Virus record (IMG/VR): IMGVR_UViG_3300035181_001055
Coordinates: 62,001 to 126,000 of that record
Reading direction: 5' to 3' (one strand)
From: a virus
DNA: 64,000 bases
The position numbers and the translations under genes are program-made. A model generated the notes under the pieces. It was given only the letters and a program-made list of their open reading frames with translations. It searched no databases and was not told where the DNA came from. Of the stretch, positions 1 through 64,000 are shown in pieces (position 1 is the first letter of the stretch; every line of letters begins with the position of its first letter).

Positions 1-374
1 GCTCCCGTTACCTCGAATGCGCACCAACGCATTCATCGCCTGTGATTCATGATCGACATTCGTTTTGAACGCATGCCTACTGATGAATCCTGCCGTCTCA
101 ATGTTCTTGACTTTTGCGGATCAGTCTTGAGCATCTACCAGCAAATGCTGTCGGCACCTTTGTCGCCCGTATGGGCCAAGATAAGTAGCAAGAACCAGTA
201 CTACACTACTTACCTACCGCTTTCTGTCAACAACTGATAACCGTGGTCGTTGATCGCTTAGCTGCTGCCTTAGGCTTACTTGCGGTCTCCCTAATAGGCT
301 TGTGACTTGAGGGAGTATCACTTAAGCATGATGATCGTACGCGCGTGCGCGCGACTGGTTTGTATCTTCTTCAT
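1..374 (-). other. Leftward-transcribed region without a recognisable gene
   Basis: No open frame on either strand has a convincing ribosome site or protein signature. A perfect consensus leftward promoter lies immediately to the right, so the minus strand should be transcribed from about position 368. The minus strand shows several short inverted repeats: CTCCCT with AGGGAG, TAAGTAG with CTACTTA, and GCCC-ATAC-GGGC. These would suit a structured RNA, but I recognise no RNA family and see no tRNA T-loop. Base composition looks more GC-rich than the neighbouring genes. It could be the start of a leftward RNA or small-gene operon that continues beyond the window edge. Confidence 0.4.
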
Positions 375-403
375 ATTATATTGACATCTCTCCGCGATGT
401 CAA
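375..403 (-). promoter_or_regulatory. Consensus leftward sigma70-type promoter
   Basis: On the minus strand TTGACA (403-398) is followed after exactly 17 bp by TATAAT (380-375). This is the same grammar as the ten forward promoters in the window. It would drive transcription away from the terminase gene. The -35 box forms one arm of the hairpin at 381-403. Confidence 0.7.
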
Positions 404-413
404 CCTTTTTTTT
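381..413 (+). terminator. Hairpin with T-run upstream of terminase
   Basis: An 8-bp perfect stem (TTGACATC / GATGTCAA, 7-nt loop) is followed by CC and eight T residues, as in an intrinsic terminator for rightward transcripts. The same bases carry the -35 box of a leftward promoter, so one arm may serve two purposes. Confidence 0.55.
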
Positions 414-421
414 GCGTCACT

Positions 422-429
422 TATAAATA
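422..429 (+). promoter_or_regulatory. T4-type late promoter (TATAAATA)
   Basis: An exact match to the T4 late promoter core, 22 bp before the terminase start. The phage encodes the matching late sigma factor gp55 and coactivator gp33. Confidence 0.75.
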
Positions 430-450
430 CGAAAGTGTTTAACAATTTTC

Positions 451-2076
451 GTGATCACGATGGCCGCTGTTTCTGATGTTCAGATTGATAGGACAGATCT
501 ATGTTATAACGGGAATATCAAACTAAAGAAATCTGGTGTTAGCATCCCGTTCACGCAAGAACAAGTCGAAGAATATATCCGTTGCAAACGTGATATTGTA
601 TATTTCATCAAGAATTATGTCAAGATCGTTTCTCTTGATCATGGACTAGTTCCGTTTGAATTGTATGATTTTCAAGAGGAAATGGTCAACACATTTCGAG
701 ATAATCGTTATGTGATTTGTTTGCTTGCTCGACAGATGGGTAAAACGACAACGGTTGCTGCTTACTTGCTGTATGAGGCCATTTTCAAGAAAAATATGCG
801 AATGGCGGTTTTAGCTAACAAAGGCGACACTGCTATAGAAATTCTCGATCGAATAAAGAAGATGTTTGAAGAACTGCCGTGGTTCTTAAAGCCAGGAGTT
901 CAAGAATGGAATAAGAAATCGATTGAATTGAGTAATGGTTCGAAAATCATTTCTGCCGCAACAAGCTCAAGCTCCATTCGCGGTCAATCGATGAACATCA
1001 TATATCTCGATGAGCTTGCGTTCATTCAAAATGACGTCGAGTTCTTTGCTTCAACATACCCTGTCATTTCTTCAGGTAAGACGACTAAGGTTCTTATCAC
1101 ATCTACGCCTAACGGCATGAACCTTTTCTACAAGTTATGGGCTGACGCTGAAGCTGGTCGAAATAGTTTTGTTCCTAGGAAGTACTCTTGGCGTTACCAT
1201 CCGCATAGAGATGAAAAATGGAAAGAAGAAACGCTCAGAAACATTTCTCAGAAACAATTTGATCAAGAATATGAGCTGGAATTTTTTGGCAGCTCGGATA
1301 CACTTATAAGTGGCAACAAACTTCAGCAATTAACATTCATCGATCCTATTAAAACTGATACTATATTCAATGTTTATGAAGAGCCTGTTGAAGGGAAGAG
1401 TTATGTAGTGACAATTGATGTTTCTGAAGGGATTGGGAAAGACTATAGCGTAATCAATGTTTTCGACATTTCAATTCAGCCTTACAAGCAAGTCGCCGTT
1501 TACCGAAACAATATCATACCACCTTTGATGCTCGTTGATGTGGCGTATAAAATTTTGACTATGTATAATGAAGCTTATTGCATAGTTGAGTCGAATAGTA
1601 TCGGCAAAATTGTTGCTGACGGTCTTTACTTCGACCTAGAGTATGAGAATATGCTCACGTCAAAAGCAAAAGACGGAGAGAATGTGGTAAGCATCAGCGG
1701 AGAAGTTGTTGGGTTGAGGCAAACTAAAAAAACGAAGTTGATTGGTTGTAGTGCATTGAAAACTATGATTGAAAGCGGCACATTAGTAGTTACTGACTTC
1801 ATGACTGTGCAAGAACTTAGCACATTTGTTAAGCGTCATCATACATATCAAGCTGAGGACGGCAAAACAGATGACATAGTCATGACTTTGGTTTCGTTTT
1901 GCTGGTTCACCACTCAACCGTATTTCGAAGAACTGACTGATGTTAACGTTCGAGCTCTTATAAAGAGCAATTATATGAAAATGGAAGAAAACAATCATCT
2001 TATTTTCGGATTCTATGATGATGGGATTGATTACAATGATGGCGTGATCGAAGATCCTACGCTTTGGAAGAGTTGA
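451..2076 (+). CDS. 17: Terminase large subunit (T4 gp17-like)
   Basis: DNA-packaging motor ATPase and nuclease that cuts concatemeric DNA and pumps it through the portal. The N-terminal ATPase half has a Walker A-like ARQMGKTT at about residues 93-100 and Walker B IIYLDE at about 183-188. The RNase H-like nuclease half has a first acidic motif, TIDVSEG, near residue 322. At 541 residues it is slightly shorter than T4 gp17. The reading frame opens at GTG 451 with an in-frame ATG at 460; neither has a clear Shine-Dalgarno site, so the exact start is uncertain. A late promoter lies just upstream. No small terminase subunit precedes it here. Confidence 0.96.
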   Translation: MITMAAVSDVQIDRTDLCYNGNIKLKKSGVSIPFTQEQVEEYIRCKRDIVYFIKNYVKIVSLDHGLVPFELYDFQEEMVNTFRDNRYVICLLARQMGKTTTVAAYLLYEAIFKKNMRMAVLANKGDTAIEILDRIKKMFEELPWFLKPGVQEWNKKSIELSNGSKIISAATSSSSIRGQSMNIIYLDELAFIQNDVEFFASTYPVISSGKTTKVLITSTPNGMNLFYKLWADAEAGRNSFVPRKYSWRYHPHRDEKWKEETLRNISQKQFDQEYELEFFGSSDTLISGNKLQQLTFIDPIKTDTIFNVYEEPVEGKSYVVTIDVSEGIGKDYSVINVFDISIQPYKQVAVYRNNIIPPLMLVDVAYKILTMYNEAYCIVESNSIGKIVADGLYFDLEYENMLTSKAKDGENVVSISGEVVGLRQTKKTKLIGCSALKTMIESGTLVVTDFMTVQELSTFVKRHHTYQAEDGKTDDIVMTLVSFCWFTTQPYFEELTDVNVRALIKSNYMKMEENNHLIFGFYDDGIDYNDGVIEDPTLWKS

Positions 2077-2092
2077 TTTGAATGCTTTTTTG

Positions 2093-2100
2093 TATAAATA
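2093..2100 (+). promoter_or_regulatory. T4-type late promoter (TATAAATA)
   Basis: Exact late-promoter core in the gap between terminase and tail sheath, 46 bp before the sheath start codon. Confidence 0.8.
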
Positions 2101-2146
2101 AATTTGACACTTTCTGGTGAAAGAGAAACAACCCTAGGAGATTTAT

Positions 2147-4117
2147 ATGTCATCTATAACTCAACTTAGTCCAGGGGTAGCCTCAAGAGAAATTGACCTG
2201 ACTAACTTCGTGCCTAATGCCGGCATGAGCGGCGGTGCATTTGTGGGTCAATTCGTATGGGGTCCAGTGCTTAAGTATACGGTTATCAACAATGTCAATG
2301 AGCTTGCTAGTGTTTTCGGTAAGCCTACTGAAGATAACTATATTGATTGGTATACGGCGAGCAACTTCCTGGCTTATACAAGCAATCTAAATGTTATTCG
2401 CGTGGTTGATGAAGCCTCTGCGAAAAATGCAACCGCCGATGGCCTTGGCCTCTTGATTAAGAATGACGATCATTTCCATATCATTTTCGGCACAAATACG
2501 TCTGCTCAGTTTGCAGCTCGCTGTCCTGGATTGATTGGGAATAGTTTGAAAGTGAGCATTGCTGATTCTGCTACTTTTAACGCGTGGGATTACAAAGACC
2601 AATTTGATTTCGCTCCTGGAACGAGTGAATTCGCAACCGCCGTCGGGGCATCGAATGATGAAGTTCACGTCGTTGTTGTTGATGAAGATGGGTTGTTTAC
2701 AGGCGTTCCTGGGGCAATTCTCGAGAAATATGCTTTTTTGAGCAAAGCAAGCGACGCTAAGCAGTTGGATGGCGCCCCCGCTTTCTACGGAAATGTTCTT
2801 AATAATCAGAGCAATTACGTGTATTATCTAGGAGCTCCTTCCGATTCTGATTTGGTTGCAAATAATTATGTTTCTGCTGTCAACGTAACAAATGGCGGTT
2901 CTGGCTATACTACAGCCACTGTTACTTTCAGCGCAGCTCCTGCTGGAGGCACAACTGCAACAGGCACTGCTGTTATAACTGGCGGAGCTATTACAGGAAT
3001 CACAATCACCAATCCTGGCGCTGGGTATGTTTCAGCTCCATCAGTGACTATTTCTGGTGATGGGACTGGCGCGACAGCAACTGCAGTTGTCTCCGATATT
3101 GCTTTTGATAATTGGGCTCAGACAGCGTTATCTGATAGCGGACAGCCTCGAAAATTTGCTAGTTTGAACGGCCAGTTCAGTAAGAGTTTGGCTGGTGGAT
3201 CGAATGGTGTTGCTCCGACAAGTGGTCAAATTACCACAGGTTGGGATATGTTCCGCAATTCTGAAGAAGTGGACGTTTCTCTTCTTTTCTTGGGAGCTGC
3301 TGGCGGCCCTTCTTCTAGCACGGCTGTTATTCAGCATGTCATCGACAACATTGCCGAAGTTAGAAAAGATTGCGTTGTATTCTTCAGCCCCGATTTGCAG
3401 GATGTATTGAATCACACTCAAACTGATTCAACTACTAATGTTGTTGCCAAGAGAAATGCTATTGCTAGAAGTACTAGCTATGCTGTTATGGATAGCGGGT
3501 GGAAGCTCCAGTATGATGTTTTTGCCGATAAGTATCGTTGGATTCCTTTGAATGGGGATATCGCAGGTCTTTGCGCTGGAACTGACAAGAGCTATGACCC
3601 CTGGTGGAGTCCTGCTGGTTTCAACCGCGGCAAAATCAAGAATGTTGTTAGCCTCGCTTTCAATCCGAATAAGGCGTCGCGCGATGAGCTGTATAAGAGC
3701 AATGTTAACCCTGTCGTGACATTCACTGGTGACGGCACTGTTCTCTACGGCGACAAAACTCTTCAATCTAAAGCTAGTGCTTTTAGCTATATCAATATCC
3801 GTCGTCTGTTCATTGTTCTTGAGAAGTCAATTTCTACAGCTGCCAAGTACCAGCTGTTTGAGTTCAATGACCAGTACACTCGAGCACAATTTAAGAACAT
3901 GGTTGAGCCTTTCTTGCGTGAAGTTAAAGGACGCCGCGGGATTTATGATTTCAAGGTTGTATGCGATGAAACGAATAATACTAGCGATGTTATTGATAGA
4001 GGCGAATTCGTTGCTAGCATTTTCGTTAAACCAGCGCGTAGTATCAATTTCATCACTCTCAACTTTGTTGCTGTTCGCACTGGCGTTGATTTCAATGAAG
4101 TTGTCGGTTCAGTTTAA
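2147..4117 (+). CDS. 18: Tail sheath protein (T4 gp18-like)
   Basis: Contractile tail sheath subunit; polymerises around the tail tube and contracts on infection. It begins MSSITQLSPGVASREIDLT, typical of the family, and its C-terminal part has the conserved sheath core with RRLFIVLEKSI and the end VAVRTGVDFNEVVGS. At 656 residues it is close to T4 gp18. Around residues 245-315 there is a glycine-rich beta-repeat insertion (NGGSGYT, PGAGYVSAPSVTISGDGTGA), probably a surface-exposed domain. A good ribosome site (CTAGGAG) precedes the ATG. It is transcribed with gp19 from a late promoter. Confidence 0.96.
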   Translation: MSSITQLSPGVASREIDLTNFVPNAGMSGGAFVGQFVWGPVLKYTVINNVNELASVFGKPTEDNYIDWYTASNFLAYTSNLNVIRVVDEASAKNATADGLGLLIKNDDHFHIIFGTNTSAQFAARCPGLIGNSLKVSIADSATFNAWDYKDQFDFAPGTSEFATAVGASNDEVHVVVVDEDGLFTGVPGAILEKYAFLSKASDAKQLDGAPAFYGNVLNNQSNYVYYLGAPSDSDLVANNYVSAVNVTNGGSGYTTATVTFSAAPAGGTTATGTAVITGGAITGITITNPGAGYVSAPSVTISGDGTGATATAVVSDIAFDNWAQTALSDSGQPRKFASLNGQFSKSLAGGSNGVAPTSGQITTGWDMFRNSEEVDVSLLFLGAAGGPSSSTAVIQHVIDNIAEVRKDCVVFFSPDLQDVLNHTQTDSTTNVVAKRNAIARSTSYAVMDSGWKLQYDVFADKYRWIPLNGDIAGLCAGTDKSYDPWWSPAGFNRGKIKNVVSLAFNPNKASRDELYKSNVNPVVTFTGDGTVLYGDKTLQSKASAFSYINIRRLFIVLEKSISTAAKYQLFEFNDQYTRAQFKNMVEPFLREVKGRRGIYDFKVVCDETNNTSDVIDRGEFVASIFVKPARSINFITLNFVAVRTGVDFNEVVGSV

Positions 4118-4130
4118 TTAGGAGTCGAAT

Positions 4131-4673
4131 ATGCCAGATCCAAGTATAAATTCGTTCATTGCGAACTTTCAGGGCGGTGGCGCTCGTCCAAATCGCTATG
4201 AAGTCATTCTAACATTCCCTGCATTGGTGGCGAATCCGTTTGCTACAACGAAGGCTAGTTACACATGCAAAGCCTCTTCAATTCCATCTAGCAACATGGG
4301 CGCGGTTGATGTTCCATATATGGGCCGAGCAGTGAAAGTTGCAGGCGATAAAACTTTTGACGACTGGAACGTTACTATCATCAACGACTCTGATTTCAGC
4401 GTCAGAGATACATTTGAACGATGGGTTGATAGAATCCTAGGTCATGACCGCAATGTCGCTGAAAGCGGATGGGAAAATCCATCAAATTACTATGCTAACG
4501 CAGTAGTTCGTCAACTTGGTCGTGAAAATCAAGTCTTGAAGGAGTATACTGTTGAGGGGATATTCCCGACGCAAGTTGGGGATATTCAACTAGGTTACGA
4601 CCAGAATGACCAAGTTGAAGAATTCCAGGTGACTTTTGCAGTTAATTACTGGTCTGCTGCAACCACCACTTGA
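4131..4673 (+). CDS. 19: Tail tube protein (T4 gp19-like)
   Basis: Tail tube monomer that stacks as hexameric rings inside the sheath. The 180-residue length and order directly after the sheath are as in T4. Family features are FIANFQGGGARPNRYEVILTF at the N-terminus, the KASSIPSSNMGAVDVPYMGR segment and the C-terminal strand IQLGYDQNDQVEEFQVTFAV. It is followed by a strong hairpin terminator, so sheath and tube form a two-gene late unit. Confidence 0.95.
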   Translation: MPDPSINSFIANFQGGGARPNRYEVILTFPALVANPFATTKASYTCKASSIPSSNMGAVDVPYMGRAVKVAGDKTFDDWNVTIINDSDFSVRDTFERWVDRILGHDRNVAESGWENPSNYYANAVVRQLGRENQVLKEYTVEGIFPTQVGDIQLGYDQNDQVEEFQVTFAVNYWSAATTT

Positions 4674-4679
4674 TTAAAT

Positions 4680-4709
4680 AAAAGAGAGGAGATGCATCTC
4701 CTCTCTTTT
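4680..4709 (+). terminator. Terminator after tail tube gene
   Basis: A perfect 13-bp stem (AAAAGAGAGGAGA pairing with TCTCCTCTCTTTT) with a four-base TGCA loop, ending in T residues, 7 bp after the gp19 stop codon. Confidence 0.8.
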
Positions 4710-4746
4710 AAGTTCTAAGCGCGAAATTTATTCTGAGGAATAGTTG

Positions 4747-6327
4747 ATGAATATTTTTGGTTACACAATCACAAAAAACAAAAAGATTGGTAAGCTTGAA
4801 GCATTCCAAATAGAATCTGATCCGTCTTCGGAGGTTCTTGGCGCCAATGCAGCAGGCGTAATGTTATATAACTATGATCTCGTCACTGTTCCTGAGAATG
4901 AGGCTGAATTAATTAGAACATATCGTCGCATTGCGATGAGTCCTGATGTTGATTTGGCTCTGACAGAAATTAGAAATGAAATCTTTATTTTTGACGTGAC
5001 TGGACGTCGCGCTATTGATTTGGGGTTCACTAATGATTCTAAATTGAGCGAATCTGTTAAAAGTAAAATTGTAGAAGAGTTTGTTAATTTATATAGTATT
5101 ATTGATTTCAATAATAGTGGCCTTTCTTTGTTCATGGATTGGTATATTGATGGTAAGATGTTCTTGCATAAAGTTATTGATACTTCTAAGCCGAAAGAAG
5201 GGATTAAGAAAATCATCCCTATTGATCCTTTGAAGATCAAGAAAATAAGAGAAGTGCCAATTCCTGACGCCAATGGCATTTATAACGCGGCTGATGTTGT
5301 TGAATACTACATATACGTTGACACACCTGACGGAATAGGAAAAGCGTCATATGCAGAAATTAATCGTGGATTGAAGATAAATCCCGACGCAATTTCTTAT
5401 TCTGATAGTGGGATCTACGATAAGAATTCAAATACCGTTCTGGGTCATCTCTACAAAGCTATTGTCCCGTTCAATAATTTGCGTTTGATGGAAGATAGTT
5501 TGATTGTTTATCGCGTGAGCAGAGCGCCCGAAAGAAGAGTAATTTATGTTGACGTTGGTAGTCTTCCTAAGAATAAAGCTGAGCAGTACATGCGTGATTT
5601 GATGAATCGCTTTAAGAATAAGCTCGTTTATGATAGCAGAACAGGCAGCATAGTTGACAGAAAAAATATTCTAAGCATGATCGAGGACTACTGGCTTCCT
5701 CGTCGTGACGGCGGAAGAGGCACCGAAATTACAACTCTTCCTGGCGGAGAAAATCTTGGTATAGTTGATGACGTTACATATTTTAGAAATAAGCTGTATC
5801 AGAGTTTGAATGTGCCTGTAAGTCGATTCCAAGATGACCCTCCTGTATTTTCTTTTGGTAAGGGCACTGAAATAAATCGAGACGAATATCGATTCAAGAA
5901 ATTTATTGATCGTTTGCGTCAAAGATTTATGTTCTTGTTTGAGGATTTGCTTAAGACGCAGTTGCTTCTAAAGAATGTTATCACTGAGAAGGACTGGGAT
6001 GCAATTCGTCGTAGTTTGCAATGGGAATATGCTGAAGATAATAACTTTGTTGAATACAAAGAGAGCGAGATACTAAATAATAGAATAAACACTTTAACTC
6101 AGATTGATCCTTTCGTAGGCAAGTACTTCACGAAAGATTGGGTTCTGAGGAATGTGCTTAAATTCAGCGATGAAGAAGCTAAACAGGTTAATAAAGAGTT
6201 TCCGTCCGATCAGGAGTCGCCTGATTCTGATAGACCCGAAAATTTTAGAAAGTCTGATGATTCTGAAGACTTAGGAGATTCTGAAAACGATAACTTTCCT
6301 GAGAAACAGAATAAAGAATGGCAATAA
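4747..6327 (+). CDS. 20: Portal vertex protein (T4 gp20-like)
   Basis: Dodecameric portal at the capsid vertex, through which DNA is packaged and ejected. The sequence has family landmarks such as YRRIAMSPDVDLALTEIRNE near the N-terminus, SRAPERRVIYVDVGSLPK in the middle and RDGGRGTEITTLPGGENLG after it. I place the start at ATG 4747, 8 bases after GAGGA, rather than the in-frame TTG at 4744. The C-terminal about 45 residues are very acidic and serine-rich, as in other T4-like portals. It is followed closely by the prohead core and protease genes. Confidence 0.96.
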   Translation: MNIFGYTITKNKKIGKLEAFQIESDPSSEVLGANAAGVMLYNYDLVTVPENEAELIRTYRRIAMSPDVDLALTEIRNEIFIFDVTGRRAIDLGFTNDSKLSESVKSKIVEEFVNLYSIIDFNNSGLSLFMDWYIDGKMFLHKVIDTSKPKEGIKKIIPIDPLKIKKIREVPIPDANGIYNAADVVEYYIYVDTPDGIGKASYAEINRGLKINPDAISYSDSGIYDKNSNTVLGHLYKAIVPFNNLRLMEDSLIVYRVSRAPERRVIYVDVGSLPKNKAEQYMRDLMNRFKNKLVYDSRTGSIVDRKNILSMIEDYWLPRRDGGRGTEITTLPGGENLGIVDDVTYFRNKLYQSLNVPVSRFQDDPPVFSFGKGTEINRDEYRFKKFIDRLRQRFMFLFEDLLKTQLLLKNVITEKDWDAIRRSLQWEYAEDNNFVEYKESEILNNRINTLTQIDPFVGKYFTKDWVLRNVLKFSDEEAKQVNKEFPSDQESPDSDRPENFRKSDDSEDLGDSENDNFPEKQNKEWQ

Positions 6328-6339
6328 GGAGAAAATGAC

Positions 6340-6990
6340 GTGGAAAAGAAAGATTTTGTAAAACAAGTTTCTAATAGTCTTATGCAAAATAATCCACTAG
6401 GATTTCATAAGATTGTTTCGAAGCGTTTGAAAGAACTGTTCAAGCAAAGAATGACACGTCTTGCTGAGGATTTCTCTAGCCAAGAAGTTGAAGCTGTGAC
6501 AAAAATCGAAAATGCTGCCAAGAGTTTTGGCGGAGATTCTGTTTATGATAACGGAGTTTTGATTGTCACATTGAGAGGCAAGCAAAGCGCCATGGGGTTT
6601 AGTGATTGGCTCGATGAATGCGAGTATGTAGATAGTTACGAAGCAGAAATTATAAGCAAATCTCCTTTGGATAAGTATTCTGAACAAGGTGAGGTTGACC
6701 TCGACTTCACTACCGATGAACAGACATTTGAATTCACGGTTTATCTTGAACCTGAATTGGTTCAATTTGAATTTGGCTATGATGAGCAAGAAATTGGGGA
6801 AAGTGCAAATGAAGAAAGCGAAAAAATGAAATGTGAGAAAGGATTTGTTTGGAATTCAAAATCCAAATCGTGTGAAAAGATTACTGAAGGTAGGCTGTCT
6901 ATTATTCGAAAGGCAGTTCGAGAGTCTTTGATGAAGAAGAGGAAAGACAAGGGCTATGTTTTCAGAGCTCGTGTTGTTAAAAAGAAGTAA
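6340..6990 (+). CDS. Putative prohead core protein (gp67/gp68 position)
   Basis: A 216-residue protein encoded between portal and protease, where T4 carries the small prohead core genes 67 and 68. A GTG start at 6340 is preceded by AAGGAG; an out-of-frame ATG at 6335 stops after eight codons. The N-terminal half is helical and basic, the middle is acidic (GEVDLDFTTDEQTFEF) and the tail is strongly basic (MKKRKDKGYVFRARVVKKK). A CEKGFVWNSKSKSC segment with two cysteines precedes the tail. The functional call rests mainly on position; sequence homology to gp68 is not obvious to me. Confidence 0.6.
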   Translation: MEKKDFVKQVSNSLMQNNPLGFHKIVSKRLKELFKQRMTRLAEDFSSQEVEAVTKIENAAKSFGGDSVYDNGVLIVTLRGKQSAMGFSDWLDECEYVDSYEAEIISKSPLDKYSEQGEVDLDFTTDEQTFEFTVYLEPELVQFEFGYDEQEIGESANEESEKMKCEKGFVWNSKSKSCEKITEGRLSIIRKAVRESLMKKRKDKGYVFRARVVKKK

Positions 6991-7015
6991 GCCTAGATAT
7001 TTTTAAGGTTTAGAA

Positions 7016-7669
7016 ATGAAACTACTAGTCGAACTAAATGACAATATCGACGTTCAAGTTATAACTGAAGGCGTCGGAGAAAATAAGCAGTATTACATTG
7101 AAGGCGTTTTTCTTCAAGGTAATATTAAGAATAAGAACGGCAGAATTTACCCTCGTGATGTTCTGCAGAATGAGACGAGAAGATATATTGATGAGTATGT
7201 GAAAACAAATAGAGCTCTGGGCGAATTAGGCCATCCGACGAATCCGAGCATCAATTTAGACCGTGTCTCGCACAAAATAATTAGCTTGAAAGAAGATGGT
7301 GATAATATTGTTGGTCGAGCAAAAATTATGGACACTCCTTTCGGCAAGATAGTGAAGAGTTTGATGGATGAAGGCGTCACTCTAGGCGTTAGCAGTCGAG
7401 GGCTTGGCAGTCTTCAGGAGAAAAATGGCGCTAAAGTTGTTTGTGATGATTTTCATCTCGTCACGGCAGCTGATATAGTTGCTGATCCATCTGCGCCAGA
7501 TGCGCTTGTAACTAATATCATGGAAAATAAAGAATGGGCATGGGAAAATGGTAAATTGGTTGAGCGTGAAGTTGAAATTAAAAAAGTTATAAATACTAGT
7601 GCTAGAAAGAAAAAACTGAATGAAGAAAATCTTATAAAGATTTTCGAATACATTCTGTCACAGGTTTAA
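7016..7669 (+). CDS. 21: Prohead protease (T4 gp21-like)
   Basis: Serine protease that processes the scaffold, capsid and packaged internal proteins during head maturation. Catalytic landmarks are the histidine in GELGHPTNPS (about residue 73) and the serine in LGVSSRGLGS (about residue 128), with the conserved FHLVTAADIVADPSAPDA following. T4 gp21 cuts after L/I-x-E, and this motif is present in the capsid protein and several putative cargo proteins in this window. Length (217 residues) matches the family. Scaffold gp22 follows 9 bp later. Confidence 0.95.
   Translation: MKLLVELNDNIDVQVITEGVGENKQYYIEGVFLQGNIKNKNGRIYPRDVLQNETRRYIDEYVKTNRALGELGHPTNPSINLDRVSHKIISLKEDGDNIVGRAKIMDTPFGKIVKSLMDEGVTLGVSSRGLGSLQEKNGAKVVCDDFHLVTAADIVADPSAPDALVTNIMENKEWAWENGKLVEREVEIKKVINTSARKKKLNEENLIKIFEYILSQV
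7588..7595 (+). promoter_or_regulatory. Possible late promoter before scaffold gene
   Basis: Exact TATAAATA inside the 3' end of the protease gene, 84 bp before the scaffold start. It could give extra scaffold transcription, but it is inside a coding sequence and may be chance. Confidence 0.4.
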
Positions 7670-7678
7670 GGGGATGAT

Positions 7679-8407
7679 ATGAACATCACGAAAGAATTGA
7701 AAAGACATCTTGCAGGAGTCAATCTCTCTGAAGATACTTTGATTAAGCTCAAACTTATGATTGAGCGAGAAATCAAAGCTAGAACTAAATCATTGCGTGA
7801 AGAGATTGCGTCTACTAAGAGAGATCACAATCTTCAAATTAAGAGGATTAAGGCTAAAGCTGATGAGTATGGTCAATATATTGTGAATGAAATGGCTGAT
7901 AAAGTTGATGCCTATTCTGTATATGTGGTTGAGCAGTTCATTAAAGATAATAAAGAATCATTGGTTGAGCATAAAGAATATGTTCGAATGAAAAAGGTTT
8001 TTGACCGCGTTAAGCGTTCGTTTGAAGACGGCTTGTTTAAGCTCGATGAATCGTCTGCTCTAACAAAAATTCAAAATAAACTCGATGAGAGCACGAAAGC
8101 GTATAATAAGTTGTTTGAGGAATCCGTTGCTCTTAAGAAGAAGCTCGAAGAGCAGCAGTATGCTATTGTTTTTGAGAACCTGACAAAAGATCTCGCTGAC
8201 ACGCAACGCGAAAAGGTGTCGAAGCTCATTGAGAATGTTAGCTTCGCATCAGTGAATGAGTTTAAGCGTGGGGTTGAATTGATGATTGAAGAAATCGTCG
8301 CTAGCTCCAAGTCTGAAAAATTGAATGAGGTAGGGTCTAAAGATCCTAAGAAGGGCAAGCCTGTGCCTCAAAATGATAAGATGACTCAATATCTGAGTCA
8401 CCTTTGA
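7679..8407 (+). CDS. 22: Prohead scaffold protein (T4 gp22-like)
   Basis: Internal scaffold of the prohead, degraded by gp21 before packaging. The 242-residue protein is almost entirely charged helix and likely coiled coil, with a short C-terminal basic and polar tail (SKDPKKGKPVPQNDKMTQYL). It lies between protease and major capsid protein exactly as in T4. A GGGGATGAT ribosome site precedes the ATG. Confidence 0.9.
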   Translation: MNITKELKRHLAGVNLSEDTLIKLKLMIEREIKARTKSLREEIASTKRDHNLQIKRIKAKADEYGQYIVNEMADKVDAYSVYVVEQFIKDNKESLVEHKEYVRMKKVFDRVKRSFEDGLFKLDESSALTKIQNKLDESTKAYNKLFEESVALKKKLEEQQYAIVFENLTKDLADTQREKVSKLIENVSFASVNEFKRGVELMIEEIVASSKSEKLNEVGSKDPKKGKPVPQNDKMTQYLSHL

Positions 8408-8415
8408 TATAAATA
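8408..8415 (+). promoter_or_regulatory. T4-type late promoter (TATAAATA)
   Basis: Exact core sequence immediately after the scaffold stop, 38 bp before the major capsid start codon. Confidence 0.8.
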
Positions 8416-8452
8416 AATTTTGTTAAACCCTACCGAATTAAAGGAGAAGTAT

Positions 8453-9631
8453 ATGAGTCAAGTCCTGCTTGAAAAATGGGAAGCTCTGCTAGAGAGCGAT
8501 AAGGTCGAAAAGATCAACGATCCTTACAGAAAGAAAGTTACAGCACAGCTGCTCGAGAACCAAGAAAAGTTCCTGGCTGAAGTTGCCCAGACTACTACTG
8601 GCAATGTCCAGAACTGGGATCCTGTTCTAATCAGTCTCGTCCGCCGTATGGCGCCTAAGCTGATTGCGTATGATATCTGCGGCGTTCAGCCTATGACTGG
8701 CCCGACTGGATTGGTGTTCGCTCTGCGCTCGCATTATACCAACGCTGCTGGGGCAGAAGCTCTATTCAATGAATCTGATACTGGATTCTCGGGTGCTGGC
8801 ACGCATACAGGAGAAGATCCTTTTGCTGCTACATATTCTACTGGTTCTGGTGAAGCCACGGCTGACGGCGAGACCAATGTATGGAATTCGATGGCAATGA
8901 CCATCGAAAAAGCAAGTGTGACAGCAAAGACTCGTCAACTACGCGCTGATTACAGCCTTGAATTGGCTCAAGACCTTCGCGCTATCCATGGCCTGGATGC
9001 CGAAAACGAGCTTTCGAATATCCTTTCGAATGAAATTATCAGTGAAATCAATCGTGAAGTTGTTCGCACGATTTATACCATTGCTAAGCCTGGAGCTCAA
9101 TTCGCGTCTACTCCTGGCACATTTGATCTTCAAACTGATTCAGATGGTCGTTGGTCGGTTGAACGCTATAAGGGTCTCATGTTCGCAATTGAGCGCGATG
9201 CAAACGCCGTTTCTATCGAGACTCGACGCGGTAAAGGTAATATCCTAATCGTTTCTGCTGATGTTGCATCCGCTTTCGTCATGGCTGGCGTTCTTGATTA
9301 TAACCCTGTTCTTCAGGCCAATTCCAATCTCGAGGTTGATGCTACTGGAACGACCTATGCTGGTCAATTGGGTCGCTTCAAAGTGTTTATCGACCCATAT
9401 CTCGGAACCAATGCATACGTTGTTGGTTTCAAAGGCGCTAATGCCTATGACGCGGGCATGTTCTATTGCCCGTATGTTCCGCTGCAAATGGTTCGCGCTA
9501 CCAACGTTGATGCCTTCCAGCCAGCTATCGGGTTCAAGACTCGTTACGGTATGATTGCTAACCCGTTCACTTCTCTCAGCGCAGGTAGCAACGTTTACTA
9601 TCGTAAGGTCAAGGTGTTGAACTTGCACTAA
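8453..9631 (+). CDS. 23: Major capsid protein (T4 gp23-like)
   Basis: Main shell protein, HK97 fold, 392 residues from ATG 8453. That start follows AAAGGAG at ideal spacing; an in-frame TTG at 8420 lies too close to the late promoter. A likely gp21 cleavage site is FLAE followed by V near residue 43, which would remove the N-terminal pro-segment. The mature part has GNVQNWDPVLISLVRRMAP and a C-terminal YYRKVKVLNLH. It is shorter than T4 gp23 (521 residues). Codon use is more GC-rich and regular than in neighbours, as expected for the most highly expressed gene. A hairpin terminator follows. Confidence 0.97.
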   Translation: MSQVLLEKWEALLESDKVEKINDPYRKKVTAQLLENQEKFLAEVAQTTTGNVQNWDPVLISLVRRMAPKLIAYDICGVQPMTGPTGLVFALRSHYTNAAGAEALFNESDTGFSGAGTHTGEDPFAATYSTGSGEATADGETNVWNSMAMTIEKASVTAKTRQLRADYSLELAQDLRAIHGLDAENELSNILSNEIISEINREVVRTIYTIAKPGAQFASTPGTFDLQTDSDGRWSVERYKGLMFAIERDANAVSIETRRGKGNILIVSADVASAFVMAGVLDYNPVLQANSNLEVDATGTTYAGQLGRFKVFIDPYLGTNAYVVGFKGANAYDAGMFYCPYVPLQMVRATNVDAFQPAIGFKTRYGMIANPFTSLSAGSNVYYRKVKVLNLH

Positions 9632-9636
9632 ACCAT

Positions 9637-9685
9637 AGCAATCAGATGATTGCTTCAACCCCAGGCTTTGCCCTGGGGTTTTTAT
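9637..9685 (+). terminator. Double hairpin terminator after major capsid gene
   Basis: Two stem-loops in tandem. AGCAATCA / TGATTGCT (9637-9654) is followed by a 9-bp AACCCCAGG / CCTGGGGTT stem (9657-9680) and a T-rich tail. The second is a typical intrinsic terminator; the first may protect the capsid mRNA 3' end. Confidence 0.85.
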
Positions 9686-9689
9686 TGAG

Positions 9690-9697
9690 CATAAATA
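9690..9697 (+). promoter_or_regulatory. Late promoter variant (CATAAATA)
   Basis: One-base variant of the late core directly after the gp23 terminator and 20 bp before the lysozyme start codon. Confidence 0.6.
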
Positions 9698-9716
9698 AAT
9701 TTGAAAGAGGTGTGAT

Positions 9717-10169
9717 ATGGAAGTTTCAGAAAGAGGGATAGATCTCGTTAAAGGATTTGAGAGTTTCAGTCCGAAATCATATAGAGATGTTGCAGGGGTT
9801 TGGACGATTGGGTACGGCACTACACGAATTGACGGTGACCCCGTTCAGCCTAATATGACGTGTACTCAAGAGGAAGCTGATGAGTGGCTACGCAATGATA
9901 TTAATGAGCATTTTCGCGAAGCTTCTGAATTTATTAGTCCTGATGTGACTCTGAATCAAAATCAAGTCGATGCTCTTGCTAGCTTTGTTTATAACGTCGG
10001 TGTTGGAAATTTTAAGGAAAGCACGCTCTTAAAGCTTATAAATTCTGGCGATATGGAAGGTGCAGCCGATCAATTTATAAGATGGAATCGAGCTGGCGGC
10101 AGAGTGTATCCTGGATTGACGAGACGTCGTGAAGCTGAAGCTGAACTTTTCTCTGAGCCTGAGGAGTAA
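9717..10169 (+). CDS. Lysozyme-type endolysin (glycoside hydrolase 24)
   Basis: Peptidoglycan muramidase of the T4 e / P22 gp19 / GH24 family, 150 residues. The catalytic region is visible at the N-terminus: the glutamate of KGFESF (about residue 15), then SYRDVAGVWTIGYGTT with the conserved aspartate and threonine. The C-terminal lobe has FVYNVGVGNFKESTLLKLIN and RRREAEAELF, as in other family members. There is no signal peptide, so release needs a holin (see the leftward gene at 19804). It lies under a late promoter variant after the capsid gene, unlike in T4, where e is elsewhere. Confidence 0.93.
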   Translation: MEVSERGIDLVKGFESFSPKSYRDVAGVWTIGYGTTRIDGDPVQPNMTCTQEEADEWLRNDINEHFREASEFISPDVTLNQNQVDALASFVYNVGVGNFKESTLLKLINSGDMEGAADQFIRWNRAGGRVYPGLTRRREAEAELFSEPEE

Positions 10170-10172
10170 TTG

Positions 10173-10646
10173 ATGGGCGCTATGAATTACAATATAGCGA
10201 CAAATACAAATTTCAGAGCTGAAATTTCTGGCGCGCCTCAGTTTAACTATTTTGTCCAAAGCGTCAATCTCCCCTCAGTTAATATGGGTGGTGTAGAAAC
10301 CCCATATATGAATTACGCAGGAGTTATGACGAGCAATAGAATTGATTATGATCCTCTAACATTCACCTATATTCTTTCTGAAGATTTTGAGAATTACTTG
10401 TTTCTATATAATTGGATGCTAGAAATTCGTTCTTATGATGATCTGAAAAAGCAATTCAAAGACATCACGCTGCACATTCTGAACAATAATAAGTTGGCGA
10501 ATTTGACGGTTGTATTTTATAATTGTTTTCCTACTTCTCTCGCCGATATCAATTTGGAGTCGGCGGTCACAGACACGGATCCTCTGTCAACAACGGCAAC
10601 ATTTCGTTATCAGTACTTTGACATAAAACGTAGATATGAAAATTGA
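10173..10646 (+). CDS. Tail tube-like protein (gp19-fold family)
   Basis: A 157-residue protein whose N-terminal half (NFRAEISGAPQFNYFVQSVN, then LPSVNMGGVETPYMNYAG) parallels the gp19 signature of tube proteins. The C-terminus (TATFRYQYFDIKR) resembles the closing strand of that fold. It could be the tube-initiating, tube-terminating (gp3) or another paralogous tube protein; I cannot choose. ATG 10173 follows GAGGAG by 6 bases and is preferred over TTG 10170. It overlaps the next gene, uvsY, by 11 bp. Confidence 0.65.
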   Translation: MGAMNYNIATNTNFRAEISGAPQFNYFVQSVNLPSVNMGGVETPYMNYAGVMTSNRIDYDPLTFTYILSEDFENYLFLYNWMLEIRSYDDLKKQFKDITLHILNNNKLANLTVVFYNCFPTSLADINLESAVTDTDPLSTTATFRYQYFDIKRRYEN

Positions 10647-11064
10647 AGAAATTCGTGATTTGATTGAAAAAGACAGTGTTATTGATCAATCTGCTTTAGA
10701 TGCCGAGAGTATTAGAATCCCTTATCTTCATAGTAAATGGTACGGGATTTTTATTGATGAGTTGAAAATCCTGAAAGGGATTGAACAAGAATGGAATCGC
10801 CTCGTAAAAGAAAAGACTGAATACTATCTAGGAAAAGCTGATGATTCAGTTTATGAGCAGAAGCCTTTATATCACAAAGTTCTTAAGCAGGATCTAGATG
10901 TATATTTAAAAGCAGATGACGATTTAATGAAACTAGAAGGCAAGCGGAGCATCCAACAGATAAAAGTTGATATGATCGAAGAATTCATCAAATCGATTAA
11001 TCAGCGTAGCTTCAATATTCGCAACGCCATTGAGTTCATGAAATTCAAAAATGGCATCACATGA
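10636..11064 (+). CDS. uvsY: UvsY recombination mediator
   Basis: Loads UvsX recombinase on gp32-coated single-stranded DNA. At 142 residues it is close to T4 UvsY (137), with matching features: an N-terminal helical region with SKWYGIFIDELKILKGIEQE, the K-x-EYYLGKADDSVY segment and a C-terminal helix with SFNIRNAIEFMKF. It is translationally coupled to the preceding tube-like gene and to uvsW (ATGA overlap), the same uvsY-uvsW pairing as in T4. Confidence 0.93.
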   Translation: MKIEEIRDLIEKDSVIDQSALDAESIRIPYLHSKWYGIFIDELKILKGIEQEWNRLVKEKTEYYLGKADDSVYEQKPLYHKVLKQDLDVYLKADDDLMKLEGKRSIQQIKVDMIEEFIKSINQRSFNIRNAIEFMKFKNGIT

Positions 11065-12560
11065 TGGCTGACATAAGAGTTAGAAAGCACGACGAGCTTT
11101 ATATAAAAATTGAAGCTGAAAGAAGTATACAGTATGAATTGCTCGATCATTTTAGCTTCTATGTGAAAGATTACAAGTACATGCCTCTCTATAAATCGGG
11201 CAAATGGGATGGCAAGATTCGTTTGTTCAATATTTCAACAGGACTGCTTCCTTCAGGACTTATTGTAGATTTGGCTAAGTTTTGCGAAAAATATGATTAC
11301 TCGCTTGAAATTGTTGATAAGGAGAGATTGAAGCCGATAAGTTTCAAGGAAGATATTGAAGAATTTCTTCATGACTTGCCTTCGATCACAAAGATGCCGC
11401 CTAGAGACGAGTATCAGTATCAGATTGATGCTGTTAAGACTTGTGTCAAGCTGAATAAAGCTCTTGTCTTGTCACCTACAGGGTCTGGTAAAAGTCATAT
11501 CATATATCTCATCGTTCGTTTTCTTCTCAGATATACTGAAGAATCGATTCTGATTTGTGTTCCGACGACATCACTGGTTGAGCAGATGGTTAGTGACTTT
11601 GCAAGTTATGTGAATGATGATTTTGACGTTGAAACGATGATTGGCAAGATATATAGTGGGAAGGAAAAGATTACGAGCAAGAGGGTTGTTGTTTCAACAT
11701 GGCAGAGCATATACAAACTACCGCCAGAGTGGTTTTCTAGATTTGGCGGGTTCATATGCGATGAAGCTCATCAAGCAGATAGCGGCAGCATCACTAAGAT
11801 TGTAGGAAAACTCTCACATGCTCCATTCAGATATGGTTTTACGGGAACTCTCGATGGAAGTAAAACGCATGACGTGAGTTTGAGAGGGATGTTCGGGCCC
11901 ATCATCAAAACCACAACAACGAAGAAGTTAATGGATGATGGTGTATTGTCGGGTTTGAAAATAGATGTTATAATGCTTCAATATAGCAACGACGATTGTA
12001 AATTTGTTTCAAAGAATTGCAAGAAATATCAAGATGAGATAGATTGGCTAGTGAATAATGAGAAACGAAACAAATTTATCATAGCAACTGCTTTCTCTCA
12101 ACCAAAGAATACACTGGTTCTGTTTAATTTTGTTGGCGGTCATGGAGAAAGACTATACAAATATGCTCTTGATAAATCTTCTGAATTTGGTAAAGAAGTC
12201 TACTTCGTCCATGGAAATATCAAGGTTGAAGAAAGAGAGCGAATAAGACAACTTGTGGAAAATAAAGATAACATTATCATTTTTGCCAGTTACGGGACAT
12301 TTAGTACTGGCGTCAATATGAAGAATTTGCACACCGTTATATTTGCTCACCCTTTCAAGGCTCGCATACGTAACTTGCAATCGATAGGAAGAGCCCTTCG
12401 CAGAAGTAGCGGAAAGGAATCAGCTAAGCTGGTTGACATCGGCGACGATCTGTCTTATAATGGCAGAAAAAATGTATCGCTCGAACATCTAGTCGAGAGG
12501 CTTAAAATTTATGAGTCAGAACAATTCGAATACGTCGTTAGAAAAAGAGATCTCGGATAA
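11061..12560 (+). CDS. uvsW: UvsW DNA/RNA helicase
   Basis: Superfamily 2 helicase that unwinds R-loops and recombination intermediates and helps switch from origin- to recombination-dependent replication. The N-terminal domain has the UvsW signature YMPLYKSGKWDGKIRLF; Walker A LSPTGSGKSHI is at about residue 136; the DEAH box is ICDEAHQ near 233; motif VI is QSIGRALRRSSG near the C-terminus. Length is 499 residues, as in T4. ATG at 11061 overlaps the uvsY stop; a second ATG follows at 11064. Confidence 0.96.
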   Translation: MMADIRVRKHDELYIKIEAERSIQYELLDHFSFYVKDYKYMPLYKSGKWDGKIRLFNISTGLLPSGLIVDLAKFCEKYDYSLEIVDKERLKPISFKEDIEEFLHDLPSITKMPPRDEYQYQIDAVKTCVKLNKALVLSPTGSGKSHIIYLIVRFLLRYTEESILICVPTTSLVEQMVSDFASYVNDDFDVETMIGKIYSGKEKITSKRVVVSTWQSIYKLPPEWFSRFGGFICDEAHQADSGSITKIVGKLSHAPFRYGFTGTLDGSKTHDVSLRGMFGPIIKTTTTKKLMDDGVLSGLKIDVIMLQYSNDDCKFVSKNCKKYQDEIDWLVNNEKRNKFIIATAFSQPKNTLVLFNFVGGHGERLYKYALDKSSEFGKEVYFVHGNIKVEERERIRQLVENKDNIIIFASYGTFSTGVNMKNLHTVIFAHPFKARIRNLQSIGRALRRSSGKESAKLVDIGDDLSYNGRKNVSLEHLVERLKIYESEQFEYVVRKRDLG

Positions 12561-12957
12561 ACCTCTCAGAATTATTAGTTTGTCGAATGGCGTTACTATC
12601 TTAGGAAAGATAGTAGCTATGAATCAGTACGTGGCGCAGATTTCTTTTCCTGTTTCATTGGATGTTATTTTTGATTCTGATGAGGATATTGTTGGGATGA
12701 GTTTAGTTCCTTACTTAGCCCCTTTTTCTGTAATGAGTCCGTTTGCTTTAGTGAATTTCAATATCAATCAAATTATTAGTTTCTCTCTTCCGTCGCCTGA
12801 TATTGCTGAGAAATATGAAGAGGGGTTTCGCAAGATCTCTGAGCGATATAACGAAAATCTAGATAAAGCGATGGAAGATTATTTTCATTCGAGTGAATCT
12901 CACGATGCGAGTGTTTCAGGAGTGTGGGTTGCTCCAGGTTCAAAAACAATTCATTGA
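12511..12957 (+). CDS. LSm-like small beta-barrel protein
   Basis: A 148-residue protein overlapping the end of uvsW by 50 bp. The N-terminal part (LRIISLSNGVTILGKIVAMN, and further on FSVMSPFALVNFNINQIISF) has the strand pattern of Sm/Hfq-like proteins found in many T4-like phages. The C-terminal third is an acidic helix. A related protein is encoded at 19390. The fold assignment is by pattern and the function is unknown, though RNA or DNA binding is possible. Confidence 0.55.
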   Translation: MSQNNSNTSLEKEISDKPLRIISLSNGVTILGKIVAMNQYVAQISFPVSLDVIFDSDEDIVGMSLVPYLAPFSVMSPFALVNFNINQIISFSLPSPDIAEKYEEGFRKISERYNENLDKAMEDYFHSSESHDASVSGVWVAPGSKTIH

Positions 12958-12971
12958 AGAAAGCGCGGTTT

Positions 12972-13418
12972 ATGACAAATCACTATGTAGATAACGCCAA
13001 ATTTCTTGAACTCTTAAAAGAGTACATAAAAGACAGGAATAAGAGAAAGGAAGAAGGTCTTCCTCCGCCTGAAATTCCGAATGAAATTGGCAAGATATTC
13101 ATACAGATTGCCACAAAATTAAGTCAGCGTTATAACTTCAACGGATACACTTTTAAGGATGAGATGATTGGCGACGGCATTCTCAATGCGGTTGAAGCTA
13201 TAAACGGATTTGACCCAGAAAAGGGCAGTAAGCCTTTCGCATACTTCACTCAAGTTATTTTTTGGGCTTTTGTTAGGCGTATTGAAAGTGAAAAGAAGGA
13301 GCATGCTTCTCGAATTAAGATGATGTTTGATGGAGATGTGAGCACATTTGACGTCCGAGACGGTGATACATATTCTATCAACCGAGATGACATCTTTCTT
13401 TGGTACAATCAGCGGTGA
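12972..13418 (+). CDS. 55: Late sigma factor (T4 gp55-like)
   Basis: Directs host RNA polymerase to TATAAATA late promoters, several of which are in this window. The core has the sigma region 2-like segment YTFKDEMIGDGILNAVEAIN, followed by GFDPEKGSKPFAYFTQVIFW and AFVRRIESEKKE, all aligning well with T4 gp55. I place the start at ATG 12972 (MTNHYVDNAK), giving 148 residues; the frame is open upstream to 12924 inside the preceding gene. The C-terminus is short compared with T4 gp55 (185 residues), ending DDIFLWYNQR. gp33, the partner coactivator, is at 45336. Confidence 0.93.
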   Translation: MTNHYVDNAKFLELLKEYIKDRNKRKEEGLPPPEIPNEIGKIFIQIATKLSQRYNFNGYTFKDEMIGDGILNAVEAINGFDPEKGSKPFAYFTQVIFWAFVRRIESEKKEHASRIKMMFDGDVSTFDVRDGDTYSINRDDIFLWYNQR

Positions 13419-13425
13419 AAAATAG

Positions 13426-14493
13426 ATGAAGATTGCAATGATTTCCGATATTCATTTCGGTGTCAGAAATGATTCTCAATTTTTTCACGAAAATCTTTTC
13501 AAGTTTATTGAAGGCGTTTTTTTGCCGTATATTGAAGAAAATGGAATAAAAACACTTCTGATTTTGGGCGACACTTGGGATCGTAGAAAGTACGTGAATT
13601 TCTATACTCTCAATGATGTTCGCGAGCGTTTTCTTGATAAATTGAATCAAATGGGGGTTGCTGTTAAAATCATCTATGGCAACCATGATGTTTATTTCAA
13701 AAACACTAATGATGTCAATAGCATTGATTTATTGTTTGATTCATATCAGAATATTGAGATTGTTAGCGATCATAAAGTCTTTGACTTTGATGGTCTTAAA
13801 GTTGGCATGATAAGTTGGATTCATAATGAAAATTTGGAAGAGAGTCTCATGTGGATTTCAACTGTCGTATGTGATGTTCTATGCGGTCATTTCGAAATTA
13901 GGAATTTCGAGGTGATGAAAGGGCATTATTGTGAGAATGGATTTGATCCTAGTATTTTTGAACGCTTCGAGTATGTTTTCAGCGGCCATTTTCATATAAT
14001 AAGCAACGATGGCCGCATTTTCTACATAGGCAATCCTAGCCAGACAAATTGGAGCGATTACGGTCTGAAAAAAGGATTTCATGTTTTTGATACCGCGGAC
14101 CGCTCTATTGAGTTCATTGAAAATCCTTTCAATGTGTATGAGAAATATCATTATGATGAATCGATTGATTTGTTGACTTTTGATTACGATAAGTTCAAAG
14201 ATAAGATTGTTCGCATATATGTGAATTCTTTTGACATTTCCAATCGACGAAAATTTGATTTGTTCATTGATAAGATTTCTCAAGTTTCTTTCAGCGTCGA
14301 CGTGCAAGAAATTGATCCCGCTTTCAATCAAATTGGCCTTGATGGTGAAATTGAAGTGCAATATACTGATACTATGAGTTTAGTGGATCAATATATAGAA
14401 TCTATCAGTTCAGACGGGATCGATAAGAAAAAGCTTCGTTCCTATTTCAGTGATATTTACAATGAGGCTATTGAGAAAACGGTGGCTGCATGA
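13426..14493 (+). CDS. 47: Recombination endonuclease subunit gp47 (Mre11/SbcD-like)
   Basis: Nuclease subunit of the gp46/gp47 complex that resects double-strand ends for recombination-dependent replication. Metallophosphoesterase motifs are seen in order: ISDIHFG at the N-terminus, LGDTWDRRK, YGNHD and SGHFHI. Length is 355 residues, similar to T4 gp47 (339). It overlaps the gp46 start by 4 bp (ATGA), so the two subunits are co-translated. Confidence 0.96.
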   Translation: MKIAMISDIHFGVRNDSQFFHENLFKFIEGVFLPYIEENGIKTLLILGDTWDRRKYVNFYTLNDVRERFLDKLNQMGVAVKIIYGNHDVYFKNTNDVNSIDLLFDSYQNIEIVSDHKVFDFDGLKVGMISWIHNENLEESLMWISTVVCDVLCGHFEIRNFEVMKGHYCENGFDPSIFERFEYVFSGHFHIISNDGRIFYIGNPSQTNWSDYGLKKGFHVFDTADRSIEFIENPFNVYEKYHYDESIDLLTFDYDKFKDKIVRIYVNSFDISNRRKFDLFIDKISQVSFSVDVQEIDPAFNQIGLDGEIEVQYTDTMSLVDQYIESISSDGIDKKKLRSYFSDIYNEAIEKTVAA

Positions 14494-16214
14494 TTGTTTT
14501 TCATACTATTCGATACAAGAATATATTGAGTTTCGGCAATATGATGACCGAGATTCAGCTAGATAGAAGCCCTACAACTCTGATACAAGGGAAGAATGGC
14601 GGAGGAAAGAGCACCTTACTAGATGCTATCTGTTACGCTCTTTTCGGTAAACCGTTTCGTAGAATCAATCGCCCTCAGTTGATGAATCACAAAAACAAGA
14701 GAGAGTTGCTAACGGAGATTGAGTTCTCAATCAAGGACTCTCGTTACATGGTTCGTCGCGGCATGAACCCGCAAGTGTTTGAGATTTACCGTGATGGTGA
14801 GCTAATAAATCAAAATGCAGCGACGCGAGACTACCAAGAATATCTAGAGACTAACATTCTCAATTTTGATTATTCTGCGTTTACACAAATTGTTATTCTA
14901 GGAAAAGCAACGTACGTTAGCTTTATGCGCTTGACGTCTGAACAGCGTAGGAAGTTCATAGAGAGCATTCTGGGTTTGAATATTTTTAGCGCGATGGTTG
15001 AGATTCATCGTGTTAAAATTGCAGAGCTCAAAGAAAAGATAAATGAAATCAAAGGCGCGATATCTGTTGCTAAAGAAAAGATAGAGGTTCGAGAAAATTA
15101 TATACGTAAACTTGAAGCTGATGCTATCGCAAAAAGAACAGATTTGATTGCCAAGATCGATGCTAATATTGAAATGATTAAGAATGAAATCAATAGCATC
15201 GACGAAAAAATAAATGAGTTAGAATCTTCCAGGATATCGGTCGACGAAAGAGAGATCGAAAGCTTAGAATCTCGCATTAACCAACTGAGCAGTTTCATTG
15301 CGAAGAGTGAAGTTCGATACAATCAGATGATGAAAGATTTGAGATTTTTTGTTGATAATGATATATGCCCTACTTGTAGTCAGCCAATTGAGAATGATAT
15401 AAAACAGACAAAAATATCTGAGCTCGATAGGAAAATGAAAGAGATTTCAGATATTATTGATGATTTGAGAGCAAAGAGCGGTGAGGCGATGTCTGCTCTG
15501 AGAGAAATCAACAGCGCGGTTGAAATAAACCATCAAATAGGAAAGCAATTGTCAGCTCTGATTGCCAGTAAAGAAGAGAAGAGCAGACAAATTTCTTTGC
15601 TCAATTCGGAGAAAAATAGAGAAAATGATGATGACAAGGAAAAAATTGACGTCGAGAAGAAAACTCTCAATGCTCTTTGCGACACTTATGATAAGCTAGT
15701 TGACAAGAAATCAGAACTTCTGGAGAAATTTGAGTACTTTGATCTGATTTCTAGTATGCTGAAAGACACTGGTATTAAGCGTATGGTTATTCGCAAGTAC
15801 ATTCCTTTAATTAACAGAATAACAAACGACCATCTCAAGAATTTAGGTTTCTTCGTCAAATTTACTTTGGATGAAGACTTCAATGAAAAGATTCTAGCTC
15901 GTGGGATTGATGAACTGAGTTATTTCAATTTCAGTGAAGGAGAAAAGCTGCGAATTGATCTTGCCATACTGATGACATGGCGAGAAATTGCTAAAATGCA
16001 GAATAAGATGAGCACTAACCTTCTGATTTTTGACGAGATCTTTGACAGCTCGATGGATCAGGCGGGAGTCGACGCGTTCGTTGAGCTGCTCGGCAGAATG
16101 AAGAACACCAATGTGTTTGTTATCAGCCACACGCCAGACAAGCTGGCAGACAAGTTCCGAAGCAGCATCAGCTTCGAGAAAGAGAACGGGTTCAGCAGGA
16201 TCGTGACTGCTTGA
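14490..16214 (+). CDS. 46: Recombination endonuclease subunit gp46 (Rad50/SbcC-like)
   Basis: ATPase partner of gp47. Walker A QGKNGGGKSTLLDAICYALF is at about residues 32-51. A long coiled coil surrounds the zinc hook CPTC near residue 293. The signature FSEGEKLRIDLAILMTW and Walker B LLIFDEIFD lie near the C-terminus. Length is 574 residues (T4 560). The last about 200 bp are clearly more GC-rich than the rest of the gene and run directly into a consensus promoter that overlaps the stop codon. Confidence 0.96.
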   Translation: MIVFHTIRYKNILSFGNMMTEIQLDRSPTTLIQGKNGGGKSTLLDAICYALFGKPFRRINRPQLMNHKNKRELLTEIEFSIKDSRYMVRRGMNPQVFEIYRDGELINQNAATRDYQEYLETNILNFDYSAFTQIVILGKATYVSFMRLTSEQRRKFIESILGLNIFSAMVEIHRVKIAELKEKINEIKGAISVAKEKIEVRENYIRKLEADAIAKRTDLIAKIDANIEMIKNEINSIDEKINELESSRISVDEREIESLESRINQLSSFIAKSEVRYNQMMKDLRFFVDNDICPTCSQPIENDIKQTKISELDRKMKEISDIIDDLRAKSGEAMSALREINSAVEINHQIGKQLSALIASKEEKSRQISLLNSEKNRENDDDKEKIDVEKKTLNALCDTYDKLVDKKSELLEKFEYFDLISSMLKDTGIKRMVIRKYIPLINRITNDHLKNLGFFVKFTLDEDFNEKILARGIDELSYFNFSEGEKLRIDLAILMTWREIAKMQNKMSTNLLIFDEIFDSSMDQAGVDAFVELLGRMKNTNVFVISHTPDKLADKFRSSISFEKENGFSRIVTA

Positions 16215-16239
16215 CATCCTGGCCGTTCCATGCTATAAT
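16211..16239 (+). promoter_or_regulatory. Consensus promoter before sliding clamp operon
   Basis: TTGACA, 17 bp, TATAAT, with the -35 box overlapping the gp46 stop codon. It drives gp45, gp44, gp62, RegA and probably dUTPase. Confidence 0.92.
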
Positions 16240-16277
16240 GTAGCCTCTTCGTTATCTTTTCTAGTGGAGATTGAACT

Positions 16278-16931
16278 ATGAAACTTTCGAAACAAACCGT
16301 CGAAGTCCTCAAGAATTTCAATGGCATTAACCAAGGAATTCTATTTCGCGAGGGGAATGTTATCAGGACTATGAGTGTCATGAAGAACATTTTTGCCACT
16401 GCTATTGTTGCAGATGAATTCCCTCGTGAGTTCGCGGTTTATGATTTAGGGGAATTTCTTTCGACTGTCAGTTTGTTCAGCGACCCTGAGCTACAGTTCA
16501 AAGACGAGCACTTTGTAATCTCTGAAGGCAATACAAAGGTCAAGTACTTTTACAGCAATCCTAGTGTTGTTGTGAGTCCGCCTAATAAAAGCATAGCTAT
16601 GCCAGAACCCGACGCTACATTCGCGATCACAAAAACACAATTTGAGCAGCTTTTGAAAGCTGCTGCAGTCATGCGCCTCAAAGATTTTGCGGTCAATGAA
16701 AAAGGTCTGAAAGTGTTCAATCGCAATAGCGTTGGCAATCAGTATACTGTTGAAACAAGCGTTGAATCGTCTGAGGATGAATTCGAGTATATTTTGAAAG
16801 TTGAGAATCTGAAAATGATTCCAGCTGATTATCAAGTTGCTATCACTAAGAAGGGTATTGCGCAGTTCAAAGCTAGCGCAACCAAAGATACACCTGAGCT
16901 TGAATACTTCATTGCACTTGAAACTGACTGA
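16278..16931 (+). CDS. 45: Sliding clamp (T4 gp45-like)
   Basis: Trimeric DNA polymerase clamp, also the mobile activator of late transcription with gp33 and gp55. At 217 residues (T4 228) it has the typical start MKLSKQTVEVLKNFNGINQG and the N-terminal fold of phage clamps. It is the first gene of the 45-44-62-regA operon in the same order as T4, behind its own strong promoter. Confidence 0.95.
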   Translation: MKLSKQTVEVLKNFNGINQGILFREGNVIRTMSVMKNIFATAIVADEFPREFAVYDLGEFLSTVSLFSDPELQFKDEHFVISEGNTKVKYFYSNPSVVVSPPNKSIAMPEPDATFAITKTQFEQLLKAAAVMRLKDFAVNEKGLKVFNRNSVGNQYTVETSVESSEDEFEYILKVENLKMIPADYQVAITKKGIAQFKASATKDTPELEYFIALETD

Positions 16932-16951
16932 TTTTTGAAATGGGGAATATG

Positions 16952-17899
16952 ATGTCAGATCGTGAAGAATTTCTGTGGGTTGAGAAGTATCGTCCTAAAG
17001 TTATTTCAGACTGCGTTCTTCCTGAACGCATGAAAGAATATTTTACTGAAATGGTCAAAAAGGGCGAGCTTCAGAACATGCTCCTGGTGGGAGGACCAGG
17101 GACAGGCAAGACGACTGTTGCTCGAGCTCTCTGCAATGAGCTGAGTCTCGATTACTTGATGATTAATGCGTCCGAGAATGGCAATATCGATGTTCTGCGC
17201 ACGACGATTCGCGGCTTTGCGTCGACAATGTCATTTACCAGCAGCTACAAAGTCGTCATTCTTGACGAAGCAGACTATCTGAATGCAAATTCAACTCAAC
17301 CTGCTCTTCGCAATTTCATCGAGGAGTTCAGCAAAAATTGCCGCTTTATTATGACGGCGAATTATGCTAATAGAATCATCGATCCGCTAAAAAGTCGTTG
17401 CGCGGTCATTGAGTTCAATTTTTCAAAAGAAGAAAAGCAACAGATGGTGGTTTCATTCGACCGCCGCGTGAAAGAAATTCTCGAAAAAGAAGGCGTGACA
17501 TACGACAAGAAAGTGCTAGCCCAGGTTTTGGTTAAGTACTTCCCCGATTTTCGAAAAATCCTCAACGAGTTGCAGCGTCATTCTTCTGGCGGAGTTATTG
17601 AAAGCGCGGTGCTAACTAGTTTGAGTGACGACAGCATCAAGAAATTGTATGGTTATCTTCGTGACACATCGAAGTGGCTTGAAATGAGAAAGTGGGTTGC
17701 AGATAACCTTGATAATGATTTCAATTTGATATCTCGCGCAATTTATGAGAGGGCCGAAGATTTTGTTAAACCTGGGAGCATACCTCAACTAGTTCTTACG
17801 CTCGCTCAGTATGATTATAAGAATAGTTTCGTTATGGACAAAGAAATCAATCTGGTAGCTATGCTCACAGAAATTATGGCGCAAGTGGAGTTCAAATGA
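16952..17899 (+). CDS. 44: Clamp loader large subunit (T4 gp44-like)
   Basis: AAA+ ATPase that with gp62 opens gp45 and loads it on DNA. The N-terminal LWVEKYRPKVISDCVLPERM matches the T4 protein; Walker A VGGPGTGKTT is at about residue 47; Walker B VVILDEADYL near 103; sensor/arginine finger region MTANYANRIIDPLKSRC. Length is 315 residues (T4 319). In-frame ATGs also occur at 16940 and 16949; 16952 best fits the GGGGAA ribosome site and homologue start. It overlaps gp62 by 4 bp. Confidence 0.95.
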   Translation: MSDREEFLWVEKYRPKVISDCVLPERMKEYFTEMVKKGELQNMLLVGGPGTGKTTVARALCNELSLDYLMINASENGNIDVLRTTIRGFASTMSFTSSYKVVILDEADYLNANSTQPALRNFIEEFSKNCRFIMTANYANRIIDPLKSRCAVIEFNFSKEEKQQMVVSFDRRVKEILEKEGVTYDKKVLAQVLVKYFPDFRKILNELQRHSSGGVIESAVLTSLSDDSIKKLYGYLRDTSKWLEMRKWVADNLDNDFNLISRAIYERAEDFVKPGSIPQLVLTLAQYDYKNSFVMDKEINLVAMLTEIMAQVEFK

Positions 17900-18282
17900 G
17901 CGAAAAATTTACCTTGATTGACTATCTTAACAATATAAATGAGAAAAAAGGCGGAGTTCTACAATCGCCCGAATTGAAAGATTATCAGCCATACATCATA
18001 AATCGTGCATTGAGTCAGCAAAGAGATCTCATTTATCTCGCGAACGAAATGAATGCCTTAAATAATGTTGACAAGGACATGCACTATGCGTTCTTGTACT
18101 ATGGAGTTCCTAAGAAGCGTAGATATGGGAAATGGGCTAAGAATGAAGATGATAAAGAGAGTATCAGAATCATTCAGGAATATTATGGATACTCATATCA
18201 ACGAGCTAAGGAGGTTCTACCTCTATTGATCAACAAAATGGCTGAAATCAAGAAAAAACTTGAAAAAGGCGGAAAGGTGTAA
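17896..18282 (+). CDS. 62: Clamp loader small subunit (T4 gp62-like)
   Basis: Non-catalytic partner of gp44 in the clamp loader. It is recognised from position (ATGA overlap with gp44), length (128 residues; T4 187, so shorter) and helical sequence with FTLIDYLNNINEKKG and the YYGVPKKRRYGKWAK segment. Homology is weaker than for gp44 because this family diverges fast. RegA follows after 2 bp. Confidence 0.85.
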   Translation: MSEKFTLIDYLNNINEKKGGVLQSPELKDYQPYIINRALSQQRDLIYLANEMNALNNVDKDMHYAFLYYGVPKKRRYGKWAKNEDDKESIRIIQEYYGYSYQRAKEVLPLLINKMAEIKKKLEKGGKV

Positions 18283-18284
18283 AA

Positions 18285-18704
18285 ATGTCAGAAAGAAATG
18301 ATATTCTTGAAAATTTCATTGAAATTGAATCTGTTAATAGCGATGAGTTTCTGAAAATCAAGGAAACGTTGACTCGAATTGGGCTGGCGAGTCGAAAGAA
18401 AGGCAATGAGCGACCAATTCTTTGGCAAAGCTGCCATATTTTTCATAAAAAGGGCAGATACTATATTGTTCATTTCAAACAATTGTTTTTGCTTGATGGG
18501 CGATTTAATAAAACTGAAATTAGCGAAGAAGATCGCGGCAGAACTGCATTGGTTGCGAGTATGCTCAATCAGTGGGGTCTTATCAAGCCTGTGAAAAAGG
18601 TCCCTGAATATGACCCTAAAACGAAAGTGACAGTGATCCCATTCAAAGAAAAAGATAAGTGGGAACTGAAGTCCAAGTACAATATTGGAAAGAAGGTGAA
18701 TTGA
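18285..18704 (+). CDS. regA: Translational repressor RegA
   Basis: RNA-binding repressor of early phage mRNAs, acting at ribosome-binding sites. Strong similarity to T4 RegA in FLKIKETLTRIGLASRKK, WQSCHIFHKKGRYYIVHFKQ, the LLDGR loop with ISEEDRGR following, and the C-terminal WELKSKYNIGKKV. Length is 139 residues (T4 122), with an extra N-terminal dozen. It lies in the conserved clamp-loader operon. Confidence 0.95.
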   Translation: MSERNDILENFIEIESVNSDEFLKIKETLTRIGLASRKKGNERPILWQSCHIFHKKGRYYIVHFKQLFLLDGRFNKTEISEEDRGRTALVASMLNQWGLIKPVKKVPEYDPKTKVTVIPFKEKDKWELKSKYNIGKKVN

Positions 18705-18705
18705 T

Positions 18706-19380
18706 ATGAGCAATCAGAAGAATCGAAATAACAAGCAATCTCCAAAAGATATTGACCTAGGGATGATTGAATTGAATGCAGTTCTTCCAGAAAATTGTGA
18801 TGAAGGTGCATCAATCAACTTTGATGAGACGAATGATTCTGTTTCCGCTAAGAAAGTTGTTCCTATCGGAATCTACAAATTGCATGACACAGTCAAAACT
18901 CCTAAGTATGCGACTCCTGGTAGCGCCTGTTTTGATTTGTATGCCGATTTCACTGGAATTGAATCAATTAAGGTTTATTCGCCGCATAACACAGAAACTT
19001 CGAGATTTGTCCAGAGCTTCATTGAAAGCGGGAACAGCAAAGGTGTCGTCATTGATTCTGGTGAGCGAGCTCTCATCCCAACAAACATCATTTTCGACAT
19101 TCCTGAAGGCTGGAAAATGCTTATCTATGCTAGGAGCGGATCTGCATTGAAACAAGCTGCTGTTTTGGCAAATGGGGTCGGCGTGGTTGACAGCGATTAC
19201 GTTGAGCCTTCATATGTTATTATTTTCAATCAAAGCAAACATCGTCTTGTTATTAAGCAAGGCGATCGTATTGCACAAGCAGAAATAGTCCCTGTAGTTC
19301 AAGCTTCTTTCAATCTTCTTTCTTCTGCGCCTTCGATTAAAACAAATCGTGCTGGCGGGTTTGGCTCAACTGGTAAATGA
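18706..19380 (+). CDS. dut: Deoxyuridine triphosphatase (dUTPase)
   Basis: Hydrolyses dUTP to dUMP, keeping uracil out of DNA and feeding dTMP synthesis. Trimeric dUTPase motifs are present: PGSACFDLYA (motif 1), YARSGSALKQ (motif 2), GVGVVDSDYVEPSYV (motif 3), QGDRIAQAEIVPV (motif 4) and the C-terminal P-loop-like RAGGFGSTGK (motif 5). The 224-residue length includes a polar N-terminal extension of about 50 residues not seen in typical family members (about 150). T4 itself uses an unrelated enzyme for this step. Confidence 0.95.
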   Translation: MSNQKNRNNKQSPKDIDLGMIELNAVLPENCDEGASINFDETNDSVSAKKVVPIGIYKLHDTVKTPKYATPGSACFDLYADFTGIESIKVYSPHNTETSRFVQSFIESGNSKGVVIDSGERALIPTNIIFDIPEGWKMLIYARSGSALKQAAVLANGVGVVDSDYVEPSYVIIFNQSKHRLVIKQGDRIAQAEIVPVVQASFNLLSSAPSIKTNRAGGFGSTGK

Positions 19381-19389
19381 GGTGTAAGT

Positions 19390-19680
19390 ATGGCAATCAA
19401 AGCAGTTTTTATGCAAATGGGTCTCATTGTAGGCGACTTCGAGGAAGGTATGGACGGGAATTACAAAGTCAGTAAGCCCGTTCTCGTAGTAACGCAGCGA
19501 GACAATGCTTCTTTCGTTCCTTTTCTAGGGATGATGGAAGAACAAAGTTTAACAATCAAGCCAAGTGAATGCTTCTTCGGGCAACTTTTCACGCCTGTTG
19601 TCGAGCTTAGAAATCATTACAATCAAATGTTCGGCTCAGGAATTGTTGAGGCGCCTGCAAGTGCTATTCAACTCAGTTGA
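19390..19680 (+). CDS. LSm-like small protein
   Basis: A 96-residue protein with strand-rich pattern MQMGLIVGDFEEGMDGNYKV, then FVPFLGMMEEQSLTIKPSEC and the conserved-looking end ELRNHYNQMFGSGIV. It resembles the Sm-like proteins common near replication genes of non-enteric T4-like phages and is probably distantly related to the protein at 12511. Function unknown. Confidence 0.55.
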   Translation: MAIKAVFMQMGLIVGDFEEGMDGNYKVSKPVLVVTQRDNASFVPFLGMMEEQSLTIKPSECFFGQLFTPVVELRNHYNQMFGSGIVEAPASAIQLS

Positions 19681-19713
19681 CAATCTTCAGAATTTTAATT
19701 AGACTAGCCCCTC

Positions 19714-19729
19714 GAATTGTAAACAATTC
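19714..19729. repeat. Perfect inverted repeat in convergent gap
   Basis: GAATTGT-AA-ACAATTC in the 123-bp gap between the converging LSm-like gene and the leftward membrane gene. No T-run follows on either side, so it is not an obvious terminator. I see nothing else in this gap. Confidence 0.4.
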
Positions 19730-19803
19730 TATCACAAAAAGTTGAGGCGCTTGCGATTTGAGGGTTGATTTTTCAATTGGTCGATGTTACTCGGCGAAGA
19801 AAT

Positions 19804-20229
19804 TTATTTATCAGGGTTATCAATTTTGAGCGAACGCTCTCTTTCTATAGAAACTGATTCTTCTTCATCTCGGTAATATCTTTCCTGATAACCTCTATAC
19901 CTATGGCTAATCCACTTGCTGGCAACCGCATTGCTTGCAACCACACCTAGATAAATTACCCAAACAGCTTCTAGTACACCTGATGTGGACCCGCTGTTGA
20001 ATAAGTTGAGACTCAGAAATGCAACCGTTGCTGCGAAATATGCCACATTGCTCCAAAATTTAGTGTGGCTTAGTCTGTTGTTCACTTCATTTTTGTAAAG
20101 CTCAGTCATATCCATCTTTCTTCCTGCTTTTATTAGTATGAAAAAGAGGATTAGTAAGAATATAGTCAGGAATACTGAGCTTATGATGTTGAACGTGTTA
20201 GCCAGAAATTGGCTTAAATTTGATTTCAT
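19804..20229 (-). CDS. Small membrane protein, holin candidate
   Basis: A leftward gene inside a rightward replication operon. The 141-residue product has three hydrophobic spans: about residues 15-34 (IISSVFLTIFLLILFFILIK), 60-78 (SNVAYFAATVAFLSLNLF) and 85-105 (VLEAVWVIYLGVVASNAVAS), then a charged tail. This layout is that of holins. The first ATG at 20229 has no ribosome site on the minus strand, whereas an internal ATG at 20115 (MDMTEL) follows AGGAAGAAAG, so the main product may be 103 residues with two spans. The holin role is inferred from topology and the need for a partner for the cytoplasmic lysozyme. Confidence 0.5.
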   Translation of the reverse strand: MKSNLSQFLANTFNIISSVFLTIFLLILFFILIKAGRKMDMTELYKNEVNNRLSHTKFWSNVAYFAATVAFLSLNLFNSGSTSGVLEAVWVIYLGVVASNAVASKWISHRYRGYQERYYRDEEESVSIERERSLKIDNPDK

Positions 20230-20238
20230 GGAGGTTTA

Positions 20239-21711
20239 ATGAAAGAGTTTTATACATTTGTTGATCAACAAGGTTCAAGAATGTTTCATCGGTACTGGGG
20301 CAGCGATGAAAGAAAGATTGAAGTTATTGAGGGGTTTCCTATCGAGCTATTTATTGAAGGTAAACGCAGAGATTCTAAAGGATTGCACGGTGAAAGTTTA
20401 AGCAGAATTGAGTTTAATAGTATTGATGATGCTATGGAATTCATTCGTGAATATAAAGACATTTCTCCCATTCACGGTCAAACAAGTCTCCCTCACCAAT
20501 TTATCGCACATCGATACCCTAGTGAAATCGAATTTGATATTAGCAAGTTCGTCATTGCTAACATTGACATCGAAACCAAGTTTGATAATGGATTCCCGTC
20601 GCCTGATCGCGCTGACCAGGAAATCACTGCCATCACATTGAAGCGTTTCGGAGAAGACAAGTTTGTGAGCTGGGGGATCAAGCCGTATAAGGTTAAAAAT
20701 GATAGCGACGAGTACGTGTTGTGTGAAAATGAGAGCGATCTATTGGTCAAATTTATCAATTACTGGAATCGTCTAAAGCCAGACATCATTACTGGCTGGA
20801 ACGTTCAGGGGTTTGACGTTCCTTATCTTGTGAATCGAATTACTAATGTTCTAGGGGAAAATGTTGCTGCTAAACTATCTCCTTTTCATCCTTATACGTC
20901 TCGCGTCTTCAATGAAATTGAAATTCAAGGTGAGCAAAAGAGCTATCGCATTCTTGGCATAACAGTTTACGATTATTTGGAGCTATACAAGAAATTCAGC
21001 CCGAGAAAACTTGAGCGATATTCTCTTGATTTTGTCGCCCATGTCGAGCTAGGTGAACGCAAAATCAATTACTCCGAGTACGGCAATCTGATGGATCTTT
21101 ATGAAACGAATTATGATTTGTTTATGGATTATAACATCCATGACGTTCGTCTCGTGGAGAATATTGACAAGAAATTGAATTTCATGTTCTCTGCTTTAAC
21201 AATGGCTTATATGGGCCATGTTCGTTTGCATGAGATTTTTTCACAAGTTCGTCTATGGGATACAATGCTCTATAATGAGCTGAGAGCTGAAGGTGTTCAA
21301 ATCCCGCCTCAAGTTCGCCGAGGCAATGTTGATGGAATCGAAGGCGCATTTGTTAAAGACCCGATCCCTGGTCTTTATAAATGGGTTGTTTCGTTTGATT
21401 TGACGTCTCTGTATCCTTCAATTATCATGCAGTACAATCTATCCGCTGAAACTGCAGTTGAGCCTGCGGTGGGAAACTTGGTTAGCAAAATGGTTGATAT
21501 GTCTTATGAAACATCCCGTTTGAAGGATGAAAATCTTACAATGACTGCTAATGGAGCGACTTTCACGCGAGATTTCAAAGGCGTTATGCCTCGATTGGTT
21601 GAAAAGATGTTTAGCGGACGGAAAAAATATAAGAATATGATGCTCGAGACAAGAAAAGATCTCGAGAGCATTAAAGCTGAGTTGAGCAAGAGAGGTATTA
21701 AGTATGATTGA
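20239..21711 (+). CDS. 43A: DNA polymerase, N-terminal part (T4 gp43A)
   Basis: First half of a family B replicative polymerase that is split into two genes. Its 490 residues contain the N-terminal domain and 3'-5' exonuclease: ANIDIETKFDNGFPS (Exo I), GWNVQGFDVPYL (Exo II) and YNIHDVRLVENI (Exo III). They also carry palm motif A, FDLTSLYPSIIMQYN. It ends in the fingers after a helix rich in K and E. A strong GGAGG precedes the ATG. The stop lies 8 bp inside the next gene. Confidence 0.95.
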   Translation: MKEFYTFVDQQGSRMFHRYWGSDERKIEVIEGFPIELFIEGKRRDSKGLHGESLSRIEFNSIDDAMEFIREYKDISPIHGQTSLPHQFIAHRYPSEIEFDISKFVIANIDIETKFDNGFPSPDRADQEITAITLKRFGEDKFVSWGIKPYKVKNDSDEYVLCENESDLLVKFINYWNRLKPDIITGWNVQGFDVPYLVNRITNVLGENVAAKLSPFHPYTSRVFNEIEIQGEQKSYRILGITVYDYLELYKKFSPRKLERYSLDFVAHVELGERKINYSEYGNLMDLYETNYDLFMDYNIHDVRLVENIDKKLNFMFSALTMAYMGHVRLHEIFSQVRLWDTMLYNELRAEGVQIPPQVRRGNVDGIEGAFVKDPIPGLYKWVVSFDLTSLYPSIIMQYNLSAETAVEPAVGNLVSKMVDMSYETSRLKDENLTMTANGATFTRDFKGVMPRLVEKMFSGRKKYKNMMLETRKDLESIKAELSKRGIKYD

Positions 21712-22972
21712 AATTAGTAAAATGACTGACGACGAGCTGCTTTCTTTGTATAAAGAAAAGAAAAATAAAGAAGCATCGTATGAAGCAATGCAATTGGCAT
21801 TGAAAATTGCACTGAACTCTCTGTATGGCGCGCAAGCGAATCAGCATTTTCGATATTACTCAACTGATATTGCTGAAGGTATTACATTAACGGGTCAATT
21901 GACGATCCAATATATTTCAAATGCTATCAATGAGTTTATGAACTCTAAGCTAGGAACTGTTGGAGTTGATTATGTGATCGCGAATGACACCGACTCGGCA
22001 TACATTCGCCTCGACGAGCTGGTTGAAAGAATCGTTCCTAAAGATACGCCGACACAGAAAGTGGTTGATTTTATTGACAAGTTTGCATCAGTTGCTCTTG
22101 AGCCAATGCTTTCGAAGAAATTTTCTGAGTTGGCAGACTACGTCAATGCTCTAGAAAATAAGATGCACATGAAGCGAGAAGCAATTGCGGATCGCGGAAT
22201 CTGGCGTGCAAAAAAGAACTATATTCTACAGGTTTATGACAATGAAGGTATTAGATACAATGAGCCTAAATTAAAGACAGTTGGAATTGAAACAGCGAGG
22301 TCTAGTACACCTGAAATAGTTCGTAATGCTTTGGAAAAATCTCTAACAATTCTTTTGAATGGAACTGAAGAAGAGATTCAGAAATTTGTGAAAGAGTTCA
22401 AAGAGGTTTTCATGAATTCGTCTATCGAGGAGATCGCTTTCCCTCGAGGCGTTAGTGATATTGACAAGTGGGTTGATCTTAGTGGGCGTGAAAAGTGGAA
22501 AACAGGCGCTCCTATTCATGTGAAAGCATCGATTGTTTATAATGACAAGCTTCGCACATCTGGTCTGCATAAGAGATATCCGCTCATCAAAAATGGGGAT
22601 AAGATAAAATTTGTTTATCTCAAGACGCCGAATCCTGTCAGAAACAATGCCATTGCTTTTACTGATTTTTTGCCTCCTGAGTTTCAGCTTGATAGTTATG
22701 TTGATCGTGAACTTCAATTCGAAAAGACTTTTCTAGAGCCGCTCAGAAGTTTCACTGAAATCATGGGGTGGCATACCGAGAAGATCAATACAATAACTGG
22801 GTTTTTCGGAGACGATGCGGCGCCAAGCAAGGTGCGAGTCAGCGCTGTGACGATGAGCGAATCATTCAAGCAACCCTCAAAAAATAGGTTGACAGCCGAC
22901 CAAGAATGCCTTAAAATAAAGGCAAAATCGAGATCGCGACGCTCAGCGGCTACGCTTGATGGGTTTTTCTGA
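21704..22972 (+). CDS. 43B: DNA polymerase, C-terminal part (T4 gp43B)
   Basis: Second half of the split polymerase, 422 residues. It starts in the fingers and contains motif B (KIALNSLYGAQANQHF), motif C (ANDTDSAYI), the thumb and a C-terminal tail ending AATLDGFF, which resembles the clamp-binding peptide of T4 gp43. Start ATG overlaps the gp43A stop (ATGATTGA), so translation is coupled and the two chains should be made equally. The overlap means this is a stable gene split rather than a sequencing frameshift; no homing endonuclease lies between the halves. A promoter for uvsX is embedded near the end. Confidence 0.94.
   Translation: MIEISKMTDDELLSLYKEKKNKEASYEAMQLALKIALNSLYGAQANQHFRYYSTDIAEGITLTGQLTIQYISNAINEFMNSKLGTVGVDYVIANDTDSAYIRLDELVERIVPKDTPTQKVVDFIDKFASVALEPMLSKKFSELADYVNALENKMHMKREAIADRGIWRAKKNYILQVYDNEGIRYNEPKLKTVGIETARSSTPEIVRNALEKSLTILLNGTEEEIQKFVKEFKEVFMNSSIEEIAFPRGVSDIDKWVDLSGREKWKTGAPIHVKASIVYNDKLRTSGLHKRYPLIKNGDKIKFVYLKTPNPVRNNAIAFTDFLPPEFQLDSYVDRELQFEKTFLEPLRSFTEIMGWHTEKINTITGFFGDDAAPSKVRVSAVTMSESFKQPSKNRLTADQECLKIKAKSRSRRSAATLDGFF
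22889..22917 (+). promoter_or_regulatory. Promoter for uvsX
   Basis: TTGACA, 17 bp, TAAAAT, inside the 3' end of gp43B and 70 bp before uvsX. Confidence 0.8.
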
Positions 22973-22986
22973 AGAAAGGATTGAGG

Positions 22987-24069
22987 ATGTCATCAATCAA
23001 TGAATTTTTGAAACTGACTGGAAACGAATTTGCGAGTGTTGCTGAAGATGGAGTAACTGCTGGAGACGTATCAGGATGGGTTGATAGCGGCAGTTACGCA
23101 TTTAATGCTTTGCTCAGTGGAGACATCTACAAAGGATTTCCAGGCAATAAGATTGTGATTCTCAGTGGCGAGCCGAGCGTAGGAAAATCGTATTTTGCTC
23201 TTGCAGCAGCAAAGAACTTTTTGGAACAGAATAAAGATGGCATTGTCATCATGTTTGAAACAGAGAGCGCTCTGACGAAAGATATGTTGATTGAGCGCGG
23301 AATTGATGTTAAGCGATTCGGCGTTGTTCCGATAGCAACAGTTCAACAGTTCAAAACGCAAGCGCTTCGAGTTGTTGATAATTATGAGAAACAACCTAAA
23401 AATGAGCGTCAACCGCTTCTTTTCATTCTTGATTCTCTCGGAATGCTATCAACCGATAAGGAAATGGTTGATAGCGTAGAAGGAAAAGATACTAGAGATA
23501 TGACGCGAGCTCAGATGATTAAGGCTGCATTTCGCGTTCTTACTTTGAAGTTGGGACGCGCAGGAATTCCGATGCTCGTGACAAATCATGTTTACGAAGA
23601 TGTAGGCGGTGGTCCTTATGCGTCCAAGAAGCAGGCTGGCGGGAGCGGAGCTGTATATGCGTCTAGCACTATTCTAACGTTGTCTAAAGCTAAAGAAAGG
23701 GATGCGTCCACGAATGAAGTTACGGGAGTGATTATTACAGCGACAGCTACTAAGAGTCGTTTCACGAAAGAAAATAGCAAGGTCAAGTGTTTGATTCGTT
23801 TCGACGGTGGGCTAGACCGCTATTTCGGTATGCTGGAATTGGCTGAAGAAGCCGGAGTATTCAAAAAGGTGAGCACGCGATATGAGTTAGAAGACGGCAC
23901 TAAATTGTTTGGCAAGAATATTATGGAGAGCCCTGAGAAATATTTTACCACTGACGTTCTTGAAAGGATTAATGAATATGTCAAGCGAAAATTCTGTTAC
24001 GGAAATGGATCCGACCAAGCATTTGTTGATGAATCTTTTGAAGGAGAAAAAGATACGAGTAACATTTAA
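22987..24069 (+). CDS. uvsX: UvsX RecA-like recombinase
   Basis: Strand-exchange protein for recombination-dependent replication and repair. Walker A SGEPSVGKS is at about residue 60; Walker B LLFILDSLGML near 143; the L2-like region and the SGAVYASSTILTLSKAKERD segment match T4 UvsX. Length is 360 residues (T4 391). ATG 22987 follows AAAGGA at 7 bases; a TTG at 22981 is less likely. The end overlaps the next small gene by 92 bp. Confidence 0.95.
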   Translation: MSSINEFLKLTGNEFASVAEDGVTAGDVSGWVDSGSYAFNALLSGDIYKGFPGNKIVILSGEPSVGKSYFALAAAKNFLEQNKDGIVIMFETESALTKDMLIERGIDVKRFGVVPIATVQQFKTQALRVVDNYEKQPKNERQPLLFILDSLGMLSTDKEMVDSVEGKDTRDMTRAQMIKAAFRVLTLKLGRAGIPMLVTNHVYEDVGGGPYASKKQAGGSGAVYASSTILTLSKAKERDASTNEVTGVIITATATKSRFTKENSKVKCLIRFDGGLDRYFGMLELAEEAGVFKKVSTRYELEDGTKLFGKNIMESPEKYFTTDVLERINEYVKRKFCYGNGSDQAFVDESFEGEKDTSNI

Positions 24070-24256
24070 CAAATCAGATGGGTCCGAGCGAACTATGGTT
24101 TGTGTTCCATATGATGATGTTCCTCAAGACGAGAAAGCAAAGGATTCAAATCAGGAACGAAAAATCAACCCGACATTGGTCACTGTTTATGAGGAAGGCG
24201 TGGGATGGCGAAGCTTTCATTCGACAAAAGTTATTTCATATGAGGTGATTGAATGA
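23978..24256 (+). CDS. Small SH3-like beta-barrel protein (WYL_2/DUF2693-like)
   Basis: A 92-residue protein starting at ATG 23978 within the end of uvsX. The pattern LLKEKKIRVTFNKSDGSERT, then the end LVTVYEEGVGWRSFHSTKVI, is that of a short family widespread in T4-like phages with an SH3/Sm-like fold. An in-frame ATG at 24005 is an alternative start. Function unknown. It overlaps the next gene by 4 bp (ATGA). Confidence 0.65.
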   Translation: MSSENSVTEMDPTKHLLMNLLKEKKIRVTFNKSDGSERTMVCVPYDDVPQDEKAKDSNQERKINPTLVTVYEEGVGWRSFHSTKVISYEVIE

Positions 24257-24600
24257 CGCAGAAAAAATTCATTATTCTTAAAGCTGAAACCTATGAAGAA
24301 GAGGGTGTGGAGAAGTTTCGTTTTGCTGCTTCTGTGAGCGATGACGATGATCTTTCGAATATAATTTTCTTCTTTGATGATTACACTCTTTATCAAGAAA
24401 ATGGCGATTTGATAGCCCAGAGTCCTGTCCATTTTGCTGAACAGATTAATGGGGAGTTAGTTCCGATTAAAGAAGATGATTCTAGGCATGACATTCTGCG
24501 AGATGTTAGCGCAAAAATTCTCGATCAGGCAACAAGTATGTGCATGCGAGAGTTTGAAAAATCTGTTGAGAAAGCTGAATCGTTTATCGGCACAAGATAA
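24253..24600 (+). CDS. Hypothetical protein
   Basis: A 115-residue acidic protein, coupled by a 4-bp overlap to the preceding small gene. It has strand-rich N-terminal half with an acidic DDDDLS stretch and a helical C-terminus. I do not recognise a family. Position between uvsX and folE suggests early expression. Confidence 0.7.
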   Translation: MTQKKFIILKAETYEEEGVEKFRFAASVSDDDDLSNIIFFFDDYTLYQENGDLIAQSPVHFAEQINGELVPIKEDDSRHDILRDVSAKILDQATSMCMREFEKSVEKAESFIGTR

Positions 24601-24652
24601 TTCATTAAATAGGTGTTGTAGCGTTTAATCCTGAGTAAGGAAAGGAGAAGAA

Positions 24653-25324
24653 ATGAGTTTTCAGAAAACAAAAATTGACGAGAAACTCGGAAAGCGTGTC
24701 AATGATTATCTTACTAGCATGGGCGTTCAAACCCCTATGCGAGAAAATGAATTGACTAACCAACAAAAGATCGACATCATTGAGAAAAAGATGATTGAAG
24801 TGTTGGAAGTGTTGGGGCTTGATTTGAAAGACGACAGTCTCGCAGAAACGCCTAAGCGAGTTGCAAAAATGTTTGTCAATGAGCTCTATTGGGGTCTTGA
24901 TCCTGATAAGTTCCCTAAGTGCACCACCGTTGAAAATCGAATGGGATATGATGAAATGGTGGTTGAGAAAAACATTACTGTTATGTCAGATTGCGAACAT
25001 CATCTTCGCCCGATTGTTGGTGTCGCCCATGTTGCTTACATTCCTAAAGGCAAGGTTCTCGGTTTATCGAAGATGAATCGAATTGTTGAGTATTTCGCTC
25101 GCCGTCCTCAAATCCAGGAGCGTCTCGCAGAGCAAATCTATCACGCTCTCGTTTATATTCTCGGCACTGAAGATGTTGCGGTAGTTATTGATGCTGAGCA
25201 TTTCTGTGTTAAGCAGCGAGGCGTTGAAGACCAGAATAGCAATACTGTCACGAGTAAACTAGGCGGCGAATTCAAGAAAGATCCTTCTGTCCGTGCAGAA
25301 TTCATGAGTATCATTCGCTCTTGA
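24653..25324 (+). CDS. folE: GTP cyclohydrolase I (FolE)
   Basis: Converts GTP to dihydroneopterin triphosphate, the first step of 7-deazaguanine (queuosine-type) synthesis. It has the zinc and substrate motifs: [40 protein letters not shown] and [20 protein letters not shown]. Length is 223 residues, normal for the family. A 52-bp leader with AGGAGAAG precedes it. It heads a run of preQ0-pathway genes (queC, amidotransferase, queF, dpdA, queE), so its job is probably DNA-base modification rather than folate synthesis. Confidence 0.96.
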
Positions 25325-25331
25325 GGTGATT

Positions 25332-26063
25332 ATGAAAGATGTGTTTCTGAATGAGTTTCCGCTCGCGAAAAAAGCGGTTGTGGTGATGAGTGGCGGTATG
25401 GATAGCGCCATTGCAGCTCGACTTTCTGTTGAGAAACTAGGATCCGAAAATGTTCATGCTCTGAGTTTCTACTACGGTCAGAAACAGAGCATTGAGCTGG
25501 ACATGGCGAAGATCAATGCAGAGAAATTGAAACTCGCCAAGCATACTTTAGTTGACATCACATTTCTTGGCGATATGGTTCGAGGTGTTAGCGCTAATAT
25601 TTCGGGCGGCAAAGAAATGCCTACGATCCGCGATATCCTAGGCGATCCTCAGCCTGTTACCTACGTCCCGAATCGAAATGCAATTTTGCTGATGATTGCA
25701 TCGAGTTATGCTGAAGCTAATGGCATTGATCTTGTTGTTACAGGACTACAAGCGCAAGATGAGTATTCTTATTGGGATACTACTCCGTCTTTTGTGAAGG
25801 CTGTCAATGATGTTTTGTCTCTGAACCGCCAGAATAAGATTCGGGTTCATGCGCCGTTCATGGGGAAGAACAAATCTCAAGAAATCGCTGCGCTTCTTGG
25901 AATGGATGGCAATATTGAGTTGCTGAAAACAACGATTACATGCTATAATCCTACAGAAGACGTTAGCTGCGGGAAATGCCCGAGCTGCGCCGAGCGAATC
26001 GCAAACTTCAAGAAAGCGGGATTGGTTGATCCAATCAAGTACGCAATTGACATTAAGTGGTAA
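25332..26063 (+). CDS. queC: 7-cyano-7-deazaguanine synthase (QueC)
   Basis: ATP-dependent enzyme that turns 7-carboxy-7-deazaguanine and ammonia into preQ0. N-terminal PP-loop VVMSGGMDSAIAARLS, substrate region YVPNRNAILLMIASSYAEAN, and C-terminal zinc site with four cysteines (CYNPTEDVSCGKCPSCAER). At 243 residues it is full length. ATG 25332 follows GAGGTGATT; a GTG at 25326 is in frame. An amidotransferase gene follows after 6 bp. Confidence 0.96.
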   Translation: MKDVFLNEFPLAKKAVVVMSGGMDSAIAARLSVEKLGSENVHALSFYYGQKQSIELDMAKINAEKLKLAKHTLVDITFLGDMVRGVSANISGGKEMPTIRDILGDPQPVTYVPNRNAILLMIASSYAEANGIDLVVTGLQAQDEYSYWDTTPSFVKAVNDVLSLNRQNKIRVHAPFMGKNKSQEIAALLGMDGNIELLKTTITCYNPTEDVSCGKCPSCAERIANFKKAGLVDPIKYAIDIKW

Positions 26064-26069
26064 TGTGAT

Positions 26070-26684
26070 ATGTGTGGTATTTTTTGCAGCTTTGATAGCA
26101 GGAAAGCGAGAGAGCTTCTTGCGCTAAATAGTTATAGAGGCTCTCATAGCTATAGCTTCACTCTTGTCGGTAGTGACCCGATTCGAGGATTGGGTGAATT
26201 TGAAGCATCGTTGCTAGACAAAGAAGGCTACAAAATTTGCCATGTCCAAGCGCCAACGACCGAAGCAAGAGGATATGACACAATTCACCCTGCAGAGTTC
26301 AATGGTATGAGACTTTGGCATAATGGTATTGTGAAAGATTTCGATGTCAAGCGTCTTCAACAGAAGCATGGTGTTAACACTCCTTGGGATACTATGCTCA
26401 TTCTTCTCGAACTTTCGTCTGCAAATTGGGAAGAGAATTTGAGTGAAATAAACGGCAGTTTCGCTTGTATTCTTCAAGAGAATGATATAGTCTATGCTTT
26501 TAGGAATGAAATTTCTCCTCTGTTTTATGACGATGATTTGAATATAAGCAGCGTTATTTTTGAGGATTCACGACCGCTTCCACCCAATCGAATGTTCGTC
26601 CTTGATTTGGAAAGACGAAAAATTGAAGACATCGGGTGTAGCTTCAAAACGAAAGAAAATCCTTACTATTTCGGAGATGAATGA
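26070..26684 (+). CDS. Class II glutamine amidotransferase
   Basis: N-terminal-nucleophile amidotransferase, 204 residues: MCGIF with the catalytic cysteine at position 2, SYRGSHSYSFT, the HVQAPTTEARGYDTIHP glutamine-binding region and MRLWHNGIVKDF. Such a domain is fused to QueC (Gat-QueC) in archaeal and phage archaeosine pathways; here it is a separate protein directly after QueC. It probably supplies ammonia from glutamine to a 7-deazaguanine intermediate. The exact acceptor cannot be told from sequence. The stop overlaps the queF start. Confidence 0.88.
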   Translation: MCGIFCSFDSRKARELLALNSYRGSHSYSFTLVGSDPIRGLGEFEASLLDKEGYKICHVQAPTTEARGYDTIHPAEFNGMRLWHNGIVKDFDVKRLQQKHGVNTPWDTMLILLELSSANWEENLSEINGSFACILQENDIVYAFRNEISPLFYDDDLNISSVIFEDSRPLPPNRMFVLDLERRKIEDIGCSFKTKENPYYFGDE

Positions 26685-27604
26685 TGGAACATAAAGATAT
26701 GAACGAAATTGCTGCTCGTTCTTTGGGTAGCAGCAACTCTTATGCCATCTACACCGATAAATTTGATTCCAGTCTTTTGAATCCTATGCCAAGAGTTTTG
26801 GCTCGTCAAGGCTGGGGGATTTCGGGGAAAGAATTTGTTGGTGTAGATGTGTGGCACTGCCACGAAGCGACATTTCTTTTGAATAATGGGTGTCCTGTTG
26901 CGGGGACACTCAAATTCGTATATGATGCTGATACTGAGTTCATGGTTGAAAGTAAGAGTGCTAAACTCTATTTGAATTCATTTGATATGTGCAAAATGGG
27001 CGCTACTATGGCAGAAGCAATTGCTAATTATGAGTCCCAGGTTTCAAGTGATCTTTCCAAGACAGTTGGTGGTCAAGTTAAAGCGAAATTTTTTAATAGC
27101 ATTGATTATTGCAATAGCGAAATTGCTGCTCCTTTTGACATATACTATGATGATTTGTTCAAATTGATTGGCGTTGAAAACATCGAAAAAATGGTTTTCG
27201 ATGATTACTATGCGAAAGAAAATCATATTAGTGTAGTTGATGGCGAGCAAACGCTCAAAGTATTCACTAACGTTTTGCGATCGCGCTGCCGCCATACGAA
27301 GCAAAAAGATACTGGAACGGCTTTCATCTTTCGTAGAAGCGATCTAACGTCTATTGAGCCTTCTAGTTTGCTTCGTCAGATTGTGAGTTTGCGAGAAGTG
27401 AATGAATTCCATGAATTTTGCGCTGAGAAAATCTTTGTCGAAATCATGAAAAAATCTCACGAAAATGATGATGTTATGGCGGCGCTGCTATATTCTCGTC
27501 GAGGCAGTTTGGATATCAATCCTATTCGCGCGACTAGATTTGATTTGATTCCTCATGAGCTCTATAGCGTAGATTGCTTGACTGATAAAACACAAGGCCA
27601 GTGA
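26684..27604 (+). CDS. queF: NADPH-dependent preQ0 reductase (QueF, type II)
   Basis: Reduces the nitrile of preQ0 to the aminomethyl of preQ1. About 306 residues, the size of the two-module E. coli-type enzyme (282). Clear family motifs: VESKSAKLYLNSFD (NADPH motif), the catalytic-cysteine segment RSRCRHTKQKDTG (Cys about residue 202, Asp 7 later), SLREVNEFHEFCAEKIF and YSRRGSLDINPIR. Because the NADPH motif is present, it should be a true reductase rather than the archaeal amidinotransferase-like form. ATG 26681 is an alternative start. Confidence 0.92.
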   Translation: MEHKDMNEIAARSLGSSNSYAIYTDKFDSSLLNPMPRVLARQGWGISGKEFVGVDVWHCHEATFLLNNGCPVAGTLKFVYDADTEFMVESKSAKLYLNSFDMCKMGATMAEAIANYESQVSSDLSKTVGGQVKAKFFNSIDYCNSEIAAPFDIYYDDLFKLIGVENIEKMVFDDYYAKENHISVVDGEQTLKVFTNVLRSRCRHTKQKDTGTAFIFRRSDLTSIEPSSLLRQIVSLREVNEFHEFCAEKIFVEIMKKSHENDDVMAALLYSRRGSLDINPIRATRFDLIPHELYSVDCLTDKTQGQ

Positions 27605-27611
27605 GGATTCT

Positions 27612-28922
27612 ATGGAATTTAGGTATGTTTTTAGTGCGCCAGCGATGCTTCGTTTGATGCCTAGTACATGGGGAGAAGAGAATCCTGATGAATATGCTAA
27701 GTATGTTTGCATGGTTAAGGATGGAATTTTTCGTCTTAGAAAAGATGCTGAATCTAAAATTCCTGGGATGAAATTTGGAATCGATCTTCTTTTCAATGCT
27801 TATACTGAAAAAGAATTTGGCAAATGGCTCAGAAAAAATGATACTTTCGGGTTCGAGAATCTGTATGCTGATTCTGGCGGATTGCAAATTGTCACTGCTG
27901 GCAGAAAAGTTGACGATGCTCTGAAATCTGAAATCTATTCGATTCAGAGTCAAGCTGATTTTGCGATGTGTTTTGACGAAATTCCTGCTAGCACCGTAGG
28001 TGTTGCTGATTCTAAGAGTAATCGGTCTCAAACAGGGAATAAGTTGTATCACCCTACCCGCAAAAAAGAAACTGCAACTAAAACCGCTAATAATATTCGT
28101 GAGCAGATTGAAATTCTTGAAAAAATAGGAACTGAAACAAAGGTTCATTACATTATTCAAGGCAATACTCACCAAGATATGTATGAGTGGTTTGATGATG
28201 GCACGAAAGTTTTAACTGATTCGCATTTCGAAAGGGTTGGCGGTCTTGCTTTGGCAGATACGTGCATGGGTAACGGTCCTTTGGAGTCTATTGAGATGCT
28301 TGTTGCATATCATAGACTCCATAAAGAATTTGGACATGAAAAAGTCAAGAATCACATTCATTTGCTCGGATTGGGGAGTGTCAAACGACTATTGCCTGCT
28401 ATCTATTTGATGAAAAGCGAATTCTTGCCTAAAAAATTGACAATTAGTTTTGACAGCACTACATTTAGTATGAGCTATTTCATGGGTCGTTTTATTGACA
28501 GTCAAGGGAATAAAATTCAAGGAGACCCTCAAGAAATTCGTCGCATGTTTCATATGATATATCAATATTTCGGCGACATCTATCGAAAATATGTCCCTGA
28601 CCTAGATGAAGATCATTTCATCGATCATGTTTCAAAGGAAATTAGGAGTGTCGCCGACACTCTAAATAATGCTCGTCCCGATATTCAAGCTCTTGTGAGA
28701 GCAAATATTACGCTCACTGATTGCTGGCAAATTCTTGGATTTATTGAGCAAGTCAAGAAAATAATTGAAATTGCAAAGCATGACAATTCGCCTCTTGGGA
28801 TGCTCAAATATGTGAAAGATTTCGAAGATTATTTGCATTGGCAAAGAGAGTTCGGTCATTTTGTTCCTAGTAAGAGAATCAGACGCGAAAGCTGCGCTTG
28901 TCTTGACAATTTCTTCGTTTGA
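27612..28922 (+). CDS. dpdA: DNA 7-deazaguanine transglycosylase (DpdA, TGT-like)
   Basis: Exchanges guanine in DNA for a 7-deazaguanine base. It resembles tRNA-guanine transglycosylase in the YADSGGLQIVTAGR segment (catalytic-type Asp at about residue 87, compare DSGGFQ in TGT) and HLLGLGSVKRLLPAIYLM. The C-terminal SFDSTTFSMSYFMGRFID may carry the second aspartate. The usual TGT zinc motif is not apparent. At 436 residues it fits the phage DpdA family. Its neighbours provide preQ0/preQ1, so the substrate is likely DNA. Confidence 0.88.
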   Translation: MEFRYVFSAPAMLRLMPSTWGEENPDEYAKYVCMVKDGIFRLRKDAESKIPGMKFGIDLLFNAYTEKEFGKWLRKNDTFGFENLYADSGGLQIVTAGRKVDDALKSEIYSIQSQADFAMCFDEIPASTVGVADSKSNRSQTGNKLYHPTRKKETATKTANNIREQIEILEKIGTETKVHYIIQGNTHQDMYEWFDDGTKVLTDSHFERVGGLALADTCMGNGPLESIEMLVAYHRLHKEFGHEKVKNHIHLLGLGSVKRLLPAIYLMKSEFLPKKLTISFDSTTFSMSYFMGRFIDSQGNKIQGDPQEIRRMFHMIYQYFGDIYRKYVPDLDEDHFIDHVSKEIRSVADTLNNARPDIQALVRANITLTDCWQILGFIEQVKKIIEIAKHDNSPLGMLKYVKDFEDYLHWQREFGHFVPSKRIRRESCACLDNFFV

Positions 28923-28931
28923 TGCTAGAAT
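28903..28931 (+). promoter_or_regulatory. Promoter for queE-gp41
   Basis: TTGACA, 17 bp, TAGAAT, overlapping the dpdA stop codon and ending 27 bp before the queE start. Confidence 0.8.
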
Positions 28932-28958
28932 TTTGTTTCATCTATAGGAATAATCTCC

Positions 28959-29852
28959 ATGAAAATCAGAACAAGTGAGGTTTTTGCTAGTTTCCAAGGC
29001 GAAGGACTATATGCTGGTGTTCCTAGTCTTTGGATTCGTTTCTTCGGATGCAATCTAGAATGCAACGGATTCGGCCAAAAAGACCCGTGCAATCCAGAAA
29101 CATATGTTCTCCCATACAAAACTATTGATATCAGCGACATAAAGCGAATGGAAGACTTGCCTGTTTTCCAGTGCGGCTGTGACTCTAGTTACAGCTGGAG
29201 CGCTAAGTACAAGCATTTGGCTAAGGATTGGAATGAAACAGAATTAGTGGACGAGTTGCATAGGCTAGGCTCGGAGAGATTTGGGATGGTTGATGGTTGG
29301 TTCAATCAAAGAACAAAACAACCGATTCAGCTTTGTTTCACGGGCGGTGAGCCCATGTTGAATCAAAAAGCAGTCGTGGCAATTCTTGATGAAATACAGA
29401 AACGATATGGCGATTTTGGCCCTGATTTGGTGACTTTTGAAACAAATGCGACGCGCTATCTTACAGATGAATTGAGAGAGCGTTTAGAGTGCAGGGATTT
29501 CAAAGTCAATTTTGCTTGCTCGCCTAAGCTGTTCACTGTTAGCGGGGAAAAAGACGTTGTTAATTTTAACGTCATTGAAGATTACATGCACAATTCAGAT
29601 TCTGGTATTCTGAAATTCGTGGTGAATGGATCTGAAGAGTGCTGGGATGAGCTTAGTGGGTATGTAGAAGATCTTGTCGATCTTCTAGCTCAGTATCCGA
29701 ATTGGAGTTTGTGGGCGATGCCTGTTGGCGCAACGAAAGAACAGCAAGAGTCGCCTTCCGTTGCCGAGATTGCAAATGAGGCGATGCGTCGAGGGTTCAA
29801 TATTGCAACTCGCAATCACACTTATGTATATGGCAATGTGGTGGGTAGCTGA
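28959..29852 (+). CDS. queE: 7-carboxy-7-deazaguanine synthase (QueE)
   Basis: Radical SAM enzyme that contracts carboxy-tetrahydropterin to 7-carboxy-7-deazaguanine. N-terminal EVFASFQGEGLYAGVPSLWI, then FFGCNLEC with the first two cluster cysteines (about residues 30 and 34). Next comes an insertion of about 35 residues before CGCDSSYSW, which matches the usual CDTxYAW end of the cluster loop. The SAM-binding TGGEPML follows. At 297 residues it is longer than most QueE (about 220). Its stop shares one base with the gp41 start. No QueD gene is seen in the window. Confidence 0.93.
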   Translation: MKIRTSEVFASFQGEGLYAGVPSLWIRFFGCNLECNGFGQKDPCNPETYVLPYKTIDISDIKRMEDLPVFQCGCDSSYSWSAKYKHLAKDWNETELVDELHRLGSERFGMVDGWFNQRTKQPIQLCFTGGEPMLNQKAVVAILDEIQKRYGDFGPDLVTFETNATRYLTDELRERLECRDFKVNFACSPKLFTVSGEKDVVNFNVIEDYMHNSDSGILKFVVNGSEECWDELSGYVEDLVDLLAQYPNWSLWAMPVGATKEQQESPSVAEIANEAMRRGFNIATRNHTYVYGNVVGS

Positions 29853-31228
29853 TGGATGTTACTGATGAAAAATTGATTCTTAGTTCTTTAGTGGCTGATG
29901 ATGATTATGTTCGTCAGGTTTTGCCTTTTTTGCAAAGCGAGTATTTTCATGACAGGATAGAGCGATCCGTTTTTGAATCAATCAGATCTTACATCAATGA
30001 GTACAATGTTCTGCCTAATAAGACAACTCTCCTAGTCGATATTCGAGGCCATGAGAAGCTGAACGAAAAAGAAATCTCTGAAGCTGAAACTCTAATAAGA
30101 GAACTGTTTGACATTGATCGCCCGTCTGACCCGAAATGGCTTATTAAGAAGACGGAGGAGTTTTGCCAAGAGAAGGCTGTTTACAATGCTATAATGAAGG
30201 CGATTGCTATATATGACGGGTCAGAAAAAACTGTTACTCCTCATGCAATCCCCGACATGATCAAAGACGCGATAAGCATTAGCTTTGACAGTCATATTGG
30301 CATGGATATGTATGATGACGCTGGTGCTCGCCACGATTACTATACTCTTCCTAGCAGCAAAATTCCATTCGACATTGAAATTCTTAATGAGATTACAAAC
30401 GGCGGCGCTGGTAGAAAAACGCTGAATGTCATTGTTGCAGGCGTAAATGTCGGCAAAACCTTGTCCTTGGTACATCTAGCATGCGCGTATGCTCGAGCTG
30501 GTCTGAATGTTCTATATTTCACCATGGAAATGCGTGAAGAAGAAATTCTGCGTCGAATTGACGCAAATATGCTGAAAACACCTATCAATAAAATCGAAGA
30601 AATCGGACGAGATTCGTTCATCGATAAGGTGGAGAAGCTTAGGGCTAAGTCTTACGGGAAGATTAAGGTTAAGGAGTATCCGCCTGGGGCAGCACATGCT
30701 GGACACTTCAAACATATCATCGGTGAGTTGAAGATGAAGCAGAGGTTCGTCCCTGATGTGATAATGGTTGATTATATTGGGATTGCCGCTAGCTCTCGAA
30801 TGAAGATGGGGCAGCAGAATAGTTATTTCTATTTGAAGGCAGTTGCGGAAGAACTTAGAGCATTGGCTGTTGAAACCGATACGGTTCTTTGGACTGCTAT
30901 GCAGCTAACTAGAACGGGTATAACAAATACCGATGTTGAAATTACAGATGTCTCGGAATCTATGGGCATTCCTGCGACCGCTGATTTCATGCTGTCGGTA
31001 ACTAGAACAGAAGAACTCGACGGATTAGGACAGGTTCTTTTCAAGCAACTTAAGAATCGTTACGGGAATAAGACGAACAAATTGAGATTCGTTGTTGGCA
31101 TTGATTTAGATAAACAAACGCTATATGACGTGAATCAGAGTGAGCAAGATGATATTGTTGTGAGCCAACAAGTTTCTGTTGCTAATGTAGGCAGTCTTAA
31201 AGACAAGTTCAAGAGATTGAACGGATGA
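29852..31228 (+). CDS. 41: Replicative helicase (T4 gp41-like)
   Basis: DnaB-family hexameric helicase of the phage replisome, partner of primase gp61 and loader gp59. N-terminal helical domain, then the RecA-like core with Walker A VAGVNVGKTLS at about residue 195 and Walker B VIMVDYIGIA; the KQLKNRYGNKTNKLRFVVGI region carries the arginine finger area. Length is 458 residues (T4 475). It is translationally coupled to queE. Confidence 0.95.
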   Translation: MDVTDEKLILSSLVADDDYVRQVLPFLQSEYFHDRIERSVFESIRSYINEYNVLPNKTTLLVDIRGHEKLNEKEISEAETLIRELFDIDRPSDPKWLIKKTEEFCQEKAVYNAIMKAIAIYDGSEKTVTPHAIPDMIKDAISISFDSHIGMDMYDDAGARHDYYTLPSSKIPFDIEILNEITNGGAGRKTLNVIVAGVNVGKTLSLVHLACAYARAGLNVLYFTMEMREEEILRRIDANMLKTPINKIEEIGRDSFIDKVEKLRAKSYGKIKVKEYPPGAAHAGHFKHIIGELKMKQRFVPDVIMVDYIGIAASSRMKMGQQNSYFYLKAVAEELRALAVETDTVLWTAMQLTRTGITNTDVEITDVSESMGIPATADFMLSVTRTEELDGLGQVLFKQLKNRYGNKTNKLRFVVGIDLDKQTLYDVNQSEQDDIVVSQQVSVANVGSLKDKFKRLNG

Positions 31229-31232
31229 AGCT

Positions 31233-31240
31233 CATAAATA
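31233..31240 (+). promoter_or_regulatory. Late promoter variant (CATAAATA)
   Basis: One-base variant of the late core, 29 bp before the nucleotidyltransferase-like gene. It marks the change from early to late genes. Confidence 0.6.
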
Positions 31241-31268
31241 ATCATATTCATAACAAAAAAGAAAAGAT

Positions 31269-32375
31269 ATGCTGAAATTTAAGCAGTTTCTGCTTTTTGA
31301 GGGCGGTAATGTAGTTATTGACGACCAAGGAGCGGATAGAATTGATTTAAGCAAAATAAACAGAACAGAAATTGTCAAAACTTTGACTGATGGTCTGAAA
31401 GCGATAAATCGCGCATTTGAAAAGCAGAATGGGTTGCCTCTTTGGAGCGACGAAATTTTCAAATCAAATCAATTTCTGAGTGGCAGTGCGTTTCATTTCT
31501 TTGATCTGAAGAATATTAAAGACGATGAATTTGTAAAAGTTAAGCCTTCTGTCGGGGATATTGACACTCAAGTTGATGGAACGCTCGACACTCTTATTGT
31601 CAATTTCTTGAATTCAAGCAAAGGTAAGAGATTTGGGCCATTAACTCTTATTGGGTTCAAAACTAGTCATGGTCAGCGTATAACATTATGGCGTTTGGAT
31701 AAATTTGATATGAATGTTCAGATTGACTTGGAGTTAGTTGAATATAGCGCTGATGGTAAGCCGACTCCTTGGTCACAATTCAGTCATTCGAGCTCTTGGA
31801 AAGACCTTAAACAAGGTTTGAAGGGTGTGGCTCACAAGTATCTTATGCAAGCAATAAATGCTCGCAGTTTACATGATTTGGTTATAAAAGCCAGGACACA
31901 GAGAAGCAAAGATAAGATTACGAAGAGCTCTCAGATGACGTTTTCGGTTACGAATGGGCTTCGTCAGCGTCTCGAGCCAGTTCTCGATTCTAAAGGCAAT
32001 CATGTGACAGTTAATGGGTTGCCTGCTTATCGTGAGCTTAGCACATCTGAAAGTCAAGGCAACACGGACTTGAATTATATTTTCAAGACTTATTTCGGCG
32101 AAGACCCTAATGAAAAAGACATTGAAAAAATGAGCAGTTTCATTGGTCTTATTGGATTGATTGAGAAATATTTCAGCAAAGAAGAACAAAAAATGGTCGT
32201 CGATGGGTTCATGCATAAATTGTGGGGTCCAGGCGCTCAAGGATTGTATAGAGGAGATAAAGAGCGAGACTATAATGAGAAAATGGCCATGGCAAATTAT
32301 CTTTTGAATTCTCTTGGTGGGTCTATCGATACTTACCTCAAAATGATTGAAACTTACTACAAAACATACGAATGA
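31269..32375 (+). CDS. Nucleotidyltransferase-fold protein with capsid-targeting-like N-terminus
   Basis: A 368-residue protein with the polymerase-beta NTase pattern: FLSGSAFHFFD (GS motif), then VGDIDTQVD (two aspartates) and a third acidic strand in MNVQIDLELVEY. The natural substrate is not evident. The N-terminus, FKQFLLFEGG, resembles the T4 capsid-targeting sequence with a gp21-type cut site (LFE followed by G). A late promoter variant lies upstream. It overlaps the ligase-like gene by 4 bp, and that gene overlaps the NMNAT-like gene likewise, so the three form one unit. Confidence 0.7.
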   Translation: MLKFKQFLLFEGGNVVIDDQGADRIDLSKINRTEIVKTLTDGLKAINRAFEKQNGLPLWSDEIFKSNQFLSGSAFHFFDLKNIKDDEFVKVKPSVGDIDTQVDGTLDTLIVNFLNSSKGKRFGPLTLIGFKTSHGQRITLWRLDKFDMNVQIDLELVEYSADGKPTPWSQFSHSSSWKDLKQGLKGVAHKYLMQAINARSLHDLVIKARTQRSKDKITKSSQMTFSVTNGLRQRLEPVLDSKGNHVTVNGLPAYRELSTSESQGNTDLNYIFKTYFGEDPNEKDIEKMSSFIGLIGLIEKYFSKEEQKMVVDGFMHKLWGPGAQGLYRGDKERDYNEKMAMANYLLNSLGGSIDTYLKMIETYYKTYE

Positions 32376-33264
32376 TAATTAGTTTCAAAGAATTCATTGC
32401 AGAGAGTGTTGCTACCACTACTCGTCAAGGTATCACTCATCTTCAGGACATGAAGCCTGAAGAATTTGTTTCGTGGATCAAAAGTGTAAAAGCTGCAGGC
32501 GGAGTTCTATCTAACTATAAAACGGTTATGAAGATAGATGGCCTAGGAGCTCGCTTTGGGCGTGATTCAAGCGGAAAGATATTCTTTGAGGGTAGCAGAA
32601 CTGGTCCAATTTTTGACAGCGGAGCTTTTAGCGCACATGCCATAGCTAAAGGTGCCTCGGATGAAATTGTGCTTAGGGCTAAGCATTATGACGATATGCT
32701 CGAACTTTTCAAAACTGCTGATTTCATGAAAGCGGTGCCTAATGATACGAAGGTTGTTTGCGAAATCTTTTACAATCCAATGGCAAAAGAAGAAGAGGAT
32801 GGCATTACCTTCGTCACCGTCAAGTATGACAAGACTAAATTGGGTAGTTTAATGAGTATCATGCCCTATACTGTTCTTCAGGCTAGTACTGGTTTAGAAC
32901 ACCCTGATAAGAAAAAAATTCTCGATGATTTATACAAGAAAAGCAACGAGAAAATTAAAATCATTGATCCTAATCTGAAGATGGGGTCAATTGATATTTC
33001 TGGTATAATAAACACCGTTGCTACTATTGAAGATGGCGCTCTTGAAATACTAAAAAGTAGAAAAGCTATTGATAGAGATGCAAAGCAAAATATTTTAGAT
33101 ATCATTCAAAAAGCAAAAAATGATTTAGCTTCTTATTTGCTTGCACATCCAGGCATTGAAGATAAATTCAAGTTAGGTCAAAATATTGAAGGCATTGTTA
33201 TACACGTAAATGATAAGCCGTTCAAAATAACGACCGACGAATTCAAAGCTAGTAAGAGGAAATC

Positions 33265-33268
<4 letters not shown>
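32372..33268 (+). CDS. RNA/DNA ligase-like nucleotidyltransferase
   Basis: A 298-residue protein with the covalent nucleotidyltransferase motif I, VMKIDGLGARFGRD (lysine in K-x-D-G). A motif III-like FFEGSRTGPIF, then VVCEIFYNP and the motif IV/V-like EGIVIHVNDKPFKITTDEFK follow. This order is that of RNA and DNA ligases or capping enzymes. Its N-terminus, ISFKEFIAESVATTT, closely matches the T4 internal-protein capsid-targeting sequence (KTYQEFIAEA), with IAE followed by S as a cut site. T4 gp30 and Rnl1/Rnl2 are different in layout. Confidence 0.7.
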
Positions 33269-34182
<914 letters not shown>

Positions 34183-34226
34183 TTGGCTTGGTTTTCTTAT
34201 TGTAAATTGATTGAGGATTAGATTTT

Positions 34227-34997
34227 ATGGCTCTTCCTGCGGTTAAATATCCAACATTTGAATTGACTGTTCCTAGTACGAAAAAGGTTATTAAATACCG
34301 ACCTTTTCTGGTGAAGGAGCATAAGCTCCTTCTACAAGCACTTGAGCTAAAAGATACTGCAAATTTTATCAATACTATCTACCAGATTATTGACGCTTGC
34401 ACCTTCGGGAAATTGGATGTAGAAAATTTGGCAATGTATGATGTTGACTACATCTTTTTAATGCTTCGTGCTAGAAGCATTGGAGAAATGGTTCCTGTTG
34501 AGTACAAGTGTATGAATGAGGTCAGGAAAGTATCAGAGGATGGAAATGCTTCATTTATGGAGCCATGTGGGACGAAGATTCGCCTCAATTTGGATTTGAA
34601 TAAAGTCAAAGTTAATATTCCAGATGGTTATGATGAAAAACGAGTTGTTATGATTGACTCTGATATCGGTATTAAATTGAGATCGCCTACGTTTTCGAAG
34701 TTCAGAGAGCTGAGTGAAATCGAAAATGTTGATGGACTTTTTAATGTCACTGAAGTTCTCATATATAGTTGCACTGAATGCGTTTTCGAAAAAGATAAAA
34801 TTTTTGTTCCTGGCAAGGATTTTACTCAACAAGATTTGTCGGAATTCATTGAAGGTGTTCCAGGCGCAGCTATCGAGCAAATTAATGATTTCTTTGAGAG
34901 ATTGCCTTATGTGTCACTCGATTTGAATATTCGCTGTCCTAAATGTGGTTCAGAAGATAGAATAGAATTGAAGGGGTTGGAAGATTTTTTCGCGTAA
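34227..34997 (+). CDS. 26: Baseplate hub subunit (T4 gp26-like)
   Basis: A 256-residue baseplate hub assembly protein. It begins ALPAVKYPTFELTVPSTKK, then IKYRPFLVKEHKLLLQALEL, characteristic of the gp26 family. C-terminal IRCPKCGSEDRIELKGLEDFF carries a CxxC; another cysteine pair lies mid-protein. It follows the late cargo genes and is coupled by TAATG to a small downstream gene, as hub genes are in other T4-like phages. Confidence 0.88.
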   Translation: MALPAVKYPTFELTVPSTKKVIKYRPFLVKEHKLLLQALELKDTANFINTIYQIIDACTFGKLDVENLAMYDVDYIFLMLRARSIGEMVPVEYKCMNEVRKVSEDGNASFMEPCGTKIRLNLDLNKVKVNIPDGYDEKRVVMIDSDIGIKLRSPTFSKFRELSEIENVDGLFNVTEVLIYSCTECVFEKDKIFVPGKDFTQQDLSEFIEGVPGAAIEQINDFFERLPYVSLDLNIRCPKCGSEDRIELKGLEDFFA

Positions 34998-35173
34998 TGG
35001 TTGGTAATGGCGAGCTGTTGGATCTCATGAAAAGCAATTTTCTTTTGATGAATGAGCATCACTTCAGCTTGTCAGAGATTGAGGATATGGTTCCTTATGA
35101 ACGAGAAATTTACATTATGTTGCTTCTAGATCATCTCGAACGCAAGAAGAAGAATTTACAGCAAGGTCAATAA
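34997..35173 (+). CDS. Small hub/tape-measure-associated protein
   Basis: A 58-residue protein too short for most ORF cut-offs. Its start shares one base with the gp26 stop and its stop abuts the next ATG. It contains FSLSEIEDMVPYEREIYIML, then LLDHLERKKK, a pattern seen in short proteins between gp26 and the tape-measure region of T4-like phages. It is probably an assembly chaperone (gp51-like position). Confidence 0.7.
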   Translation: MVGNGELLDLMKSNFLLMNEHHFSLSEIEDMVPYEREIYIMLLLDHLERKKKNLQQGQ

Positions 35174-38074
35174 ATGCAACCGCTATTTCTAAGAGCTGCA
35201 AAAGCTGTCGGGAGACGCTTGAACGATTCGCCTGCTATTGGCGCCGCCAAAGATTTGGCGAAAATGCCAATTTCGAAAGGCGCTGCAGCATTAGAAAGCA
35301 AGGCTCCTCGTTTATACGGAGGAGCTAAAACTTTTGGAAACAAAATTTCCAAATCTAATAAGCTGAAAGAGCTTTCTTTACAAATGAGAAGAAATGCTCC
35401 TGGGGCGTTATGGAAAGCTGCGGGTGGCGGTAATATTCCCATTCTGGATAATATGTTCTCCAAATGGGATAGTAAACGAGTTTCACGAATAGATCGCTAT
35501 TTGGAAATTCGCGCGCAGAGAGCTGAAAGCGACAAACAGAAATTTGAGAAACAGAAAAGCAATCAAGTCAATAAATCTGTCAACCCTTCTAAAAATTCTG
35601 GGTCTGATTCTGGGTCTTCGGCACAGACACAATCTGATGCTGTTTCTGGCAATTCAGGCGCGTCGGGCTTAGCTCAATCTCCTTCGTTAGCTTTAGGCCA
35701 GTCCGACGCTGAAGTTAGTTTTCTCAGTCGAATAAGTGAAGATATTTCTCAACTGAAGAATTATTTCTTCAAGCGAGGATCTTTCTGCTGCGATAATTCT
35801 TCTGAAGAAAAAGGCAAAGATGAGTCTCAAGATAAGCCTCGTTATGAGATTGTAAAGGTTCAAGACGATCAATCTAAGCCTCATATCGAGATCGTGAAGA
35901 TTCAAGATGAAACTAATAAGACTAAAAATGAGACTTCTGAGTCACGTAATGAACATCTGAAGAAACAAGGCGAGCATCATCCTGAGCTAGATGAAAAGGA
36001 AGGTGGGAAGCGTGGTAAGCTTCACGGCAAGCTCGGAGCAGGGTTTTCGTTTGCCTCAGAAATTGTTGAAAAATTGGGGCATTTTGGTTTAATTAATCAT
36101 GAAATTGCAGAGTCAGTAAAAATTGCTAAAAAGACATATGGGTTGATTAAAAATTTCAAAGATGCTGCCCTTAAAGCAGCAGGTAAAGAGCATCACGAGG
36201 CGATTGCTAAGAATGCAGCCAATTCTGTAAAGTCTTCAGAAGAGGGGCTAAAATCTGGAGCTGATGACATAGCTAATTCTGCAACGCAAAATAGTGGATC
36301 GAAGCCAGGGCGCGGCTTGTTTAGTCGCGTGGGCAACAAAATGCTTGGTCGCGTGGGCAACAAAATGCTTGGTCGCGCAGGTACAGCAGTGGCGGGTGAA
36401 GCAGGTGCAGCAGCGGCGGGTGAAACGCTTCCTTTTATTTTAAGTGCTCTTGCTCTTTATAAAACAGGTTCGACAGCATATGATATTGGATCATTTATTA
36501 ATAAGAAACTTGACGGAACCAAAATAGGTAATGTTAGAGACAGCTTTTTTGATACTATATTTTCTGGAATTGATAAGATAACTGGCGGCGCGATTACTGG
36601 CACATCTGGTCTGAATGACTTAAATGACAAACTTGAAAAAGAGAACAGCAAGAAATTTGTTAGAGTTAAAAAAGAAGCCAAAAGTAATAGTGATAATCAG
36701 ATCCCAGACGCTCAACAGAAATTTAGAAGATCAGAAATTCTCTATGAAAATAATCAGAATCTAAAAGATAGCTCTGGTGTTGAAAATAAACAAGTTGCAC
36801 AACTCGAAACTGGAACTGACGGGTCTAAGCGTTTAGAAGATCAGCAGAAAAATAGACAAATAGAAAAAACAAATCAGGATCTAAAAAAATCTATTGACGA
36901 TAATACTGAAGCGACAAATAAAACAATTAAGCCGCTTGAAACTATAAGCAGTCCTGATTGGTTACATAAATTAGGTGATTGGATTAGCGGAGCGTTTGAC
37001 TGGATTAAAAATAGCAAAGCTGGTCAATTTTCTTCGAATGCATATAATGCCGTTAAGAATAGAACTACAGATGCTATAGAAGCTGTTAGTAATAGCAAAG
37101 CTGGTCAATTTGCTTCGAATGCATATAATGCCGTTAAGAATAGCAGCGTTGGTCAAGCTGTTTCAAACGCGTATGAAAGCGTTAAAGGATGGGTTCTCGG
37201 ATCTACATCCAAGCAATTTGAGACCAGCGGGAAAGGAGCTGGCACTATTTCTTCAGGGGAAGGCGATCGAGGGGGTAAGTCTTACGGCTCTTACCAAATG
37301 ACTGGCGATGCTCTGAAACAATTTGTTACTAGTGGCCCTTATGCAGATCAGTTCAAAGGATTGGCTCTTAAAAGCAATGAATTTGACGCTAAATGGAAAG
37401 AATTGGCGGAAAAAGACCCTAATTTTGGCCAAGCGCAGCATGATTTTATTAAGCAGACACATTTTGATCCTCAGCAACAAAAACTTCTTAAATCTGGAAT
37501 TGATTTAAGAAACCGAGGCGCTGCAGTACAAGATGCTATCTGGTCAACTTCTGTGCAATTCGGCGGAAATACAGATCTAATTAAGAATGCTCTTGCTGGC
37601 AAAGATGCTAGTAAAATGTCTGATGCTGATATTGTGAGCGCAATCCAAGATTATAAAATTAAGAACAATGAAAGCCTTTTCAGATCTTCAGCGCCTAACA
37701 TTCGGGTTGGCACTCTTAAAAGGGAAAATCAAGAAAAACAAGCTCTTTTGAAGTTAGCTAATGACCCCGACCTCGCAAATGTTTCATCTACTCAAATTGC
37801 TTCGGCAGGAGCGCCATCGAGTTCGGATAAATTGTCATCTGCTGCACAAGCAAGCGTAGGCGATGTTGTTGCAGCTCAAACTATGGAAACTGAAAAGGCT
37901 GAGAAACAAGCTGCTCAGCCTATTGTTGTTGGGACTGCTGCGCAGCCACCAGCTTCATGCTCTGCTGCTCAAAGCGGAACTACCAATACCGCATCTGCTC
38001 CGATGGTTACTAGAAATCAAGATAGCAGCATTCGTCGAATAACAGACGGAATGATGAGTTACGGTTTAACTTGA
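35174..38074 (+). CDS. Large tail/hub protein with lysozyme-like domain (tape-measure candidate)
   Basis: A 966-residue protein placed where T4 has hub and tape-measure genes (27, 29). It has a basic N-terminus and long polar, low-complexity linkers. A hydrophobic segment at about residues 405-440 (ETLPFILSALALYKTGSTAYD) follows Ala/Gly repeats. Repeated helical units (NSKAGQF-SNAYNAVKN, two close copies) lie near residues 612-657. A domain at about 685-850 beginning ISSGEGDRGGKSYGSYQMTG looks like peptidoglycan-degrading or lysozyme-like domains carrying G-x-SYG-x-Q. The role as tape measure is inferred from length, repeats and position. It converges with the spanin gene, overlapping its end by 16 bp. 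Confidence 0.6.
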   Translation: MQPLFLRAAKAVGRRLNDSPAIGAAKDLAKMPISKGAAALESKAPRLYGGAKTFGNKISKSNKLKELSLQMRRNAPGALWKAAGGGNIPILDNMFSKWDSKRVSRIDRYLEIRAQRAESDKQKFEKQKSNQVNKSVNPSKNSGSDSGSSAQTQSDAVSGNSGASGLAQSPSLALGQSDAEVSFLSRISEDISQLKNYFFKRGSFCCDNSSEEKGKDESQDKPRYEIVKVQDDQSKPHIEIVKIQDETNKTKNETSESRNEHLKKQGEHHPELDEKEGGKRGKLHGKLGAGFSFASEIVEKLGHFGLINHEIAESVKIAKKTYGLIKNFKDAALKAAGKEHHEAIAKNAANSVKSSEEGLKSGADDIANSATQNSGSKPGRGLFSRVGNKMLGRVGNKMLGRAGTAVAGEAGAAAAGETLPFILSALALYKTGSTAYDIGSFINKKLDGTKIGNVRDSFFDTIFSGIDKITGGAITGTSGLNDLNDKLEKENSKKFVRVKKEAKSNSDNQIPDAQQKFRRSEILYENNQNLKDSSGVENKQVAQLETGTDGSKRLEDQQKNRQIEKTNQDLKKSIDDNTEATNKTIKPLETISSPDWLHKLGDWISGAFDWIKNSKAGQFSSNAYNAVKNRTTDAIEAVSNSKAGQFASNAYNAVKNSSVGQAVSNAYESVKGWVLGSTSKQFETSGKGAGTISSGEGDRGGKSYGSYQMTGDALKQFVTSGPYADQFKGLALKSNEFDAKWKELAEKDPNFGQAQHDFIKQTHFDPQQQKLLKSGIDLRNRGAAVQDAIWSTSVQFGGNTDLIKNALAGKDASKMSDADIVSAIQDYKIKNNESLFRSSAPNIRVGTLKRENQEKQALLKLANDPDLANVSSTQIASAGAPSSSDKLSSAAQASVGDVVAAQTMETEKAEKQAAQPIVVGTAAQPPASCSAAQSGTTNTASAPMVTRNQDSSIRRITDGMMSYGLT
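36325..36372 (+). repeat. 24-bp perfect tandem duplication
   Basis: Two adjacent identical 24-base units, each encoding RVGNKMLG, inside the large tail gene. A third, degraded start (GRAGT) follows. It suggests recent slippage. Confidence 0.9.
37010..37143 (+). repeat. 53-bp direct repeat in tail gene
   Basis: Copies at 37010-37062 and 37091-37143 differ at one base and lie 81 bp apart. Both encode NSKAGQF(S/A)SNAYNAVKN. A more diverged third protein copy (SSVGQAVSNAYESVKGW) follows. Confidence 0.9.
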
Positions 38075-38586
38075 TTTTGATTGAATTTGTCTAGTGTTTC
38101 TTTGACTTCGTTTACCCATGCTTTGCATAGGTTTAGTTCGTTTACTACTGAGTCTGCTCTGGCAGCTTCAGAGAAAAGAAATCTGCTAGCTTCTTCTGAA
38201 AGTTCGGCTCCTGATCCGTTTGAAGAGTCGGCGGCAGAGGCGGGATTTGCGGACAAGGTGTTTTGACAGCTTGGACGGGCGCCTGGGTCGCGCAGCCTGA
38301 TGCCAGAGTCGATAGCAGAATTGTACTTAGCAAGCAAATCTTTAACTTTTTTCTCGTCTTCAGCATTTTTTACCTCCAATTTATCTCTTGTTGCAATCAA
38401 CTCGTGTTCAGTTTCTAACGAGCGATCTTTTTCTTTTTGAATAGCTTCATTTGCAACTTTTTCAATCTCTTGAATTTTTCTCTCATATATGCCGTCTTTG
38501 TACTTGGCAGTATAGTGCATAGAAGCTAAGCTACTTAGTGTAGCGGCGCATATAATTGCTATGATGCTTGTTTTTAAGTCAAACAT
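38059..38586 (-). CDS. Inner-membrane spanin (Rz-like)
   Basis: About 175 residues from ATG 38586 (MFDLKTSIIAIICAATLS), which has a GGAG ribosome site; the frame is open further up to 38622. One N-terminal transmembrane helix is followed by a periplasmic coiled coil rich in K, E and D, as in Rz i-spanins. The Rz1 lipoprotein gene is nested inside in another frame. Together they fuse inner and outer membranes at the end of lysis. The start overlaps the upstream leftward gene by 8 bp. The host must therefore have an outer membrane. Confidence 0.85.
   Translation of the reverse strand: MFDLKTSIIAIICAATLSSLASMHYTAKYKDGIYERKIQEIEKVANEAIQKEKDRSLETEHELIATRDKLEVKNAEDEKKVKDLLAKYNSAIDSGIRLRDPGARPSCQNTLSANPASAADSSNGSGAELSEEASRFLFSEAARADSVVNELNLCKAWVNEVKETLDKFNQNQVKP
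38145..38366 (-). CDS. Outer-membrane spanin lipoprotein (Rz1-like), nested in Rz
   Basis: A 73-residue lipoprotein wholly within the Rz gene in another frame. A signal sequence KLKICLLSTILLSTLASGC ends in the lipobox LASGC, so the mature protein starts at that cysteine. The mature part is proline-rich (TPCPQIPPLPPTLQ), the hallmark of Rz1. A GGAGG precedes its ATG. This embedded arrangement is like that of lambda Rz/Rz1. Confidence 0.9.
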   Translation of the reverse strand: MLKTRKKLKICLLSTILLSTLASGCATQAPVQAVKTPCPQIPPLPPTLQTDQEPNFQKKLADFFSLKLPEQTQ

Positions 38587-38974
38587 TTTTGTGCTCCAGA
38601 TTGAATCTAATGGCGGTGTCATTTAGAATGTCATCGATGATTCGATTTGATTCAATTTCTTCATCCCAAAGACAATAACATCCTATAAAAATTAACATGC
38701 TTTTTGCTACTGAAAATTCTTCGTCTGTAAGCATTATTCTTAGCATGTGATTCACCTTTTCAACGCCAAATGTATTTACCGAAATTACTATGTTATTCAA
38801 AACCAACTTTTCATTTATTATACCAGACTTTAAGAATCTTGATATCATTTTTCTGATTGTGAAAAGATTATAGATATCCTTCTTGAATTCTAATTCATTT
38901 AAGAATCCGTTTTTTTCATAGCCTTCTTTTGCTATTTCAACGATTCTTTCTCTGATATCATATTTTTCTGACAT
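38579..38974 (-). CDS. Conserved T4-like hypothetical protein
   Basis: A 131-residue mainly helical protein (KDIYNLFTIRKMISRFLKSG, then FGVEKVNHMLRIMLTDEEFS and FIGCYCLWDEEIE). The sequence style is that of proteins conserved in cyanophage-type T4-like genomes, but I do not know a function. It lies between the 38978 gene and the spanins in a leftward block, so it may be late-expressed. Confidence 0.7.
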   Translation of the reverse strand: MSEKYDIRERIVEIAKEGYEKNGFLNELEFKKDIYNLFTIRKMISRFLKSGIINEKLVLNNIVISVNTFGVEKVNHMLRIMLTDEEFSVAKSMLIFIGCYCLWDEEIESNRIIDDILNDTAIRFNLEHKNV

Positions 38975-38977
38975 CTA

Positions 38978-39373
38978 TTATTCTTCAAGGTCATTGGCCG
39001 ATTTTGATTTTCTGCTCGCTCTCTTTACAGAGTCTTTGACACCTGTTGGACGTCCTGGACCTTTCTGTTCTGCATCAGCTCCTAGCAACTTGTCGAGGTC
39101 TTCGGGTGTGTTAGGGGTTGGCAGCTCATTATCTTGAGGCGCCTCTTCTTCTTTATTTTCTGCAATAGGTGGAGTTGGTTCAGCAGGAGTCGGAGTTACT
39201 TCATCTCGCTTAACTTCTAATGCAGGTTTGTATGGCCTGTTCGGAATATAGCCTTCGACTGGATTTGGCAAGCCTCTTTTTGATACCAACAATTCGCCTG
39301 TTTTGGGGTTAGCCCATCCGTATATTGTTGCGATTGCGTCGGGGGTTGGTTTTCTGTGGTGTCTGCTTGACAT
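38978..39373 (-). CDS. Hypothetical protein, first gene of leftward block
   Basis: A 131-residue protein with a folded-looking N-terminus (AIATIYGWANPKTGELLVSK, then GLPNPVEGYIPNRPY). A Pro/Glu-rich linker follows, and a basic C-terminus with GPGRPTGVKDSVKRASRKSK, which is reminiscent of an AT-hook (GRPxG). AGAGGAAAG precedes the ATG. Its start codon overlaps the -35 box of the forward promoter for primase. Function unknown. Confidence 0.7.
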   Translation of the reverse strand: MSSRHHRKPTPDAIATIYGWANPKTGELLVSKRGLPNPVEGYIPNRPYKPALEVKRDEVTPTPAEPTPPIAENKEEEAPQDNELPTPNTPEDLDKLLGADAEQKGPGRPTGVKDSVKRASRKSKSANDLEE

Positions 39374-39395
39374 AATTTCCGCTTTCCTCTATAAT
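39367..39395 (+). promoter_or_regulatory. Consensus promoter for primase operon
   Basis: TTGACA, 17 bp, TATAAT. It overlaps the start codon of the leftward gene at 39373, so early rightward and late leftward transcription face away from one another across a few bases. Confidence 0.9.
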
Positions 39396-39412
39396 TAGTT
39401 TGATGAACGAAC

Positions 39413-39420
39413 TACTTATA
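39413..39420 (-). promoter_or_regulatory. Possible leftward late promoter (TATAAGTA)
   Basis: One mismatch to the late core on the minus strand, 40 bp upstream of the first leftward gene. Confidence 0.4.
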
Positions 39421-39427
39421 ACCAATC

Positions 39428-40489
39428 ATGGATCATGTAGATTACAAGTATATGATGCTGGCCAGTCCTCGTCTTGAATTGTTCAAGGATGTTGGTAATG
39501 GTATTTATAACTTCAGATGTCCATTCTGCGGTGATAGCAAGAAGAATAAGAATAAGGCTAGAGGATATTTCTTTCCTCTAGAAAATACAGTTGTTTTCAA
39601 ATGTCATAATTGTGGCAAGAGCGTCGGGTTGTCTGGATTCTTGCAAGAAATTGATCAAGGGCTATTCACACAATACAAATTAGAGAAATTCGGTAAGCCT
39701 TCGAAGAAAAGGGAAATTTCTTGCGAATTATCGACGCAGCGGCATAAAGAATTTGCCGCGAAAACAAAAGATCTTTTGAAAGAATGTTATAAATTGAGCA
39801 ATGTTCCTGATGATCTTTTGCCTGTTTTAGAATATGCTAAAAGTCGACAAATTCCGCCTATTCTGTTCGATTATTTGTACGCTGCTAGAAGTTTGAATGA
39901 CATTTCTAGACATATTGAACGTTACAAAGATAAGAAATTCCCTGATTCCGCTACTCTCGTTATACCATTTTTCAAGCGAGATGGCAACTGTGGCTTCATT
40001 CAATGCAGAAGCATCGAATCTGATATTCCTAATAGATTGAGATTTGTGACTTTTGAGATTGATAAAAGCGCGCCTAAATTGTGGGGTGAGTTTCGCGTCA
40101 ACTGGTCTCGACCCATCTATGTTCTGGAGGGTCCGATTGATGCCATGTTCATCATTAATGGTGTTGCAATTGCAGGGGCAGCGCATAGTGGCACTCTAAC
40201 TTATATCAAGGAACAGCAAATTGAGGCTAGAGGTTCTTTGTTTTTGCGCGATATATGCTTGTGTTATGACAATGATTACCTAAGCAACCCAGATGTGATG
40301 AATCAATTGACAAGAAGAATTGATGAAGGGTTTAGCGTCGTTCTTTATGACAAAAAATTCAAATTCAAGGATATCAATGACGCAATCAAAGGAGGCTGGG
40401 GCATACAAGACATAAATACATATGTTCGAGAAAGAACATTCAATGGTCTAGCAGCCAAACTAGAACTAAGCAGATTGCGCAGAGGATGA
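39428..40489 (+). CDS. 61: DNA primase (T4 gp61-like)
   Basis: Makes RNA primers for lagging-strand synthesis with helicase gp41. N-terminal zinc finger with CPFCGDSKKNKNKARGYFF and CHNCGKS, followed by the Toprim-like core (IYVLEGPIDAMFIINGVAIA, CYDNDYLSNPD). Length is 353 residues (T4 342). The ATG lacks a clear ribosome site but homologues begin at the same place relative to the zinc finger. Confidence 0.95.
   Translation: MDHVDYKYMMLASPRLELFKDVGNGIYNFRCPFCGDSKKNKNKARGYFFPLENTVVFKCHNCGKSVGLSGFLQEIDQGLFTQYKLEKFGKPSKKREISCELSTQRHKEFAAKTKDLLKECYKLSNVPDDLLPVLEYAKSRQIPPILFDYLYAARSLNDISRHIERYKDKKFPDSATLVIPFFKRDGNCGFIQCRSIESDIPNRLRFVTFEIDKSAPKLWGEFRVNWSRPIYVLEGPIDAMFIINGVAIAGAAHSGTLTYIKEQQIEARGSLFLRDICLCYDNDYLSNPDVMNQLTRRIDEGFSVVLYDKKFKFKDINDAIKGGWGIQDINTYVRERTFNGLAAKLELSRLRRG
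39502..39509 (-). promoter_or_regulatory. Leftward late promoter (TATAAATA) for lysis block
   Basis: Exact late core on the minus strand, inside the primase gene, 129 bp upstream of the leftward gene start at 39373. It is the best candidate for driving the spanin block late. Confidence 0.55.
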
Positions 40490-40490
40490 T

Positions 40491-41771
40491 GTGTCGGATA
40501 CTGTAAAAGACATACAAGATAAAATAAAGAAGCTTGCGAATTACGAAAGCTCAGTCAGCAAAAAGAGCAATAAAGTAATTATCGTTGAAACATCAAAAGG
40601 CGAAGATCGTAAAGAAATTCTTCGTGAAATAATCGCTCCTTTGGTTGGCGGTGAATATGTGCAAGCCAATCGTCTAAAGAGCACTGCGAAATCCAGTAAG
40701 GGTGGTGTTGTTGTTGGCGACATCACAATTATTGCGAAAGAAGTTATTAATGGCAAGACAGTAAGCCAGATGGATGCGCGAACTTTCATAGTTGGCGCAA
40801 AGAAAACGAAAATTGATTATCATGGCGAAATGGTCGAATGCTATGTATTCAGCAATGCGTCAGATATTGAAAAGAGTATTATTGAAGGTTGCAAGAAAGA
40901 CAGTCTATTAGGCGATAGTATAGCTGAGACATTTTCAGATTTCTTTGAAAACGGTACTTTCACATGGGGAGCTATAGAGCCTCCGACATTGCTGAATAAG
41001 TTAGGTGTATATGTCGGCGAATTGCTAAGTGGTTGGGTTCTTTTGAAAGGCGCTCAGAAGCAGCATATATCTGGCAGCGTTCCTTTCAGCACAGGAAAGG
41101 CTAAGTACTTTTATCTGCCTGATGATCCTAGTTTCAGTGGCGTCGATTCAATTGTTGATATGTCAGACGGAAATACGTATGCAATATCGAGTAAATTTGA
41201 TAAAGGCGCTGCAGCCAGTCTATTTGCTAACGTCGTTCCAGGCGCAGTCAAACGAATAAATTCTCTTAAAGACAATACACTGAAAGAGCTTGCAACGATT
41301 TGCAAGAAGGGGTCTATAAATCCAGAAAAAAATGCTAAGAAAATTGTTTACGAGTGGGGTGTTAACTATCTGTTAGGGATGAAAATAAAAGACCCTGAAA
41401 AGATCATTGACGTAATAAAGTCGGGAAAAACATCACCTGATCAATTGGCGGTGTGTGGAAAAGTCATGGATATTATGAAAAAAGAGAGTGACCCTCGTCT
41501 TGACAAGATGCCGTATAGTTTAAGCAGTTTCTTCAACAAGAAACTATCAGAAGCATTGACGGAGGATAGCAAAGATGATATTATTAATATAGTTAGCGCA
41601 AAGAGCTATTACCAATTTAACTTAGACAAAAAATCCTTCATGAAAGGCGAGCTAAAATTTAGCTGCGTTAAAGCTGGTGATACTAATATTATCATAAAAG
41701 GCGATAAAGCTGGTCGAGATGATATTTCTTGCAAGCAAGGCTGGATTAATTATGAGATTGTTAGAAAATAA
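40491..41771 (+). CDS. Uncharacterised protein, possible nuclease-like fold
   Basis: A 426-residue protein with a GTG start preceded by GAGGATGAT. I recognise no family. The segment FSGVDSIVDMSDGNTYAISS, followed by KFDKGAAASLF, has an acidic residue and an S-S-K strand in the order seen in PD-(D/E)XK nucleases, but that is weak. The rest is mixed helix and strand. It lies between primase and PhoH, in the early operon. Confidence 0.75.
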   Translation: MSDTVKDIQDKIKKLANYESSVSKKSNKVIIVETSKGEDRKEILREIIAPLVGGEYVQANRLKSTAKSSKGGVVVGDITIIAKEVINGKTVSQMDARTFIVGAKKTKIDYHGEMVECYVFSNASDIEKSIIEGCKKDSLLGDSIAETFSDFFENGTFTWGAIEPPTLLNKLGVYVGELLSGWVLLKGAQKQHISGSVPFSTGKAKYFYLPDDPSFSGVDSIVDMSDGNTYAISSKFDKGAAASLFANVVPGAVKRINSLKDNTLKELATICKKGSINPEKNAKKIVYEWGVNYLLGMKIKDPEKIIDVIKSGKTSPDQLAVCGKVMDIMKKESDPRLDKMPYSLSSFFNKKLSEALTEDSKDDIINIVSAKSYYQFNLDKKSFMKGELKFSCVKAGDTNIIIKGDKAGRDDISCKQGWINYEIVRK

Positions 41772-41816
41772 TGACGATTAGAAGGGATTGTTTCTCATTC
41801 AAACGGAAGCTATTCA

Positions 41817-42614
41817 ATGACAAGAAAACAAAATAAGACAAGACCCCAAAACCCCAATCAATCGAATGATAATATCTCAAAAATTAGGCATTTCAAACCT
41901 CTAACAGAAAATCAAAGAATAGCATACGATGAATTTAGAAATGGCAAGAATCTAGTATTATACGGATACCCAGGAACTGGAAAGACTTATATTGCTTGCT
42001 CTTTTGCATTAGAATCTCTTGAATCAAAAGAAATAAAACAAATTCGAATCATAAGAAGTTCAGTTTCTAGTCGAGACATCGGATTTCTTCCTGGCACTGA
42101 AGCCGAAAAGATGGCTGTATATGAAAAGCCTTATGAGGCGATTTTCAATTCGATTGTAGGTAGAGGTGACGCATATGATATAATGAAGAAAAGGCATACA
42201 ATTGTTTTTGAAAGCTCGAGTTTCCATCGAGGCATGACTTACGATGACACATTTTTGCTCGTCGACGAGTTCCAGAACATGAGCTTCGAGGAACTGAACA
42301 CCATCATAACCCGCGTGGGGGAGAACACGCGTGTTATGTTCTGCGGCGACATCCGCCAGTGCGACCTTGGGTGGCAGGAGAGCGGGTTCGGCACCATGAA
42401 AAAAGTCTTGACAAAATTGCCGAAGTACTTTACAATGGTTAGTATGGAAGTTGAAGACATCGTGCGGTCTGACCTAGTCAGAGATTACATCATTGCAGTT
42501 GAAAGGATGAAAGATGAAAAATTTGTTCCAAAAGACGCTAAAAGCATCGGGGTTGACCATCGCGCTATTACTCGCCTCTTATCCGCTGAGCCAAGCGAAC
42601 GCGCAGCAGCTTAG
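41817..42614 (+). CDS. phoH: PhoH-like ATPase
   Basis: P-loop ATPase of the PhoH family, common in marine and other T4-like phages. Walker A YGYPGTGKTYIACSFAL is at about residue 50; Walker B DTFLLVDEFQNM; then ITRVGENTRVMFCGDIRQCD and the C-terminal conserved GWQESGFG. Length is 265 residues. Bases about 42250-42400 are strikingly GC-rich compared with the rest of the gene and lead into an embedded promoter. Its role in infection is unknown; the link to phosphate starvation is by family name. Confidence 0.93.
   Translation: MTRKQNKTRPQNPNQSNDNISKIRHFKPLTENQRIAYDEFRNGKNLVLYGYPGTGKTYIACSFALESLESKEIKQIRIIRSSVSSRDIGFLPGTEAEKMAVYEKPYEAIFNSIVGRGDAYDIMKKRHTIVFESSSFHRGMTYDDTFLLVDEFQNMSFEELNTIITRVGENTRVMFCGDIRQCDLGWQESGFGTMKKVLTKLPKYFTMVSMEVEDIVRSDLVRDYIIAVERMKDEKFVPKDAKSIGVDHRAITRLLSAEPSERAAA
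42408..42436 (+). promoter_or_regulatory. Promoter for exported protein and RNase H genes
   Basis: TTGACA, 17 bp, TACAAT, inside the 3' part of phoH, 77 bp before the exported-protein start codon. Confidence 0.8.
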
Positions 42615-42870
42615 TGTCGGCGTGTGGGGTCGACACGGAGCGATCAGTTTTTCGAGCTCATATCCTGTGTCTGTCAATGTTGTTACTCCTGTTGTAACAG
42701 CACAACCTGTTTACGTTCAACCCCAGCCCGTTTACGTTGAGAGTGTGCAAATTCAGCCGTCAACGGTATATGTTGAGCAGCCAGTAATGCCCGATGGCTA
42801 CTACGTTACTGGCCATGCTTGCCATGCCAATATTGTATGCTTCAACGGCGCCTGCTACAGGTGCAATTAA
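42514..42870 (+). CDS. Small exported Cys-containing protein
   Basis: A 118-residue protein that starts within phoH (101-bp overlap) with a good GAAAGGATGAAAG ribosome site. Residues 1-31 form a signal peptide (TLKASGLTIALLLASYPLSQ, cleavage after ANA). The mature protein has Val/Tyr/Gln/Pro repeats (QPVYVQPQPVYVESVQ, TVYVEQPV) and a C-terminal cluster of four cysteines (HACHANIVCFNGACYRC). It should act in the periplasm or envelope. I know no family; it could alter the cell surface or exclude other phages, which is speculation. Confidence 0.7.
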   Translation: MKNLFQKTLKASGLTIALLLASYPLSQANAQQLSVGVWGRHGAISFSSSYPVSVNVVTPVVTAQPVYVQPQPVYVESVQIQPSTVYVEQPVMPDGYYVTGHACHANIVCFNGACYRCN

Positions 42871-42904
42871 CTTAAAACGTCAACTTAATAAGGAGAACGC
42901 AGTA

Positions 42905-43090
42905 ATGTCAAAGCGTCACGATGAGTATGATGAGGATCAAGTCGACACTCGTTATATCAGAAATCGTGAAAAACGAAATCGAAATGAATACAAATTCAAA
43001 AACATAGATCCTCGCCAATTGTTAGAAGATGAATTCTATGATGACGACGATATGTATGCTGGATTTGAACGTTTTCATGGTAAAAAGTAA
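42905..43090 (+). CDS. Small charged hypothetical protein
   Basis: 61 residues starting at ATG 42905, 9 bases after AAGGAG. It is very hydrophilic with basic (IRNREKRNRNEYKFK) and acidic (EDEFYDDDDMY) halves. The frame is open upstream to 42794 but only the downstream start has a ribosome site. It abuts the RNase H gene. Function unknown. Confidence 0.7.
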   Translation: MSKRHDEYDEDQVDTRYIRNREKRNRNEYKFKNIDPRQLLEDEFYDDDDMYAGFERFHGKK

Positions 43091-43951
43091 ATGATTTTAT
43101 TCGATTTTTCACAAATTGTAATTGGTGCGGCGATCGAGTACCATTCTCAAACTAAAGATACTATTGATACTCCTTTGCTGCGCCATATAGCCCTCAATAA
43201 TATACTCAATCTCAAAGACAAATTGGCAAGCTATTCAGATGAAGTTGTCCTTTGTCTTGACGGTCGAAAGTATTGGAGAAAGAGTGTATTCCCGTTATAC
43301 AAACAAAATCGGAAGAAAGAACAATCTAAGAGCAAATTTGATTGGGATACATTTCATATTTCATTCAACGAGATCAAAAAGGAATTTTCCGAGAACTTGC
43401 CTTATAAAGTTGTAGAGGTTGAGGGCGCAGAAGCCGACGATGTCATAACGGTTCTGTGCACAATCTTCGGAAATCAACGAGATGTTGTTATTGTGAGCTC
43501 TGATAAGGATTTTTTGCAGATCCCGATTAACATTGCATCTCGGGTTAAGCAATATTCTCCGTACCATAGAAAATTCCTGGATGCGAAACACATCTCATAC
43601 AGTCTTTTTGAGCATGTTGTGAAAGGCGACCCTGGTGATGGCATACCGAATATTTTCAGCGATGATGACGTTTTTCTATGCGAGGAAAAAAGAAGCAAGC
43701 CCATTCGTTCGAAAAGCATTGAAGAATGGAGCAAATACGGGCTTGATAACCCTGAAGGGTTTTGTACTAGTTTAGAAGAGCTCGAGAAATTTAGGCGAAA
43801 TAGAATTCTCATTGACTTGAGGATGATACCTAAAGAAGTGGTTGATTCTATTTCTTCTGCATATCATTCAGCGAAAACAAACGGAGATAACACATTCAAT
43901 TACCTAGTCAAGAACAAAATGAAAAAGATTCTTGAACGCGGGGGATTCTGA
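43091..43951 (+). CDS. rnh: RNase H / 5' nuclease (T4 rnh-like)
   Basis: Flap/5'-3' nuclease that removes RNA primers from Okazaki fragments. FEN-type acidic motifs: MILFDFSQIVIG, VVLCLDGRKYWRKSVFPLYK, EGAEADDVITVL, VIVSSDKDFLQI and VKGDPGDGIPNIFSDDDVFL. Length is 286 residues (T4 305). It is tightly spaced after the small charged protein gene. Confidence 0.94.
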   Translation: MILFDFSQIVIGAAIEYHSQTKDTIDTPLLRHIALNNILNLKDKLASYSDEVVLCLDGRKYWRKSVFPLYKQNRKKEQSKSKFDWDTFHISFNEIKKEFSENLPYKVVEVEGAEADDVITVLCTIFGNQRDVVIVSSDKDFLQIPINIASRVKQYSPYHRKFLDAKHISYSLFEHVVKGDPGDGIPNIFSDDDVFLCEEKRSKPIRSKSIEEWSKYGLDNPEGFCTSLEELEKFRRNRILIDLRMIPKEVVDSISSAYHSAKTNGDNTFNYLVKNKMKKILERGGF

Positions 43952-43954
43952 TAG

Positions 43955-44221
<267 letters not shown>

Positions 44222-44222
44222 T

Positions 44223-44933
44223 GTGATAAATATATCTATGTACGAGTCTCGGTTAAAAGAATTCGAGACTCGAGCAAAAATGGTTAGTGACAGAATTGAA
44301 ACTGGAGTTGGCCGTATATACACAACTCCTAGCGGCAAAGAGTATGTTTCAGTTACTACCGTATTGTCTGCTGTTTCTGATAAGTCTTGGTTAGAAGAAT
44401 GGAGAAAAGCAGTAGGCGCAGCCGTAGCCGATAAGATCACTCGTGATGCTGCTGCTAGAGGAACTAGCATGCACGATATAATTGAGCGTCATTTCCTAGG
44501 CAAACTAAGGGAAGAAGATCGCGGTACGAGTGGTTGGAATCTGTATAGGTCACTACTGATCTATCTAAAAAAGGTTACACCCCTCTCATTGGAGCTACCT
44601 CTATGGTCCGATCGTTTGCGAATAGCAGGGCGAGCGGATTGTATTGGCATCTATGAAGGAAGGGTGAGCGTGATCGACTTCAAATCAAGTCGTCGAGAAA
44701 AACGAGCAGAGAATATCAATGATTATTTTCTGCAATGCACTCTTTACGCGTTAATGTTATATGAATTGCTTGACATTGAATGCAAACAAATTGTCGTGTT
44801 GATTGGCTCCGATGAAGGGTTTCCTCAAGTATTCAAAAGGGAGACTCGAAATTATGTTGAAGAAGCTATTAGTGTTGTTAAGCGTTATTATGATATTTAC
44901 AGCAATTCCTGCAATTCCTGCATTTCCAGCTAA
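44223..44933 (+). CDS. RecB/Cas4-type PD-(D/E)XK exonuclease
   Basis: A 236-residue nuclease with a GTG start one base after the preceding stop; ATG 44238 is an alternative. Motifs: GTSMHDIIERHF (conserved histidine), LPLWSDRLRIAGRADCIGIY and VSVIDFKSSRREK with the D...D-x-K active site, then an aromatic Q-x3-Y motif (LQCTLYALML). It is similar to the RecB-family/MGME1-like exonucleases of many T4-like phages. A GATAAATA late-like sequence overlaps the start region. The end overlaps the next gene by 80 bp. Confidence 0.85.
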   Translation: MINISMYESRLKEFETRAKMVSDRIETGVGRIYTTPSGKEYVSVTTVLSAVSDKSWLEEWRKAVGAAVADKITRDAAARGTSMHDIIERHFLGKLREEDRGTSGWNLYRSLLIYLKKVTPLSLELPLWSDRLRIAGRADCIGIYEGRVSVIDFKSSRREKRAENINDYFLQCTLYALMLYELLDIECKQIVVLIGSDEGFPQVFKRETRNYVEEAISVVKRYYDIYSNSCNSCISS

Positions 44934-45336
44934 AGTAAACGATAAGGAAAAAGAAATCGATTGTTTGGCTAGAGCTATCTACTATGAAGCTCGTGGCGAA
45001 TCAGAAATAGGCAAGAAGGCTGTTGCTATGGTCACTATAAACAGAGCGAACAGCTCGAAATTCCCCGACTCAATTTGCAGAGTTGTCTATGAGAAAGGAC
45101 AGTATTCATGGACACGAGGCAAAGCCCCGAGAATCAAAGATTTTTCTTCATACTATGAAATTCGCGGCATAGCTGAAAATATGTATAATTCGTACTATAT
45201 TGGACGAATTGTTCCTAGAAATTTGAAGAAACTCAAGAATGCTCTTTACTTTAGCGCATATGGGTTTAACAACAAGAATCTCAAATTCGTTACAAAAATA
45301 GGTGGTCATAGATTCTATACCTTGAAGGAGGCTTAA
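44854..45336 (+). CDS. Exported cell-wall hydrolase (SleB/Hydrolase_2 family)
   Basis: About 160 residues from ATG 44854, which has a GGAG site. A signal peptide or anchor MLKKLLVLLSVIMIFTAIPA starts it, then the SleB domain: CLARAIYYEARGESEIGKKA (catalytic-type Glu), VTINRANSSKFPDSICRVVY and YSWTRGK. Such enzymes cut peptidoglycan. It is a second muralytic enzyme besides the lysozyme at 9717, and unlike that one it can be exported by Sec. Stop shares one base with the gp33 start (TAATG). Confidence 0.87.
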   Translation: MLKKLLVLLSVIMIFTAIPAIPAFPAKVNDKEKEIDCLARAIYYEARGESEIGKKAVAMVTINRANSSKFPDSICRVVYEKGQYSWTRGKAPRIKDFSSYYEIRGIAENMYNSYYIGRIVPRNLKKLKNALYFSAYGFNNKNLKFVTKIGGHRFYTLKEA

Positions 45337-45563
45337 TGAGTTATAGTGAGAAAGTGTTTTTGCGAATCAGAGAAATATCTCGCGAACAAGATATTGATAT
45401 AGTTGAAGCTACTTCAGTATTTTGCGAAGAGCAGGATATGGATGCTCTAGATTTCGTTAAAATGGTTGACAAAAATTTGTTGGAACAACTAAAATGTGTT
45501 GCGATTGAGAACCGAAAAGTGAGACAATTAACAGCGAAAAGAGTTAATAAATTGCCTATTTGA
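45336..45563 (+). CDS. 33: Late transcription coactivator (T4 gp33-like)
   Basis: 75 residues. It connects gp55-RNA polymerase to the gp45 clamp. The pattern KVFLRIREISREQDIDIVEA, then TSVFCEEQDMDALDFVKMV and the end KRVNKLPI, matches the short gp33 proteins of cyanophage-type T4-like phages better than the 112-residue T4 one. It sits between the cell-wall hydrolase and gp59. Confidence 0.78.
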   Translation: MSYSEKVFLRIREISREQDIDIVEATSVFCEEQDMDALDFVKMVDKNLLEQLKCVAIENRKVRQLTAKRVNKLPI

Positions 45564-45569
45564 AATTAT

Positions 45570-46172
45570 ATGGTTGGTAATGGCTTCAAGGTATTCAAAG
45601 AATACGTGGGGTTGAAAGTTCATTTCAATAATTGGCGTTTCTATTGGAATTCAAATTATGATTACAAATTGAGTGAATCGGCATTCTTAAAACGCAACGA
45701 CAAGTATCATTTCGAGAGGTTGTATAAGATACTTCCGAAGAGGAAAGAAAGAATAGAGTTCTTCATTAGCTGTTTCCTGAGAAACAAGCGAATATGGATC
45801 GGAGATATGTTCGATGAGAGTTTGATGGACGATCATAGAAGTAGAATGATGAAAAGAGGTGCGCTGATCTATACATTTCGAAATGATGCTGAAAACATTT
45901 TAGACTTCATGACGGATAACAAAATTTCTTTCAAGAAAATTTTGTTGACAGACGATCAGAAACCTCTTATAATGAAAGTTCGTCATCAAATGAATGGTGG
46001 CGTAAGCGATGAGACTCTTGCTTTATTCGATAAATTTTTCGGTTTCACGAAACAAGTGACACCTGACCCGTTATGGGAAGAGGAGCGATTGCGTCTCCAT
46101 AAATACAATCACTTGCTCGAAATCGAAAGAATAGATCAAGTAAAGCCGATTCTCAAAAATCTCGTAGCCTAA
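45570..46172 (+). CDS. 59: Helicase loader (T4 gp59-like)
   Basis: Loads gp41 helicase on gp32-covered forks. 200 residues (T4 217), helical and basic, with WRFYWNSNYDYKLSESAFLK, then RNDKYHFERLY and FFISCFLRNKRIWIGDMFDE resembling T4 gp59. Gene order gp33-gp59-gp32 is as in T4. The 3' part contains a consensus promoter for gp32. Confidence 0.9.
   Translation: MVGNGFKVFKEYVGLKVHFNNWRFYWNSNYDYKLSESAFLKRNDKYHFERLYKILPKRKERIEFFISCFLRNKRIWIGDMFDESLMDDHRSRMMKRGALIYTFRNDAENILDFMTDNKISFKKILLTDDQKPLIMKVRHQMNGGVSDETLALFDKFFGFTKQVTPDPLWEEERLRLHKYNHLLEIERIDQVKPILKNLVA
45945..45973 (+). promoter_or_regulatory. Consensus promoter for gp32
   Basis: TTGACA, 17 bp, TATAAT, inside gp59, giving a transcript leader of about 235 nt before gp32. 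Confidence 0.85.
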
Positions 46173-46216
46173 CCTAGCGTAAGTGCGCACGGGCATTAAA
46201 TTTAGAAAGGAACTAT

Positions 46217-47119
46217 ATGAGCTTTGCATCTTTGAAAAAATCTAGCAAAAACAGCTTTGCTGCTCTCGCTGAAAAAATGAAAAACGAAAAGAGCGGCGGG
46301 AGCAATTCCAATGAGGGCTTTTGGCAACCAGAAGTCGACAAAGCTGGAAACGGATATGCCATTATTCGTTTTCTTCCAGCGCCTGACGGTGAAGATATGC
46401 CTTACGTTAAGCTATACAATCATGGCTTCAAAGTAGGAACTCGTTGGTATATTGAAAACTGCCCAACAACAATAGGCGGTAAATGTCCAGTATGTGAGGC
46501 TAATACTGAGCTGTGGGAAACTGGAATCCAGTCAAATCAAGATATTGTTCGAAAACGCAAACGCCTACTAGGTTACATTTCAAACATCCTAGTGATTTCT
46601 GATCCTAAGCATCCCGAGAACGAAGGAAAGGTATTTTTGTTCCGTTATGGGCAAAAGATTTTCTCAAAAATCATGGGAGCCATTCAACCTGAATTTGAAG
46701 ATGAGCCGACATTTAACCCGTTTGACTTCTGGGAAGGCGCGAACTTCAAATTGAAGATTCGGAATTCTGAAGGCTATAGGAATTACGATAAGAGCGAATT
46801 CGAAGCACAGTCGGTTCTTTTTGATGGTGATGATGCTGCGCTCGAAGCGCTATGGAAGACTGAAAAGTCTCTGAAATCGCTTATTGCTGAATCGCAATTC
46901 AAGCCTTATGAAGAGCTCAAGAAGAAATTCGAATCTGTTATTGGCGCATCGACGTCTGGTCAATTAAATAATTCGTCTCAATCGCGCGCAGTCAGCGATG
47001 ATGTTGATGAGGATCCCCCATTCGACGCTGATCCGCCGAAGCTTCCGAGTAAACCTACACTAAGTGCATCCGATGACGATGATTTGGCGATGTATGCGAA
47101 ATTGCTAGAAGGAGAATAA
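46217..47119 (+). CDS. 32: Single-stranded DNA-binding protein (T4 gp32-like)
   Basis: Coats single-stranded DNA in replication and recombination. 300 residues (T4 301). N-terminal basic B domain (SFASLKKSSKNSFAALAEKM), zinc site around NCPTTIGGKCPVC, OB-fold core with DFWEGANFKLKIRNSEGYRN, and an acidic C-terminus (DDVDEDPPFDADPP, SASDDDDLAMYAKLLEGE) for partner binding. It is followed by a strong terminator. Confidence 0.96.
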   Translation: MSFASLKKSSKNSFAALAEKMKNEKSGGSNSNEGFWQPEVDKAGNGYAIIRFLPAPDGEDMPYVKLYNHGFKVGTRWYIENCPTTIGGKCPVCEANTELWETGIQSNQDIVRKRKRLLGYISNILVISDPKHPENEGKVFLFRYGQKIFSKIMGAIQPEFEDEPTFNPFDFWEGANFKLKIRNSEGYRNYDKSEFEAQSVLFDGDDAALEALWKTEKSLKSLIAESQFKPYEELKKKFESVIGASTSGQLNNSSQSRAVSDDVDEDPPFDADPPKLPSKPTLSASDDDDLAMYAKLLEGE

Positions 47120-47128
47120 TCCTCAATG

Positions 47129-47153
47129 AAGGGGTCTCATGACCCCTTTTTTT
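47129..47153 (+). terminator. Terminator after gp32
   Basis: Perfect 8-bp stem AAGGGGTC / GACCCCTT with a TCAT loop and a following T-run, 10 bp after the gp32 stop. Confidence 0.9.
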
Positions 47154-47157
47154 GGTA

Positions 47158-47165
47158 TATAAATA
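47158..47165 (+). promoter_or_regulatory. T4-type late promoter (TATAAATA)
   Basis: Exact core 5 bp beyond the gp32 terminator, 129 bp before the ADP-ribosyltransferase-domain gene. Confidence 0.8.
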
Positions 47166-47169
47166 TGTA

Positions 47170-47298
47170 ATGTCTGGTTTGGGAACCAAGTCGGACGTTA
47201 AACAAAAACCGAAGGAGGCGCTGGCGTTAGCTGGGTCGATGAGTTCGGAAGATGCACGTGATTGTGCGTCAGTTCAAACTAATGGGGCGTATTCATGA
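47170..47298 (+). CDS. Possible 42-residue leader ORF
   Basis: An open frame fills the leader between the late promoter and the large ART gene and ends by overlapping its ATG (ATGA). Its first ATG is at the expected transcription start, so it lacks a ribosome site. A strong AAGGAGG at 47212-47218 lies inside it with no ATG at normal spacing. The leader also forms small hairpins (TGGTT-TGGG-AACCA; GCAC-GTGATT-GTGC). It may be a regulatory leader rather than a protein gene. Confidence 0.3.
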   Translation: MSGLGTKSDVKQKPKEALALAGSMSSEDARDCASVQTNGAYS

Positions 47299-50200
47299 GA
47301 TTTGAAGACTTTATTAAGCATTTACAAGAAAATAGTCTCTACACCGACGCTAATAGTAAGAGCGCTCTTTCATCTGATAAAGAGCGTCTAATGGACAGTC
47401 TTATGTTTAACTTTTTTGGATTCCTGGGACTGTATAGACTTAGCGATTCGAGGAGTTTTTTGAAAACATATGATTCAACTGAAGGCAAGTTGATGGTCAA
47501 CGAAATTGGCGACAAAAATCACGATGTTAGCCTTTCAGTTAAAATGGCGCATGATGCTGGGCTTATTAACACTGCGGTCGTTAATAAAATGACTCGTTTG
47601 CTTGCTTTAATAAAACAAAAGCGTCTTAGAGGCAAGGACTTGGATGAAAATCAAATTCGCGCTCTATTAGATGAAATTCATTATGCTTCGCATAAACCGA
47701 GTGTAAGGGTTTTTCTGGCAGTTCAAGCCTTTCATAACGGTGTTCTTGATTTGCCTAATTTGGCGAAAGAGCTATATAAACTAGCTAAGTTGCGTGAATA
47801 TAAAGGGATTACTGGCGAGTTTCGAGAGTTGGTGATGAAGGGTCAATACAATGATTTCTTCTCGAAATTGAAGCCGCCAGCTCAAACGACTGGTATCCCT
47901 ATTACATTGCCGCCGAGCAACAACACGTCAAATTCTAGCGTTGATAAAATTCCAGCGGACAATGCTTTGCCTCAGAAAACTGCCGCCAATTCGGTTAAAA
48001 CAACTCCAAAGAGCAAGGCGTTGGATGATGTTGCTGCCAAGAAAGCTGTTGTCAAATTGGGGCAGACTAATGAGTTCATGGAAGCCATTTTCAATGCAAC
48101 TAATCAAAAACAATTTGATGATGCCTTTGAGACTTATGGGGTTGACGAAAAGAATTTTGATTTCTCGAAATTCAAAAATTGGTTAATTTCTTCGAAGAAA
48201 TCCAAGCGGCCTAATGTCAGTATCATGAGCTGGCCTCTCTTCAATTGGCTTGATAGCAGCTTAGCTACTAAAAATATAGAGGCTAGAAAATCTATCAATC
48301 TTGTAACTCTTAATTATTTCCGCAGTTTTGCAGAATTAGGCGAAATCAACGAATTTATCAAAGATATAGAAAAGATTGATTTTTCTAAGATTAAGAAGTT
48401 TTTTGATTCATCTTTATCAAGAGATTATGATGATATAGTTTCAAAATTAATGGAACTATTCGTGAAGAATGTTATTTCTCGAGTGACCGATTTTTCAGAT
48501 TCAACGTTTAATAAAATTGAGAGCATTTATGATTCAATAAAGAAATTTGCTGAAACTGTCGGAGCTTTTCAAGCTACCGTAATTCAAAATGTTAATTTGT
48601 ACAAAGAGTTTAATGGCACCAGTGCAATTTTACTTGCTCTCGATGCGTTGCCAGACAGCGCTATTAATATCGCATTTTCAGGCAAACTATCCAAATGGTT
48701 TGAGAAAGCATTTGGCAGCGATTGTTTAATTGATAGCAAATCGTCGCTTTTTCTAATTAAGAAACCCAATTATGACAAAGCATCTTCTGAAATGCAGAAA
48801 GCGTTTCAACTTCTTGTTCGCAAAAAGATTAATGGCGCTGGGGTTGTTGACACTCAGAATGAGATTGGTAAAATTTGGCTCAATCATTGGTCTATTAAGT
48901 TGGTAGCAACGCCAGCATCTAATATTGTTCGCTCGATAAACAATTTCAAAGAAATTGATGTGACAAAGTTAACAGAAAAAGATATTGATTATGCTTATAA
49001 CGAACTTGCTGTTAACAGTAATGTTGATTCCATCGCAAAAGTATTCGAGTTAACTGACACTAGTAAATTGAATACTACTGGGAATGCATATTACAGCAAT
49101 GCAATGAAAGTTATTGAAAAATTAGTTAAGAACGACAAGATTGCTGATTCTTTGATTCTCATCATATACGCGTCTAAGAGAAAATCTGAATTTGATGCAT
49201 TTACAAAGCTTTTGGAAAATAGTAGTATTCTATCCACTGTTCAGAAATCTTTCACCGAATTCCTTGACAGTACACCAAGGTGTTACCCTAGCCTTGAACT
49301 GTTAAAAGAATTGAGTAAATGGTACGTTAGTTTAGTGAAAAGAGGCAAAGTTAAGTTAAGCAAAAGTCTTGCTTATTTTTTCTATTCAAAATACAAGGAT
49401 ATTGATTACGTTCTTCCGTCTGACCAAGCTTCAATAGAAGAACTGTTTAATGAGAAAAAGTCTTATTTTTATATGCAAGAATATCTTCGCTGGATAGTGT
49501 CAAAAAACGAAATCCTTAGAAATAAGATAATCGAATTTAATGAGAAGACTCTTGACTTGTCATATTATAATGGAACACTTATTGACGGGTTCAAGATAAC
49601 ATATCCTGTGAAATTTTTGTCTGATGAGTATATTACAGACGGAATAATTAGAAATTTCAAGAGATTGTGGCTTGAAATAGGATCCCTTGAAACTATAAAG
49701 CGTTATGAATTTAGCAAGAAGCTAACAGACGCGTATAATGAGACTATTGCAAAAGGATTAGAAGACCCTAATCACGTAGCTTTCTTATTCAAAGCTCTTT
49801 CCACTAGCTCGCCTGAAAAATTCAATGAGTATTTCGGAAAGATGGATGTGCAAAAAATACAAGAAATTTTGGATGACAGTAGAACAAAAGAGAGAGATGT
49901 TGCTAAATTTTTAGAAATGATTTCTAATAATAAAGATTTTGCTAAGAAACTTTCTACAAGTTCTATTTCGAACTTTTTTCAAGCTATAGGACAAGAGTTT
50001 TCTAAGAATAAGAATAAATACAGTAAAGCAATTCGAGATAGTATGAATGAAAGTTTATGTAATTATCTTCTCGAAATGAATGGAGTTGGGCGTGAATCTG
50101 ACGTAGAAACCATTTATGCTGCATTGATACGCGACAGAAATTACAAGAAAGATTTGATCAAGTATTTCAGCAATCATGTTTTCCTGAAAGATGCTTCGAA

Positions 50201-51278
50201 AGTAATGTTCGACGATAAGAATCCAATTAAACCATATATGGAGTTGGATAGCAAGAGAGTAGCTGAAATTCTTCGTTATAATAACGTCGAAATACCTAAA
50301 ACATCTGTTAATGATGCGCCAACATTCAAGTCTCTTATCAGCAGAACTAATATGGCCAATGCAGTTATTCAAGATTTGAGAGTTGAAGAGACGAAGGCTT
50401 CACTGACTGCTATGGAGCGAAAGAGTGTTGAATATGATGTTTTTAACAAATACCGACACGGTAACATTGCGGTAAAATTCTTGAGAGAATTCTCTGTTGA
50501 TTTGCCAGTGCAAAGAAGAGGTCAAGAGAAATTCTTGGAAGAACAACCTAAAACAGAAGTGATTGACCCAGCATTCCACGGCACTGGGTCAGTTGCCGCT
50601 TCCATGATTCTCAGATACGGATTTTCCGTCATAAGTAGCGGCGATTCGTCAGTTGTCGGTCGAATGTTAGGGAATGGAATCTATTTCTCAACTGTTCTCG
50701 ATAAGGTTAGCCAATATGTTTCGGACGCTGGGTATACTAGAGGCATTGGAACAAAAGGCTATATTTTCCAGATGCATGCTTTGTTGGGAAGAAAAATGAA
50801 AGATTACAGTGTCGCTGGTGTTGGCGGCGACAATATAATATCGCCTGAATGGTGTGTATTCAGACCGAATGAGCAGCTGAGGATCTATAAAGCATTCGAA
50901 GCCGAAATCATAAGCAAAGAAGAAATGGATAAATTGAAAGAGAAATACAAGATAAATGAAAATACCGCGGTTAGAATTTTGTCATTTAAGGAATTTTTGC
51001 GTGAAGCTATGACCCCTGGGTTGCAAACAACAACATATACTTTTGTCGATGGAACGATCCCTATTTCGGAAATAGATGCCGTTGACTTCGAAGAATTCAA
51101 GCCTGAGCAATTTGGACCTCACGTTCGTCTCGAACCTTCTCAAAATGGCCCGATGGTTATCATCGACCACGAAGGCGACGAGAGCCAAGCTTACTGTGTC
51201 CGCTACACCTTCCAGTTCATGACCGATGATGAAGAGCTTCAGAAGTTCTTGAACCTTCTACGCAAAAATAGCGCTTGA
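47295..51278 (+). CDS. Giant late protein with PARP-like ADP-ribosyltransferase domain
   Basis: 1327 residues, mostly helical and of unknown family. The C-terminal part holds a domain like poly(ADP-ribose) polymerase catalytic domains: AFHGTGSVAASMILRYGF (His 1095), MLGNGIYFSTVLDKVSQYV (Tyr 1130) and SPEWCVFRP (Glu 1185), a likely H-Y-E triad. The N-terminus MRFEDFIKHLQENS and a later SFKEFLREA (about 1229-1237) look like T4 capsid-targeting sequences with gp21-type cut sites. With its late promoter this suggests a head protein injected with DNA, as T4 Alt is, but Alt is a different ART type. The role is inferred. Confidence 0.75.
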   Translation: MRFEDFIKHLQENSLYTDANSKSALSSDKERLMDSLMFNFFGFLGLYRLSDSRSFLKTYDSTEGKLMVNEIGDKNHDVSLSVKMAHDAGLINTAVVNKMTRLLALIKQKRLRGKDLDENQIRALLDEIHYASHKPSVRVFLAVQAFHNGVLDLPNLAKELYKLAKLREYKGITGEFRELVMKGQYNDFFSKLKPPAQTTGIPITLPPSNNTSNSSVDKIPADNALPQKTAANSVKTTPKSKALDDVAAKKAVVKLGQTNEFMEAIFNATNQKQFDDAFETYGVDEKNFDFSKFKNWLISSKKSKRPNVSIMSWPLFNWLDSSLATKNIEARKSINLVTLNYFRSFAELGEINEFIKDIEKIDFSKIKKFFDSSLSRDYDDIVSKLMELFVKNVISRVTDFSDSTFNKIESIYDSIKKFAETVGAFQATVIQNVNLYKEFNGTSAILLALDALPDSAINIAFSGKLSKWFEKAFGSDCLIDSKSSLFLIKKPNYDKASSEMQKAFQLLVRKKINGAGVVDTQNEIGKIWLNHWSIKLVATPASNIVRSINNFKEIDVTKLTEKDIDYAYNELAVNSNVDSIAKVFELTDTSKLNTTGNAYYSNAMKVIEKLVKNDKIADSLILIIYASKRKSEFDAFTKLLENSSILSTVQKSFTEFLDSTPRCYPSLELLKELSKWYVSLVKRGKVKLSKSLAYFFYSKYKDIDYVLPSDQASIEELFNEKKSYFYMQEYLRWIVSKNEILRNKIIEFNEKTLDLSYYNGTLIDGFKITYPVKFLSDEYITDGIIRNFKRLWLEIGSLETIKRYEFSKKLTDAYNETIAKGLEDPNHVAFLFKALSTSSPEKFNEYFGKMDVQKIQEILDDSRTKERDVAKFLEMISNNKDFAKKLSTSSISNFFQAIGQEFSKNKNKYSKAIRDSMNESLCNYLLEMNGVGRESDVETIYAALIRDRNYKKDLIKYFSNHVFLKDASKVMFDDKNPIKPYMELDSKRVAEILRYNNVEIPKTSVNDAPTFKSLISRTNMANAVIQDLRVEETKASLTAMERKSVEYDVFNKYRHGNIAVKFLREFSVDLPVQRRGQEKFLEEQPKTEVIDPAFHGTGSVAASMILRYGFSVISSGDSSVVGRMLGNGIYFSTVLDKVSQYVSDAGYTRGIGTKGYIFQMHALLGRKMKDYSVAGVGGDNIISPEWCVFRPNEQLRIYKAFEAEIISKEEMDKLKEKYKINENTAVRILSFKEFLREAMTPGLQTTTYTFVDGTIPISEIDAVDFEEFKPEQFGPHVRLEPSQNGPMVIIDHEGDESQAYCVRYTFQFMTDDEELQKFLNLLRKNSA

Positions 51279-51303
51279 CATTTTTGTAGACGTCTGGTAT
51301 AAT
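51275..51303 (+). promoter_or_regulatory. Consensus promoter
   Basis: TTGACA, 17 bp, TATAAT, overlapping the end of the ART-domain gene. It drives the small early genes, DexA and DsbA. Confidence 0.92.
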
Positions 51304-51307
51304 ATGT

Positions 51308-51339
51308 GGCGTGGAGGAGATGATCCCCACGCCATTTTT
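51308..51339 (+). promoter_or_regulatory. Leader hairpin, possible attenuator
   Basis: GGCGTGG and CCACGCC (7 bp, 12-nt loop) lie at the expected transcript 5' end, followed by ATTTTTG. The loop contains GGAGGAGATGAT, a sequestered ribosome-site-like sequence. It could be a weak attenuator or a 5' stabilising hairpin. Confidence 0.45.
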
Positions 51340-51360
51340 GCGTATTTTGAGGTCATTACC

Positions 51361-51606
51361 ATGTCTGAAAATTCTTCTGGAACTTCTGTTGGTACTTCTT
51401 TGATTGATCGTGTGCGTCGAATTGAGCGAAATGTTGGGCTGATTAAGTACTACTCGTCATTCAAGATGCCTGACGGTCGGCAACGAATCAAGTATGATGA
51501 TCTAGTTGAACAAGTGAAATGTGACGCTAAAATCGTCGAAGATGAATTGACTAGAATCCGTGATATTTGGGAACAAGTTAAACCGCTAACCGAGGAAATC
51601 ACATGA
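51361..51606 (+). CDS. Hypothetical protein
   Basis: 81 residues from ATG 51361, after GAGG; the frame is open up to 51304 but that start would sit at the transcript end. Mainly helical and charged (LIDRVRRIERNVGLIKYYSS). No family recognised. It overlaps the next gene by 4 bp (ATGA). Confidence 0.7.
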   Translation: MSENSSGTSVGTSLIDRVRRIERNVGLIKYYSSFKMPDGRQRIKYDDLVEQVKCDAKIVEDELTRIRDIWEQVKPLTEEIT

Positions 51607-51959
51607 GACTGAAGATGGCAATGCTGCTTAATCTATGGCATGATGCTCACAAAATCTATTACCCGAATGAAGACTTAACTAAGGAGCATTTCAGAATCAC
51701 TAAATTGTTAGATTTCGGAGAGTATAGAGAAAGATGGTTTGCTGTCAATAAAAGTTTGATTCATGGGAACTGGGAAGAGGAATTTGACAATTATGATTCT
51801 GCTCACGCTGCTATCGAGAAGCGAATAAGAGAACAAACAGAAGAAACCGTATATCTTTTCTTCCATGACGTTGAACAGCGATCGAGCAAAAAATTTGAGA
51901 GAGACGCCGCGGACACCTCTTCTATGTACAAAATACGTGAACGTTTGGAGTCGCTATGA
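51603..51959 (+). CDS. Hypothetical protein
   Basis: 118 residues, helical, with YYPNEDLTKEHFRITKLLDF and a charged C-terminus. No family recognised. It is coupled by 4-bp overlaps to both the preceding gene and the exonuclease gene. Confidence 0.7.
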   Translation: MRLKMAMLLNLWHDAHKIYYPNEDLTKEHFRITKLLDFGEYRERWFAVNKSLIHGNWEEEFDNYDSAHAAIEKRIREQTEETVYLFFHDVEQRSSKKFERDAADTSSMYKIRERLESL

Positions 51960-52537
51960 TCACACATCTTAATTTTGACCTCGAGACTCTAGGTAAAAAA
52001 TCAAATAGCGTCATTCTTAGCATGGCGTGCATCGCTTTCAAATTTGAAGATGACACACCTTATTCCCAATACGTTCTAGATGGATTCTATGTCAAATTTA
52101 ATCCTCTCGAACAAATAAAGATGGGAAGAACTGTCGATCGTGAAACTGTTGAATGGTGGAAGCAGCAAAATGAAGAAGCTCGTAAGGTGACGCAACCTAG
52201 CGACAATGATGTTAGTGTCTCGGAGGGGCTTGCGCTATTGCGAGATTATATCAACGGAACTGATTATGAATGGAAAACAGGGTACTGTTGGAGCAGAGGG
52301 AATTATTTCGATTTTCCCATGATAGAAGATATCCATGATCAGTTTGGCGCTAAATTGCCATTTAATACATGGAAAATTCGTGATATCAGAACGATGATTG
52401 ACGTTTTGACAGGAGATGATAGAGGCAGGTATGAGCTTCGAGATGGTATCCCTAAGGATTATGTTCCTCATCATGCTCTTTATGACACTGCATTGGACAT
52501 TATGCGAATGAAAGAAATTTTCAAAAGCAATTTGTGA
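51956..52537 (+). CDS. dexA: DnaQ-fold 3'-5' exonuclease (T4 DexA-like)
   Basis: 193 residues (T4 DexA 227). DEDDh exonuclease motifs: LNFDLETLGKKSNSVILSMA (Exo I), YCWSRGNYFDFPMIED (Exo II) and YVPHHALYDTALDIMRM (Exo III with His). It degrades single-stranded ends. It belongs to the early small-gene operon driven from 51275. Confidence 0.9.
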   Translation: MITHLNFDLETLGKKSNSVILSMACIAFKFEDDTPYSQYVLDGFYVKFNPLEQIKMGRTVDRETVEWWKQQNEEARKVTQPSDNDVSVSEGLALLRDYINGTDYEWKTGYCWSRGNYFDFPMIEDIHDQFGAKLPFNTWKIRDIRTMIDVLTGDDRGRYELRDGIPKDYVPHHALYDTALDIMRMKEIFKSNL

Positions 52538-52549
52538 ATGGAGGCTTTC

Positions 52550-52771
52550 ATGTTTGTGACCAAGGTTATTGATTCCGTGTGCAAAGAAAATCGCAATGCA
52601 AAGAAAATTGATGATAATAGTTTTCGAATCGGGTCGAATTCTATTCGTATCTATGATAACGGAGGAATTTATGACGTGACTCGATTCGGTCTCAAATTTA
52701 CAGATGTTCCGCAGACTAAGCGAAGTGTTTTTGCTCCTGAGCTGAAGGATGTTATTCGCAATTTCATTTGA
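52550..52771 (+). CDS. Small hypothetical protein
   Basis: 73 residues from ATG 52550, which is spaced correctly from TGGAGG; an in-frame ATG at 52538 is less likely. Strand-rich (SFRIGSNSIRIYDNGGIYDV). No family recognised. Confidence 0.65.
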   Translation: MFVTKVIDSVCKENRNAKKIDDNSFRIGSNSIRIYDNGGIYDVTRFGLKFTDVPQTKRSVFAPELKDVIRNFI

Positions 52772-52783
52772 AAGGTGATTTAT

Positions 52784-53059
52784 ATGAGCCAATTTACAAA
52801 CATCGTGATTCCTTCCAATCCCACTGAGCGCGAAGCTATCAAATCTAGCATGAAAGAGATAAGCGACGTTATGACTATGATTGAAGCAAAGCGTCAGTTC
52901 ATCACAGATGAGATTAAAGCTCTTTCTGAAAAATACAAATTGCCTGCTCGATTTCTTCGAAAAATGGCTCGCGCATATCATTCGCAGACTTTTCAGAAAG
53001 AAAAGCAGGAGATGCTCGATTTTGAAGCTCTATACGAATCCATAGTCGGTGAAAAATGA
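52784..53059 (+). CDS. dsbA: Double-stranded DNA-binding protein DsbA-like
   Basis: 91 residues (T4 DsbA 89). The pattern IKSSMKEISDVMTMIEAKRQ, then IKALSEKYKLPARFLRKMAR and AYHSQTFQKEKQEMLDFEAL YE, is very like T4 DsbA, which binds near late promoters and aids late transcription. ATG 52784 follows AAAGG. A perfect terminator hairpin follows. Confidence 0.85.
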   Translation: MSQFTNIVIPSNPTEREAIKSSMKEISDVMTMIEAKRQFITDEIKALSEKYKLPARFLRKMARAYHSQTFQKEKQEMLDFEALYESIVGEK

Positions 53060-53082
53060 GAAACACAAAGTAAGTAACGACT

Positions 53083-53114
53083 ATGAAACCTTGCCGAAGC
53101 AAGGTTTCATTTTG
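53083..53114 (+). terminator. Terminator after dsbA
   Basis: Perfect 12-bp stem (ATGAAACCTTGC / GCAAGGTTTCAT) with a CGAA tetraloop, followed by TTTTG. Confidence 0.88.
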
Positions 53115-53121
53115 ACTGCCA

Positions 53122-53129
53122 TATAAATA
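53122..53129 (+). promoter_or_regulatory. T4-type late promoter (TATAAATA)
   Basis: Exact core just after the dsbA terminator, 38 bp before the AAA+ gene. Confidence 0.8.
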
Positions 53130-53167
53130 TGAATAGTATTCTAAATTTGTTTTCGAGAGGCGAATAG

Positions 53168-54652
53168 ATGTTTTCTTTCAAAAAATGGTTAACAGAAGCT
53201 TTTTCTAATGCTAATGCTGAGCGAGTTAATGAACTCATTAGAAAATACCTTGAAAAGAAACTAGGCGGAAAAGTAGTTAAGATGCCTGGGGTTGAAGAAT
53301 TCAGCAACAGCATTGAAAAAGGATTCGGAATTCGTTATTTCTATGACAAGATTAAGAGTGTTCGTTTCAACTGGACTTCAGCGATTGGGGTCATGAACCT
53401 TCACTCGGTTGACATTTGGTTTGGAACAGGGCCTGACCCCGATTTTCATATTGAGTTTCCTGGAGATGTTAGCATCGTAAAAGTTTTACCTAGCGTTGTT
53501 GATGTTCTCCAAAATCCTTCAGTCGGCACATTTGAAGCCATCCCTGTTGATGATTTGAATGAAGAGATTAACGTCCCATATATTGCTGAATCAGTTTTGC
53601 ATGATATTTGGGACGAGGTTATGACGTATATCAAAGCTGGGCAGCCTGTTCGAGTGAGCGCAATTGAAAGCACTCTAGGCAGTCGCGGCTATAAAATCAT
53701 CAATGCCATTCGAGCAGAGTTCCCGAATTATTTTGAGGTTCAAGGACGCAATGTCATCTTTACTGGTGATGTTCATGAAATTGCTGCATCTAAAGACAAG
53801 ATTCTTGGCAAAATTGGTGGTGTTAAAATGCGAGTCACGAAAGGTGGCTCGGACGAAACAATTGCAATTGACCCTAAACTGAAAGATCTAGAGGAAATTG
53901 ATAAAGAGGGCGTTGAAAAAGTCGCCTATGAAGATCAACTGAAAGACCTCGCGGGTCTTATTAAGCTAGTTGTCAAAGGCGCTTCGAATGCTCTATTCAT
54001 CGCTGGCCGCGGAGGCGTAGGTAAGACACATACCGTCGAAACTGTTCTTGGCGATCTTGGCCTGAAGGACGGCGAAGGCTACTTCAAGAATACAGGTAGC
54101 GCATCGGCTATTGGTATTTACAAGTTGCTGTATAAGCATCGTGACGAAATCATCCTCTTCGATGACAGCGATGGTGCTCTCGCCGATCAAGACAGCCGAA
54201 ACATTTTCAAAGCTGCTACTGATACCAAGAAAGTTCGCAAACTCGTTTGGAATAAGGATAGCAAGAATCTGGTCGATCCTGACGAAATGGATGACGAGGA
54301 CGACACCAAGATTCCTAAGTACTTCGAGTTCACTGGAAGAATCATTTTCATTTCAAACCTCAGCATCGACAAACTAGACCCTGATGGCGCATTGAGAACA
54401 CGCGCTCTTATGATTTCTATCGACCCGACTGATGAAGAAGTCCTGAACTTTATGGAAAAAATCGTCAATCAAATCCCACTCGAGGATGGGTTGGAGCTCG
54501 ATGAAGATGCGAGAAAAGAAGTCGTTGACCAGATGCGCAAGAGCACACGGAAGGGCGACATTAGCATTCGTAAATTGGTACGTGGCCTGAATATGCGCGC
54601 AGCTCTAGGTCCTGGCGATGATTGGGTGCGTTTAGTCAAGCTGTATGCTTAA
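53168..54652 (+). CDS. Late AAA+ ATPase with capsid-targeting-like N-terminus
   Basis: 494 residues. Walker A FIAGRGGVGKTHTVETVLG is at about residue 278 and Walker B IILFDDSDGALADQ near 327; FEFTGRIIFISNLSIDKLD resembles sensor 1, and the following DPDGALRTRALM may hold the arginine finger. The first about 250 residues have no known domain; the N-terminus FSFKKWLTEAFSNANAE resembles the capsid-targeting motif, with LTE followed by A as a gp21-type cut site. It is late-expressed, which is unusual for a AAA+ enzyme. Possible roles are structural cargo or assembly; I cannot decide. Confidence 0.8.
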   Translation: MFSFKKWLTEAFSNANAERVNELIRKYLEKKLGGKVVKMPGVEEFSNSIEKGFGIRYFYDKIKSVRFNWTSAIGVMNLHSVDIWFGTGPDPDFHIEFPGDVSIVKVLPSVVDVLQNPSVGTFEAIPVDDLNEEINVPYIAESVLHDIWDEVMTYIKAGQPVRVSAIESTLGSRGYKIINAIRAEFPNYFEVQGRNVIFTGDVHEIAASKDKILGKIGGVKMRVTKGGSDETIAIDPKLKDLEEIDKEGVEKVAYEDQLKDLAGLIKLVVKGASNALFIAGRGGVGKTHTVETVLGDLGLKDGEGYFKNTGSASAIGIYKLLYKHRDEIILFDDSDGALADQDSRNIFKAATDTKKVRKLVWNKDSKNLVDPDEMDDEDDTKIPKYFEFTGRIIFISNLSIDKLDPDGALRTRALMISIDPTDEEVLNFMEKIVNQIPLEDGLELDEDARKEVVDQMRKSTRKGDISIRKLVRGLNMRAALGPGDDWVRLVKLYA

Positions 54653-54661
54653 GGAGTAAGC

Positions 54662-55018
54662 ATGAAACCCGCAGCGCTTGACATCACAATCTATCAGGGA
54701 AGCACATTCTCTCAACCGTTTCAATGGAAAAGCGGGGATCCGTCTGCACCTGTCAATCTCACTGGGTATAAAGCGAGAATGCAAATTCGTGAGAAAATTA
54801 GCTCGCCTACTTACATCATTAATTTAACTACCGAGAATGGCGGGATTGTATTTCGAGACGCGATTAATGGCATATTTTCAATTGAAATGTCAGACGCAGT
54901 TACTGCAGCGATGGATTTTAAGCATGCGGTTTATGATATTGAATTTGTTTCTCCTGGCGGAATCGTGACGAGATTATTCGGCGGAGATGTTATTTTGTCG
55001 CCAGAGGTTACAAGATGA
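54662..55018 (+). CDS. Fibre-module protein (beta-sandwich, tail-associated)
   Basis: 118 residues with the pattern [33 protein letters not shown] and [19 protein letters not shown], seen in short phage proteins that sit just before collagen-like or fibre genes. Probably a baseplate or fibre attachment protein. It overlaps the next gene by 4 bp. Confidence 0.65.
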
Positions 55019-55545
55019 CCGATTCAGTTCAAGTAATACAGGGCCAAGACTCTACTGTAGTTATAACACAAGATGTTGCTAACTTAGTTCAAACGAGTAA
55101 CGAACCTGTAGTAATTGATAGGATTACTGAAGGTCCTCAGGGGCCGCAAGGGATGCCAGGACCTCAGGGGCCTGTTGGACCTATTGGACCACAAGGGCCT
55201 ATTGGCCCTATTGGACCCCAAGGGCCGCAAGGCGAGAAGGGGGATAGAGGCGATCCTGGCGCTGCATTGCTAACTGTTCACCAGTCATATGAGTGGTCAA
55301 ATACTAATCCGATTCTGATGCTAGGAGAAATCGGAGTAGAATTTGACACTCGAAAAATAAAATTAGGCGATGGTGTTACTCATTGGAATGATTTGGAATA
55401 TTTTTTGTATGTGCCGCCAAGTATTTCTAATGCGGACTTAAGCAATGTTAGCGATGGGTCTGTGCTTGTTTATAGAGATTCTGCTAGTAAATTTGTGGCA
55501 ACAAAATTACTTAATCAACAGTCCGTTGACGCGGGCGAATTTTAA
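55015..55545 (+). CDS. Collagen-like tail fibre protein
   Basis: 176 residues: an N-terminal strand region, then about 15 Gly-X-Y triplets ([19 protein letters not shown] and onward) that form a triple helix. A C-terminal segment [20 protein letters not shown], followed by VTHWNDLEY, is like the N-terminal attachment domain of the phage major tropism determinant. It is likely a trimeric fibre shaft or linker. Confidence 0.85.
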
Positions 55546-55559
55546 GAGAGGTCGAAGAT

Positions 55560-57836
55560 ATGTCATCAACAATCAAAATCAAAAGAAGTGAAGTAAGCGG
55601 CAATCCGTCAGTACTAGCCGCCGGCGAGCTTGCATATTCGGGATTACCTGATAATGGATCAAATGGCGGTGATAGGCTTTACATTGGTATAGGCACCGAG
55701 ACAAACGGAAATGCCGCCAATCATGTAGTCATCGGCGGAAAGTATTTCACTGACATGCTCAATCATGTCAAAGGCGTCTTGACTGCTAATAGCGCCATTG
55801 TTGTTGATGGCAATAGTAAGATAGACCATTTGATCGTCGATAATATTGACATTAACGGAAATACTATCTCAGCAACCGATACAAACGGCAATCTCGTTCT
55901 GAAGTCAAATGGTTCAGGGCGGGTTTCTATTAACGGTAATTACTCTCTGCCTAATGCTGATGGAACTGCTGGCCAGATTCTCGTTACAGACGGCGCAGGG
56001 TCAGTTACTTTCCAGTCGGCGCCGTCGTCATCATTCAATATTACAGGCAATTCTGGTAGCGATGTATTCAATACTGGCGAGAATCTAAATGTAGTAGGCA
56101 CCGATGCTATTTCGACGTCAGTCACAGATAATAGCATCAGCATCTCAGTCTCGGATGCAACTAATACTGCAAAAGGTGTTGCCAGTTTTTCGAGCAGCTC
56201 GTTTGCAGTAACTAGCGGATCAGTCTCAATAAAACCCGCAGGAATTTCGAATTCGCAGCTTGCGAATTCCTCTGTTACGCTCGGAACAACTTCTGTTGCC
56301 TTGGGTGGAACAGCAACATCTCTGTCTGGTCTGACATCTATTACAGCAACCACTTTCATTGGAAATCTTCAAGGCAATGCAGATACTGCGACTGCCGCAT
56401 CCAATGCAGACACCGCTACTAAACTTGCTACACCTAGAACAATTTCTCTTTCAGGCGATTTGTCTGGTAGTGTTAGTTTCGATGGTAGCGCCGACGTAAC
56501 CTTAGCTGCAACAATTGCCCCTGATTCTATTGCTCTTGGAACTGACACGACTGGCAATTACGTCGCTAGTGTAACTGCTTCAGCAGGAACTGGCGTTTCT
56601 GTTACTGGTTCTGGTGAAGGCGCAGCTGTAGTCGTTTCAGGTGTTGATGCAACTAATACCAGCAAGGGTGTCGCAAGTTTCAGTAGTAGTACATTCAGCG
56701 TAAGCAGCGGCGCTGTTGACATCAAAGCTGGTGGGGTTAGCAATTCGCAACTCGCCAACAGCAAAGTCACCATCGGTTCAACTGATGTTTCTTTGGGGTC
56801 GACGCAAACAGACATCGCGGGGTTAACAAGCCTCGTTGTTGACAACATCAAGATTGACGGCAATGAAATTTCAAGCACAGACAGCAACGGTATAATTTCA
56901 CTCAAACCGTCTGGAACTGGTCATATTTCAGCTAACGGGTTCTTGCTGAAAGGATTGGCTGATCCAGTTGATCCGCAAGATGCCACAACTAAAGCGTATG
57001 TTGATAGCGTTGCTACTGGATTGACATGGAAAGATGCTGTTCGCCTTCTTTCCAATGTTAATGTCGCTCTAACTGGGTCTTCTGGAACATTGACAATCGA
57101 CGGGAAAAATTTGTCCTCAACGTACAATGGTTCTCGAATCCTTTTGATAAATCAGACTACTGCGTCTGAAAATGGTATCTACGTCTATAATGATGACGGA
57201 ACCTCATATAATCTTGCTCGCTCGTCTGATTTGAATTCAGTCAGTGATCTGGCTGGCGCTTGCGTGTTTGTCATTGATGGTAATACTTACGATAATACTG
57301 GATGGGTTCAGAGCAATCCAAAACCAACTGGTTTCGGTGACCAGACTTGGGTCCAATTCTCTGGTTCTGGTTCATATACTGCAGGCGCAGGTCTGAGCCT
57401 AACTGGAAATCAGTTCAGTGTTAATGTTGCAGCGAATGGCGGAATTGAAATTTCCGCTAATGCTCTACAGCTCAAGAGCACTGTTTCTGGCGATGGTCTG
57501 GCCTATGCTAACGGTGTTCTCAATGTTGGCGGAACTCCTGGCCGCATTAGTGTTGGCGCAGATAATGTTGACATTGATGCTAACTACGCAGGTCAAGCAT
57601 CAATCACTACAGTTGGCACACTGACTTCTGGAGCACTTGGCTCAGGATTTACGACTGTTGGTGTTGCACAAGGCGGTACAGGAGTCACTAGCTTGGCTGC
57701 TCGCGGCATTCTTTTCGGCAATGGAACAGGTGCGGTCGGCGCTACTGCTGCGAGCGCAGCTGATGGTAGCTTCTTGGCTGAAGACTCGACTGGCAACCCA
57801 TACTGGACGAATGTCATCGACGGCGGAACTTACTGA
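55560..57836 (+). CDS. Long tail fibre protein
   Basis: 758 residues, nearly all beta-structured and rich in Ser, Thr, Gly and Asn, as in T4-like fibres. The N-terminus (STIKIKRSEVSGNPSVLAAG, then ELAYSGL) is a short virion-attachment domain. An internal duplication of about 63 residues begins ATNTAKGVASFSSSSFAVTS (about residue 199) and ATNTSKGVASFSSSTFSVSS (about 363). The region KGLADPVDPQDATTKAYVDS is a common fibre repeat. It ends IDGGTY, then a terminator, so the receptor-binding tip is probably on separate proteins. Confidence 0.88.
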   Translation: MSSTIKIKRSEVSGNPSVLAAGELAYSGLPDNGSNGGDRLYIGIGTETNGNAANHVVIGGKYFTDMLNHVKGVLTANSAIVVDGNSKIDHLIVDNIDINGNTISATDTNGNLVLKSNGSGRVSINGNYSLPNADGTAGQILVTDGAGSVTFQSAPSSSFNITGNSGSDVFNTGENLNVVGTDAISTSVTDNSISISVSDATNTAKGVASFSSSSFAVTSGSVSIKPAGISNSQLANSSVTLGTTSVALGGTATSLSGLTSITATTFIGNLQGNADTATAASNADTATKLATPRTISLSGDLSGSVSFDGSADVTLAATIAPDSIALGTDTTGNYVASVTASAGTGVSVTGSGEGAAVVVSGVDATNTSKGVASFSSSTFSVSSGAVDIKAGGVSNSQLANSKVTIGSTDVSLGSTQTDIAGLTSLVVDNIKIDGNEISSTDSNGIISLKPSGTGHISANGFLLKGLADPVDPQDATTKAYVDSVATGLTWKDAVRLLSNVNVALTGSSGTLTIDGKNLSSTYNGSRILLINQTTASENGIYVYNDDGTSYNLARSSDLNSVSDLAGACVFVIDGNTYDNTGWVQSNPKPTGFGDQTWVQFSGSGSYTAGAGLSLTGNQFSVNVAANGGIEISANALQLKSTVSGDGLAYANGVLNVGGTPGRISVGADNVDIDANYAGQASITTVGTLTSGALGSGFTTVGVAQGGTGVTSLAARGILFGNGTGAVGATAASAADGSFLAEDSTGNPYWTNVIDGGTY

Positions 57837-57861
57837 TAAATATTATTGAGTTCTTCACTCA

Positions 57862-57891
57862 AGGGGGCTCTATAGTCCCCTTTTATTTTTC
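57862..57891 (+). terminator. Terminator after long fibre gene
   Basis: 9-bp stem AAGGGGGCT / AGTCCCCTT (one G-T pair) with CTAT loop and TTATTTTT tail. A GATAAATA late-like sequence at 57836-57843 overlaps the gene end upstream of it. Confidence 0.85.
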
Positions 57892-57908
57892 CTCTATAGG
57901 AGTATAAG

Positions 57909-59030
57909 ATGGCACGTTTAGTAACAAAGAAGTCATCAGTTCCAGGTAAGGCGCCTTCATCGTCTGATCTTGTTATGGGCGAATTGGCGGTAAATGTGGC
58001 CGACAAGGTGATTTATACCAAAGACGCTAATGGGAATATCATTACGCTGGGCGGCGGAGCTCCGCCCGACGCAACATACTTGACTCTAACTACTAATGCA
58101 ACGCTAACCAACGAAAGAGTTCTGACTCCGTCAACAGAATTCACTGTAACTGATGGCGGTTCTGGCGGAAACTACAGCTTAAGCGTTAATGCTATTTCTG
58201 GCAAAAAGATTCAAGGTAGAACAGTTTACAGCAAAACTACAGTAAATTGCGGAATTATTATTCCATTCTACCAATATCCTTCAAATGTATATACAAACGC
58301 AAGCGCCAATCTAATTCTTGACTTGAAGAGAAAGTATCAAGACGTTGTCGTTACAGTTGTATTAAACCCATCGAGTGGCCCAGGTACTGAAACTGATGGA
58401 AATTATACAGCCTTGATAAAGCGTTTGTTGGGTGCTGGTATAACTGTCCTAGCGTATGTCTACACGAGTTATGGGTCACGACCTATTACAGACATTCAAA
58501 ATGACATTAACACTTATCTAAATCTTTACTCATTCAGCTCTGTTAATGGTCAGTACGGCATTTTTCTCGACGAGATGTCAACTAGTAATAGCTCTAGTAT
58601 GCTAACATACTATAAGAGTATAAAAGAATATGCGCACAATCTTGGTCTATATCCAGTATTCGGTAACCCTGGAGCAGATTTGCCAGCGGATGTGTTTATA
58701 AATGAATCGTGCGATGATTACTTGATATATGAAGATAACAAAATTTGGCCGACTGAAGACTACTTGAAAGGTGACTTTTATGACGGGCATTCTGATTTCG
58801 ATTACTCTCAGAGATATGCTTCCATCTTAAATGTTCCTTTTGATGCTGAGAAAATACAAATGATGGCTAAGTACTGCGGCGGCATATATGTGACTGATGC
58901 TCCGTTTAATAGCGCGTATTCTGTACTTCCATCATATTTGGAGAATCTTTTCGTAATGCTGTCAAATAAAACAGCTCATAAAAATCTAGGGCTCTTTCAC
59001 GCTGCACAAATCAACATGCTTATGCCTTAA
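57909..59030 (+). CDS. Tail fibre/tailspike protein with spherulin-4-like domain
   Basis: 373 residues. The N-terminus (RLVTKKSSVPGKAPSSSDLV, MGELAVNVADKVIYTKD) is a fibre attachment domain like that in the neighbouring fibre genes. From about residue 110 it matches the spherulation-specific family 4 / glycosidase-like barrel: GIIIPFYQYPSNVYTNA, VVLNPSSGPGTETDGNY, ITVLAYVYTSYGSRPITDI and QYGIFLDEMSTSN with acidic catalytic-type residues. It probably binds and may cut a surface polysaccharide. Confidence 0.82.
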   Translation: MARLVTKKSSVPGKAPSSSDLVMGELAVNVADKVIYTKDANGNIITLGGGAPPDATYLTLTTNATLTNERVLTPSTEFTVTDGGSGGNYSLSVNAISGKKIQGRTVYSKTTVNCGIIIPFYQYPSNVYTNASANLILDLKRKYQDVVVTVVLNPSSGPGTETDGNYTALIKRLLGAGITVLAYVYTSYGSRPITDIQNDINTYLNLYSFSSVNGQYGIFLDEMSTSNSSSMLTYYKSIKEYAHNLGLYPVFGNPGADLPADVFINESCDDYLIYEDNKIWPTEDYLKGDFYDGHSDFDYSQRYASILNVPFDAEKIQMMAKYCGGIYVTDAPFNSAYSVLPSYLENLFVMLSNKTAHKNLGLFHAAQINMLMP

Positions 59031-59042
59031 GGAGTAAAACAT

Positions 59043-59783
59043 ATGTCTGGCAACATTTCACCGATCTTTTCTCGCGCTGGCGACATTCAAGGCGGCGTGG
59101 TCCTAACTGCTGCTGCTAACGATTACAATGGTCAGAACGTTAACAATGCTGTAGTTTTTTCTGCTGATGCTATGAATGGCGGATATATTCAGCGCTTGCG
59201 CTTCAAAGCGTTAGGAACCAACGTTGCTACGGTGTGCAGAATCTTCTTAAATAACGGACTAAGTCGTTTTGCTGCAGCTATATCTGCAGTTTCTTCTGCT
59301 CCTACTGGATCCGCATCTACGTCAGGCGGCACTCTACAATCTGGTTCTTACTATGCCAAGATTGTTGCAGTAGATCAGTATGGCGCGATGACTGCTCCGT
59401 CCTCAGAATCTTCAGCAGTTTCGGTTACTGGTCCTACAGGGTCTATAACTTGGAACTGGACAGCTGTAACGGGTGCAGTGAGTTATATGATTTTTGTGGG
59501 AAGCGTTTCTGGTGGTCAAATATCATACTTCACATCAACTACGAATTCATTCGTTCAGACAGCACCCGTTGGTACAGTTGATTCCATAAACGGGTCAACT
59601 GCTAATAACTGGCTATATGGTGAACTTTCTCTGCCAGCAACCACAGCATCTTCGAGTGCAGCTACTATTGAGATTGACTATCCAATGAACTTTGCTCTAC
59701 CACCATCATATTCTATCTTGGTTGGTCTCGGGACAGCTGTTGCTGCTGGTTGGTCGGTTTCTGCTATTGGAGGTAAGTACTAA
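59043..59783 (+). CDS. Fibre-associated protein with fibronectin-III-like domain
   Basis: 246 residues, beta-rich. The middle third (GSYYAKIVAVDQYGAMTAPS, ITWNWTAVTGAVSYMIFVGS) has the strand pattern of a fibronectin type III or similar Ig-like domain. It lies between the spherulin-like spike and the glycine-rich adhesin and shares a one-base stop/start overlap with the latter. Likely part of the receptor-binding apparatus. Confidence 0.7.
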   Translation: MSGNISPIFSRAGDIQGGVVLTAAANDYNGQNVNNAVVFSADAMNGGYIQRLRFKALGTNVATVCRIFLNNGLSRFAAAISAVSSAPTGSASTSGGTLQSGSYYAKIVAVDQYGAMTAPSSESSAVSVTGPTGSITWNWTAVTGAVSYMIFVGSVSGGQISYFTSTTNSFVQTAPVGTVDSINGSTANNWLYGELSLPATTASSSAATIEIDYPMNFALPPSYSILVGLGTAVAAGWSVSAIGGKY

Positions 59784-60718
59784 TGTTGGACGTGTTGCAC
59801 TTAGCTGAACAGCAAGCCGCCGATGTTCAGATTTTCAGAGGCGCTGGCGCTAGTTCACCTGCATGGACCACATGGCAAAAGCGTCGCGGGGTGTCGATGT
59901 GTTACATAATTTGCATTGGCGGCGGCGGTGGCGGCGGCGCTGGTGTGGTTGGAGCCGCTTCAACCGCAGCAGGTGGTGGCGGCGGTGGGTCTGGTGGTCA
60001 ATCCACATTGATGATCCCTGCATGTTTCTTGCCTGACACTTTATTCGTGAGCGTTGGTCAGGGTGGTCTTGGCGCGGCAGGGTCGCCGTCATATGTTTCA
60101 ACTCAGCCACACACTTCTAACGCACAAAATTATGTTTTATATGCTAACGGCGGAGGCGTAGGCGGCGCAGGCTCGGGCTCAACAGCTGGTGCAGCAGGAT
60201 CAGCTGCGTCTGCTGCTACAATAGCTAGTTGTCCTATAGCTGGAATGGGTGTTTATGCTTTCTTCGCTGGCCAAGCTGGAACTGCTGGAGGTTCTACAGG
60301 CGCTGGAACTTCTCTCTCATACCCCACAACAGGTCTAGTTGTTACTGGCGGAACAGGCGGTGGTGGTCTTCCTGCTGCTTCAACTGCAGGAAGCGCAGGT
60401 GGCGCAATCACTCCCCTTTCGCAACCGACGTTTTTTGTTGGCAATCCAGGTGGAGTTGGCGGCGCCGCAAATAACTCTCCTGGCGGAAATGGATCAAACG
60501 GCGTCACCTTCTTAGATGGTTTGCTTTATGGGTGGGGAGGAACAGGCGGAGGGAGCGGAGGGCTTGGTTCGTCAGGAGCTTCTACAGCATCTGGCGGCAA
60601 TGGCGGCAATGGCGGCACGGGCTCAGGCGGCGGCGGCGGAGGTGGTGGGTTTACAGGTGCCGCGACAGCTACAGGCGGCCGCGGCGGTGACGGCCTCGTC
60701 ATTATCATCTCGTGGTGA
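59783..60718 (+). CDS. Glycine-rich receptor-binding adhesin
   Basis: 311 residues with many poly-Gly and Gly-Ser/Ala runs (GGGGGGGAGVVGAAST, GGNGGNGGTGSGGG) and a C-terminal GRGGDGLVIIISW. Gly-rich tip domains like this occur in phage adhesins (compare the polyglycine sandwich of T4-like gp38 adhesins such as that of S16). As the last gene of the fibre block it is the best candidate for host-range determinant. High GC comes from glycine codons. Confidence 0.8.
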   Translation: MLDVLHLAEQQAADVQIFRGAGASSPAWTTWQKRRGVSMCYIICIGGGGGGGAGVVGAASTAAGGGGGGSGGQSTLMIPACFLPDTLFVSVGQGGLGAAGSPSYVSTQPHTSNAQNYVLYANGGGVGGAGSGSTAGAAGSAASAATIASCPIAGMGVYAFFAGQAGTAGGSTGAGTSLSYPTTGLVVTGGTGGGGLPAASTAGSAGGAITPLSQPTFFVGNPGGVGGAANNSPGGNGSNGVTFLDGLLYGWGGTGGGSGGLGSSGASTASGGNGGNGGTGSGGGGGGGGFTGAATATGGRGGDGLVIIISW

Positions 60719-60736
60719 AATTTTCTCCAAAGAAGG

Positions 60737-60765
60737 TTGACATGCGGCAAGTTCGGTTCTATAAT
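60737..60765 (+). promoter_or_regulatory. Consensus promoter
   Basis: TTGACA, 17 bp, TATAAT, directly after the adhesin gene, 31 bp before the next start codon. Confidence 0.93.
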
Positions 60766-60796
60766 TTGCCCATGTCTAACCTGATTGGAGATTATC

Positions 60797-61231
60797 ATGA
60801 AGAAGTTCACGCTCCCTGCTGGCAAGTACTATGTGGGTGACCCCTGCTACGTGATCTCAGACCACGACAAGTGGATCGATTTCATCGAGAGCAGCGGGTA
60901 CTTTGAAGAATCGTGCGAAGCATCTGTCGGCGATGATAAATTTTGGGCACATTCCACCGTCTACGGCGACGGGTCGTATCAGTGCAACGCAGGCAAAGAA
61001 TTGCCTGTTGACTCGGGATTGATTGGCATTGTGTCACTCAGCGTCGTTGCAAAATACTGCAGCAAGAGCTCTGATTCCATCTCAAATTTGGGCGTTATTG
61101 TTGAATTTCATGAAGATTTCGACGTGACTTTCAATTTTGATGCTGAAAATGGAGCAACACACATCTTCGGTGACGTTGTGGTCTATACTGGAAACAACCC
61201 CAACGATGAAAGCGATGAAGATGACGAGTGA
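60797..61231 (+). CDS. Hypothetical early protein
   Basis: 144 residues from ATG 60797 (GGAG ribosome site). Starts MKKFTLPAGKYYVGDPCYVI, a pattern shared by a family of small uncharacterised phage proteins, and ends in a very acidic tail (NPNDESDEDDE). It is transcribed alone from a consensus promoter, so likely strongly expressed early. Function unknown. Confidence 0.75.
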   Translation: MKKFTLPAGKYYVGDPCYVISDHDKWIDFIESSGYFEESCEASVGDDKFWAHSTVYGDGSYQCNAGKELPVDSGLIGIVSLSVVAKYCSKSSDSISNLGVIVEFHEDFDVTFNFDAENGATHIFGDVVVYTGNNPNDESDEDDE

Positions 61232-61257
61232 ACCCCTTCTCGATGTAGGGTTATTGG

Positions 61258-61286
61258 TTGACATGAAGAATTTTTCCTGGTATAAT
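61258..61286 (+). promoter_or_regulatory. Consensus promoter
   Basis: TTGACA, 17 bp, TATAAT, 29 bp before the DUF932 gene start. Confidence 0.93.
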
Positions 61287-61315
61287 TTTTGAACACAACA
61301 GCAACGGAGATTATC

Positions 61316-62299
61316 ATGGCACATGAAATTACTATTCGCGCAGATGGCAAAGCTGAGATGGCCTTTACTGGCTCGCGCGATGCTATCTGGCACGGTCTAG
61401 GACAACAACTAGATGAAAATGCTTCGATTGAAACGTGGAAGGTGCAGGCTGGTTTGGATTGGGAAGTTCACGAATCGTCAGTCCTGTTCCAGTCTTTCAA
61501 AGACGGGAAAATTGTTTCCGATGTTTTCCCGAATAAGAAAGCTCTGATTCGTTCTGATACCAAGGCTCCGCTTTCCATCGTTGGAAGCGATTTCAAAATT
61601 GTTCAGCCTGGAGAAGTTCTTGAGTTCTTCCGTGATTTGGTTTCGCTTCATGGGATGAAACTCTCGACTGCGGGATCTCTTTTCGGTGGAACTCGTTTTT
61701 GGGCTTTGGCTGAAACTGGTAAGTCCGAAAATGTAGTGACAGGAGACAATGTCAAGGGTCATCTTCTGCTAACTACTGCGGTAGATGGGACTCTCGCAAC
61801 GACTGCTAAATTTGTTTCAACTCGAGTGGTTTGCAACAATACTCTTACCATCGCAATGGCCGAAGGTTCAAAGAACATGGTTCGCAAAACTCATAAGAAG
61901 ACTTGGGATCCAGCCTCAGTTAAGATCGATCTCGGTCTAATCGATGCGTCCTGGAATAAATTCATGGAAAATCTTCGCAAGCTGTCTAACGTCGAAATGA
62001 CAGACAAGAAGGTTCGCGAGTTGTACCAAGACGAGTTCTTCAATCCTAAATTGGCTCCTGACGAGCAGGGTTGGGGTGCAGTCAAACGAGTCAACGATTT
62101 GATGAATCTGTATAGGAATGGCACTGGCTCTGAAATGACGTATGGCACTGCATGGGGCGCTCTGAATGCGGTCACCGAGATGTTCACACACGGTTCAGGC
62201 AAACGAGATCCTTCACATCAGTTCTGGGATTCGTATTACGGAAATTCCGATAATGTCAAATCTAACATCATGGATAAATTGCTTGACATGGTGGAATAA
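61316..62299 (+). CDS. DUF932 family protein
   Basis: 327 residues from ATG 61316 (GGAG). Matches the phage/plasmid DUF932 (TIGR03299-like) family: WHGLGQQLDENASIETWKVQ, AGLDWEVHESS, TRVVCNNTLTIAMAEGS and NAVTEMFTHGSG. The molecular role of the family is not known; many members are highly expressed early phage proteins. Confidence 0.85.
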   Translation: MAHEITIRADGKAEMAFTGSRDAIWHGLGQQLDENASIETWKVQAGLDWEVHESSVLFQSFKDGKIVSDVFPNKKALIRSDTKAPLSIVGSDFKIVQPGEVLEFFRDLVSLHGMKLSTAGSLFGGTRFWALAETGKSENVVTGDNVKGHLLLTTAVDGTLATTAKFVSTRVVCNNTLTIAMAEGSKNMVRKTHKKTWDPASVKIDLGLIDASWNKFMENLRKLSNVEMTDKKVRELYQDEFFNPKLAPDEQGWGAVKRVNDLMNLYRNGTGSEMTYGTAWGALNAVTEMFTHGSGKRDPSHQFWDSYYGNSDNVKSNIMDKLLDMVE

Positions 62300-62326
62300 G
62301 AACGTCCATTTTCTGAGAGGAGAGAA

Positions 62327-62548
62327 ATGGGATATACCCTACTAGATGCCGCAAAAGATGCCGTGACGGGTAACTTGAGCATGGCGGACGCAGACAAGCA
62401 AGAGCGACGTCTATCAATTTGTCGCGAATGCGAATATCTGGAGAAGTCTCATCTCGATAGGGCTGCGGGCACTTGTAAACAATGCGGTTGTTTCATGACA
62501 ATGAAAGTGAAATTCAACAATTCAACTTGCCCGCTAGGCAAGTGGTAA
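62327..62548 (+). CDS. Small cysteine-rich (zinc-ribbon-like) protein
   Basis: 73 residues. Four to five cysteines in ICRECEYL, GTCKQCGCFM and NSTCPLGKW suggest a zinc-binding fold common in short proteins of T4-like and marine phages. It immediately precedes the tRNA cluster. Function unknown. Confidence 0.75.
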   Translation: MGYTLLDAAKDAVTGNLSMADADKQERRLSICRECEYLEKSHLDRAAGTCKQCGCFMTMKVKFNNSTCPLGKW

Positions 62549-62552
62549 AAAT

Positions 62553-62627
62553 GGGGCTATGGTGTAACTGGGAACATTGCGCTCTTGCACGGCGTAGTCG
62601 TCGGTTCGAATCCGACTAGCTCCACCA
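62553..62627 (+). tRNA. tRNA-Ala (UGC)
   Basis: Complete cloverleaf with encoded CCA. Acceptor GGGGCTA pairs with TAGCTCC including the G3-U70 alanine identity pair; loop CTTGCAC gives anticodon TGC; T arm GTCGG-TTCGAAT-CCGAC. Confidence 0.93.
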
Positions 62628-62631
62628 AATT

Positions 62632-62706
62632 GCATCCTTAGCTCAGTGGTAGAGCATCTCCCTTACAAGGAGAGGGTCCGCGGCTCGATACCGTGAGGAT
62701 GCACCA
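62632..62706 (+). tRNA. tRNA-Val (UAC)
   Basis: Acceptor GCATCCT / AGGATGC, anticodon stem TCTCC / GGAGA with loop CTTACAA (anticodon TAC), encoded CCA. T loop is CTCGATA, slightly unusual for its first base. Confidence 0.93.
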
Positions 62707-62715
62707 AAAAATCGG

Positions 62716-62744
62716 TTGACATCTTGCTCGAAGTGATATATAAT
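62716..62744 (+). promoter_or_regulatory. Consensus promoter inside tRNA cluster
   Basis: TTGACA, 17 bp, TATAAT, 14 bp before tRNA-Asp. It drives Asp, Leu, Ser and probably the downstream tmRNA region. Confidence 0.93.
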
Positions 62745-62757
62745 ACAAAGACAATGA

Positions 62758-62832
62758 GGCTCCAAAGTGTTCATGGACGCACGCATGCCTGTCACGCATG
62801 AAGAAGGGGATCGTTACCCCTTGGAGCCGCCA
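62758..62832 (+). tRNA. tRNA-Asp (GUC)
   Basis: Acceptor GGCTCCA / TGGAGCC, anticodon stem CATGC / GCATG with loop CTGTCAC (anticodon GTC), T stem AGGGG / CCCCT, encoded CCA. Confidence 0.92.
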
Positions 62833-62836
62833 GCAT

Positions 62837-62920
62837 GCCCTGGTGATGGAATGGTAGACATTGCGGCCTTAGAAGCCGCTGCTGAAAAGCGTGGGGGTTC
62901 GAGTCCCTCCCAGGGCACCA
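62837..62920 (+). tRNA. tRNA-Leu (UAG)
   Basis: Acceptor GCCCTGG / CCAGGGC, anticodon stem GCGGC / GCCGC with loop CTTAGAA (anticodon TAG), long variable arm, T loop TTCGAGT, encoded CCA. Confidence 0.94.
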
Positions 62921-62941
62921 TTTTACAATGTAAAATTTGAA

Positions 62942-63030
62942 GGAGAGCGGGCAGGGCGGTAATGCAGCGGATTGCTAATCCGTGATCCATGAAAATGGGT
63001 CGCTGGGTTCGATTCCCAGGCTCTCCGCCA
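62942..63030 (+). tRNA. tRNA-Ser (GCU)
   Basis: Acceptor GGAGAGC / GCTCTCC, anticodon stem GCGGA / TCCGT with loop TTGCTAA (anticodon GCT), long variable arm, T loop TTCGATT, encoded CCA. Confidence 0.93.
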
Positions 63031-63046
63031 ATTTGACGAGGAGTGT

Positions 63047-63217
63047 ATGACAGCGAAAAATGATATCACTGGCGATTTGATAAAGAGCCGTTATAGCAAT
63101 GAAGCGTATGCTGTTGGATATGAAAGGATTTTCGGCAATAAAAACAAAGCCGAGAACCCTGAAAGTGAAGCTGAAGAAACTAGTGAGGTGAAAGATGAAG
63201 AAAAACGCAGGTCTTGA
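63047..63217 (+). CDS. Small conserved T4-like protein
   Basis: 56 residues, below common ORF cut-offs, with a GACGAGGAG ribosome site. It contains KNDITGDLIKSRYSNEAYAV, then GYERIFGNK, a motif that recurs in short proteins of cyanophage-like T4 relatives. It overlaps the next gene by 23 bp. Function unknown. Confidence 0.75.
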   Translation: MTAKNDITGDLIKSRYSNEAYAVGYERIFGNKNKAENPESEAEETSEVKDEEKRRS

Positions 63218-63521
63218 TAACTTCGAAGCGCGGCTCGCTAAAGCAGACGAATTTTTTAAGGAAAAGGGACTGAGAATCAAGCATGTGCGTGATATCTACG
63301 GCAGCGGCGGCATCACTGTAGTATATCGTCGTCAGAAAAAGAATTCTTTCATTGAGCTTTCGACTGCTATTTGCAGCAAGAAAGATCAGTACGATAAGAA
63401 AATCGGACGCATTCTAGCTACCGAGAGTTTCGAGAGAGGTGAAGTGATTCGAGTTCCGCTTCTTCGCGGATTCAATTCGGCGAATATGATTTCGATGATG
63501 TTCGGTAATTTGGTTTGCTAA
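63195..63521 (+). CDS. Hypothetical protein
   Basis: 108 residues, basic, mixed strand and helix (LRIKHVRDIYGSGGITVVYR, IRVPLLRGFNSANMISMMFG). No family recognised. It ends just before the acceptor piece of the permuted tmRNA. Confidence 0.75.
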   Translation: MKKNAGLDNFEARLAKADEFFKEKGLRIKHVRDIYGSGGITVVYRRQKKNSFIELSTAICSKKDQYDKKIGRILATESFERGEVIRVPLLRGFNSANMISMMFGNLVC

Positions 63522-63534
63522 ATATGTGAAATGG

Positions 63535-63796
63535 CTGTAAACTCGGCTGAAGAAAGTGCGATGGACGGCGGTTCGACTCCGCCCAGCTCCACCAAAAGAA
63601 TAAATGCTTAGGTAGTGTTCTTTTGAAGGGGCTGCAAAGGGTTCGACGTCGCATCGAGTATGAAGCTTGGGCAGCTCGACAGAAAAGTCGTTAAAACTAA
63701 ACCAAAGTAAACGCAAACGATGGAGTTTACGCATTGGCGGCCTAAATAACCGCCTAGGGTTTCGGTGGGTTTCCTCGTAACAGAATAACCCACCAC
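63535..63796 (+). ncRNA. ssrA: Circularly permuted (two-piece) tmRNA
   Basis: Ribosome-rescue RNA in permuted order. The acceptor piece comes first: H2 strand, T arm GGCGG-TTCGACT-CCGCC (63567-63583), CAGCTCC and ACCA ending at 63594. An intervening 33-nt loop follows, closed by AAAAGAA / TTCTTTT (63594-63600 with 63618-63624). The coding piece starts GGGGCTG at 63628, which pairs with CAGCTCC with the alanine G3-U pair. H2 re-forms (GUCGCA with UGCGAU, CGAGU with ACUCG). The tag starts at GCA 63713 and reads ANDGVYALAA, stop TAA 63743-63745 in the loop of stem GGCGG / CCGCC. A final stem GGTGGGTT / AACCCACC (63764-63794) resembles a pseudoknot stem. The tag differs from E. coli only in three residues and should target proteins to ClpXP. 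Confidence 0.93.
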
Positions 63797-63805
63797 TGAT
63801 TACCA

Positions 63806-63895
63806 GGAGGTGTGGCCGAGTGGTTTAAGGCAACGGGCTTGAACCCCGTCAGAGGCGAAAGCCTCTCGTGAGTTCGAATCTCACCGCCTCCGCCA
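63806..63895 (+). tRNA. tRNA-Ser (UGA)
   Basis: Acceptor GGAGGTG / CGCCTCC, anticodon stem ACGGG / CCCGT with loop CTTGAAC (anticodon TGA), long variable arm with AGAGGC-GAAA-GCCTCT, T loop TTCGAAT, encoded CCA. Confidence 0.95.
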
Positions 63896-63911
63896 AAATT
63901 TGTTATAATAT

Positions 63912-63985
63912 GCGGATGTAGTTCAATGGTAGAACCTTAGCCTTCCACGCTAATGACGCGGGTTCGATTCCCGCTATCCGCTCCA
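63912..63985 (+). tRNA. tRNA-Gly (UCC)
   Basis: Acceptor GCGGATG / TATCCGC (one G-T pair), anticodon stem TTAGC / GCTAA with loop CTTCCAC (anticodon TCC), T arm GCGGG-TTCGATT-CCCGC, encoded CCA. The cluster probably continues beyond the window. Confidence 0.95.
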
Positions 63986-64000
63986 AAAATTCAAGGGGGA

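Follow-up and report, generated by a model that had tools for sequence, protein, structure and literature searches.

Circularly permuted, two-piece tmRNA genes have been described in phages as well as in bacteria. A 2014 survey named phage tmRNAs only for mycobacteriophages and Bacillus phage G (PMC4131195). In 2022, a two-piece tmRNA was reported in the T4-like phage Melnitz; the same study obtained 133 unique tmRNA structures from 402 phages and counted 53 two-piece candidates, 50 of them from marine or aquatic samples (PMC9004378). In bacteria, the permuted ssrA of some Burkholderiales is represented by the Rfam model beta_tmRNA (RF01850), and its tags include ANDENYALAA and ANDESYALAA.

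Here, we analyzed a 64,000-nucleotide stretch (the window; bases 62001-126000) of a 126,753-base IMG/VR virus record, and confirmed that positions 63533-63802 of the window, on the plus strand, are a circularly permuted (two-piece) tmRNA gene. The locus was matched by Rfam beta_tmRNA (63478-63802, 128.4 bits against a cut-off of 84, E=8.4e-39) and by Rfam tmRNA_permuted (63533-63745, 128.2 bits against a cut-off of 47, E=9.6e-25), and ARAGORN called it a permuted tmRNA with the tag ANDGVYALAA. Beta_tmRNA is the best Rfam subtype, and the ANDxxYALAA style of tag is common to the window gene and the Burkholderiales genes. By contrast, the window gene is phage-borne, sits on a long branch of the tmRNA tree, and has a tag whose exact sequence the scan of bacterial genomes did not return. 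Melnitz and Pelagibacter phage HTVC008M resemble the window phage in having a permuted tmRNA with its own tag in a T4-like genome, and their major head proteins are 58-60% identical to that of the window phage. In Melnitz, however, the tmRNA neighbors a late-transcription coactivator gene rather than tRNAs and ClpP, the spacer is about 142 nt instead of 33 nt, and the tag is different; a glutamine riboswitch is also reported for Melnitz (PMC9004378). Since Melnitz and about 50 other two-piece phage tmRNAs were already known from the 2022 report, the window gene adds a member to a known kind, and the novelty implied by the preliminary description does not stand. We consider it probable, at roughly 0.83, that the gene encodes a functional two-piece tmRNA belonging to a T4-like phage.

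Anatomy of the gene and its tag

The CCA-bearing acceptor half lies upstream of the coding half, and near the two ends of the spacer between them AAAAGAA and UUCUUUU can pair, extending the acceptor stem (Table 1). The coding half contains the 5' strand of the acceptor stem, the GGGUUCGAC D-loop-like motif, a P2 strand, the tag frame, the stop-codon stem and a pseudoknot-type stem. The acceptor stem carries the G3-U pair of alanine identity, and the acceptor and T stems are conserved, as seen in sequence and covariation. The tag frame runs from a resume codon to a stop codon (TAA) and encodes a degron-like C terminus. The preliminary description had placed the CCA end at 63594, followed by a 33-nt spacer and a G3-U acceptor stem, and all of these were found at those positions; its outer limits (63535-63796) are a few bases off the model limits, and among the predicted mature ends the CCA and G1 can be placed exactly. 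The covariance-model and ARAGORN check that it proposed returned matches to permuted models and thus upheld its central claim of a permuted tmRNA.

Table 1. Features of the tmRNA gene and its surroundings, with two related phage genes; coordinates are window positions unless another record is named.
Feature	Coordinates	Strand	Basis or remark
3' (acceptor) half, including P2 strand	63533..63594	+	Rfam RF04321/RF01850, ARAGORN, stem covariation
T arm, T stem GGCGG/CCGCC	63567-63583	+	Sequence
Acceptor 3' strand CAGCUCC	63584-63590	+	Sequence
Discriminator A	63591	+	Sequence
Encoded CCA	63592-63594	+	Sequence
Internal transcribed spacer, 33 nt	63595..63627	+	Sequence, fold, comparison with spacerless L341
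5' (coding) half	63628..63802	+	Rfam RF01850 reaching 63802; sequence
Acceptor 5' strand GGGGCUG, G3-U pair	63628-63634	+	Sequence
Tag reading frame	63713..63745	+	GCA AAC GAT GGA GTT TAC GCA TTG GCG GCC TAA; ARAGORN
Stop-codon stem GGCGG / CCGCC	63736-63740 / 63750-63754	+	Sequence
Last stem, closing the gene, GGTGGGTT / AACCCACC	63764-63771 / 63787-63794	+	Sequence
tRNA genes Ala(TGC), Val(TAC), Asp(GTC), Leu(TAG), Ser(GCT)	62553..63030	+	Upstream of tmRNA; ARAGORN
Candidate sigma-70 promoter TTGACA-17-TATAAT, 12/12 consensus, inside tRNA array	62716..62744	+	Consensus match only
tRNA-Ser(TGA), tRNA-Gly(TCC)	63806..63985	+	Directly downstream of tmRNA; then tRNA-Trp(CCA); ARAGORN
ClpP-like ORF, 200 aa	Record 126094-126696 (L193:94-696)	+	94 bases past window end; after tRNA-Ser, tRNA-Gly, tRNA-Trp
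Moby permuted tmRNA (L201)	NC_048802.1 68083-68349		Unannotated; hypothetical ORF overlaps part
X1 permuted tmRNA (L204)	OQ427096.1 121009-121337		Unannotated

The completeness of the gene bears on whether its RNA could act against trans-translation, titrating SmpB or occupying ribosomes as a decoy and so blocking the host's own system. A precedent for inhibition exists, as a molecule consisting of the tRNA-like domain only and resembling the tag-less RNA of mycobacteriophage DS6A strongly inhibits tmRNA (PMC4131195). In the window gene, however, the tag frame, the stop codon, the alanine identity pair and the CCA are all intact, and we regard such an inhibitory role as very improbable.

The stems are also supported by comparison. 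The region folds with z = -2.75, and equal stability was reached by 2 of 200 shuffled sequences. In 45 distinct sets of stems extracted from the window gene and from viral and bacterial permuted tmRNAs, canonical pairs occupy 527 of 540 cells (97.6%) of the acceptor and T stems. Shuffling the 3' strands 500 times gave 436 such cells on average and never more than 455, a null that ignores kinship. Several pairs have changed on both sides; for example, T1 occurs as GC, CG, AT and TA, and T2 does likewise. G3-U is present in all 45, but for the relatives the constancy of pairs 1-3, including G3-U, is a consequence of the extraction pattern, which itself sets the outer ends of the acceptor stem.

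Once the charged alanine is included, the appended peptide would read AANDGVYALAA, compared with AANDENYALAA in Escherichia coli. Ordinary degrons show AAND..Y..LAA features, which correspond to SspB/ClpXP contacts. These features are kept in the phage tag, which therefore looks like a canonical degron; the preliminary description had rightly assigned the phage a tag of its own, although its suggestion that this tag redirects ribosome rescue finds no backing, as nothing suggests a redirected fate. The exact tag was also not found in other viral contigs in the tag search. Across bacteria (one genome per species), the ANDxVYALAA pattern was found 106 times with D, six times with E and twice with N at the variable position, and never with G, and wherever ARAGORN called a tmRNA with such a tag, the gene was of the one-piece form. 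An attempt to assign a host by tag failed for these reasons. The tag can thus be described as unusual in its letters, given the absence of G from the pattern scan, and ordinary in its degron features. In the first set of viral permuted genes, 39 of 43 distinct tags close with AA preceded by L, I, M, F, V or A. Separately, unusually long tags of 24-33 aa were observed in the permuted tmRNAs of six contigs (L310 (G527), L005, L026, L028, L040 and L054), such as AKASTFKYMQVPASVALAAIDGEFALAA in L054.

Phage context and distribution of the permuted form

PHROG matches in the record include the T4-type gp18 tail sheath, gp20 portal, gp23 major head protein, terminase and scaffold, along with UvsX, clamp loader, helicase, ribonucleotide reductase and baseplate wedge. 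A T4-type DNA polymerase is matched as well, and together these genes identify a T4-like phage, as the preliminary description had proposed. The polymerase is represented by two adjacent ORFs of 490 and 422 aa (window 20239-22972). The major head protein shares 58-63% identity with its homologs in Acidovorax phage ACP17, Xanthomonas phage X1, Variovorax phage V45v66, Stenotrophomonas phage Moby, HTVC008M and Methylophilales phage Melnitz; a DNA similarity search against annotated phages returned tRNA-like fragments only. A bacterial contaminant was considered and rejected, as the flanking genes on the same strand belong to phage families and the gene lies within a tRNA array. The contig ends about 950 bases beyond the tmRNA and the genome is not closed, which we counted against the functional reading.

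Among these relatives, Rfam tmRNA_permuted detected the permuted form in the T4-like phages Moby, X1, HTVC008M and Melnitz, with no match in ACP17 and V45v66; in the record regions inspected for Moby, X1 and HTVC008M, the gene is unannotated. A larger collection of T4-like viral contigs, most of them fragments, was left out of the presence/absence comparison. In addition, a pattern scan of IMG/VR gave 73 permuted candidates, with ARAGORN agreeing for 72, and a short-spacer scan gave 31 more, the majority of which were called permuted. The patchiness among relatives, including the lack of a match in ACP17 and V45v66 and beside the ClpP of a related contig (L343, discussed below), would fit a passenger, a gene picked up from a host by chance and transcribed with no effect on infection. 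Yet the stems covary, the tag frame and C-terminal AA are intact across deep divergence, and permuted tmRNAs recur widely in viral contigs, and we therefore consider a passenger gene improbable.

The preliminary description also took the permuted form to point to the host group, which is unsafe. Permuted tmRNAs are present in phages of Stenotrophomonas and Xanthomonas, while the permuted form was found in 1 of 198 genomes from their host family, a statement that relies on this sample of the Luteimonas family together with six genomes giving one-piece matches, of which five are Lysobacterales. The single permuted match among the 198 (G953:C1:3782593-3782822) could be native or prophage-derived. 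Around a Paludibacterium, permuted matches came from 37 of 150 genomes at the level of phylum, 1 of 229 in the class and 14 of 349 in the order, with the stricter filters of these large bacterial searches meaning that weak matches can drop out. The tmRNA tree likewise offers no supported bacterial neighbor for the window gene, and the nearest tmRNA in it is just 67% identical.

A ClpP-like gene downstream of the tmRNA

The ORF that follows the downstream tRNAs matches PHROG 1827 ("ATP-dependent protease," E=5.9e-64) and Pfam CLP_protease (PF00574, E=6e-9), and its catalytic Ser, His and Asp align with those of solved ClpP, leaving the triad intact. It is thus assigned to the ClpP family as a predicted peptidase. 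Elsewhere in the record (G000:C1:25326-25688), a further ClpP-like match scored lower, at 52 bits.

The most similar near-full-length ClpP (72% identity) was found in two viral contigs (L341 and L342), both with a permuted tmRNA upstream (L341:2697-2880 and L342:2697-2880; tag ANDAVYELAA; 111 bits in cmscan). These tmRNAs can be aligned with the window gene over most of its length, the ClpP-like gene after them is 72-73% identical to that of the window phage, and the start of an ORF with a VVDGDT motif follows ClpP, as in the window record. Unlike in the window phage, no tRNAs separate tmRNA from ClpP, two tag residues differ, and the spacer is zero rather than 33 nt, with GGGGCTG starting right after the CCA. 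A single cut would then make both ends. In the other extracted genes, spacers range from 3 to 142 nt in viral and from 4 to 115 nt in bacterial sequences. Another contig whose ClpP belongs to this group (L343:2560-3060) retains a tRNA-Thr, a small ORF and ClpP with no tmRNA match between them, suggesting that the tmRNA is dispensable there.

In the window phage, the ClpP-like match starts 258 nt past the ARAGORN end of the tmRNA; the corresponding distance is 30 nt in L341/L342, 58 nt in the ANDAFYGEMRLAA group, 0 nt in L369 and 1.0-1.5 kb in two more groups, and every listed ClpP is downstream on the same strand. Overall, the pairing of tmRNA and ClpP is recurrent in several phage lineages and not general, because for 8 of 58 distinct tags a same-strand ClpP-like gene follows at a distance of no more than 2 kb (about five lineages by our similarity grouping, the counts being uncorrected for kinship), and in six isolate phages a related ClpP has no tmRNA within 3 kb of it. 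We found no literature linking tmRNA to phage ClpP, which does not prove absence.

One interpretation of this pairing is a tag-and-destroy cassette, in which the phage tmRNA writes the phage tag and the adjacent ClpP-like subunit helps to degrade the tagged proteins, in a protease that contains, or is modified by, the phage subunit. This would extend the functional reading rather than exclude it. The same-strand downstream position across several groups, the excess of eight tags with ClpP downstream over one with ClpP upstream within 2 kb, and the alignment of Ser, His and Asp with solved ClpP argue for it, and we also counted in its favor the six isolates with no tmRNA within 3 kb of ClpP. 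On the other hand, no adjacent ClpP was seen for 49 of the 58 tags (some flanks being too short to show one), L343 carries ClpP without tmRNA, and Moby, X1, HTVC008M and Melnitz carry tmRNA with no match to PHROG 1827. Moreover, phages often encode ClpP-like proteins (1599 records), and the best PHROG in two of the five groups (L068 and L019) is a head maturation protease, so the meaning of the ClpP neighbor may differ there. We therefore regard the cassette as tentative and rather unlikely.

Proposed role during infection

As a functional two-piece tmRNA, the window gene would be transcribed within the phage tRNA array, in which it sits among tRNA genes on the same strand, an arrangement that supports function. 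The Rfam and ARAGORN matches, the covarying stems, the encoded CCA, the C termini of the viral tags, the T4-type genes of the record and the permuted tmRNAs of T4-like relatives speak for it as well. The consensus site inside the array is a possible promoter of the tRNA/tmRNA transcript, although the scan saw three sites where 3.8 were expected at its threshold. Host RNase P and other processing nucleases would excise the spacer, and the resulting acceptor piece, ending in CCA, and coding piece, starting with G, would pair. The G3-U pair would allow charging with alanine, and the charged RNA would bind SmpB and EF-Tu of the host and enter ribosomes stalled on broken mRNAs. As smpB was not found anywhere in the 126,753-base record, host SmpB would have to be used. 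AANDGVYALAA would then be added to unfinished proteins and be recognized by host ClpXP/ClpAP, and possibly also by the phage ClpP-like protein, leading to their degradation. The likely benefit would be that ribosomes are kept in use during infection, similar to the role of phage tRNAs.

The locus is a further well-formed example of a two-piece tmRNA from a T4-like phage, and the comparisons indicate that a phage with the permuted form need not have a host whose own tmRNA is permuted. The gene without a spacer offers a natural test of precursor cleavage in two-piece tmRNAs. Of all the leads, the neighborhood of tmRNA and ClpP is the most interesting, and it points to a testable link between the two phage products. 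If the cassette is true, the phage would possess a private tag-and-destroy unit, in an arrangement that recurs in several phage lineages.
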